NCBI GenBank assembly: GCA_029339195.1
Contig: JAPTJF010000487.1
Location: 1 to 45,059, forward strand
DNA length: 45,059 nucleotides
Direction of reading: 5' to 3'
Origin: Micractinium sp. NFX-FRZ
Taxonomy: Eukaryota > Chlorophyta > Trebouxiophyceae > Chlorellales > Chlorellaceae
Part shown: in pieces, positions 1 through 45,059 of the stretch
Layout: each line of letters begins with the position of its first letter
Position numbering within the stretch: position 1 is the stretch's first letter
The notes under the pieces: model-generated
Database searches by the model: none
What the model saw: only the letters and a program-made list of their open reading frames with translations
Told to the model about the DNA's origin: nothing
Position numbers and translations under genes: made by a program

Positions 1-129
1 CATATCCGCCTCTCTTTTAGCCAAAAAAGGGAGGAGGGAGGGTTGCCAAAACAAAAAATCCAGGCGCGGCGGCCTTAAGCACCAGCCACGAGCATACAAA
101 AGCCAACAATGAAGCTCGCCCACACTCAC

Positions 130-356
130 TCATGCAGGCGGCGGGCAAGCGCCTCGTCGTCTTCCAGGCCCGGCATGCCGCCAGCACCCATGTCGCCAGC
201 ACCCATGTCGTCAGCACCCGCGTCGCCGCTGGCAAAGAACAGATTGACGGCTGCTTCCAGCTGGAAGTTTGTGGCCTCCAGCATGGACAGCGCGGCCGCC
301 TCGTCAGCACCCGTGATGGCGCAAAAGTTGGCCACCGCCTCGGAAGGGTCCGCCAT
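130..356 (-). CDS. UBA-like domain protein, UBXN7/PUX family (first exon, partial)
   Basis: The ATG is at 356-354 and the first exon runs to 130, where a strong GTGAGT donor begins at 129; the rest lies beyond the window. The exon encodes about 75 residues. Residues 1-40 form a compact three-helix UBA-like segment (AVANFCAITG, then MLEATNFQLEAAVNLFF), followed by an acidic, Gly/Met-rich linker (DDMGAG repeats) and DDEALARRLHE. Human UBXN7 and plant PUX proteins begin with the same kind of UBA, which binds ubiquitylated substrates, while a distal UBX domain docks on the p97/CDC48 ATPase. The UBX part is not visible, so a FAF1/FAF2-like or other UBA protein remains possible. The gene is divergent from the MYB gene, about 1 kb away. 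Confidence 0.72.
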
Positions 357-1387
357 GGCGGGCCGAATGTGGGCAGCTGTCGGGTGTGCGGCGGGGCGGG
401 GCTGCTGGGTGGCAGGGGCAGCGAGGGAGGGGTGCAGGCAGGCGGGGGCGGGGTGCCTGTCAGCGCGGGCTAAGGGCGGACGGCAGGCAGACGGCAGGAC
501 AGAGGCGGGTGGGCGGGTGGCGGGCGCTGTGGCAAGCTGGAGGCCCAGGCGCGCGTGCGTGGCGTTGCTGGCGGCATGGTGCTCTGCCGCAGGATGCCGC
601 CTCAAAAGACAGGCTCGCACTTGGCAGCTGGGCGACCTGTGATCGAGGACCCAGCAAGCACAGACCTTGTTGATTGCTGCACCGTCGATTGGTAGGTCTG
701 CTCAATGCAGAGGGATCGCAGGGAAGGGCAGCTGAGCTCCCCATTTTGTGTGCTGCACAGCATGACACGCTCACTCGCGTTTCTCGCACAGCCCTGCCTG
801 CTTTCGTGCTCACTAGCTGCACACTTGCTCTGAGACACCGTCGACACCTGCAACACGCCAGCAGAGGTGCGGCCAACACCCCGCCCCTGCAGGTCGCTCT
901 GGCACCAGACCCCCTCGGCACCGCGATTCCCCAAAACCTCATACCCTCAAAATTCAGACCGTCCAACTCGTCGCGCCGTAGGAGCAGGTGCTGCCTCCCG
1001 GCCCGGCCGGGTCTTTTTTGCTGCCGCTGACAGTGCCGATAGGGCGCCCCGCCGCAACTCCAAGTGCTCCCAGCTGCGGCTTGAAGGCTGCCGCAGCGGT
1101 ACGAGCGCCTGCACAGCCACCGCCTTGCAGCCGCTAGGGCGCCCGCCGCTGCCGCCCGCTTAAGCTGCCAGCGCTTCTGTGTCCGTCTTGCCCGCCTTTT
1201 GCAGCCATGCAACATCCAATCCGTAGTGCTTCAATGCACCCCTCCATGTGCAGCCAGTACGTCTGCAGCCCGCCGCAGCTGTCAACCCCCTGCTGACGCC
1301 GTCGCCGAGTTGCGCCGCGGCGTGCGCTGCTGCAGCCGCAGAGCAGCAGCAGCCTGACGGGGAGCAGAGGCTGCTGCAGCCAGCAGG
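357..1387. other. Intergenic region between two divergent genes
   Basis: About 1 kb separates the UBA-protein ATG from the MYB ATG. Open frames exist on both strands but are Ala/Arg/Ser-rich composition products without a recognisable domain or splice logic. It presumably holds both promoters and 5' UTRs. The stretch 1320-1390 is rich in CAG/CTG triplets. I see no RNA gene or mobile element here. Confidence 0.5.
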
Positions 1388-3204
1388 ATGCCAGCCTCGC
1401 TACAATGGACGGCGGAGGTGGGTGGTGAGGGGCTGGGCCAGTGGGGAGGGGGCACTCAGGTGAGAACCTGCTGCCGTCTGCGGTGCTGCCCCACCTGGCA
1501 GCGCCTCTGCAACGGTGCCGCTGCGCCGTCTGTGTCCTCCGAGCGTGGCCGTTTGCAGGGGCCGGTGCGGCGGCAAGGCACCAAGACATGTCTCAAAACT
1601 AGCACCCACAAACACCTGTGCGTTCCTGACTCAACAGGAGGATGAGCAGCTGAGAGAGCTGGTTGCGGAGCACGGCACCAAGGCGTGGGCCAAGATTGCC
1701 AGCACAATCCGCACCAAGGGCTCCAAGCAGTGCCGCCGCCGCTGGAAGAACTTCCTCAACATGAGCGCCAAGACGTGCAGCTGGAGCGCCGAGGTGGGGC
1801 GGGGTGTCATGGGGGGCCGGGTGTGGGGGCTTTGTTTGCTTTGTGCGGGCTTGCAGAGGGTGCAGGAAGCATGGTTATGTTGGTGAATGCCGAGGCGTGC
1901 AGCTGGATAGTTGGAGAGCACCCGTGGGGAGGCAGGCCAAGCTGTGCTTCGACCGACCTGCTTGGGGACGCCTGCCGGGAGGCTTGGGCTTCTCACGAGT
2001 GTGGCTGCTGAAGAGGCGGGCGGGGTGCAGCAGCGCAAGGCCGCGCAGCTGTCGTTCCCGCGCCAGCACCTGCACACATCAAATTCTGACGCCCCGCCCT
2101 CGCTGTGTGCTCCGCCTCTTCCTGCTCTCTCGTACAGGATAATGCCACCTGCACGCATTCTGACGCCCCGCCCTGCTGGTTGCTCCGCCTCCTGTGCCTA
2201 TTTTTTCTCTTCCCATAGGAGGATGCCACGCTGATTGATGCGCACCGCCGCCTGGGCAACCGGTGGACGGAGATCAGCAAGATCTTTGGGGACAGGTCAG
2301 CACCCACCCAGCTCTCTCCCTGCCCTGCCTGTCTGCAATGCATCCACACCTTCCACCACCTCTTTTGGGCGTGCGCCCCTGCCCCTCCCTTCCCCCGTGT
2401 TGCCGCCCTGGTGCTCCATGCAGCCGACTGCGTGCTGCTGTCATGGCATGCGCCGCAAGCTGGCTAGCGTCTGCGCCCATGTGCCGTGGCAGCTCCGCTC
2501 ACACGTGCGCCAGCTGGCATGCGCCGGCCTGAGGCCCATCTCCCTGCCAGCCCGACGCTTGCCTTGGCTGCAGAGCACCGCCCTGCTTCCAGCGTCGCAG
2601 CACAGGATGCGTCACAACATGCCAGTTCTGCTTGGCTGTGCCCTGCAGGACGGACAATGCGGTAAAGAACCGGTGGCATGCGCTGATCCGCAAGCACCCG
2701 GAACTGGACCGGGATGGAGGGGACTCTGACGGTGAGAAGCTGAGAGAAGCTGAGAGAACAGAGGGAGGGCAGGAGGAGAGCTGGCGGGCCGCCGGGCAGG
2801 CCCGCAGCCGCCGCCCTCCTGCTGCCGGCGGTACCCCACCAGCTAACTTGCCCTCGCCCTGGTGCATGCTGCACAGCTCCAGCTGACATTGCCTGCTTGG
2901 GCCCCCCGCTTGCCTGCCCCTTTGCCCCGCAGGGTGCGCGCCGCGTGCCAAGCGGCGGCGGGTGACGCGCGGCGCCACGACTGCCGCCACCACGAGCACC
3001 GACGTGGATTCAGACCTGCTGGACTCGGCCCGGTACAACAACTCTGGCTACAACACCTCCGGGCTGCAGCAGTATGGCAGCGGCGGGGTGAGCGCAGGCA
3101 ACACGCACTCAGCCGGCATCTCTGCAGCCACGCTGCCCACGCCGTTCAACCAGCAGGCGGCGGCGGCCGTGGCGTCGGCTGCCGGCAACGGCATGGCGCT
3201 GCAC

Positions 3205-3238
<34 letters not shown>

Positions 3239-5977
3239 CGGCCGCGGTGGCAGCGGTGGCAGCGCAGTACGCCGCGGCCTCGGCGGCCGCGCAGCAGCAG
3301 TACGTTGCGGCGCAGCAGCAGGTGCTGCACCAGCAGTGGGCAGCAGCGGCGGCAGCGGCGGCGAGCGGGATGCAGTTTGCGGGGGCAGGGCAGTACTTCC
3401 AGCAGCCGCCGCAGCAGCACCCTGGGCAGCCGGCGCCGCTGCAGATCATGGTCACAAAGGTGGGCAGGGGAGGCAGGTGGCTTCTGCAAGGCTGGGCGGG
3501 TATGGCAAGGTGTGAGCGCACATCGCGTTTGATGGGTGTGTGGTCGGCGCCGGTGCAGGTTGTGGTGGCAAACGCAGGGACGGGGTGTGGTGTGTGTTGG
3601 GGGGGGCGGGAAGGGGAGGTGGGGGAGAGAGGGGGGATGGAGGCATTCCTGGTGCATGCCAGCTGTTCCTGGTCTGCCTGGGAGCAGCAGCTGGCGGACA
3701 AAAGAGCGCACGCCGTGCACCTGCCCCACCCGCCCTCTCACCCCTGCGCTGGCCCCCTCCTCCTTTCTCCTCTCGCCAACCTCCGGTGGAGACCTCCCGA
3801 CCCCCTGGGATCAGCAGCTGCCACATTTGATCAGCGGCATGAACCTGCATCTCCCGCCCTCCCACCCACCCGTGCCCCTGTCTGGTCCCTGGTGCCCCCT
3901 CCCCCTGTGCCCCTCCCTCTGCCCCACAGGACTTCCTGACCCCCTGGGAGCAGCAGCTGGCGGATGAGATCAACGCCATGAACCTGCCCGTGCACGTGGA
4001 GGTGGCCAGGAAGCCGCTGCCACCCGACGCCTCGCTGCTGCCTGGCATGCCCGACTCGCTGCTGCCGTCGGCGCCCGAGCTGGTGAGCGGGTGGGAGGGG
4101 ATGGGGAAGAAGGGCAGGGAGGGGAGGGAGGGAGGAAAGCAGGGAAAGGTGGGCAGGAGGGAGTAGGGGGCAGGCAGGGGAGGGAGGCAGGGGGAGGAAG
4201 GAAGGCACGGGAAGGGGCCCAGTCTGCTCCCTGGGGTGGCCGAGCTGCCAAGAGTTGGGCTAACATGCGCGCAGGCTGCACAGGGACATGGCTGGCAGCG
4301 CAGGAGGATGTTGCGCCCCTCCGGCCTCTGCAGCTGGGCGGGCGCAGCAGCTGCCGTCAGTGAGTGGACAAGCTGGTGCTTCCCTCTCGTTTGGTCTCAA
4401 ATATCCTTCCGTTCCGCAATGCCTCCCCGCAGCTGGGTGCGCGCAGCAGCTGGCGGCAGTATGTCGAGAAGATTGAGGAGCCAGGAGACTCCCGGGGCCT
4501 GCAGGTGCTGCTGCTGCTGCCGCCGCCGCTGCCCCTGCCGCTTGCAGCTGCTGCCCCCGCAAGGGCTGCTGACGCAGATGCTGATGTTGCAGCGCTGTGC
4601 CGCGCTGCGCTGTGCTGTGCTGTGCCAGTAACAAACTTGGTGCTGGATTTGCTGTGCTGCGCCGATGCCCCCATGGGCAGCGCCTGCAAGCTGGCTGCGC
4701 TGCACACCGTGGGTCTCTCCCTGTGGGCCACCTGAGCACACGTGCCCACCCACTGCATGACGCACACACGCATTGGTTGCACCGCACCAACGGCGCATGA
4801 GGTGCTCAGGTCGGCGGCCGCTGCCTGTGCACAACCCAATCGCAGGAGCTGCTGGATTGGTTTGGAAACGGCAACAGCCAGCTGCCGCCCGGCGCCGCGA
4901 CGCAGCAGAACAGCAAAGGTGCGTGCCCCAGCGTGCAGCACAGCACACGTGCCTGTGATTGCGTGCAGCACAGCACAGTTGCTTGTCCTTGCGCGCATGC
5001 CGGCAGTAAGGCAGGCAGGCGACTGCATGCCCGCCTGCCCGCCGGCATGCCGCAGCCGACGCTGAGCAGCCTGCCAGCAGCTGCCCTCGCTGCCCCCACA
5101 CCCTAAACACCCAGCTGCGCTCCGCCCTGCGCTCCGCCCTCTCCACCTTTCCATCCCCCCCTGCCCGGCGGCCCCTCAACTCCTCCCCGCGTCTCCCGCC
5201 TGCCCCGGCAGCCTGCAAAGGCATCCACCGTGGGCCTGGTCAACGCCCAACTGCAGCCGCCTCCCTCCTTTTGGCTTACTGCCCCCGCCCCGTCCCTGCC
5301 CTGCCCTGCCCCCATGCCGCCCTGCAGAGATGCCCGCCATGGGCAGCCGCCGGCTCACGCGCTCGCTCAGCAAGAGCTCCAGCGGCGGCAGCGGCAGCCT
5401 GCCTGGCGACCACCGGCAGCTGCTGGTGAAGCTGGTCAGCCGGGGGTTGGAGGCGCGGTCCAGCAGCGAGGAAGCCATGGCGGCGGCTGCCGCGGCTGCC
5501 GTGGCCAACGGCAATGGCCATGGCCATGGCAGCGGCCCCCTGATGGCCTCTGCACCCAACATGCCCCCGCCAGTGCGGGTTGACCCTCTGAAGCGCACGC
5601 GCAGCAGCCAGGGCGTGGCGCGCCGCAGCAGCGACCTGGAGCGCGCGGCGGCGGCGGCGGTGCAGCAGTCGGGCCTGGCGGCCGCGGCGGCTGCGGGGTA
5701 CACCTTTGGCAGCGGCGGCTTCCGCGCGCCCACCCCGCCGAGCGGCGGCACAGGCGCAGCAGCCGCAGCCGGCAACGGCCTGCCCGCAGCCGCCAGCGGC
5801 CGGCCGCCGCGCAACCCCGGCGGCTCATTGGTGCAGCCGCCTCCCTCGCTGTCCATCCCCCTGATTGAGCCTACCCCTCTGGGTCTGGACCGGGGCTTCT
5901 CTGACGTCCTCGTCACCCCCAGCTTCTCTTCCCAGGAGATTGCCATGCTGCTGGACGCACTGAAACCCAAGCCCTGA
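1388..5977 (+). CDS. R2R3-MYB transcription factor, FOUR LIPS/MYB88-like
   Basis: Nine exons: 1388-1417, 1638-1793, 2219-2295, 2649-2731, 2933-3459, 3930-4082, 4433-4504, 4846-4918 and 5328-5977 (606 aa; all phases agree, all GT-AG). The R2 repeat has Trp 7, 27 and 46, and R3 has Trp 59, 78 and 97, with the MYB spacing of 18-19 residues between Trps; TDNAVKNRW is a classic R3 recognition helix. A basic patch, RAKRRR (about 120-125), is a likely nuclear signal. It is followed by a Gln10 tract and Ala/Gln-rich sequence. The R2 helix QCRRRW, a short SWRQYVEKIEEPG/LLDWF segment and a C-terminal FSSQEIAMLLDAL motif recall plant FLP/MYB88, regulators of cell-cycle exit; that subfamily call is an inference. 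The start was chosen because exon 1 supplies WTAE to complete WTAEEDEQL. Introns 2, 5 and 6 carry decayed copies of neighbouring exons. Confidence 0.85.
2083..2231 (+). repeat. Tandem duplication of an intron 3' end plus exon start (MYB intron 2)
   Basis: Two copies of about 75 bp lie side by side. Each starts with ATTCTGACGCCCCGCCCT (2083 and 2156), continues through a pyrimidine tract, and ends in an acceptor followed by GATAATGCCACCTG (decoy, AG at 2136-2137) or GAGGATGCCACGCTG (real exon 3, AG at 2217-2218). Only the second copy keeps the MYB reading frame. Confidence 0.85.
3211..3238 (+). repeat. CAG triplet run coding polyglutamine in the MYB protein
   Basis: An uninterrupted run of about ten CAG codons sits in exon 5, inside a wider Ala/Gln-rich segment. 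Such tracts often vary in length between strains and act in transactivation; the latter is general knowledge, not shown here. Confidence 0.9.
3677..3850 (+). repeat. Two decayed copies of the MYB exon 6 start inside intron 5
   Basis: Exon 6 begins (3936 on) CTGACCCCCTGGGAGCAGCAG and continues to ATGAACCTGC. Copy one (3677-3724) keeps CCTGGGAGCAGCAGCTGGCG, then diverges and ends CACCTGC. Copy two (3797-3850) keeps GACCCCCTGGGATCAGCAGC and the far end GGCATGAACCTGC. Both lie upstream of pyrimidine-rich sequence. Neither preserves an open frame into exon 6. Confidence 0.85.
4331..4372 (+). repeat. Decayed copy of MYB exon 7 start inside intron 6
   Basis: This 42-bp stretch matches the acceptor and first bases of exon 7 (4430-4471): both read CAGCTGGG, then GCGCAGCAGCTG, then CAGT, ending in ACAAG or AGAAG. 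The echo contains an in-frame TGA and would not extend the MYB frame. Confidence 0.8.
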
Positions 5978-6774
5978 GAGAAGCCCTGAGAGCGAGCACC
6001 CGTGCCGACCCCTCTTCTGACATCTTTTGGCGCCGCGCCGCTGTCTTCCTTCTGCTCCAGTTGCTGCCTTTGATGGACCCTCAGCCTGCGGCGCTCCTCC
6101 CTGTGGCAAGGCTCTGGCCCCCGTCCCCCGCGCCTGGATGGTGCCAGCATCACGCTAGGCCTGCCCGACTACTTGCCCGGCAGCCAAAATCCCCACCCTT
6201 TATGTGTGCTGGAACTTTAATGTCAACAAAAGTATGGCGCCTTTGATGCACTCCCCCGTGTGTGTCCCTCGTTCCCCTCTTGTGCTGGCTCTATTCCATC
6301 CCTGGGTCATACCACTGCCCCCTCCCCTGGTTCCTCTGCCCAGACACTCCCCCTCTCCTTCCCCTCTGCCGGTTGTTCTTTTTTCGAAGTATTGCCTTGT
6401 TGTCCCATGCGGGTGAGCGCCTGTGGCAGGCCCAACCGCCCCGGTTCTCCAGCCCTATGTTGAACTCCCCATTTCCCTCCTCATGCACCGCACAACAGCA
6501 TGCAAGACGACCTCTGCAGGACCCAGAACACCGTGTGCCTGGGAGTGGGGCGGCAGCGGGGTGCATGGGCAAGGGTGGAGGCGTGGAAGCACGGCTGCAG
6601 CAGGGCCTGGGCGGAAGAAACGCACCCCGCGTGCCCGGCTTCGGTGAACGATGGCTGCACAACTTAGTCTCGGCACACTCTGCCCCCAGGCAGACGCAGC
6701 AGGCGGGCAGGGCACAGGGCACAGCAGGGAAGGGCAAGGCACCAGAGCAGGAGGGTGTTTCCAATGAGAGGGGT
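5978..6774. other. MYB 3' flank and intergenic space
   Basis: The stretch from the MYB stop to the H4 hairpin holds pyrimidine-rich, low-complexity sequence around 6260-6370. No clear TGTAA polyadenylation motif was found, so the MYB 3' end is unplaced. The last 75 bp (from about 6700) belong to the duplicated histone cassette. Confidence 0.45.
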
Positions 6775-7958
<1,184 letters not shown>

Positions 7959-8005
7959 GCGTGCTGTGCCCTTGGCCTCCGCACAACAAAACACAAAACC
8001 CCACT

Positions 8006-8021
8006 GGTGTTATTCAACACC
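8006..8021 (+). terminator. Histone 3' hairpin of H3 copy 1
   Basis: GGTGTTATTCAACACC, 47 nt after the H3 stop, is followed by ACCCCTCTGCCGGAAAGAGC. The purine-rich GGAAAGAG sits where animal histone pre-mRNAs carry the U7-binding element. Confidence 0.92.
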
Positions 8022-8232
8022 ACCCCTCTGCCGGAAAGAGCTGTTCGATATGTGCATGTGCTGTTGCTGGCGAGCACCGGTGCTGCCTGCCTGTGCCAAA
8101 TGTCGCACTGGTATTGTTCACCTGTGCCTGTGCACTGCTGCTTGTCTCTGTGGCCCAGGCACCGACATCGCTGCAGGCCGGCAGCCTGCCCCCCACAACA
8201 GGAGGTGAGGCATGGGAGGTAAGCAGGCACAC

Positions 8233-8868
8233 ACCAGCGGAGGCCTGCTGACTCCCGCCTTGACTGGCAGTCATGTTTGTGTTTTGAGACGGTGCCGGCA
8301 CGAGCGGCGTTCTGAGCTTTAAATCCAAAGGATGGACACGAGCATTGAGCGCACCTCCTTGCAGTGCAAGGGTCAGGCACCGCCACTCACGAAGGCATCC
8401 CGCCAGCCGTGCCAGCCGTGCCGCGGGCCAGGCCCCTGCCTGCGACCCACACAGGCTGGACTTAGCACGATCAGGTCCATCACCTGGTGTGCCAAACTCA
8501 GGGCCCAGGGGCAGCATGATACCGTGCCCACCACTCACAGGAGCCGGTATGAACTCAGCGCCAGCAGCTGGGTGTGGGAGCAACTGTGAGAGCCGCATGA
8601 AGTGCAGAACGGATTCAGTCGTGGTTGTGCTTCAATGCAGCATGCCTGCCCTGCTGTATACAGCTGTTGCATTGACGTTATGCCAGACAATGAAGTTGTG
8701 GCACAACTGCAGCGCGCCACCGCTCAGCGCCGCCCCCATCTTCCGCTGAACCTGTTTGCTACACACTCGCAGCGCTGTTCGTTGCTTCTTCTTCTTCTTC
8801 TTCTTCTTCTTCTTCTTCTGCGGCCGCAGAGGCACCCTTTGTGTCTGTCTGTGTTTGAGTGAGGCAGC
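8233..8868. other. Intergenic region upstream of the selenoprotein-like gene
   Basis: There is no convincing gene. An uninterrupted TTC run of about 35 bp (8785-8819) lies 50 bp before the next ATG, probably within its promoter or 5' UTR. Upstream open frames lack domain features. Confidence 0.5.
8785..8819 (+). repeat. (TTC)n microsatellite in promoter or 5' UTR
   Basis: About eleven and a half TTC units without interruption, ending in TTCTGCGGCCGC, 50 bp upstream of the ATG at 8869. It is a likely length-polymorphic site. Confidence 0.9.
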
Positions 8869-11342
8869 ATGGGCACAACACTCTCGGCACTGCTGGGGCG
8901 CGCCTCTCCCCGTGCCTCGGCGCGCTTCCTGCCTCGGCTGTCGCCTGAAGGCCCCGATTTCGTGCGCACAAACGCCACCGGGTGCCCGCCTGTGGCGGCG
9001 CCAGCAGCTTCCGCCTCTGCCGCTGGAGCCAGCGGCGGCGGCGCTGCCGGCGTCCCAGCACCCACCGACAGCGGCGCCCCGCCGCCAGCTGGCGTCGAGC
9101 TTTCAGATGCATATGACAAACTGCGTGGCCAGCAGGTGTACCTGGTCTCCACGCAGCAGCCAGTGGACATCACCTCGCTGTGGGGGACGGAGCAGCGTGC
9201 CGTGCTAGTGTTTGGGCGCCACATGGGTGAGAGCCTGCAAGGGTGGGCACAAGGCGGGCTCTGGGGGAGGCAGCACCTGCGGTCCCAGCTCTGTAGCACT
9301 GATCTCCTGGTCATGTGGTGGTGCCCGCACATTTGCCTGACTGGCTGCCCGCAAGCAGGGGCCCTGCTGCCGGGCAGGCACAGGCACTGCAGGCCAGCAG
9401 GCGGGGCAGGCACAGCAGTGCGTTCTGCCTGCTGCTCCCACGCACGCCCATGCATGTATACATTGCTCTCATGGGCACCCACTGCCTGCACCCACTTGTG
9501 CAGGCTGACTCTGGTGCTGGGAGCTGGCACGGCAGTTGCACCGCGACGTCATGCCAGCTCTCGATGCAGCAGCAGTGAAGCTCTACATGGTCACAATTGG
9601 GAAGGCAGAGGTGAGGGGCCACAGTACGTCCCTCTCGTCGCCTGCGATCGGGTGTGTGTGCAGCCTGGGGGCAGGTGCGGGGGCTTTATGTGCAAAAGGT
9701 GAGGCGCGTGCTGCCGTGCAGCTGCGCGCGGTGTGTGCTTGTATAGAGGTGGGACGGGGCATTGCGCGGGACTGGCACCATTGTGAGGCGGCGACATGTG
9801 AAGCACACACCGGCTTCAGGCAGCAGCACTGGCAGGCCCGTCCCAACAAACCAGGGCGGCATGCTCCCAGGCTGTCTTGCCAGCGGCATGATGCTGACGC
9901 ACCCCTGCTGGGCACGCTGCTGTGTCTAGCTACAGGCTTGGTGCCATGCAGTGGCCAGCCTGCTTTTGCTGGCCCATCTGCTTGCACCTGCTGGCCCATC
10001 TGCTTGCACCTGCTGGCCCAGGTGCTAGCCCGCCCTTTAGCATCCACAGGTCCCTGCTCTTCCAAGCCGGCCCGCCTGGCTGTGCTGCACCTGCGCCCCT
10101 CCCTTTTCCCCCGCGTCCCCCGCCCGCAGTCGGGCCTCACATTTGTGCAGAAGACGGGCTTCCCTGCAGACCGCTTGCTGGCAGACCCACAGAACGCCTG
10201 CTACGAGGCGCTGGCGTTCAGGTGGGGGGGCACCTGTCCCGGCGTGCTCATGTGCATCCTTACACACTTGCGCGTGTACAGTGCCCCCATGCATTGTCAG
10301 TACCAGCCGACCGTACTCTAGCAGCCTGTGCATAGCCTGTGATCTATTCCCTCCCCACTTTCTGGCCACCCAGGCGCGGCATCTGGCCCACCTTCTTCGA
10401 TGCCGCCAGCCGGGCAGCCATCAAGCAGCGCAGGGAGAAGCCGGGGGGTGACGCAGATATGCAGGAGGTGCTCAAGGTGAGAGGGTGCGAGGGTGGGCAG
10501 TATTCATTTCCACACCATTGCAGGATGTCTGCTGCCTGCTGCTTGGCTGCGCGCTGCCTGCTGGTGGTGCTGCCCTACTGTCCTACTAGGGGAAGGCACA
10601 CAGGTGAGAGTGTGCATGGGAAGCACGGGGGTGGGGACTTACAGGTGAGAGTGTGCATGTGAAGCACGGGGGTGTGGACTTGCAGGTGAGAGTGTGCATG
10701 TGAAGCACGGGGGTGGGGACTTGTAGCTTGCTGCTTGTGAGAAGCCTGGCAGGGGGTGTGCACCTCACAGGAGTAACAAAGGTGATTGGAGTGGCTGTGT
10801 GGTGGGTGAGTGAGTGGCAGCCACTGGCTGCCTGAGCGTGTGGAGGGGCTAGCGTGAGGGCAGGCGGCCCCTCCCGCCACCCCCGTCTGCATTGCCCGCG
10901 GCCTACAACACTACTGCTGCCCCCCATATCCAAAGAGGGGTGCTGGTGCCTCCCCCCTGCGCGACTCGGATCCCCCCACGTGGTGCACCCCACCCACCTA
11001 CCCACTCGGCTGCAGGCCTACAACCCGCTGACGCTGGTGCCGCCCCGCATCAAGCAAGTGCTGTTCCAGGGAGGGGCGCTGGTGTTCGAGGGGCCCCGCC
11101 TGCTGTGGGCCCATTACGACCCTGCCTCCTCGGCACACGCCGACCTGGGACGAATGGTGCAGGTGCGCTGCCCTTTCTCCTCACAGCTTCCTTCCACCCA
11201 TGCATGCACTGACCACGGGCTGCCAGCTTGGGTTCGTGGTACTGGGGGTGGGGGTTTCAGAATGTGCAAACTGCTGCAGCACCTTTGAGTAACAGAAGTG
11301 CGCCCCTGCATGCGCGTGCAGGTGGCAACCGAGGGCAGATAA
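8869..11342 (+). CDS. SELU: Selenoprotein U / PRXL2-like thioredoxin-fold protein with in-frame UGA (Sec121)
   Basis: Six exons: 8869-9226, 9504-9610, 10130-10221, 10374-10476, 11016-11162 and 11322-11342 (275 residues counting one Sec). The protein is an AhpC/TSA_2 (PRXL2/AAED1/FAM213) thioredoxin-fold oxidoreductase. LWGTEQRAVLVFGRHMG is the first strand, then the active site reads G-UGA-L-W-C-W-E-L-A-R-Q-L; the UGA (9506-9508) occupies the first Cys of the family CxxC, as in SelU proteins. KLYMVTIG, FVQKTGFPADRLLADP and GGALVFEGPRLLWAHYDPASS follow the family order. No alternative AG acceptor removes the TGA and still keeps the second Cys. Exon phases otherwise agree. MGTTLS at the N-terminus fits an N-myristoylation signal. 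A SECIS-like hairpin lies at 11780-11879. A nonfunctional allele or a base error is the alternative. Confidence 0.8.
9956..10022 (+). repeat. Short tandem repeat in intron 2 of the SelU-like gene
   Basis: The 22-bp unit TGCTGGCCCATCTGCTTGCACC occurs twice, flanked by partial copies. No coding consequence is expected. Confidence 0.8.
10601..10723 (+). repeat. Three 41-bp repeats, each carrying a splice-donor-like CAGGTGAGAG
   Basis: Units start at 10601, 10642 and 10683 and read CAGGTGAGAGTGTGCATG followed by GAAGCACGGGGGTG. They lie in intron 4, about 125 bp after the real donor (AAGGTGAGAGGGTGCG at 10474), which they resemble. Confidence 0.85.
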
Positions 11343-11779
11343 AAAGTGCTGCTGCCAAGAGCCCTGCTGTGGTCATGCTGTGGTGTGGACTGCGTTACTG
11401 CGGCCCTGCCTCCTCAGCGGAAGACAACCTAGAATGTCTGGTGCAGGCGGCGACGCAGAGGCGCGCTGCTGCGCCTGCTGTGGTGCTGCCCCTCGGGCCC
11501 GCTACGAGCTGCCACCTCAGCGCATGCTGACCTGGACCTTCAAGTGCATGTGGCTCCAGCAAGGTGCTGAATGTGCTGAGACACTGACAACCAGTGGCTT
11601 GCTCGGCAGCTGCCTCGGCTGTGTGGCGTAGTGGGTGCGCCACCACACTGCCCGCTTGCCTGTTGGCTTTGGCTGGCCTTCCCTACTCCCTCAGCATGCC
11701 ATCAACAGCCACTTCCCTTTGCTTGGCATCCGTTGTATGTTATGATTCTTCAACACGCTCTGCAGTGCAGCAGGCATCG

Positions 11780-11879
11780 GCAGCAGCGCCGCTCGCGTAT
11801 GACGCTGCCAGCCGAAAGGCACAAGGTCGAACTGGCCCTGGCCAGGCTGGCAGCCGACCCCCTCGGGCGCCCCTGCTGC
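11780..11879 (+). ncRNA. Candidate eukaryotic SECIS element in the 3' UTR
   Basis: It begins 438 nt after the stop codon. Helix I pairs GCAGCAG (11780-11786) with CTGCTGC (11873-11879), and CGCC (11787-11790) with GGCG (11866-11869). An internal loop follows, then the SECIS core ATGA (11799-11802) opposite CGAC (GA at 11856-11857). Helix II has ten perfect base pairs: GCTGCCAGCC (11804-11813) with GGCTGGCAGC (11845-11854), after one C-C mismatch. The apical loop opens with GAAAGG, placing unpaired AAA 12 nt after ATGA, and a mini-stem GGTC/GGCC makes it resemble form 2. Spacing and motifs all match the eukaryotic consensus; folding was judged by eye. Confidence 0.8.
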
Positions 11880-12123
11880 TGCGGGATGCCATGCTGCTCT
11901 GTGGTGCTGCTCCACGGGCTTTCTTTGTGTAGGTTCTTGCTCTGGTCTGGCTTGTCAGTACTAACATGTTTGATTCTCTAAGTAAAAGTTTGAGCCTTCA
12001 CCGCACACCCGACACGCCTGCTTTGCTCAGTTTAGGCTGGCGGGTTGCAGCTGGGTGCCTTTGCAGCTTGCCAGGTCGTTACACAAGTGTGGTGTCATTT
12101 CATAGGCCATGTTCACACCAAAT

Positions 12124-12150
12124 TGTAACATCTCCTGCTGATAAATGTAA
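12124..12150 (+). terminator. TGTAA polyadenylation motifs after the SelU-like gene
   Basis: TGTAA occurs at 12124-12128 and 12146-12150. TGTAA is the usual near-upstream element of green-algal poly(A) sites. Cleavage shortly downstream would give an 800-nt 3' UTR that includes the SECIS-like hairpin. Confidence 0.6.
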
Positions 12151-12404
12151 AGTAAGGACGGGCTGAAGCCAAACTGAACGGCTAGGGTTTTGCCTGCTTG
12201 GCGTGTCGCCGTGGCGTGCCTGCTGTGCGCCTCATCCAACCTCTCGGCGGGCGCTAAGCCTGCTCGCACCCATTGTGCAACTTCCTGCAGCCCTGAAGTC
12301 GCTTGGTGCGGTACCGGACCACCCTCGGAAAGGGTGCATGCCACGCGCGCGCGGGGTTTTCCGGCACAGCGGCGTCCACCTGCGGGGTTTGAAAGCGCTA
12401 CACC

Positions 12405-15400
12405 ATGCCTAGCAGCGACTACTGGGACAGGGGGGAGCGCGTGGCGCCGGCCACACCGCCCCTCGTTGCGCCGCTGCTCTTGCTGCCGCCCCCGCTCACG
12501 CCGCCCCAGACGCCCCCCCAGACGCCGCGCCTGCCTCCCGCCCCCGCCCCACTAGCTGCCCCCCCAGCCGACACCAGCCTCTTCGACTTGCCCGAGCCTC
12601 TCATTGACATAATCTTCAGCCGCCTGGGGCTGTGCCACCTGGCGACTGCGAGCTGCGCCAGCTCAGCCTTTCGTGCCCTCTGCCAGGTGAGGGGCCGGGC
12701 AGACACTTTGTGGGGGCAGGGCTGAGCCTGGGCAAGGCAGCGACACGTGCGACCTGAATTCGAGATGTACGCATGTGTAGCCCCGGCAAGCCAGCACATT
12801 CCACAGCACACATACCCATGTGCTACTGTGCTACTGTGCTACTACCCAAGCAGGCCTTACTTACATGCCAGCCAAACCGTGTCTTGAGAGCGTCCCCCTT
12901 GCCATCTCGTGCAGCGTGCGCTGGGCCTGAAGCAGGAACTGGCAGCTGAGCAGGACCTCTCGCTGCTGCCACGTCAGCACAACTTCCTGCTGCTCCTGGG
13001 GCCTGGAGGCGGCGCCAGCAGCGGGGCCGGCGCTGCTGGCGGCGCCGATGGCAGCGGCAGCGGCGCCGGTTGCGGCGTCTCCTTGCGCCGCCGTGTGCTG
13101 GGATACCTGCCCGCCGCGCTGCACTATGCCAGGTGGGCAGTTCCTTCCTTCCTTCCTCCTCTCCTGGCTCGGACTCTGGGTGTGTCCTGTTGTGCTGGAA
13201 ACCGGGCGTGCATCGGGTGGCAGGCGGTACCGAGCGGGCATGTGGCGACCCACCTGGCAGCTTCCCTCCATCCCCTCCCTAGGCCCTGAGCCCAGCCCAG
13301 CCTCTCACAGTCTTCCTCCCCCTGCGCGCTCCCCCCTCCGTTTTTGTCCACCTGCAGCATGCACTGCCACGCTCTGCAGCGGCTGCATCTGGAGCTGCCG
13401 CCCCCGCAGGTGCCGCTGTTGGCGGCGGCAGACGCCGTGGAGCGAGCGGTGGCGGGGGAGGCGTGGCAGCCAGCGGCGGCGCTGATGTGGGGCGATGCGC
13501 TGGACAGCGAGTGCCCGCCTGTGGACGGCTATCTGCTGAAACTGCTGGCACAGGTGCTGGGCTGTGCTGCGCTGCGCTGTGCTGCGCTGTGCTGCGCTGT
13601 ACTGCGCCGTGTCGTGCTGTGTTGAGCTGTGCTGTAGTGCGCCGTGTCGTTCTGTGCCAAGCTATGCTGTGCCGTGTGCTGTGCTGTGCTTTGAGAGAAC
13701 GCTCTGGAGGAGCGATTCCCGTCTTGCCTCTTGCTGGCTTGCCTCTTGCTGAAGCTGCTGGCACGGGTGCGTGCCGCGCTGTGCTGCACTGTGCCGCGCA
13801 CTGCGCTGACCTGTGCCATTCGTGCTGTGCTCGCTGCGGCGAGTAAAGTCAGTTCCTTTTAAGCGGCATCCTTTTGCGGTGTGCCGCTGCTTGAGCCGAT
13901 TTCAGCTGTCTCTCGCCGCACCCACTGGCTGCAGTGCTGCCCCGAACTGCGGTCCCTGCGCCTCGTCAACATCACAAACAATGCCACATGCAACCGGCTG
14001 GTGAGGAGTGCGCCAGCCAAGGGGAGCAGGGCTAAGGCGTGCCACTGCCCACTTTAGCTGGTCACGAGTGGAGGCAGCATCCCAGCAGCTGGACCTGTGG
14101 CAATGAATGGCTGCTACCTCCCTCCCTGCCTCCCTTCTTCCTCGCTTCCTTGCTTCCTTGCTTATTTCTTCCTGACTTCCTTCCCTCCTTCTTTCCCCTC
14201 CCTCCTTCCTTCCCTCCTTCTTTCCCCTCCCTCCTCCTTCCCTCCCTCCTCCTAACTAACCACCTTCCTTCCAACTTCCCTGCTGCCCCGCTGCCCGCAG
14301 ATCCGCCCCAAGGACAGCTGCCTGGCGCTGCTGGCCCGCCGCTGCCCGCTGCTGGAGGAGCTGGTCCTCGGTGAGGCGGCGCGCCACAACGTCTCTGTAC
14401 TGCTTTTTGTACTGCGTTACTTTTGCCGCCCAGCAGGCATTTGTACTGCTTTTCCCTGGGCCCCCAGAAGGCTTCAGCAGTACATGCCTAGGGTCCGAAC
14501 TGCCCACTCCCCTGCCGCTGCGGGGCGGTGGAAATGCGTCACACGGCTGGGCAGCGGCCGACAGCAGCGCCACTTCCCCGTACAGGCATCTCCCAATCCC
14601 AAACTCCCCCTCTGCCTGCTGCCCCCTTCGCACCCCACCCCGCCCCGCCCCTGGTGCAGGCCACCGCGGCGGACAGGACTGCATGTTTGACCCCTCCTCC
14701 CCTTTCTACCTGGAGGATGTGACCGATGCGGGCCTGAGGGCGGTGGCCCAGCACTGCGGCCGCCTGAGGTGAGGGGGCAGCTCTGCCACACGAGTGCCTG
14801 CCTGCGCCTGCTTCCGATGCAGCAAGCTGTCACGCAGCAGCTTGGGATGCAGCAGCTTGGGGTGCAGCAGGTTGAGATGCGGCAGTTGGGATGCAGCAGC
14901 TTGGGCATGCAGGCTTGGGCATGCAGGCAGCGTGGTCGGGAGGGGGACGGGGACAGGATGGAGCCAGCGAGCCGTCCCGGCACTGGGCAACGGCAGCAAG
15001 GGTGCAAGGGTGGCAGCGGGGCAGTCGCAGGGGCTGAGGGGGCCAACCGGCGGGCGTTGTCCCTGCTTGCCTGGATGCATGCTGACGCCTGCCTGCCTGC
15101 CCGCCTGCACTTGTGCGCCCCTCTGGCGGCGTCCCGACCCATACCTGCGTGGACCCTGCTGCCCTGCAGGCACCTGGGGCTGCTGCGCTGCTCGCGTGTC
15201 GGCGACCAGGGTCTGGCGGCGGTGGCACGGGTGAGGGGCAGCTGCTGTTGCTGCCTCCCAGCGGCCCATCCACAGCGGGAGTGCACAGCAGCCGCTGCTG
15301 CTGACCCCGCTCCGATTTCAACACCAGTCGCGACTGCACGCCCTGCCTCCTGCTTGTCCCCTCCACCTCTGCTCCCCATGAGCCATGCTTACTGCAGGTC

Positions 15401-18400
15401 GGCTGACTGGCGCTCCTGCACACCACAGGCTCCTGCTTTGTCCCAGTCCACCTGTCTAGTCTAACTGCCCGACTCATGGGCACCCCCTCGTCTCCCCGCT
15501 GTGCGCAGCACTGCCGCCATCTGATGGCGCTGACGCTGCACGACTGCCCGGGCATCTCTGAGCGGGGGCTTGTCGAGGTGAGGCCTTTGCCCGAGCCTAT
15601 GCCCCTCAGGCTCACTGTTTTGGTGGCTGTTTGTTTGAGCGAGCACTGTATTTGGCAACGTTGCGAACGGTGGGGCCAGGAGCAGGGGAGCCTGCCAGCG
15701 TGGTTGTGTGCAGCCCAGCCCCCCCGCCTCCCACCATATTCCCAGCCGCATGCGCTGCTCAACTCCCGTCTCAAATGCGCCCCTGCCGCCGGCATGCCTG
15801 TCTGCCCGCCAGGTGGGCGAGCGCTGCGCCCATCTGCAGGCTCTGGACGTCACGGTGGCGCGCCGCGCTGCCGGGCTGTTGATGGGAGAGGACGGGGAGC
15901 AGGTGGGTGGGTGGGTGGCGGGTTTTCGAGGGAGTATGGGAGCAGGTGGGAATAGGTGTGTCGGGACACAAGGCACATTGCTGACTGTGTGCCATGCAGT
16001 GCTCGTGACGGGGTGGAGACTGAAGTGCTTGGTCGGCTCAACCTTCGTACAGAGGCAAGGTTGCCATGAAGCACGACAACGTGGCAAATGTTTGACGTTT
16101 CAAGTTTGCACTCCTGGCACCGGCATGATTGCACGCTGTGCTGCCAGAGCCACGCTCCTGCCCTCTGCGGTGCCACACTCACACCCCTCTTTGCACCGCT
16201 CGCCTGCCCGCCCGCCCGCCTGCCCGCCTGCCCGCAGCTCGGGTTCCGAGCCCTGTTCACCATTGCCGCCAACTGCCCACGCTTAGAGGTAAGGGCCTGC
16301 CGGCCTTGCTGCCCGATTTGCCTGAGCAGCAGGGAGCGTGCCCCTTGCCGAGCATCTTGCCCGCTTGCCTGGCCCGTTCTGGCAGAAATCTGTCGTTCTC
16401 ATACTTTTTTCTTTTTCCTTTTAAAATCCCCCCACTTCCCCCCCAGGAGCTTACAATATCAGAGGAGGGGCTGGAGGCGGCTGTGGTTCGGGACGACAGC
16501 CTCCTGTGTATTGCCCAGGTGCGGTGCATGCAGCTGGGCCTGCTGTGTGTTACGAGGCGACGCCTGCGCAGCCGTGGTGCTCGTCTGCGCGCGTGTGCTC
16601 CTCTCAAATAAGCACAGCATTGGCTGCCAGCTGCCGTGCCAGCTGCGCCCCTGCCACCTTCACTCGCATGGCACCCCCTCCTCCAAGAGGCGCTTGGAGA
16701 CTAGAGGAAGGGATGCCCCCTCCTCTAGTCTCATCATATTCCCCGCCCGCCCCCCCGCTAGGGCTGCACGCGGCTGCGGCGGCTGGCGCTGCGCCACTGC
16801 GGCGGCGTGACGGATGCGGGCCTTCAATCGGTGGCCGCCCGCTGCAAGCAGCTGCAGGCAAGCTGGCTGCTGGTGGGGGTGGCTGCTCTGGGGGCATGGC
16901 CAGGGGCGGGGCAGGGGCGAGCCACCGGGCGACCCTAGGGAGGCCAGCCAGGATCAGAGGCTGCCTGTTTTCATCTCATGCTTCCCCCCTCCAGGATTAT
17001 GTGCTGGTGTTGTAGGCACAGCTGCAGGCACCGCTGCAGGCAACACACCACATGCACCTTGCCTGGCATGGGGTGCTTGCAATCTGTTACAACCGTCCCA
17101 GGGAGGCTCCTGGGGCCCTCACTCAAGAGGCAGTGGAAGTGGCCTGCTAGCAAGAGAAGACGAACAGACACACACACTCTCTCACCCGTCGAAATGCCGC
17201 TGCCTCCCTTTCCCTGCCATTCTAACCACAGGATCTCACTTTGGAGCACACAGCCGTGGGTGATGCGGGGGTGCTGGCTGCGGTGCGCGCGCTGCCCGCG
17301 CTGCGCCACCTCGCCCTCTCCACCTACAGCTCCTCCCTCGGCCACCTGGCCTTCCTGCCCGGGGGGCCGCTGCGCATCAGGTGGGGCAGCCAGCCGTGGC
17401 GGCAGCCTCCCCCTGTTGGTTGTCGGTTGGGACGATATTGACCCTGTTTGCGCTGGCAGCAGGAGCGGGGGCGAGGGGACACAGTGGGCTTGCCCCGTGC
17501 ATGAACTGAGTTGGGTGGTGTAAAGCTGTGTCAGCCGCCATCGTGGCATGATGCGTGACTGCAACTGCCCGGTGCCTGCTCACTCCTGTGCTGCCTGCCT
17601 GCCTGCGTGCAGGGGCGTGAGCGATGCCGCCCTGCACCACATTGCCGAGCACTGCACCGGCCTGCGCCAGCTGGCGCTCACTGGTGGGCGGGCCCTGGGG
17701 CTGGGAGGGAGGCAGGTTGGCGGGCTGGTGAGCCCTCCCCCCAAACTGGCAGCCAACAAGGCAGCATGGGCGTTTGGAAATCACCTTGGGAAGTCAAGAG
17801 GGATGGACCGTGACCAGCCCTGCAATGCACACCTCTCTTCTTAGCGGGTCCCGCATTCTCCGCCCACCCGGTGTCGCCTGCGCCAGGGAATGCTGTACCC
17901 TGCCCCTCTCCCACCCACCACACACACACACACCGGACACTCCCTGCCTCCCTGCCTCTCGTCCCCCCGGCAGGCTCCCTGCGCACTTGCCTAGCCCACA
18001 CCTCGCCGCCCTCCCGCCCCACCCCTCCCTTCCCACCCACCCCCCTGCAGGCTCCCGCCGCGTCACCGCTGCAGCGCCTGTGCCGGCAGTGGCCCCAAAC
18101 CCACACTTCACAGCTCCCGCACCCCCCTCCCTTCCCATCCCCCCCCCTGCAGGCTCCCGCCGCGTCACCGACGCCGGCCTGCAGCGCCTCATCCTGCGCC
18201 CGGCCCTGGCCGCCCAGCTGACGCAGCTCACCATCAACCACACAGCCGCAAGAGACGGCTCCGTGTGCCAGCTGCTGGAGCGCTGCGCCGCGCTGCGCGT
18301 GCTGTCCCTCCGCGGCCTGCTGTTCAATGCGGACGCGACGGCCGCCCGCCTGGCCGCCAGCTGCAGGTGTGGGGGTGCAGGGCGGGGGGCGGCCGTCTGG

Positions 18401-20218
18401 CGGGGCGCAGCATGCAGGGGGTGCGACTGGGATTGCGGGGATGTGGATAGGGGGCAGGGGCTGGCGGGCGGGCGGCGCGGGTGTACTGCCAGGCACATCT
18501 CAGCGCTCACTGACTGGCCAGCATGTGCTTACTGCGAGCCTTCGCTGTGGCGTGTGTGTGCATCCTGCCCGCTCCTTCCCACCCTGCCTGCCTGCTGCAC
18601 CCCCACAGGCACCTGACCTCGCTTGACCTTCGGCACTGCAGCACGCTGTCAGGTGAGTGCTGTCGGGTGCCGAAGTGGCGTGCCGTGGGTCTTTCGGGGC
18701 GCTTTGAAGTGCCGTGCCGAGGTGCCCTGGGGTGTTGCACGCTCTTTGGTGAACCACGTACTGGGATTACACACAATGCCTGAACGGAAGCATGCACCAA
18801 AGCCCGCAATGGAGGGAGCATGCGGAGGGCGCTCTGCTGGCGGGGCGGCCAGGAGACGGGCGGGCACGGGCACTCTCTCTGACGGAGCTCGCATCGCAAA
18901 GCGGGCAGGGCAGGGCGTGCTGTGGGGGCAACAGCCGGCCAAGCCAGCAGGAAATGGGGACTTGACTTGGCAGTCCCGCCAGCCCGCTTCTCAATTCACA
19001 TATGGTCGCGGCACGCTGCTCAGCCGCTCTCGACATGCCGCTGCCCACCCATTGGCCACCCCTGCCGCCCCCCCTCCACCCCCCGCCCCACCCTGCAGAC
19101 GCTGGGCTCGCCCATCTCGCCCGCCTGCCCTTCCTGCGCACCCTCCAGCTCTCCTTCTGCGTGAGGATCTCGGACGCCGGCCTCCTGATGCTGGCAGGCG
19201 CTGCTGCTGGCCCCGGCGCAGGCGTCCCCAGCAGCGGCGGCGGCTGGCGCGGCGCCAGCGGCAGCATGGTGTTTGAAGCGTGCAGCGGCCACGGCAGGGG
19301 CGAGGGAGGCACGCAGCGGCAGGCGGGGGGGGCTTGCGGGGAGGCCTGGGAGGCTGCCGATGCCGGCTCGGGAAAAGCTGGCGCTGCTGGCAGCAGCAGC
19401 AGCAGCAGCGGCAGCAGCAGCTGCGGGGGCGGCGGCGGCGGCAGCAGCGGCAGTGCTGGGAGCATGCTGCGAGAGTTGGAGCTGTACCACGTCCCTCAGG
19501 CAAGGCTGGGGGGGAGCACTGGGCTTGCGGCAGGGCGGCCGTTACGACGGTACCGACATGTACCGCCTTGTGTGCAGGGCGCAGCACTTGAGCACGCCAA
19601 GAGCCCCTGCTGCCGCAGCCGTGGGCATTCCGGCCCCTGCCTGCCTGCCCGCCCCTCTGTGCCTCGCCATGGCGACCGCACCCGCACATGCACTCCCGCC
19701 CCGCCCTGCCCCGGCATCTCTCTTCTCGTCCTTCCCTCACACCCATGCACTCCCTGCCCCTTCACGCCTCCCCGCATCTCACACCCATGCACTCCTCGCC
19801 CCCGCCCCCACCCCTGCCCCACCCGCAGGTCACGCACCGCGGCATCTGGGCCCTGGCAGAGGCCTGCCCCCACCTGCAGCACGTCAAAATTGGTGAGCCC
19901 CGCCCTGCCCTGCTCCGCTGGCTGCCTGCCCCGCTGCAGACCTGCATCGCTTTGAAAAAGATAGGGTTTAGGATTCGGGTTTAGGGTTTCTCCTATCGTG
20001 CCCGTGAGCTTGCCGGCTGGTGCGCCGGCTCTTCGGCTGCTTGCTCAATCCACCACGCCACCCCACCCGGCTGTGCTGAGCCGCCTCGCCTGCTCTCCCC
20101 TCTCCTGCCGCCCGCCTCGGCTGCAGGCAATTGCCGCCTGGTGCGGGTGGAGAGCCTGCGCAGCCTGCTGGCCCGCCGCTCCCTCCGCCTCTCCGCCTGC
20201 CACTACCTGGACAGCTAG
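12405..20218 (+). CDS. F-box/leucine-rich repeat protein (FBXL type)
   Basis: Nineteen exons: 12405-12686, 12915-13132, 13358-13553, 13935-14000, 14301-14370, 14660-14768, 15170-15230, 15509-15577, 15813-15902, 16238-16288, 16447-16518, 16762-16857, 17232-17380, 17613-17683, 18153-18366, 18609-18652, 19099-19499, 19829-19892 and 20127-20218 (804 aa, phases consistent). After a Pro-rich N-terminus, residues 59-94 form an F-box (LFDLPEPLIDIIFSRLG), which would bind Skp1 in an SCF ubiquitin ligase. At least ten Cys-type LRRs follow (VTDAGLRAVAQHCGRL; CTRLRRLALRHCGGVTDAGL; FLRTLQLSFCVRISDAGLL) for substrate binding. Exon 17 carries a Gly/Ser-rich insert. Introns 12 and 17 use GC donors (CAG|GCAAGC, CAG|GCAAGG), chosen because they keep the LRR register. 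The ATG at 12405 is the first in frame with the F-box. The substrate is unknown. Confidence 0.87.
13558..13700 (+). repeat. GCTGT/GCTGC pentamer-like array in intron 3 of the F-box gene
   Basis: The region is made of irregular GCTGTGCTGCGCTGC units with CCGTG and CGTGC variants. A shorter relative lies at 4593-4626 in MYB intron 7. It is low-complexity sequence, not coding. Confidence 0.85.
14118..14277 (+). repeat. Polypyrimidine (CCTT/CCCT)n tract in intron 4
   Basis: About 160 bp consist almost only of C and T, with CTTCCTTGCTTCC and CCTCCTTCCTTCC units. It lies just before the exon 5 acceptor and is probably an expanded pyrimidine tract. Confidence 0.85.
14806..14932 (+). repeat. ATGCAGCAGCTTGGG minisatellite in intron 6
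   Basis: Six or seven imperfect copies of an 11-15 bp unit built on ATGCAGCAGCTTGGG occur in tandem. Nothing suggests they are translated. Confidence 0.8.
17970..18170 (+). repeat. Three successive acceptor copies before F-box exon 15
   Basis: GGCAGGCTCCCTGCGCAC (near 17970), CTGCAGGCTCCCGCCGCGTC (18045 on) and the real CTGCAGGCTCCCGCCGCGTC (18147 on) follow one another, each after a C-rich tract. The last two share 22 bp downstream of the AG, then the decoy reads GCTGCAGCGCCTGTG where the exon reads GACGCCGGCCTGCAG, as if part of the LRR codons had been deleted. Confidence 0.85.
19963..19989 (+). repeat. Interstitial telomere-like repeat in intron 18
   Basis: The sequence AGGGTTTAGGATTCGGG followed by TTTAGGGTTT is about three and a half degenerate TTTAGGG units, the plant/Chlorella telomere heptamer. 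The matching intron of the duplicated gene end (23191-23497) has none. Confidence 0.85.
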
Positions 20219-20716
20219 CCAGCCAGCTCACTACTGTACTGCCTCACTGAGCTCACTACTGTACTGCCTCTCTGAGCTCACTATCTGGACAGCAAGCCAG
20301 CCAGCTAGCCAGCCAGTTAGCCAGCGTGGCAGGGTCTGGCCCGGGCAGATATGAACCGGCTCAGCTAGAGTTGTTCCCTCAGGAAGCAGGCTCTCCTGCT
20401 TGCACCTCTCCGTCCAGTTTTCTTCCCCTTGCAATCAGCACGTACTGCTGCCAAAACCTGTGCATCGGCGTTTTGTTGACGGCACAAATGTGTACCCTCA
20501 GTAAAGCACACGTCTGCCTCAATATTCATTGAGGAAAATATTGTTATCCTGAAGGTAAACATGTTTCTCCTTCAGACGTTCTCGTTTAGACTTCCTTCCC
20601 CACCACCACCACCCTCGACACATGCCTCAGCCCTCTCCCTATGTGTGCCTCTGCGAGGGGGTGCATCCCCCTTTTGAATATGAATTCTCACCTAAAGGTC
20701 ATACAACTCTCTGCAC
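20219..20716 (+). repeat. 25-bp minisatellite and 3' flank of the F-box gene
   Basis: Directly after the stop, the unit GAGCTCACTACTGTACTGCC (25 bp with its tail) occurs twice. Then comes CACTATCTGGACAGCAAGCC, a decayed copy of the stop-codon region itself. CAGC tetranucleotide runs follow. The rest, to 20716, is unremarkable; no clear TGTAA was found. Confidence 0.75.
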
Positions 20717-22141
20717 ATGTGGCTCGCCCAAACAGGCAGAGGCAAAAGCCTAAGAGCAGTGCACTCAGTGGGCGCTGCACAGCAGCGGCGGCGGCGCCAG
20801 CGGCAGGTGGGCATGCAGCATGAGTGTATCCCAATGTTATCAATCAATGTGTCAATCATTTTTTAATCAATCGATCCTCCCAGCGTTGATGCCGGCCCCG
20901 AGCTCGGCCCGCAGTGCCCCCTGGGCGGGCGACTGGCCAGGACGTGTTCGAGGCTGAGGAGGCCCGCCGTCTGCGCAAGCGGAAAGGTACGGTTGTGCAG
21001 CGGGAAAGGAAAGGATGTGCAGCGGGAAAGGAAGTGGAGAGGTGCCTGCAGCAGGAGCCCCTGTGCTCAACGCTACAAACGAGTCGCTGCCGTAGGGGGT
21101 GAAACGATTGCGGAGATGACGGAGCGCGGTGGTGACTCCGTCCGTGCCTTCGACATCACGGCGAACGGTCAGTAGGGGTGCTGGGGGCCGGCGGCGGGTG
21201 CCGCACGGCTGCGGTACCCCGCTGCCTGCCGCTGCTGCTCAGACCTGCTGGTTTTGGACCTGCTGCTCAGACCGCTACAACGTGTTTTCCCTACAACGTG
21301 TTTTCCCGTGCATCCCCTGCAGCCGCTGGGTATAACCCAGCCAACCCGAATCAGCAGGTGCTGCAGCAGCAGGCGCAGCTGCAGACGGGGTTTGCGCAGC
21401 AGCAGGCGGCGTTTGTGCAGCAGCAGGCGGCGTTTGCACAGCAGGAGGCGGCGTTTGCGCAGCAGCAGGCGGCGTTTGTGCAGCTGCAGGCGGCGTTGGT
21501 GCAGCAACAGGCGGGGTTTGCGCAGCTGCAGGCGCAGCAGGGCAACCTGCGGCGGCGCATGCAGAACTCGCAGATCCAGCACAATGCCGCGGGCCCCGAG
21601 ATGCTGCTGGCACCGCTGGCCAAGGAGCAGCCGCCGCTGCCAGGTGCTGCCCCGATGGGCACCCTGCCGCCGCAGGGCATCTTCCCGGCGACTTGGGCAG
21701 CCGTGTCGCAGGTGGGTGCAAGGCAATGTGCTGCATGCATGTGCACGACTGAGCAGTGCAAGCTAGCATATTCATGCTTGTTGTACCTGCTCGTGCTTTG
21801 CCTCGTCCAACTGCCCACTTTTCGACCCCGCCCGCCTTCCCTTCATTTCCTGCAGCTCAACCACGCGGCACTCAACGTGCTGGCGACTTTCTACGGCGAG
21901 CAGTTCGGTGACAACAACACGGGAGGTGCGTGCCTTGTGCTGCTTTGCAGGAGCGGGGAGCCTGCCCGGAGGTGGCTTCTGGCGCTATCCCCTGCAGGCC
22001 AAACGCGGGTTCACACAGCAGGGTGCGCTTCTTGTGCTGTCCAGGCAGCCTGAACAAACCGTGTGCTCCCCATTTTCCATGTGTTTAACTGCAGCGCTGG
22101 GGCCCCGGCAGGAGGCCTTCAGGGCCTTCATCAGGATGTGA
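20717..22141 (+). CDS. Small Q-rich heptad-repeat protein of unknown function
   Basis: Proposed exons are 20717-20806, 20941-20986, 21096-21167, 21323-21711, 21856-21925 and 22095-22141 (237 aa). The last four are well supported by splice sites and phase; the first two are tentative. A basic stretch (RRRRQRQ, then EEARRLRKRK) precedes about seven 7-residue repeats of the type FAQQQAA, encoded by 21-bp DNA repeats, likely a coiled coil. The C-terminus reads FPATWAAVSQLNHAALNVL, then TFYGEQFGD and RQEAFRAFIRM, which looks like a small helical module. I do not recognise the family. The gene sits between the F-box gene and a duplicate of that gene's 3' end. Confidence 0.6.
21390..21540 (+). repeat. 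21-bp tandem repeats coding heptads
   Basis: About seven units close to GCGTTTGCGCAGCAGCAGGCG are in phase with the reading frame of the Q-rich gene. Third-base and single-codon changes (GTG, CTG, GAG) separate the copies. Confidence 0.88.
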
Positions 22142-23126
22142 AGTTTTTTTTCCTTTTTTCTTTTTTTGGATTATGGGCTTACATTGGCTCGGGGACAAAC
22201 TAATGCCTCCAGACGTATGGCAAGGGATGGCGGAGACAACATGCACGAGGGACATGCATGCGGTGAATGAAGCTTGCCCGCCCGCTCGCCCGCAAGCTGC
22301 GGGCAGGAAGCCAGACCTGAGGGCGCCACCCAGCCTGCCGCCGCGCTCTGCCTGCCAGGCCATCTCACTGCGCCAACCACTGGCGACAGCCAGCCAGCCA
22401 GCTAGGCTGGCACCCCCTGTACCACCGTATCCTTCCTTCCTTCCTGTATGTACCCCAGCTGCAGCAAAGCTGCTTGTCAGCCTGTCCATCCATCCGGTGT
22501 CCACCGCAACACAGCAGCACGATTTTGCGTACGGATACAGACCCCCTCCTCACGCCTTGGCCGCCGCAATGCCTTGCCTCTTCCACGCTTTGCCCTCTAC
22601 GCTTTCAGCCCTCTACGCTTTGCCCTTCCGCTCTGCACTTTGCCCTTGCCTTTCATGTTCAGCTGTTCAGCTCTTGGACATACACCTGTACTGCTCCTGC
22701 TGTACTGCTCCTGTAATGCAGCACCTTCTCCTCAGCAGGGTGGCGGCGCTTGCCTGCATGCCACGCAGGCAGCAACAGCAGCAGGTTGTGCACTGCCCAG
22801 CCACATGAACTGGCAGTTGTACCCTGCCGCTGCCTCAGGTGGCGCCCCTCCTCACCCCCCTGGCCGCCTCCCTGCAACTAGTTGGCCAGGCTGCGGCGCG
22901 TGGCAGGCAATCATGGCCAGCCAGCCAGCTACTGCAGGCCAAGATGTCGCACCCATTGCCCCGCCGCTCCCCAACCCCTATGTCCCACTCCCACCACTCA
23001 CCTTCCCCCACCCCATGCAATTCCCCCCCGCCATGCCAGGGCCCTCCAACCTTCTTCCCCAGCTTCCCACCCCCCGCCACTTCCTACTACCAAGGGCCCC
23101 CTCGCCCCGCCCACCCACCTGTGCAG
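22142..23126. other. Gap between the Q-rich gene and the duplicated F-box exons
   Basis: It begins with a T-rich stretch (22145-22170). A TGTAA at about 22715 could end the Q-rich transcript. Open frames in this stretch have no recognisable domain. The 200 bp before 23127 are pyrimidine-rich like an intron end, but not clearly alignable to intron 17 of the F-box gene. Confidence 0.45.
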
Positions 23127-23589
23127 GTCACACACCGCGGCACCTGGGCCCTGGCCGAAGCCTGCCCCCACCTGCGGCACGTCGACAGCGGTGAGTCCCG
23201 GTTGCGGTGAACACCTCATTGCCAGCTGCCCGTTGGAGACCCCACTGTGTGCGAGCCCGGCGCTGTTCTGGCGGTGCCCTGCCCCCACTGATTTCCTGGG
23301 CTTGGAGCTTGCCGACCCGCCCACGCCCCACCACCCCAGTCCCGCTCCTGCCCGCCGATCAACCCTGTGCCGCCACTGTTGCTGCCCTGTTCTGGCACGC
23401 CCGCTGCTTCTTCCGACTCCGACTCCCCCCCGCCCGGGGCCCCCGCTGATCCGCCTCGTCTTGCTGGCCCCTCCCCTGCTGCCCGCCTCGGCTGCAGGCA
23501 AGTGCCGCCTGGTGCGGGTGGAGAGCCTGCGCAGCCTGCTGGCCCGCCGCTCCCTCCGCCTCTCCGCCTGTCACTACCTGGACAGCTAG
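23127..23589 (+). pseudogene. Duplicate of the last two F-box/LRR exons
   Basis: Exon-like blocks 23127-23190 (64 nt) and 23498-23589 (92 nt) have exactly the lengths, phases and splice sites of F-box exons 18 and 19. The first encodes VTHRGTWALAEACPHLRHVD against VTHRGIWALAEACPHLQHVK; the second is nearly identical down to SACHYLDS and the stop. No F-box or other LRR exon precedes it, so it is probably a duplicated fragment. Its intact frame and splice sites leave open use as an alternative 3' end by splicing from exon 17. Confidence 0.75.
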
Positions 23590-23685
23590 CCAGCCAGCTC
23601 ACTACTGTACTTCCTCGCCGAGCTCACTACTGTACTGCCTGGCTGCGCTCACTACTGTACTGCCTCACTGAGCTCACTATCTGGA

Positions 23686-23724
<39 letters not shown>

Positions 23725-24708
23725 TGCCCAGGCAGCCGAGCCACGCCGAACCTAGCCAAGCCGCGTGGCAAATCGCCTGGCCGGTTGCTGGTGGCAGGGC
23801 AGCAGTGGCCAGCCAGCCAGCAGGCAGCAGCCGCCAGCCACCACCGCCCCTTGTTCTTCACACGTGCACCACCTGCCATTGCAAGTGGCTCTTCCTTTCA
23901 TCAGTTGTGCGCTTGGAGAACTGCTCTAACCCCAGGGGCCAAGCATTTTTGGGGCCAAGCATTTTTGCCAACAGACACCTCTATGTCCCGCACATGTCAC
24001 GATTGCCACATAATTGGTTTCATTACAGCAGCGAAAAAAGGTGCGCCACCAGTGGCACTGCCTGCATTCCTCCAGTGGTTGCCGGTGTGCTTGCAGGTCG
24101 TGTGCACACGTGGAAAAAGGAGGCGGGTGCGGGGTGGGCGGAAAGAGAAAGTAGTATTACCAGTACTAGGTAACAGTGCGGCGCTCGGGGGGGTTAGTGG
24201 CAAGCGCTCAGGGGGGCACTAGTGACTGTGCACACGTGGTGGGGAGGGAGGGGCCTGCAGCACAGCAGCGCTGCCCACCGAAATGAGTGGGTGCGGCTGG
24301 CAAGTGCTCAGTCAGGTCAGCTTCAGCACAAGTCGGTCAAGAGGGGCGCTGTATGGGCACCCATGCATTTGCGGAGGTCGGGGGGGAGGCTCGGGAAAAT
24401 TGGCAGGGGAGCAGTGAGGGAGAAAGGGCAGTGGTGGTAGGAGTGGTGATCGGGGGGGCGGGGGGGGGTTGGGGAGGGTCCGGGGGGGAGGGTAGGTGAG
24501 GAGAGGGGTGGGGGAAGTGCTGGTACGGGCATGGGTTTCCGTGCGTCGCGGAGGATGGAGTAGGAAGGGGCGTATGGATCGACGACGTGAGCCGGCAGGG
24601 TACAGCAACAGCGTAAACACATGAAAGAAGCTACTTTATTCAGGGGCCTGAGCACTGGGCGTGCTTTGTTGGTGCCTGCACCCGGTCTCACATCACCTGG
24701 CAACGACG
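23590..24708. other. Repeat-rich intergenic region
   Basis: It starts with three 25-bp GAGCTCACTACTGTACTGCC units, then CTATCTGGACAGC and a (CAGC)n run (about 23690-23722). A 17-bp unit GGGGCCAAGCATTTTT is doubled at 23934-23969. Long G runs lie at 24440-24495. Near 24634 the minus strand reads AATAAA, a possible poly(A) signal for the sulfotransferase gene. No gene was recognised. Confidence 0.55.
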
Positions 24709-27700
24709 TCAGGGCGGGCGGGCTGTGGCGCTGCGCCCAGGCACAGCAGGCAAAGCGCCGCCTGCCAGCTGTGCTTCTCGCTCATACAGCGCGGGAAACA
24801 TGACCATGACGTCCTTCTCGTAGAAGCGGGAGATGAGGGAGAAGCAGGTGGCGTTGGGGCCCTGGTAGGCGGGCAGGTAACGTGAGTTGCCGGGGGGCTT
24901 GTCGCTCTGCAAGCGGGATAAGCAGAGGTTCGGCAAACAGGACACCCGGGGGGGGAGGCGGGTCAGCAGGGCGGGGCAGGGAGAGGAACAGGCACATGGC
25001 AGAACTTGGCACGAGGTTTTGTCGCCTTTGGGAGGGGGGAGGGTGGCGGCGGGGAGGCACCACCAAGTGATGTAGGATGTACTGATGGCCACACTCGGGA
25101 CCCGATGGGGATTGACACTCAGGCAGGCGGGGCAGGGGATGAGGGTGACTTGTGACAAGGTCTTGGCACACGCAAGTCAGCAGGCCCCCGGCAACACAGC
25201 AGGCGCGCTCACAGCGCGCGCAGCGCACGGCAGGCAAACGCAACAGCTTGCAGGGGGGTCAGCTTACAGGACAGCGCACGGCAGGCAGGGCAACAGCTTG
25301 CAGGGGGTGGGCCCACCGCACTCGCGCATGGGGGGGCATGCAGGCGGGCAGGCGAGCAGGCGGGCAGGCGGCTGCAAGCCCACACCTCGTGCTTTGGCCC
25401 GACATTGATGGGGGCCACCTCTTCTGGCAGCTGCAGCGGCGCCACGCCTGCACGCACAGAATACCACACACCACATGGCTTGAGCGTGGGCAGGTAAAAG
25501 GCATGCAGAGAGGCGTGCTGGGACAATGCAGCGGTGCCAAAATAGTCAGCGAGGCAGGAGGCGCCGGCGGGGTGCCCATGCAGGCTCCCATTGAGGTATC
25601 CTCCCGCCACCGCCTGCCCCACGCCCTTACACAGCTAGCAGCACCCCACCCCTCCTCAGCAACCCCGGTCCCCAATACAGCATGGCAGGACCCCCTCCCC
25701 ATCACACAACCAGCCGACCTGGGGGCAGCCTGCTGTTGATGATGCCCACCGCCTCCCTCATGTCCTCGTCCACGTGCTCCACCCTCCCGATAAAGTCCAC
25801 CGCCAGCCCGCCCTCCTCAGTCAGCATGCAGGTGGCCTGGTCGGTGACGTGGTAGAACATGAAGCCGGGGCCGACGGAGCTGCAGGGCAGGGGCGGGTCA
25901 CAGCAGGCACAGCAGGCACACAGGCACGGCAGGCAGGTGAGCATGCAGGTGACCTGGTCGGTGATACAACAGACATGAAGCCGGGGCCTTCCGAGCCTGC
26001 CGTAGGAGGCACAGCAGGCACAGCAGGGCTCACCCGCGGCAGCAGTGCTGCTTGGCCCATGCATGTGCGCCCCAGCAGGAGTGCCCCCAAAACAAAGCCT
26101 GCTTTCCCTTCCCTCGTTCGCACCTCACCCCTGGGGAGCAGTGCGGCACGGACATGCACATGCACTTCTCCAGAACTCCCCCTACAGCCTGCCTCCCCTA
26201 CCCTCCCTGCGGCACCCCTACAGTACCCCCCACACAATCCTGCCTCCCTCCTCTCCACAGGACTCACCCTGGGCAGCAGTGCGGCACCGACATGCAGGTG
26301 CGCCCCAGCAGCAGCGGGTCGCGGCAGAAGTCGGGCCACCCCGCCTCCAGGCAGGGCGTGAGTGCCGGCTTGTCCCGCGGCTCCCCCTCCGCCAGCATGT
26401 ACCCCTGCCTCAGGAACTTCCAGCTGGAGAAGGCGCGCGCCCAGGGGTTGCGCACCTGGGAAAAGGACAGGGGGGTGAAGTGGGGCAGTCGTGAGAGCGG
26501 GCGGGCAAGAGCTAACAGCTGGAGTACGCGTGCGCCCAGGCGGGGGAGCACCTGCCGGGTGGCGGTGAGGCAGGGTACAGGTGGCAGTAGTGGGGGCGGG
26601 CGGGCAGGCAGGGTACACAGGCTGGAGCAGTCTCGCTCCCAGGGTGTGTGCATCTATTCGCGGGCGGGCGCAGAGCGGGTAGGGCGGGGGAGGCAGCGGG
26701 GCGGGCAGTGGTGGGGCCGGCAAGGGCGCGCCGCCCTGCAGCTCGCTCGTGGCTGGGACGCACACGCCGCGCTTGCCAAGCAGCCTGCTAAACGCCATGC
26801 AACCCGCCACTCATGGGAGCATGCCACCCATGCGTGCCATCCCGCACATGAAGCAGGCACTGAGCGTGGGAGGTGAGCAGCCAACACAACTCACAAAGGT
26901 GAACACAAAGTACTCCTGCCACTTGACGTCCATCGGCGCCAGCTGCGCCACGCCTTCCAACGGCTCTAAACAGCTGTCCGTCTGGTTGAAGCGGCACAGG
27001 GAGATGTAGTGCTTGGTGGCTGTGGAGGCGCTGCGGGTGGGGGGAGCAGTGGCATCGGCAGGTGTGTGGTTGCAGCGCAGGGGGGAGTGACGCTGTGGGT
27101 GGCACAGGGAGAAGTGACGCTTTGTGGCACTGGAGGCAGTGCCGGTGGGGGGAGACGGGGCAACGGCGGGTATGAGGTAGGTAGGTGGGTGGCAACGGGC
27201 TACGATGCAAGGGGGATGGCCCAACTAGCGCCAGCACCCAGCATGCAGCCAGCTCAATACTCCACCTCTTGGGGTGGATGATGAAGATCATTCTGTTCTC
27301 GTGGTTGGCCCAGCACCCATCCAGCAGAACCAACCCCAGCAACCACCTTTTCGAACCACGATGAAGACCATGTGTTAAATTGTGTTTAGTTTGGCCCAGC
27401 ACCCAGCAAGCTCAACTGACCCCAGCCAGCACCCACCTCTTGGGGTGGATGATGAAGATCATTTTGTACTTGTGGTTGACGTAGGCGTGGCAGAAGGGGA
27501 AGGGCAGCGGCAGCGGCTTGAGCGCCAGCTGCCCGCTGGCATCCGCTTCCCAGTACTCGCTCTGACGCGGTAGCGCCATGTCTGCATGGGGGGGGCACGG
27601 GCGCCGTCAGCTCACAGCTACCAGGCAGCTGCCGAGGTCGAGGCGCAGAGAGCGTCACTGGCCGCAGCACCACCACGTCACGACAACCACAGCGTACAGC

Positions 27701-28304
27701 GCTCGCCCTCGCTCATCCCCCCCAGTGAGCAGCAGGTACTGTAGCAGGTCCATTGTCGGCACCGGGCCCGCTGGACCCTGCACACCCCACCGCACGCAAC
27801 CGGCTGCAGGCACCTGCACATGGAGAGTCGTTCAAATGCAGGATGAGCTGTGGCCTGCCCAGCCTGCTCACCTCTTCGGACCATGTTCATGAACTCTTGC
27901 GTGCGCCACGCCAGCTTGTCCTTGTTCCAAAACCAGGGTGGCAGCATGCCCACCTTGGCGACTAGCCCATGCCGCATGCTGCCGCTCATGATGGCCTCTG
28001 CCCGCAACGACTCCGGCAGTGTGTATTTGGGTTGGGGGGTCGTGGCATGCGCAACTTCCGGCAGAAGGGGGTCTGGGCCTCGCCGGCTACTGCCGCTGGC
28101 GGCGCTGGCAGCGGCAGCAAGTGTTTTGGCCGGGTCCTCCTGCGCTAGCGACCTGCCCTCAATCCATTGCCGCGGCGGCTCTTCTGCAGGCGTGTTCGAG
28201 CGCACGCCAGAGCTCCAGCGGCTGTACACCAACACCGCCAGAAGCGCGCCAACCCCCAGGCGCGCGCGCCTGCTGTGCATTGAAGCGGGCCGGCGGGCGC
28301 CCAT
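24709..28304 (-). CDS. Type II membrane sulfotransferase (Sulfotransfer_2 family)
   Basis: Seven exons on the minus strand: 27872-28304, 27437-27581, 26895-27030, 26268-26455, 25719-25879, 25386-25447 and 24709-24906 (440 aa). A short hydrophobic segment (about 16-29, LGVGALLAVLVY) follows Arg-rich residues, as in Golgi signal anchors. MIFIIHPKSAST (about 185-196) is the 5'-phosphosulfate loop, split by intron 2. FVFTFVRNPWARAFSSW (about 234-250) is the 3'-phosphate motif for the PAPS donor. AVDFIGRVEHVDEDM and the C-terminal SRFYEKDVMVMF fit the family's later blocks. It probably transfers sulfate to a glycan or cell-wall polysaccharide; the acceptor cannot be read from sequence. The ATG at 28304 is the first in the frame. 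Introns 2 and 4 contain copies of adjacent exon ends. Confidence 0.87.
25200..25320. repeat. Tandem repeat in sulfotransferase intron 6
   Basis: GCGCACGGCAGGCA followed by AACAGCTTGCAGGGGG occurs twice (about 25220 and 25274) within the last intron, about 50 bp apart. It is non-coding. Confidence 0.75.
25938..26172 (-). repeat. Junction copies inside sulfotransferase intron 4
   Basis: 25938-25997 copies the 5' part of exon 5 (25820-25879): both contain CATGCAGGTG, CCTGGTCGGTGA and CATGAAGCCGGGGCC. 26028-26081 and 26121-26160 copy the 3' end of exon 4 with its donor (26261-26314): all share CTCACCC, then GCAGCAGTGC or GAGCAGTGCGGCAC. Thus intron 4 carries one decayed acceptor-side and two donor-side duplicates. 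Confidence 0.87.
27254..27376 (-). repeat. Two copies of exon 2's donor end in sulfotransferase intron 2
   Basis: 27254-27308 matches the exon 2 end and donor (27428-27478) almost perfectly through CCACCTCTTGGGGTGGATGA and GAAGATCATT. 27336-27376 is a more decayed third version (CAACCACCTTTT, then ACGATGAAGACCATG). All keep the donor dinucleotide on the minus strand. Confidence 0.87.
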
Positions 28305-30421
28305 GCCCACCCTCCGCTTGCCAAGACCTGCAGCAACCTGCTGTCACCGCTACGGTACGGGCAGCTTCCGCTCTGCAGCTCCCCCTCTGCAGCTTCCGCT
28401 CTGCAGCTTCTTTGCCGCAGGCAGTCTGCAGGGTTTGGGCAGGATGGCGATTGCACGGTCGGGGCGAATTGCAGCCGTGGTCCTGATCCCCTCCTCGGTG
28501 GCGCCACCTCACCGCCAGCGCCTGTTCTTGCCCCTCTCTTCGTGTTGGCGGGGTTGCCCGAGGGTAGGAAACCGCACAGAGAGGAGGAGGGGCGCTCCGT
28601 TGCGGCTCCTGCCTGAGAACAGCGGCCAGTGCGGCGGCGGCGCTGCGCGGCGGCGGCTGCGGCCATCCCGCACGCCTTCCTTCAATTGGTTGCTCCCCGC
28701 TTTTGACCTTGCACCGCGTGGCCTACCCCTGCCGTGCCGAACTCCCGTTCCAGAGGGCAAACGTCCCCTTGTCTCCTATGCCCCTGGCCACAGGGCTGGC
28801 CGCCTGGTGTGGCGGAGCAGCGCCGTCTGCCGCATCGCGTACCTGCGATCTTGGGCTGCGCTGGACAAGGCCTGCTGAGCCGGGCCACAGCCACCCAATG
28901 GTGCCCCGCCGGCTTGTGCGCAGTGCACACCCACACCAGGACTTCGCCTGCAGGGGAGCGTGGGCCGCTGTTGGCTCTTACGGGATGGAGCCAGGGAACC
29001 AGACACCCCTTCCTCCCTTGGCACCCGCCCGGGCATTCAACGACCTTCTTCTTCTTCTTCTCCTGAAGGGCCAGCAGTGCTTCCATGCGACCTGTAAAGC
29101 CATGTGCCACAGTTGCGCAGTATTGCTGGCAAGTGCAGCAGGCCAGCACTCACACACGTGCCGCCCTCCACCCGTCTCTTTGACCGCACGTCTGTCGCAC
29201 CTCAACTGTGGGTGCCCACCCTGGCCGTTGCACTGGGGGAGTTGAGTGTTGCAAGTTCGTTTCAATCTCGGCGCCCTGCCGTCACTGCTGAGGCGAGGGG
29301 CCAACGTACAACCAGAGGGGAGAAGGGAGCAGACAAGCAGCGGGGCTCCCTCGAGAGAAGAGGGAACCAACCGACCGCTGGGCCCAGCCTGCCAGCAGCA
29401 CAGCGCGGCTGGAGCGGCCCGTTGCGGGCGGGGAAGTGGCGCGTGGGGCGCAGGCTGTGGCAGGAAAGTGCAGCATGCACGTTTGAAAAAGGCTACTAAC
29501 TAGCGCATCATCATCAGCAGCATCGTCCTCAGTGCGGGAAGTGAGAGAGCAAGTGAGTGGTGAGGGGTTGTGGTGTGGGTGTGGATGTGAGTAAAGTGGG
29601 GATGGAGGGTGGGGGGTGAGGCAGGGTGGTCTGCTGTGCGTTGCTTGGGGGGTGGGGCTCGATCCATAAATCAACCAACCGAACCGAGAGCCATCTATCA
29701 TCCGATATGGGATGACTGCTTGCGTGTGTAGGTAGGCAGAGGGGAAGACAGGCCCGCCCTCCTGGCCTGTAGCCCCCCGGCACGGGCCCCCAGGCACGGC
29801 CTGGGCCAGGGGGCTGCCAGGGCTGGAGGTGGGCGGCAGGATTGGGGGCTGGAAGAGTGGAGGGCGAAGGGTGGGAAGGGAGGCAAATCCCTCGGCAGCT
29901 ATGGCTGCTGCGAGGGGAGGGGCGCTGCTTGTGAGCGCGCTCGCGCTTGAACAGAGGGCGGCAGCAGGGGGGAGCGGGGGCGGGCAGCAGGGGAGCGGGG
30001 GCGGGCAGAAGGGGACCAACAGCAGCGGGGAGCAGGTGAGCAAAAGGAGGGGGTCGTGAAGAAGAGCTCTAGGCGCGTCTGGTGCTACAGAGGGAGAGGG
30101 GGTGTAGGAATGAAAGCGACCGTCACAGCCGCGGGGGTGCAGGGGAAAAGCCAGGCCCGGGGAACATTGAGTAAAATGATGGGGAGGGACTGAGGGGGGA
30201 GGGCTCGAAAAACGACAAGATTCAAGGTGGCGTCTCAGACTGGTGGGATGGTGTTGTACGGTTCTTGGAACGCCCCGCAGGGGCCGGCCCACTCGCCGTG
30301 CAGCGCGCATGTCGTGGCTGCCTGTTGTGGCACATGGCGCCGCCCGGCCAGCCCCTGCGCCAGCATTCAGGGGTGTTGCCAGCAGGTCGCGAGCCGGGCA
30401 GCTGCAGGGCCGGGCTGCAGC
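28305..30421. other. Non-coding stretch between sulfotransferase and Pumilio
   Basis: The part near 28350-28420 has repeated CTTCCGCTCTGCAG units and is presumably the sulfotransferase promoter. The part 29480-30421 is probably the 3' UTR of the Pumilio gene plus spacer, with purine-rich low-complexity sequence. A minus-strand frame of 342 codons (29282-30310) is open but Pro/Ser/His-rich and without domains, so I do not call it. No RNA gene was recognised. Confidence 0.45.
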
Positions 30422-33400
30422 TCACTGCTGCGGCTGCGCCTCGGCCTCGGGCCCCGCCGGCGGCGGAGCCGCTGCGCCCTCCCGCTGCTGCGCATGCTCG
30501 GCGGCCTGCTCTGCCGCCATCAGAGCCTCGGCCTTGGCCACAATGTGCTTGCCGTAGGTGTACTTCCTCAGCGTGTCCAGGTGCGGCTGCAGGAGGGCAC
30601 AGAAAAAAGCCGGGGAGCAGGGGGCATGGTGAGCGGGTGACTATGTAGGTGGGGGGACGAGGAGCGGCAGAGGGAGGGAGCCAGCGGCCACCCCCGCAAC
30701 GCGAGCTCAGCCATGCGCCTGTGCACCCCTCCCAAGTAATTGATCCAGGCAGCTAGGCTGGCCACTCAACCAAGCAGCAGCTGGACCGCCCCACACTCCC
30801 GGGGTCGGGTGGTGCGCCTGGTGGTGCAGTAGCCACAGTGCAGCCACCGTGCGGCAGCCACAGCGCAGCTACACCCGGCAGGGCAGGCCCGGCCAGGCAG
30901 GGCAGGCGGCGGCCCCACCTTGATGGTGTGCAGCAGCGCAGAGCGCTGGGCGGGGGTGGAGACCTCCAGGGCGCGCTGCACCATCGTAAGGTTGGGAGGG
31001 GCGGAGGGGAGCGAGGGTGCGAGATGAGGGGATGTGCTGGGGTGGGCGCGGAGGCGCGGGGGGGCCGTGGCTTGCACTCCCCGACCACGCCCAGGTGGCC
31101 CGGCGCCGCACCCTCCCCCCTGCACCGCCCCACCAACACCTCCCTCAGCCCGCCTGCGCTGCGCATCGTGTGCACTCTGCCCCTCCTCTATCCACTCCAC
31201 TCCACCCTACACCATCACCCACCAACCAAACCAAACCAACCGTTTGAGACCCAACAGGCAACCAACCCGCACTCCAACCTACCCCATCACCCCGCCCACC
31301 AAGCAACCAACCTGCAGGCAACCAACCCGCACTCTGCCTCCCCCGGGTGCCCACCTGCACCACGTAGTTGCCGTACTGGTCGCGCATGAGGGCGCTGAGG
31401 GCGGCGGGGCGGGCGCCCGACTCCGCAATCATTTGGCTGCAGTGCACCCACAGGGGCAGGGGAGGGAGGGCAGGGGAGGGGTCAGCATGTTGCTGCAGTG
31501 ACGGCGGCAGCATGCCTCCACAACCACTCGTGAGCCCCACCCGCCGGTTGCCGCACGCTTGCGCCCCTGCGCACCTCCACACCCCCCACACGCAGCAGCC
31601 GGCACAGCGTGCACGCTGCACATGCACTACTGGGGGCCCTGCAGCCCTGCACCTCATGTGCTACTTCCCAACCAGCAGGCCGGACGTGCCATGCGTGCGT
31701 GCGGCCAGCTGGCTCGGTAGAGCAAGATGAGATGCAGGGCCGCGGAGGCCCCAGCGGCTGCATGCCGTCGCGCAGCGTCAGCCATCAGGCCCCTCACCCT
31801 CCCCCTCCCACACACCCCGCCCACCCCAAGCAACTCGCTCGATGATCCATGCATCGCCGTGCACCTGCCCTGCGAAAAAGTGGCGGACGCAAGCACTCCT
31901 CCTCCCGCAACCCCTCCCACAGCCCACCCCCTGTTGTGACTCTCGTCAGTGATTGGCAGGCACCTCCCGCACACCCCCGAGACAACTCACTCACGCAATC
32001 AGGGCGTCCACAGCCCACCCCCTGAACTCTCACTCACCGGTTGCGTCCCGGTGCGCCTCCACAGCATACCCCTCCCCCTCTTGACAGCCCGCCGCTTTTC
32101 ACCAAGGCCAACAACTACATCAACCACAACAACATGTAGTAAACAGTTGGCCAACAACTCACTCAATGATTGCGTCCCGGTGCGCCTGCCCGCCGTGCTT
32201 CAGGCACGCCTCCACCACGTTTGACGCATACTTGTGCTGCGCCAGCGTCATCACCTGGGGCGCCACCTTGCCCACAATGCACTCCCTGCAAACGGCAAGC
32301 CAGGGGCGCAGCACCGGTGGTGTGGGCGTGGTGGGAATCAGGGCGGGCCGGGGGCATGGCGGAGCGCGCCGGAAGCAGAGGCATGGCGCGGTGGCAGGCG
32401 GGCGGCACGAGGCCGCGTGAGAGGACCCCAGCCCTCACGTGCGCGTTTGGCAGTAGCATGCGGTCCACCACTCAACTGGTGACCTTGCTGGAGCCCTCCT
32501 GCCCCCGCCCCGTGTGCCACCCCTGGGTGCGCCCCCCACCTGGCGTCCGCCGGACCCTTGGTCACCAGGTGCTGCACCACGTAGTTGCCGTACTGGTCGT
32601 GGCTGAGCTGCAGTGCGTTGCCCAGCACCTCTGCAAGGGTGGGTGGGTGGGTGGTGCATGTGGGGTGGGACGTGGGGACGTCAGACAAGGCAGGGAGGTG
32701 GGTGGCGTGATGAGGGGGAGTCAGCTGCATGTGGCTCAGGGCCCAGGCGCTGACACAGTCACTACTGCACCCATGCCTCACCTGAGCCCTTGGGAGAGCC
32801 GCCACACCCGCAGCCACCACAACGTGGCCCCCTCCCCCGCACCCTGGGGCCCTCCCATCGGCGAGAGTGTGCAGGCACACTGGCGGATGGGGCAGCACGT
32901 CCCGCGCACCCACACCTCCGTGTGGCAGCCTCTTGCACCTTTGCAGCTGAAGACAAAGGAGCTGGGCGGGCACCCGCTACCCCCACCTGTGACCACGCGG
33001 GTGCGCAGCCTGACGACCGTCCGCCGCACCCACGCCCAAAGCTCTCTGCTACCCGCCCGCCACCCCTGAACGGAAAGAACGTTTAGGCTTCGCCCACCTG
33101 TGACCACGCGGGTGCGCAGCTCCGGGATGGAGCAGAACTCGAGGACGCGCTGGACCAGGCGGCAGCCAAAGGTGTGGGTGGACAGGGACTGCACCTTGGC
33201 CACAATGATCTGCCGGGGGGGAGGGAGGGGAAAGAGGGGGAAAGAGGTGGGTGCGAGAGGGTTGCGAGGCCAGACTGACAAGAGGGGAGGAAGCAGAAGG
33301 GAGGGGGTGTGTGGAGCAGGCTGCTGGACGGGCAGCCTGGAAGCGAGGGGGTGCAAGGGCGCACATTGTTTGAGACGTAGGGAGTGGGAGCGGGTAGCTC

Positions 33401-36400
33401 ACGCCGGGCCGCTTTGTAAACCACACACTACCCAGAGCCCCCAAACTCAATACTGAACCGTGCACCCCCTGAGCTCCACCGACCTCACACCCCGCAACCT
33501 GGAATCCCACCGCACCGCCCCTCAGGCCCACCTCGATCATGGGCCACGCCGGCTCGGAAGGTTCAGCCCACACAAAGACCCTGAGCCCTGCAACCCCTGA
33601 GCCCCCCCCCCGTCTTCCACTAACCTCCCACCCACCCACACCACACCACACCACACCGCCCCCCAGGCCCACCTCGATCATGGGGCGCGCCGGGTCGGAC
33701 GGCTGCACGCACTCCACGCACTTTTGCACCACGTGGTTGCCGTTCTGGTCGCGCACGCACCGCAGCGTGTGCTCGCACAGCTCGCGGCAGATCGACACGC
33801 GCTCCTCCTGGGGCAGCACCTGCAGCAGGTCGGGGGGGGGGGGGGGGCGGGTCAAGCAACCAGTTGGTGTAGGCTACAGATCAGCCAGGAGTGCGCGGGT
33901 CGACACGCGCTCCCCCTGGGGCCTGCAGGGGTGGGGGATCAGTTCAAACATCCTTCCAGTTCAAGAGTCAGGCAGCAGCAGGCAGATCGCCACCCGCTCC
34001 CCCGCGACCCCCGCTCCAAGTCTCTCCATCCACACCCGCGCACCCACCCCGAGCGCCCTGTGAAACATGCAGCCCACTCGGCCGCCCTCCCACCCATCAG
34101 CCTCCCCCAAGCAGGAGCCCCGGCCCCACCTCCCCCCCGCCACCCACCCACCTCAAGCGCTTTCTGCACCACGCGACAGCCATACATCTGCAGGGCCAGG
34201 GGCAGCACCTTGCCGCGCATCGCATCCGACACCGCGCCGTGCACCTCGGGGCCGCCGCGCTCCAAAAAGCGCTGGACCACTGCAGGGCGGCGGCGGGAGA
34301 TGGGGGCAGGGCAGGATGGGGGTCAGCAGAAGGGGGTGGGGGGTGGGTGATGGGTTGTACGTGCGTGGCTGGCTGGCCGCCACACCTCGTGCGCGTGGTG
34401 CTGCACCCCAATCTCCATGTCCCCCTCTGCTCGCCCGTGCCTCGACAGCAGCGCGCTTGCCTCAACCAAAGCCCACGCCAACCATCGCCTGCACTTACCA
34501 ACATACGTGCTCACCAAACACCCCATCCCTCCCTCCTCCCACGCCCCCCGGCTCACCGTAGTTCCCAAACACGTCCACCATCAGCGGCAGCAGCTTGTGC
34601 TGCACCTCGCCAAACAGCTCTGCACGGGGGCGTGTGTGAGGGTCAAGCTTCCATGGGTGGGCCGGTGCCGGGCAATGCAGGGAGGCGGGGAGGCACCGCC
34701 ACGCCGGCACTACTGTGCACGCTCGTCAGCCCCTCTGTTCTCCATCCACCCTCTGCCCCAGCCCAGCCCACCCCTCCCCCCTCGCTTCCTGGACCTTGCG
34801 ACCCTCCCCTCTTGGCGTGCTCTCCACCGGCCTGCCGCGCCAGGCCCGCGACACCCTTCACATCAACAACAGCATCACAAACCCAGCCCCCAATCCCGGC
34901 CCCGGCCCTGACCCACCCGCCACCAGCGCAGGATCTGCGCCCTCCAGCTGCTGCTGCACCAGGCGGGAGCCGTGCTGGTCGCGGCAGAAAGGGTACAGCG
35001 AGCCGCGGAGGTCCTGCGGGGGGAGGCAGGGAGGGGTGCACAGGGGAGAAGGTCAGGAGGCAGGGAGGGGTGTGCAGGGGAGGATGCAGTTGACAGGGGG
35101 GAAGGCAGTTGGCAGGGAGTTGGCAGCAGTTTTAAGGTGCACTAGGGGGGAGGGCAGAGGCAGGGGATGGGGAGGTGCACAGGGGGGAAGGGGCAGAAGG
35201 CGACGGGATTGGTGACGCACAACACAAGTTAGGGGAAGGGGGGAAAACGCTCTTGTTTCTGGGGGCCTGCCTAGCTGCCCACCTCAATAGCCACCCCCGC
35301 AAGCCTGCACAGTGCCCTGGCGCGCACCTCCCCGCCCACCCCACTGCACCAACCAAGCTGCCACGCGCCTCCTTCTGCTCCTCCCCCACACACCCACACC
35401 TGCACACACCTGCAGCCAAATACACACACACGCACAATCACCTGCAGCGCACACACACACACTCCCACACACCTGCAGCGCCCAGGCGCGCGCCCCCTCC
35501 CGGGTGGCCTTGTACTCCTCCAGCAGCGGGCACTGCAGCTCAGACTTGTCCTCCGCCACCAGGGGCTGCAGGCAGGCAGGTGGGGCGAGGTACGCATGTG
35601 TGCGAGGTGTTTTCGGAGACAATGGAGAGTGGGGGCCGGGGATAGGTGGGAAGAGAATGATACTTGGGGTGAGGGAGGTGGCGAGCTGGAAGCTGCAACA
35701 GGGGGCAACGGAAGGTACGGCTCCACTCCCGGCCCAGCCAGCACCGCCCCTGGGTGCAGTGCTCCGCCAGCTCAACGCTGCCAGCTCAGCTCACCGCCAG
35801 CTCGGGGTCCAGCTTGTGTGCGTCCCCGTTCTCGCTCTTGCTGGCGCTCATGTCCAGGCTGCGGGTGGCGGGGGAGGGGCGGCAACAGGGATGGGAAGGC
35901 AGGGAAGGTGAAAGGAGGAGGACGGGACGGGGCTGGAGTCGAGTGTGGGTGCTTCCGAGCAGCAGGCGGAGGCCGCAAGGCAGGGCTAGGGGCACGTGCA
36001 GGCAAGTTGGGGAGCGGGCAGTGCCACCCCGCAGCTGAGCAGCGCGCGTCAAGCAGCCCCGCCCTGTACTGCCTCTCCCAAGCTGAGCTGCGCCACGGTG
36101 CACACCTGAGGCGCGAGGGGCGGCCCCCCAGGCGGCCGCGCCCCTCCTCCCGGCGGTCGCCCTGCAGGGGCCGGGGGGGGAGGCCGCGGCGTGTCCTCAG
36201 ATGGGTGTTTCTTTGCGCAGCCGCGGGTGCGTGCATCCAGAGTACGCATAGCTGTTCCCAGGGCTCCCAACAGCACTGCACCCCGCAACACCCCGCCCTG
36301 CCGCACTCACTGCCCCCGCACCCACCTGCCCGCCGTTGCGGCGGAAGCTGGGGGCGGAAGCTGGGCGGCTGGCGCGCTCGGGGGAGCCCGAGGGGGACAC

Positions 36401-38836
36401 CATCATGCCAAAGCCCTGCAGCAGCGGTGCCAATTGCCAAGTATCAGCGGTGCCTCCCCCTCAAGGCAGTAGCAGCGGTGCCAATTATCAGGTGCACACA
36501 GGTGAGATGGATCACTTGATTCCTGTGTGGTGGAAAACGACATTGGCCGACCCTCTTGCCCCACCCGATGCACAGCTGCCTCCCCTCAACTGCCCCCCGC
36601 CCTGCCAGGTAAGCACCCACCGGCCACAGTACCAGCGTACCTGCATGTACTGCATCATCGCCTGGTACTGCCGTGCCTGGTACTCTGCCGCCTCGTATGC
36701 TGCCTTGGTGCCGGGGGCGCCGCCTGCGTGGGGTTGCAGTGCAGGGTTGAGGGCGGACGGATGATGGCAGAGGATAGGCAGATGGCGGTGGACGTGCATG
36801 GAGCAGCAGCAGGCAAGGATTGAGCTCAGACTTGGGCTGGGCAGGCAGACCGCGCTGTCAAAACGAATGGCGGCCAGGGAAGCAGGGCAGGCAGGCAGGC
36901 AGGCAGGCTGGGCAGCAGCGTGGCATCACACAGCACCGCACATGCACACAGGGCAGGGCAGCACACGCACGGCACGGCATGCCCCCCAGTGCCTCACCCC
37001 GGGGCGGGGGGCCGGGGTAGATGTAGTGCCCGTGCTGCTGCGGGTAGGGCTGGCCGTGGGGGTGCACCATGGGAGCATAGTAGGGGTGCATCATGAAGTG
37101 CCCTGCTGGGCCCTGCTGCCCGCCCTGCTGGCCCATCGCCTGCGGGGCCAGGGGAGGCCGGGGAGAGGATGGGCGGGCAAGGCTGAGGGGTGCCTGCGGG
37201 ACCGTGCCGCTCACCCAACCGCTTTTACACATGGCACCCTCAGAAGCTGTCACGACCTGCACAACTGCCTGCACATGCCACCGTCACACTTGGCTCCCTG
37301 GCGTGCTGTGCCCCTTCCACACGTTTCGCAGCCACCTTGGCTGCCCCGCCCTGCCCACCCACAGCACACAGCACACTGACCTGCGGGTAGTAGGCAGCTG
37401 CCGGGAAGCCGGCGGTTGCGGGCACCGGCGGTGCCGCCACGACGGGGGTGGGGGCGCCAGCGGGCGCCGGGCCGGGGTGGAACATGTGGGGGGCCGGCAT
37501 GTGGGGGTACCCGCCTGGAGGGCTGCCCACGTAGAAGGGTGTGGGCCCGCTCATGGAGCCAGGGGCGTAGCCGGTATGGGGCCCGTAGCCGCCGCTGCCG
37601 TAGTGGCCGCCGCCGGCGTGGCGAGCCGCCCCGTCGCCGCGCCCGTGGCCATTGCGGCCGCGCGCGGCGCCACGGCCCGAGGGCCCAGCGGCAGCGCTCG
37701 GCTCCTGCGGGATGGCGGTGCAGGCGCAGGCGGGCAGGTGTGTCGGGCAGGAAGCGATGCACGACGGGTGTGCCACTTGGGGCTGATCCCATCAACTTGG
37801 TGGGACGCACTTCTCGTGGGCCCGGCTGCGCTGGCGGGCCGTCGCCGCCTCGTGCCCGCTGCAACACCCACCCTGCATCCCGCATTCAAGAACTCCCCCA
37901 AACAAGCCCACCCTCACCAGCCACACCTCGCGGGCACCAGCAGGCCAGCTCGCCACCCCCCAACAGGTCTGTTGTCACCCACCTCCACTTGCACCCACTT
38001 GCCGGCCCAGAGGCACTACCGTTGGCGCGCCCCCCTCTGCCAGAGGCGGTACCGTTCCTACCAGCTGCAGTACCCTTGCCAGCCCACCCCACCTGCGGGA
38101 AGCGCGCAAACACCTCCACCGGCTGCTGGGGTGGCAGGGCGCCGCTGGCGGGCACGGTGAACGTGAGCACCGGCGGGGCGGCGGGCGAGGAGGCACCGCT
38201 GATCGATAGGCCTGAAGGGGCAGACGTGTTGGGAAGCAGGGGCAAGCAGGGGATGGCAGCCGCGGTGTGACCACCACTTTGTAGAGTGGCGCACGGGTCT
38301 GCGAAGCTGTCCAATACAGAGCCTACAAAGCCAGGGTGTGCTGGCTGCCTTGGACCAGCAGCTGCCTGCTGCCGCCTCGAGTCAGCCCACCTTGTGCCCC
38401 ACACCCAATGGTTGCCAAGCACCCGCCCACCTTGGAGGGTGGCCTCAATGCTGAGAGGCGCCCTGCCGGCGGCGATGCCGCTGGCGGGTGCAGGGGAGGC
38501 GGGGCGGCTGCTGCCGGTACCGGCGCCGCCGCCGCCCTGCCCGCTGAGCGCGCGCAGCAGCTCGCTGCCCTGTGCGGCGGCGGCTGCCACGCCTGCGGAG
38601 CCATCAGAGACGCCGCTGCCGGTGCGGGAGATGTTGTAGGGCGAGCTCTGGGTGCTGCTGCCGCGGGCGTAGGGGGAGGAGGCTGGCGAGTAGCCGCCCG
38701 GTGTGCCGGCGCCGGTCAGCGTGGCAGACACCGCCGACAGGTTCACTGTGGGGCCCGCCGGCAGCTTGATTTTGGCTGCGGCTGGCTCGGCGGTCGCCCA
38801 GCCGGCGTGAGCACCGGGCTGGGAGGCGCCGCTCAT
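30422..38836 (-). CDS. PUM: Pumilio/PUF RNA-binding protein, eight repeats
   Basis: Nineteen exons: 38431-38836, 38093-38211, 37381-37704, 36998-37139, 36641-36723, 36326-36415, 36106-36161, 35795-35858, 35473-35565, 34917-35013, 34557-34619, 34152-34279, 33673-33819, 33098-33209, 32540-32630, 32163-32285, 31355-31436, 30919-30975 and 30422-30586 (813 aa). The first 455 residues are low-complexity (Gly, Pro, Tyr, His). The Pumilio homology domain spans about 460-785. RNA-contacting residues read, repeats 1 to 8: SR-Q, NY-Q, CR-Q, NH-Q, CR-Q, NY-Q, SN-E, NY-Q. By the PUF code this is UGUAUAUA, as for human PUM1 and Arabidopsis APUM2. It should repress or destabilise mRNAs through 3' UTR sites in the cytoplasm. 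The ATG at 38836 was taken; an upstream in-frame GTG was not. Several introns carry exon-end copies. Confidence 0.92.
31828..32066 (-). repeat. Serial copies of Pumilio exon 16's donor end in intron 16
   Basis: The real junction (32155-32200) reads ACTCACTCAATGATTGCG, then TCCCGGTGCGCCTG. Related stretches lie at 31828-31870 (CAACTCGCTCGATGAT), about 31936-31970 (GACTCTCGTCAGTGATTGG), 31983-32012 (CAACTCACTCACGCAATCAG) and 32023-32066 (CTCACTCACCGGTTGCGTCC, then CGGTGCGCCTCC). They form a graded series from close to distant matches. Confidence 0.78.
32981..33010 (-). repeat. Exact copy of Pumilio exon 14's donor junction
   Basis: CCCACCTGTGACCACGCGGG followed by TGCGCAGC (32982-33009) is identical to 33094-33121, the end of exon 14 with its donor. 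It lies in intron 14 and gives a second perfect donor about 110 bp downstream. Confidence 0.9.
33523..34015 (-). repeat. Copies of both ends of Pumilio exon 13 in flanking introns
   Basis: 33523-33571 in intron 13 copies the exon 13 donor end (33665-33713): both have CAGGCCCACCTCGATCATGG and a GCCGG(C/G)TCGGA core. In intron 12, 33893-33936 and 33980-34007 copy the exon's acceptor end (33786-33836), sharing TCGACACGCGCTCC(C/T)CCTGG or CAGGCAGATCGCCACCCGCT. Exon 13 is thus flanked by decayed duplicates on both sides. Confidence 0.83.
36414..36492 (-). repeat. Direct repeat upstream of Pumilio exon 6
   Basis: GCAGCAGCGGTGCCAATTGCCAAGTATCAG and GTAGCAGCGGTGCCAATTATCAGGT are about 50 bp apart, starting at the exon 6 acceptor. 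This is another junction-associated duplication. Confidence 0.75.
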
Positions 38837-40760
38837 TGGGTGCGGGGCAAGGTGGCGAGGTTGGGAGGGCCGAGGGCGGCTGCCGGTCTGCACACGCGAG
38901 CGGGCGGGCGGCAGGGAGTCAGTTGGGCACCGGCGGCGGGGTGGACGGCCTGCTGCTATGGCGCTCCAGCCGCGTGATCAACCTCTGGGGCTGTTAGGGG
39001 GCGGGTTCAGCAGCATGCAGGAGTGCAACAAGCCCGGCCATTGCCCACTCCCAGGCAGGCGCCTGGCCGCCTGCGGCACCTCTCGCTGCCATCAAGCACA
39101 CAACCCACCTCAGTCACGCCGCAGAAAGCGCCGTGAGATTGCGCCGAGGCCTGGTCTGCCGAACCGCGGGGCGGTTGCTTCCTGCCCACGAAGGCTCCCT
39201 GATGGCTACTGCCGCGCCGTGTTAGAACAAAAGTATGGGCTTGGACTGTACACTAGCGCGCACAAGCAGCGTCCCGGCTCCTCCAAGGCCGGTGCCACAA
39301 AAGGCGCAACTACCCGAGTGAAACGTGGTGTGTGCAGAACGGTGCTACCTGCTGTGCAATGCTCAGGCCTGCCAGCAGCGAGGCGATGAAACGATGGCGG
39401 CGCTAGGGAGTTGCGCCGCAAGTATGGCCGACTCGCCGGCGGCGGCGCCTGCTGGGCATGCCGCGGCACGACAGCAGCGCCGAGGAAGGCCCCACCAGCG
39501 GTGCTGGCGAGGCCCCCTTGACCGGAAGCACAGCATGACAAGTTCCACTTCCAAGTAGTGCACCTGAATCACCAATCAGCATCGGCAATCGATGCAGTGG
39601 TGCTGCGCTTGGAACATGCTCCCCCGGCACTCCCACCCGCCTGCACAGTAGGCAGGCTGCGCGCGTGCTGCACGAAGCCCGCAGCAGTGCACAAGGTTGA
39701 TTCCCCTGCCGGCTTCACGCAAGATGCCAGAATATGATTGGGTGCATGAGGTGCCTGCACACGCACAGTCCATAGCAATCCGCAACTGCACCCTACATGA
39801 TGGTGCCGTCAGGCGGTTGCAAGCCGGCACGTCGTGACTCAGCACTGCAAAACTTCAAACCTCCTTGCCACCGCCATACTTATCCCTGCTAGTGTTCCTC
39901 CTCTGGCCAGGTTACATGGTCATTATCACCGAATGCGTCTGCTCAACAAGGGAAACCGTAAAGGGAATGAGGCAGGCCAGCTGGCCAGCTGCCGTTGACA
40001 TTTCGCGGCCTGCAGTGGCTTTGATTCTAGTAAACCTGTATTTACCAGGCCAGGCCAATGGACATCAGTTGGTGCCTACTTATATAGCAACAGAGACGTG
40101 CGCAGCAGTCATCGCCAATACCTTGGCCTGTCTGAGCGCAGCGCTGCAATCAAGCTGGCAGCGGGTTGCCTCGTCCAAGCGGTCCCACCCATGCTGCAGT
40201 CTGAATTTTAAATGATGTATGAAGACAGACAACTGAACCACACCTGTCACAGATGCCTTTCACGAAACTCAGTCCGTGGAACTCTGGCAGGGCAGCCAAG
40301 GGCACTGGGAGGCGAGCGGCCCTGCCGGGCGCTGCGCTGCCCGCTGGCGCTGCGCTGCCCGCTGGCGCCGCTCCCGCCCGCCGCCACCTTGACAGTGCCT
40401 GCCTGGTGCATTTGTCTGCTCACTTCCCCGAATCACCGCTTTTTGATGCTTATGCACAACACAACGTTGGGGGCCTGACAGCAGGAGCAGGTCTTGCGCC
40501 CTCCAGGCGGCCGCTGGGGCTGCTCGCGGGCCTGCCCAGCGGCGCCTCTGTGCAAAGGTGCAACAGCGTGGTCGAGTCAGCGATTGCGGGACAGGCATGG
40601 CTGCGTCGTGCCTCCGGCCACCACCTGGCACCTCGCCGCCGCAGCTGCCGCCACCTGCTGTTGCAGTGATGCTTGCTGCCCACCACCTCCCTGCCGGCTT
40701 CCTGAAACTGCCACCCTACCTCAAGGCTGAGGTGCTCCTGTCCCCACTGTCATTTCACAG
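38837..40760. other. Intergenic region with an AT-richer island
   Basis: It holds the Pumilio promoter side and, at about 39840-40250, a stretch lower in GC than the rest, with TTATATAG at 40080. This could be the promoter of a gene whose exon lies at 40761. Open frames in 40253-40740 are Ala/Arg-rich and show no domain. I cannot place a first exon. Confidence 0.4.
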
Positions 40761-40876
40761 CCGACTGGTGCCCAGACTGTGTGCGCAGGGTGCAGGCGGT
40801 GCGTGACGCCGTGGCGGCGGCAGGCGGGCAGCTGCTGGAGGTGGACGTAGCAGCGCAGCCGTTTGGTGGGTGCTAG
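40761..40876 (+). pseudogene. Clot/TXNDC17-like thioredoxin exon, isolated and truncated
   Basis: After a good acceptor (TTTCACAG) the frame reads DWCPDCVRRVQAVRDAVAAA, then GGQLLEVDVAAQPF. WCPDC is the signature active site of Clot (TXNDC17/TRP14), a cytosolic thioredoxin-like disulfide reductase, and the following helix plus LLEVDV strand fit its fold. A donor GGTGGGT lies after QPF (exon 40761-40865); read through, it stops at 40876. No upstream N-terminal exon and no downstream strand with the cis-Pro (VPTLL) were found. The duplicated histone cassette starts only 87 bp further. It may be a remnant cut by that insertion, or a real exon of a gene with a long intron. Confidence 0.5.
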
Positions 40877-41037
40877 GGCAGCGGGCAGCAACGACAGCAC
40901 ACTCCAGGCAGGCAGGCACAGCTGCCTCTTGGAAGCTGCTCCCTTCAAGTTGACTGTCACAACAGGCGGGCAGGGCACAGGGCACAGCTGGGAATGGCAA
41001 GGCACCAGAGCAGGAGGGTGTTTCCATGGAGAGGGGT

Positions 41038-41053
41038 GGTGTTGAATAACACC
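41038..41053 (-). terminator. Histone 3' hairpin of H4 copy 2
   Basis: The minus strand reads GGTGTTATTCAACACC, then ACCCCTCTCCATGGAAAC, 31 nt after the H4 stop. It is identical to copy 1 in the hairpin. Confidence 0.92.
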
Positions 41054-41084
41054 AGTGTTTGTGGGGGGAGGCTTCAGTGCCGGT

Positions 41085-42233
<1,149 letters not shown>

Positions 42234-42280
42234 GCGTGCTGGGCCCTTGGCCTCCGCACAACAAGGCACAAAACCCCACT

Positions 42281-42296
42281 GGTGTTATTCAACACC
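42281..42296 (+). terminator. Histone 3' hairpin of H3 copy 2
   Basis: GGTGTTATTCAACACC followed by ACCCCTCTGCCGGAAAGAGC, 47 nt after the stop, identical to copy 1. Confidence 0.92.
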
Positions 42297-42493
42297 ACCC
42301 CTCTGCCGGAAAGAGCCTCTCGCAATGCGCATGTGCTGTTGCTGCGAGCACCGGTGCTGCCTGCCTGTGTGCAATGTGCATTGCTCGCCTGTGCCTGTGA
42401 ACTGCTGCTTGCCTCTGTTGCCCAGGCGGCGACATCACTGCAAGCCGGCAGCCTGCCCCCCACACGGTGAGGATGGGAGGTGAGCAGGCACAC

Positions 42494-43059
42494 CCATCCA
42501 GGTCGCAGAGGCCTGCCTGTGCTGCTGAAACGGCACGACGCTCCACCCTCTGCCTGGCTGCGCTGCGCCGTGTCCGTCTGCTTTACCGCTGAGCTGCCCT
42601 TTGGTGCTGCTGCGCCCTGCTGATCTGCTGCTGCTGCTGCTCATGCCCTCTGCTGGCCCCTGCTGGCCCGAACGGTGCTCGTCGGGGCAGCTGCTGCTTG
42701 TTGTTCCCGGCTGCTTGCCTGCCCTTTGGGGTTCTGTTCGTCGCCCCCCCCTCTTGCCTGCCCTTTGCAAATCCCAGCATCCGCACCCATAAATGCCCCA
42801 CAGCTAACTAGTGAGACACCGCAGCACTGGGCCTGAATGCTAGCACCCTACCTCATCCACACACAGCTCTCAGGCACGAAAGGGACGGCGGGATTGGTCA
42901 GCGCTGGCAACTGAGGCGGGCCTTGGGGAGGGCTGCGCCAGAGCATGGCGGCCGTGGCGCACGCAGCAGCAGCAGAGCATCGCTGCAGCAGCAGCAGAAC
43001 GATGAGGCGGGTGGCGCAATGGGGCAGTGACTTGCGCAGCGGTAGCGTCCATGGCATGT
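42494..43059. other. Spacer between histone cassette and the SIM/F-box-like gene
   Basis: It contains a CTG/CTGCTG-rich stretch (42605-42650) and a doubled CTTGCCTGCCCTTTG (42714 and 42753). The right part is the 3' flank of the minus-strand gene. No additional gene was recognised, and no missing Clot exon was found here. Confidence 0.45.
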
Positions 43060-44559
43060 TCACCATCGCCGTGCACCGGTCGGCACCATGACGCCAAGTG
43101 GCTTGCTGTCAATGTGCAGCACCTGGATGGCTGGGCGGCGGGGTGCCAGCCACGCCTCAAATCCAGCTGCAAACTTTTCCTCGTAGCCCAGCTCCACACT
43201 GAGGGCGGCCCACCAAGCGTGCTCGCCGCTCCGCCGAGAGGCTGCCAAAAGGGCGCGGCTGCAGGTCGCCAAGCGCAGCCGGTCGTGCGGGTCAGGCCCC
43301 AAGTGGCCGGCGATGCACGCCAGTGCGCCAGGCGGCAGGCCAGCCAGGGGGGCACCTGCACGCTGCCGCAGCGCCGTGTTGCCATCCCGTGTGCCTGCTG
43401 GGCGCGCTGCCGCTGCTGCTGCTGTTGCTGGGGCGGCTGCTGCTGCTGTTACTGTGGGCAGCGCTGCCTCCTCCTCCCCCCCTTGCTCCCGCTTCACCGC
43501 CAGCGCGTGGCCAGCGCTTATAATCACCAGGCTGATCAACTGGCCCTCTGGATCGGCCAGAAGCTCCTCTTCCGGATCAGACATGGTCAAGTCAATTTCC
43601 TCCACGGGCTCATCCTCTCCCCTGCTGCCCGCTAGCGCGCCAGTGGCGCCGCCGCTGCTGCCCGGTACCAATGCGTCGGTCAGCGCGGCCGGCGGCGGCT
43701 GGTAGTAGGCGGTAGCCGCCCACAGCTGCAGCGCCCGCAGGCAGAAGAGCAGCTGCTCGCTGGCTTCCTGGCTGCCATCTGTGGAGCGCTGCCGCAGGGT
43801 GCGCAGGCTGGCCAGAGCAGCGGGCTGCAGCTTGCCGTCGCGCGCATACCGCTCCACGGCCGGCAGCAGCGGCGTGACGCGTGCCTGGGTGTACACCGCA
43901 CCGCTGCGTGTCTGCCTGCTGGACTCCCCTTTCATGAGGCTGGGGTCCAGGTAACGACGCACCAGCGTTGTCAGCTCCGCTACAGGCGCAGATGGTAAAG
44001 GCAGGGCCGCAGCAGTCAGCATGCGGCTGTGCTCCACTAAGGCGCCAGGCAGGACCCGCCCACTGGCATATGTTGCGCCCCGCCCCGCGCGCGCTTACCC
44101 TGGTCGAATGGCAGCTCTCTCAGCGAGAGGTACTTGTGCTGCGGCCCGTCCAGAGGCTCCCTGGCTGCCATGCCCGTTGTTGCTCGCGGCAGCTCGGGTT
44201 TTGTGTGCCAAACGATGCACGAAGGCAGCATGCAGCTAAGGCTGGGGTAGCTGCAACCCAGGCAGGCCGCCTCGCCGCCGCCAGGTCGGCGCCAGCGGCG
44301 CCTCGCCAGGCGCCCACGCCTGCATGGGCTTGTTTCTGTTTCTCCAACTGCCCTCACCTAGCTTGATGCTGGCCGGCACCACCACAGCACCCGTCAACGC
44401 TGGCCTACCCTGTTGCTGGTGCACCCCCTCGCCTCCAGGTGCTCAATTGCACCCGCACCTGAAACGCTGGGCAGCCCACTTGCGGGCGGTACAGCCTTGC
44501 TGTGCTGCTCGCAGTGGTCCTGCCCCATCTAGTGCTTGGCCCGCTGCGGCAACCAGCAT
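43060..44559 (-). CDS. Protein with SUMO-interaction-like motif and F-box-like segment
   Basis: Four exons: 44459-44559, 44358-44404, 44099-44164 and 43060-44036 (396 aa; phases agree, first two exons less certain). The N-terminal third has HKYLSLRELPFDQVEHSRML and a helical region without a name I know. An acidic stretch contains VEEIDLTMSDPEEE, with IDLT at about 219-222, close to the consensus of SUMO-interaction motifs; VKRE (about 252-255) fits the sumoylation consensus. Residues about 302-339 (LAGLPPGALACIAGHL, then LRLATCSRALLAA) look like an F-box, which would link it to Skp1 and Cullin1. A role as a SUMO-reading SCF adaptor is an inference. No LRR, WD40 or Kelch repeats were seen. 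Confidence 0.6.
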
Positions 44560-44810
44560 GCTCCTTCTGTGCAAATGATTGTCGTTAGAACAGGCAGGCA
44601 ACGTGTCCACACCCGGCGTCGAGGCGCAGGGCAGGGGAGGTGAGCAGGCACACACACCCTGCTTCCTGGAGTGCAAGACACCACACAGAGCAGCAGCAGG
44701 CCGGGTTGATGCAACGGAGCGGCAGACGAGCAGGCACCCTTTTAGCACACATGCTGACAAGGAAGGGGCCAGGCACGGGCAGCAGGCAAGTGCGGTTCCA
44801 GAAGAGGGGT

Positions 44811-44826
44811 GGTGTTGAATAACACC
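44811..44826 (-). terminator. Histone 3' hairpin of H2A
   Basis: The minus strand reads GGTGTTATTCAACACC, then ACCCCTCTTCTGGAACC, 38 nt past the H2A stop. It is the same hairpin as in H3 and H4. Confidence 0.92.
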
Positions 44827-44864
44827 ATGTGGGTTTTGAGAGTAAGGGGAGGGTGCTGGGGCGC

Positions 44865-45059
<195 letters not shown>

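Follow-up and report, generated by a model that had tools for sequence, protein, structure and literature searches.

A candidate selenocysteine-containing SELENOU/PRXL2 gene and two paralogues in the green alga Micractinium sp. NFX-FRZ

The genome of Micractinium sp. NFX-FRZ encodes a PRXL2-like protein whose reading frame contains a single in-frame UGA. We conclude that this codon is very likely read through as selenocysteine (Sec), which would place the product among the Sec-containing proteins of the SELENOU/PRXL2 (AhpC-TSA_2) family. We hold read-through to be very likely because the UGA stands where relatives of the protein have their first catalytic Cys and because a SECIS-like hairpin lies in the predicted 3'UTR. 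The original prediction, a probable selenoprotein U, is supported by Sec machinery genes, by paralogues with the same UGA and by homologues with Cys. The putative SECIS did not figure in that prediction and is the strongest evidence added here.

Gene model and the in-frame UGA

The gene occupies positions 8869-11342 of the window, the 45,059-nt stretch of DNA that was analyzed (contig C487 of a searched genome of 66.07 Mb in 838 contigs). It has six exons on the plus strand with canonical GT-AG splices and is open to a TAA at 11340-11342, giving 275 residues. The UGA, at 9506-9508, corresponds to residue 121 and is the sole internal stop in the frame. Exon 1 (8869-9226) runs as an open frame from a predicted start codon and encodes an Ala-rich N-terminus, VYLVSTQQPVDITSLWGTEQRAVLVFGRHMG; its region was matched by query residues 1-125 in a protein search of the alga's own genome. 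It ends in ACATGG/gtgaga (slashes mark splice junctions), and the G/GC formed across the junction encodes Gly, followed by TGA and then CTC TGG TGC (L-W-C). Exon 2 (9504-9610, gtgcag/GCTGAC to GCAGAG/gtgagg) could be aligned to homologues. The protein therefore reads ...FGRHM-G at the junction, continuing through exon 2 as UGA-L-W-C-W-E-L-A-R-Q-L, and the UGA, as originally claimed, falls on the first Cys of the CxxC of the family, where the predicted Sec121 would occupy position 1 of a UxxC. The remaining exons are exon 3 (10130-10221, ccgcag/ to GTTCAG/gtgggg), exon 4 (10374-10476, acccag/ to CTCAAG/gtgaga), exon 5 (11016-11162, ctgcag/ to GTGCAG/gtgcgc) and exon 6 (11322-11342, acceptor gtgcag/GTGGCA). 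This last exon encodes VATEGR before the stop, a C-terminus resembling those of paralogue B, described below (VATRGL before its stop), and of a Micractinium tetrahymenae protein model, P0004 (ATAGL).

To assess the choice of acceptor, we surveyed all in-frame AGs from 9230 to 9599 with the donors at 9226 and 9610 held fixed and other donors left unpaired. Besides 9504, six upstream acceptors (9234, 9270, 9297, 9378, 9384 and 9393) retain the UGA, and four downstream acceptors (9558, 9570, 9573 and 9576) drop the entire UxxC; no in-frame acceptor in this range removes the UGA yet retains the CxxC. Since every in-frame AG either keeps the UGA or loses the motif, the Cys form is unreachable by acceptor choice with these donors, and we rejected alternative splicing of this kind as an escape from the UGA. 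It had also been argued that the two flanks of the UGA share one frame and that the stop is not random. The frame is indeed open to the TAA, and a chance origin of the UGA is excluded mainly by two paralogues that have UGA at the homologous position.

Three other sequence features were observed in and around the gene. A perfect CTT microsatellite of 11.7 copies (8785-8819) lies 49 nt 5' of the predicted start codon, and intron 4 contains three 41-nt tandem repeats (10601-10723) whose unit starts with the splice-donor-like CAGGTGAGAG. Further upstream, 8001-8047 weakly resembles the stem-loop of histone 3'UTRs (23.3 bits against a gathering score of 34) and is perhaps the end of an upstream histone gene.

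Paralogues and homologues

A protein search of the alga's own genome revealed two further genes. Paralogue B, on contig C98 (locus L035, C98:81001-88000), has exons at 1354-1689, 2072-2371 and 2671-2832 of its locus and reads ...FGRHM/G-UGA-L-F-C-W-E-L-A-R-Q-L. Paralogue C, on contig C6 (locus L034, C6:351001-359000), lies on the minus strand at 3843-5743 in six exons, with an apparent GC donor at one intron, and reads ...FGRSMG-UGA-P-F-C-W-E-L. Both paralogues have UGA at the position seen in the window gene, and the rest of all three frames is intact.

We compared the three genes by dN/dS (Nei-Gojobori, custom script) on either side of the UGA, with upstream values taken from 44 codons only. 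For the window gene against paralogue B, dN/dS was about 0.30 upstream and 0.34 downstream (151 codons) of the UGA; against paralogue C it was about 0.71 upstream and 0.40 downstream, and for B against C about 1.04 and 0.41, respectively. These values indicate coding constraint downstream of the UGA in all three pairwise comparisons.

A first search for homologues was swamped by the Ala-rich N-terminus and was repeated with residues 76-270. Three protein searches together returned 40 different proteins (P0002 to P0041), 14 of which contain the motif G-x-x-x-C-[WQ]-[EQ]; every one of these 14, including proteins from Coccomyxa and Bryopsis, has Cys at the UGA position. Whether relatives use UGA or UGC, a check suggested in the original prediction, was thus answered in part, with UGA in the two paralogues of the same genome and Cys in the homologues that span the motif. 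The motif is missing from the other 26, and P0020 has G-C and then an insertion; some of the motif-less metagenomic proteins may simply be fragments. Among viral contigs, 73 stretches fit the pattern and no relative was found among them.

Three algal gene models among these 26 leave the active site out. From P0004, the M. tetrahymenae model, precisely seven residues (GUxxCWE) are missing. P0018, from Chlorella variabilis, begins some 15 residues downstream of the position of the UGA, which P0022, from Parachlorella kessleri, skips. Judged from the protein models alone, this appears to be the typical behavior of gene finders at a UGA. The trouble anticipated for automated annotation seems to occur in related algae, whose models leave the motif out.

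Family membership was assessed with profiles and solved structures. The Cys-for-UGA translation matched PF13911 (AhpC-TSA_2) with 57.3 bits against a cut-off of 27. When the genome was searched with the same profile, only the C98 paralogue was returned; the window gene, split over short exons, went unreported. In a single-sequence search of the PDB, menin chains ranked at the top through the low-complexity N-terminus, with PRXL2B at an E value of 0.027; in a profile search PRXL2B reached 1.3e-6. PRXL2B was the top solved fold in a structural comparison. The predicted fold is thioredoxin/peroxiredoxin-like, with the motif ahead of the first active-site helix, and a Cys-containing relative shared 16-18% identity with human PRXL2B in a structural alignment.

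A SECIS-like hairpin and the selenocysteine machinery

The predicted SECIS lies at 11799-11857 on the plus strand, beginning 457 nt after the TAA in a 3'UTR whose extent is itself predicted. It consists of ATGA, one C, a 10-bp helix, an AA bulge, a mini-stem and GA. Run over both strands of the 45-kb window, a SECIS core descriptor matched this hairpin only. As a control, 30 dinucleotide shuffles (2.70 Mb) yielded 3 matches, each scoring below the window hairpin. Applied to seven more loci (L034-L040), the descriptor found a hairpin 3' of paralogue B (3062-3114 of L035, starting 230 nt past the stop of that gene) and one match on the minus strand of the unrelated locus L040. The hairpin of paralogue C (3665-3618 of L034, minus strand) has a bulge in its helix, which the descriptor disallows, and was missed in both strict and relaxed form. 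It was recognized by eye and thus does not count as independently discovered; its match to model R1 follows from how that model was built.

A covariance model (R2) derived solely from the hairpins of C98 and C6 gave the window hairpin 45.8 bits (E 3.7e-8), with the runner-up in the window at 15.3 bits (E 0.19). Compared with the 3'UTR of paralogue B, that of the window gene has a single low-E match (2.8e-11, 77.5% over 80 columns), which begins at the ATGA; compared with that of paralogue C, it has no low-E nucleotide match. Minimal-fold z scores were -3.69 for the window hairpin and -4.09 and -3.05 for the other two, weakening to -1.74, -2.83 and -2.13 with longer flanks. Pair counting over the three hairpins showed 94.3% of 35 cells paired and 2 pairs changed on both sides, and because 48 of 500 shuffles were as high, we give covariation alone little weight. 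The Rfam model SECIS_1 did not report the window hairpin in either 8000-13000 or 11700-11950, and genome-wide its single match, a weak one, fell at another locus (22.9 bits, C34).

Downstream of the hairpin, two TGTAA pentamers (12124-12150, starts at 12124 and 12146, plus strand) form a possible polyadenylation signal, TGTAA being the signal used in green algae. The plus strand of the 45-kb window contains six TGTAA in all, these two included. TGTAA is found 3' of the hairpin in all three genes, and paralogue B has one extra copy that overlaps its stop codon.

In its core the hairpin resembles type II SECIS elements of green algae, sharing the ATGA / AA / GA arrangement and a mini-stem above the AA. 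It differs from them in its flanks, ATGACGC...GCCGACCC, which are common to all three Micractinium genes, in a C-C apposition adjoining the core and in the silence of SECIS_1. A long mini-stem is described, in a portion of PMC2375036, for the SECIS of Ostreococcus and for several Chlamydomonas SECIS.

The original prediction named tRNA-Sec, EFSec, SecS and SBP2 as the machinery to look for, and all but SBP2 were found. A tRNA-Sec with anticodon UCA lies on C20 (67.9 bits against a cut-off of 47); a candidate on C5 above the RF01852 cut-off was read as tRNA-Leu by ARAGORN and was rejected. SepSecS is represented on C115 by six exon matches above cut-off. Matches to the selB model TIGR00475 were rejected as eEFSec, since one lies on a plastid contig (C838) and another, on C61, was read as eIF2-gamma; three further matches were weak, and we therefore sought eEFSec with PF21208. 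This profile matched C93 at 27.8 bits (cut-off 27), and the best solved match of the joined G-domain piece from C93 was human eEFSec (E 2.8e-39). A PSTK-like frame on C69 scored 68.2 bits (E 1.5e-17), below its cut-off of 382 bits. An SPS-like gene on C13 (L047, C13:282501-290500) gave four exon matches, the best at 52.3 bits (E 1.5e-12) against a whole-protein cut-off of 125; the SPS model also matches 14 of 14 control genomes, above cut-off in 2. This gene is apparently of the Cys form, with CGGCGSK, in which we take the Cys to mark the position where SPS2 may carry Sec.

SBP2 was not found among the six PF01248 matches in the genome, which we assigned by eye to RPL7A, RPL30, SNU13 (two exons), NHP2 and RPS12, nor with a human fragment (an approximate query), and neither search was a strong one. 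The SBP2 of unicellular green algae is described in PMC2746813 as lacking the N-terminal extension. According to PMC6627142, SBP2 branches are very long, and the protein went unidentified in one alga that has selenoproteins. Non-detection here thus does not amount to absence.

Alternative readings and relation to known selenoproteins

If the preferred reading is correct, the role of the hairpin at 11799-11857 would be to bring a SECIS-binding protein and eEFSec-GTP-Sec-tRNA to ribosomes that have reached the UGA. The expected fold of the product is a thioredoxin/peroxiredoxin-like domain. Its Sec would sit where the first active-site helix begins, at the N-terminal end, and would pair with the Cys three positions further along as a selenenylsulfide; the product would probably act as a thiol oxidoreductase or a peroxide-reducing enzyme.

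The standard code reads UGA as a stop, and SBP2 was not located, as would be expected if the gene were a pseudogene or encoded a truncated protein of 120 residues. We consider this very improbable, as every downstream exon is open with canonical splices, the codons after the UGA have a dN/dS of about 0.34 (paralogue B) and 0.40 (paralogue C), the UGA is common to three paralogues whose frames are otherwise intact, and a SECIS-like hairpin lies 3' of all three genes. An error of assembly or sequencing, with TGA recorded for a true TGC, would take only one base, but it is less credible still and can practically be dismissed: TGA occurs at the same codon in the C98 and C6 paralogues, the M. tetrahymenae, C. 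variabilis and P. kessleri models skip the same point, and an error would leave the SECIS unexplained.

A different question is which branch of the Prx-like-2 superfamily a Sec protein of this kind belongs to. The sole NCBIfam match is to the SelL-related redox proteins (NF040769, E 3.9e-12, 46.1 bits), a local similarity over residues 95-196, and the labels of relatives vary (a Coccomyxa protein, for instance, is a "probable peroxiredoxin-like 2C"). However, 46.1 bits is far under the curated cut-off of 120, and SelL carries UxxU, two Sec residues, whereas the window gene has UxxC and a single one. PF13911, in contrast, was passed, and the top solved fold, PRXL2B, is the protein termed SelU3 in a portion of PMC3473315, where SelU is split into three subfamilies. 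A position nearer to SelL than to SelU is thus unlikely, if less so than the two readings above. We place the window gene in SELENOU/PRXL2 (SelU1-3; PRXL2A, PRXL2B, PRXL2C), with which it shares the AhpC-TSA_2 domain and an active-site UxxC, at the family level, leaving subfamily 1, 2 or 3 unassigned. It departs from what is known of this family in the presence of three Sec paralogues in one Micractinium genome.

SelU has already been reported from green algae, and the window gene is therefore a further member of a known family. SelU is listed in both Ostreococcus species, with two in Thalassiosira (PMC2375036), and of 36 algal genomes more than half are stated to have a Sec form of SELENOU (PMC7539508). 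Searches of the literature by title and start of abstract (Micractinium selenoprotein; SelU in Chlorella) returned no paper describing the window gene, and orthologues may be contained in supplementary tables. The term "selen" is absent from the main text of PMC9922002, on Micractinium rhizosphaerae NFX-FRZ. PMC7539508 also counts the Trebouxiophyceae with the groups that have 0-5 selenoproteins, and the three genes would add three Sec-SelU candidates to a class described as having few. Selenoproteins dropped by annotation can be recovered from raw sequence, as suggested by the same active site missing from three deposited algal models, and such algae could be used for selenium-labeling tests.

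By eye, three GPX loci of the same genome (L036 on C5, L037 on C229 and L038 on C450, the exons of the last just under the Pfam cut-off) have Cys in their NVASxCG motif, and these three detected GPX genes are thus read as the Cys form.

Paralogue B also contains three tandem copies of the end of an intron and the start of the UGA exon (1783-2101 of L035), with 57 nt in register at spacings of 133 and 129. Copy 1 (1783-1839) has TGC (Cys), and copies 2 (1916-1972) and 3 (2045-2101) have TGA, copy 3 continuing into the exon. As no GT donor was found near the Cys copy (1783-1839), a relic is the more probable reading of it, rather than an alternative exon in use. It seems improbable that the three genes form a Sec-SelU set in which C98 splicing chooses between a Cys and a Sec site, or joins two UxxC, as a selenium-dependent exon-choice switch. 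Copy 2 has an acceptor and a possible donor, GCTG/GTGCGT, and could be a 24-nt microexon encoding GULFCWEL.
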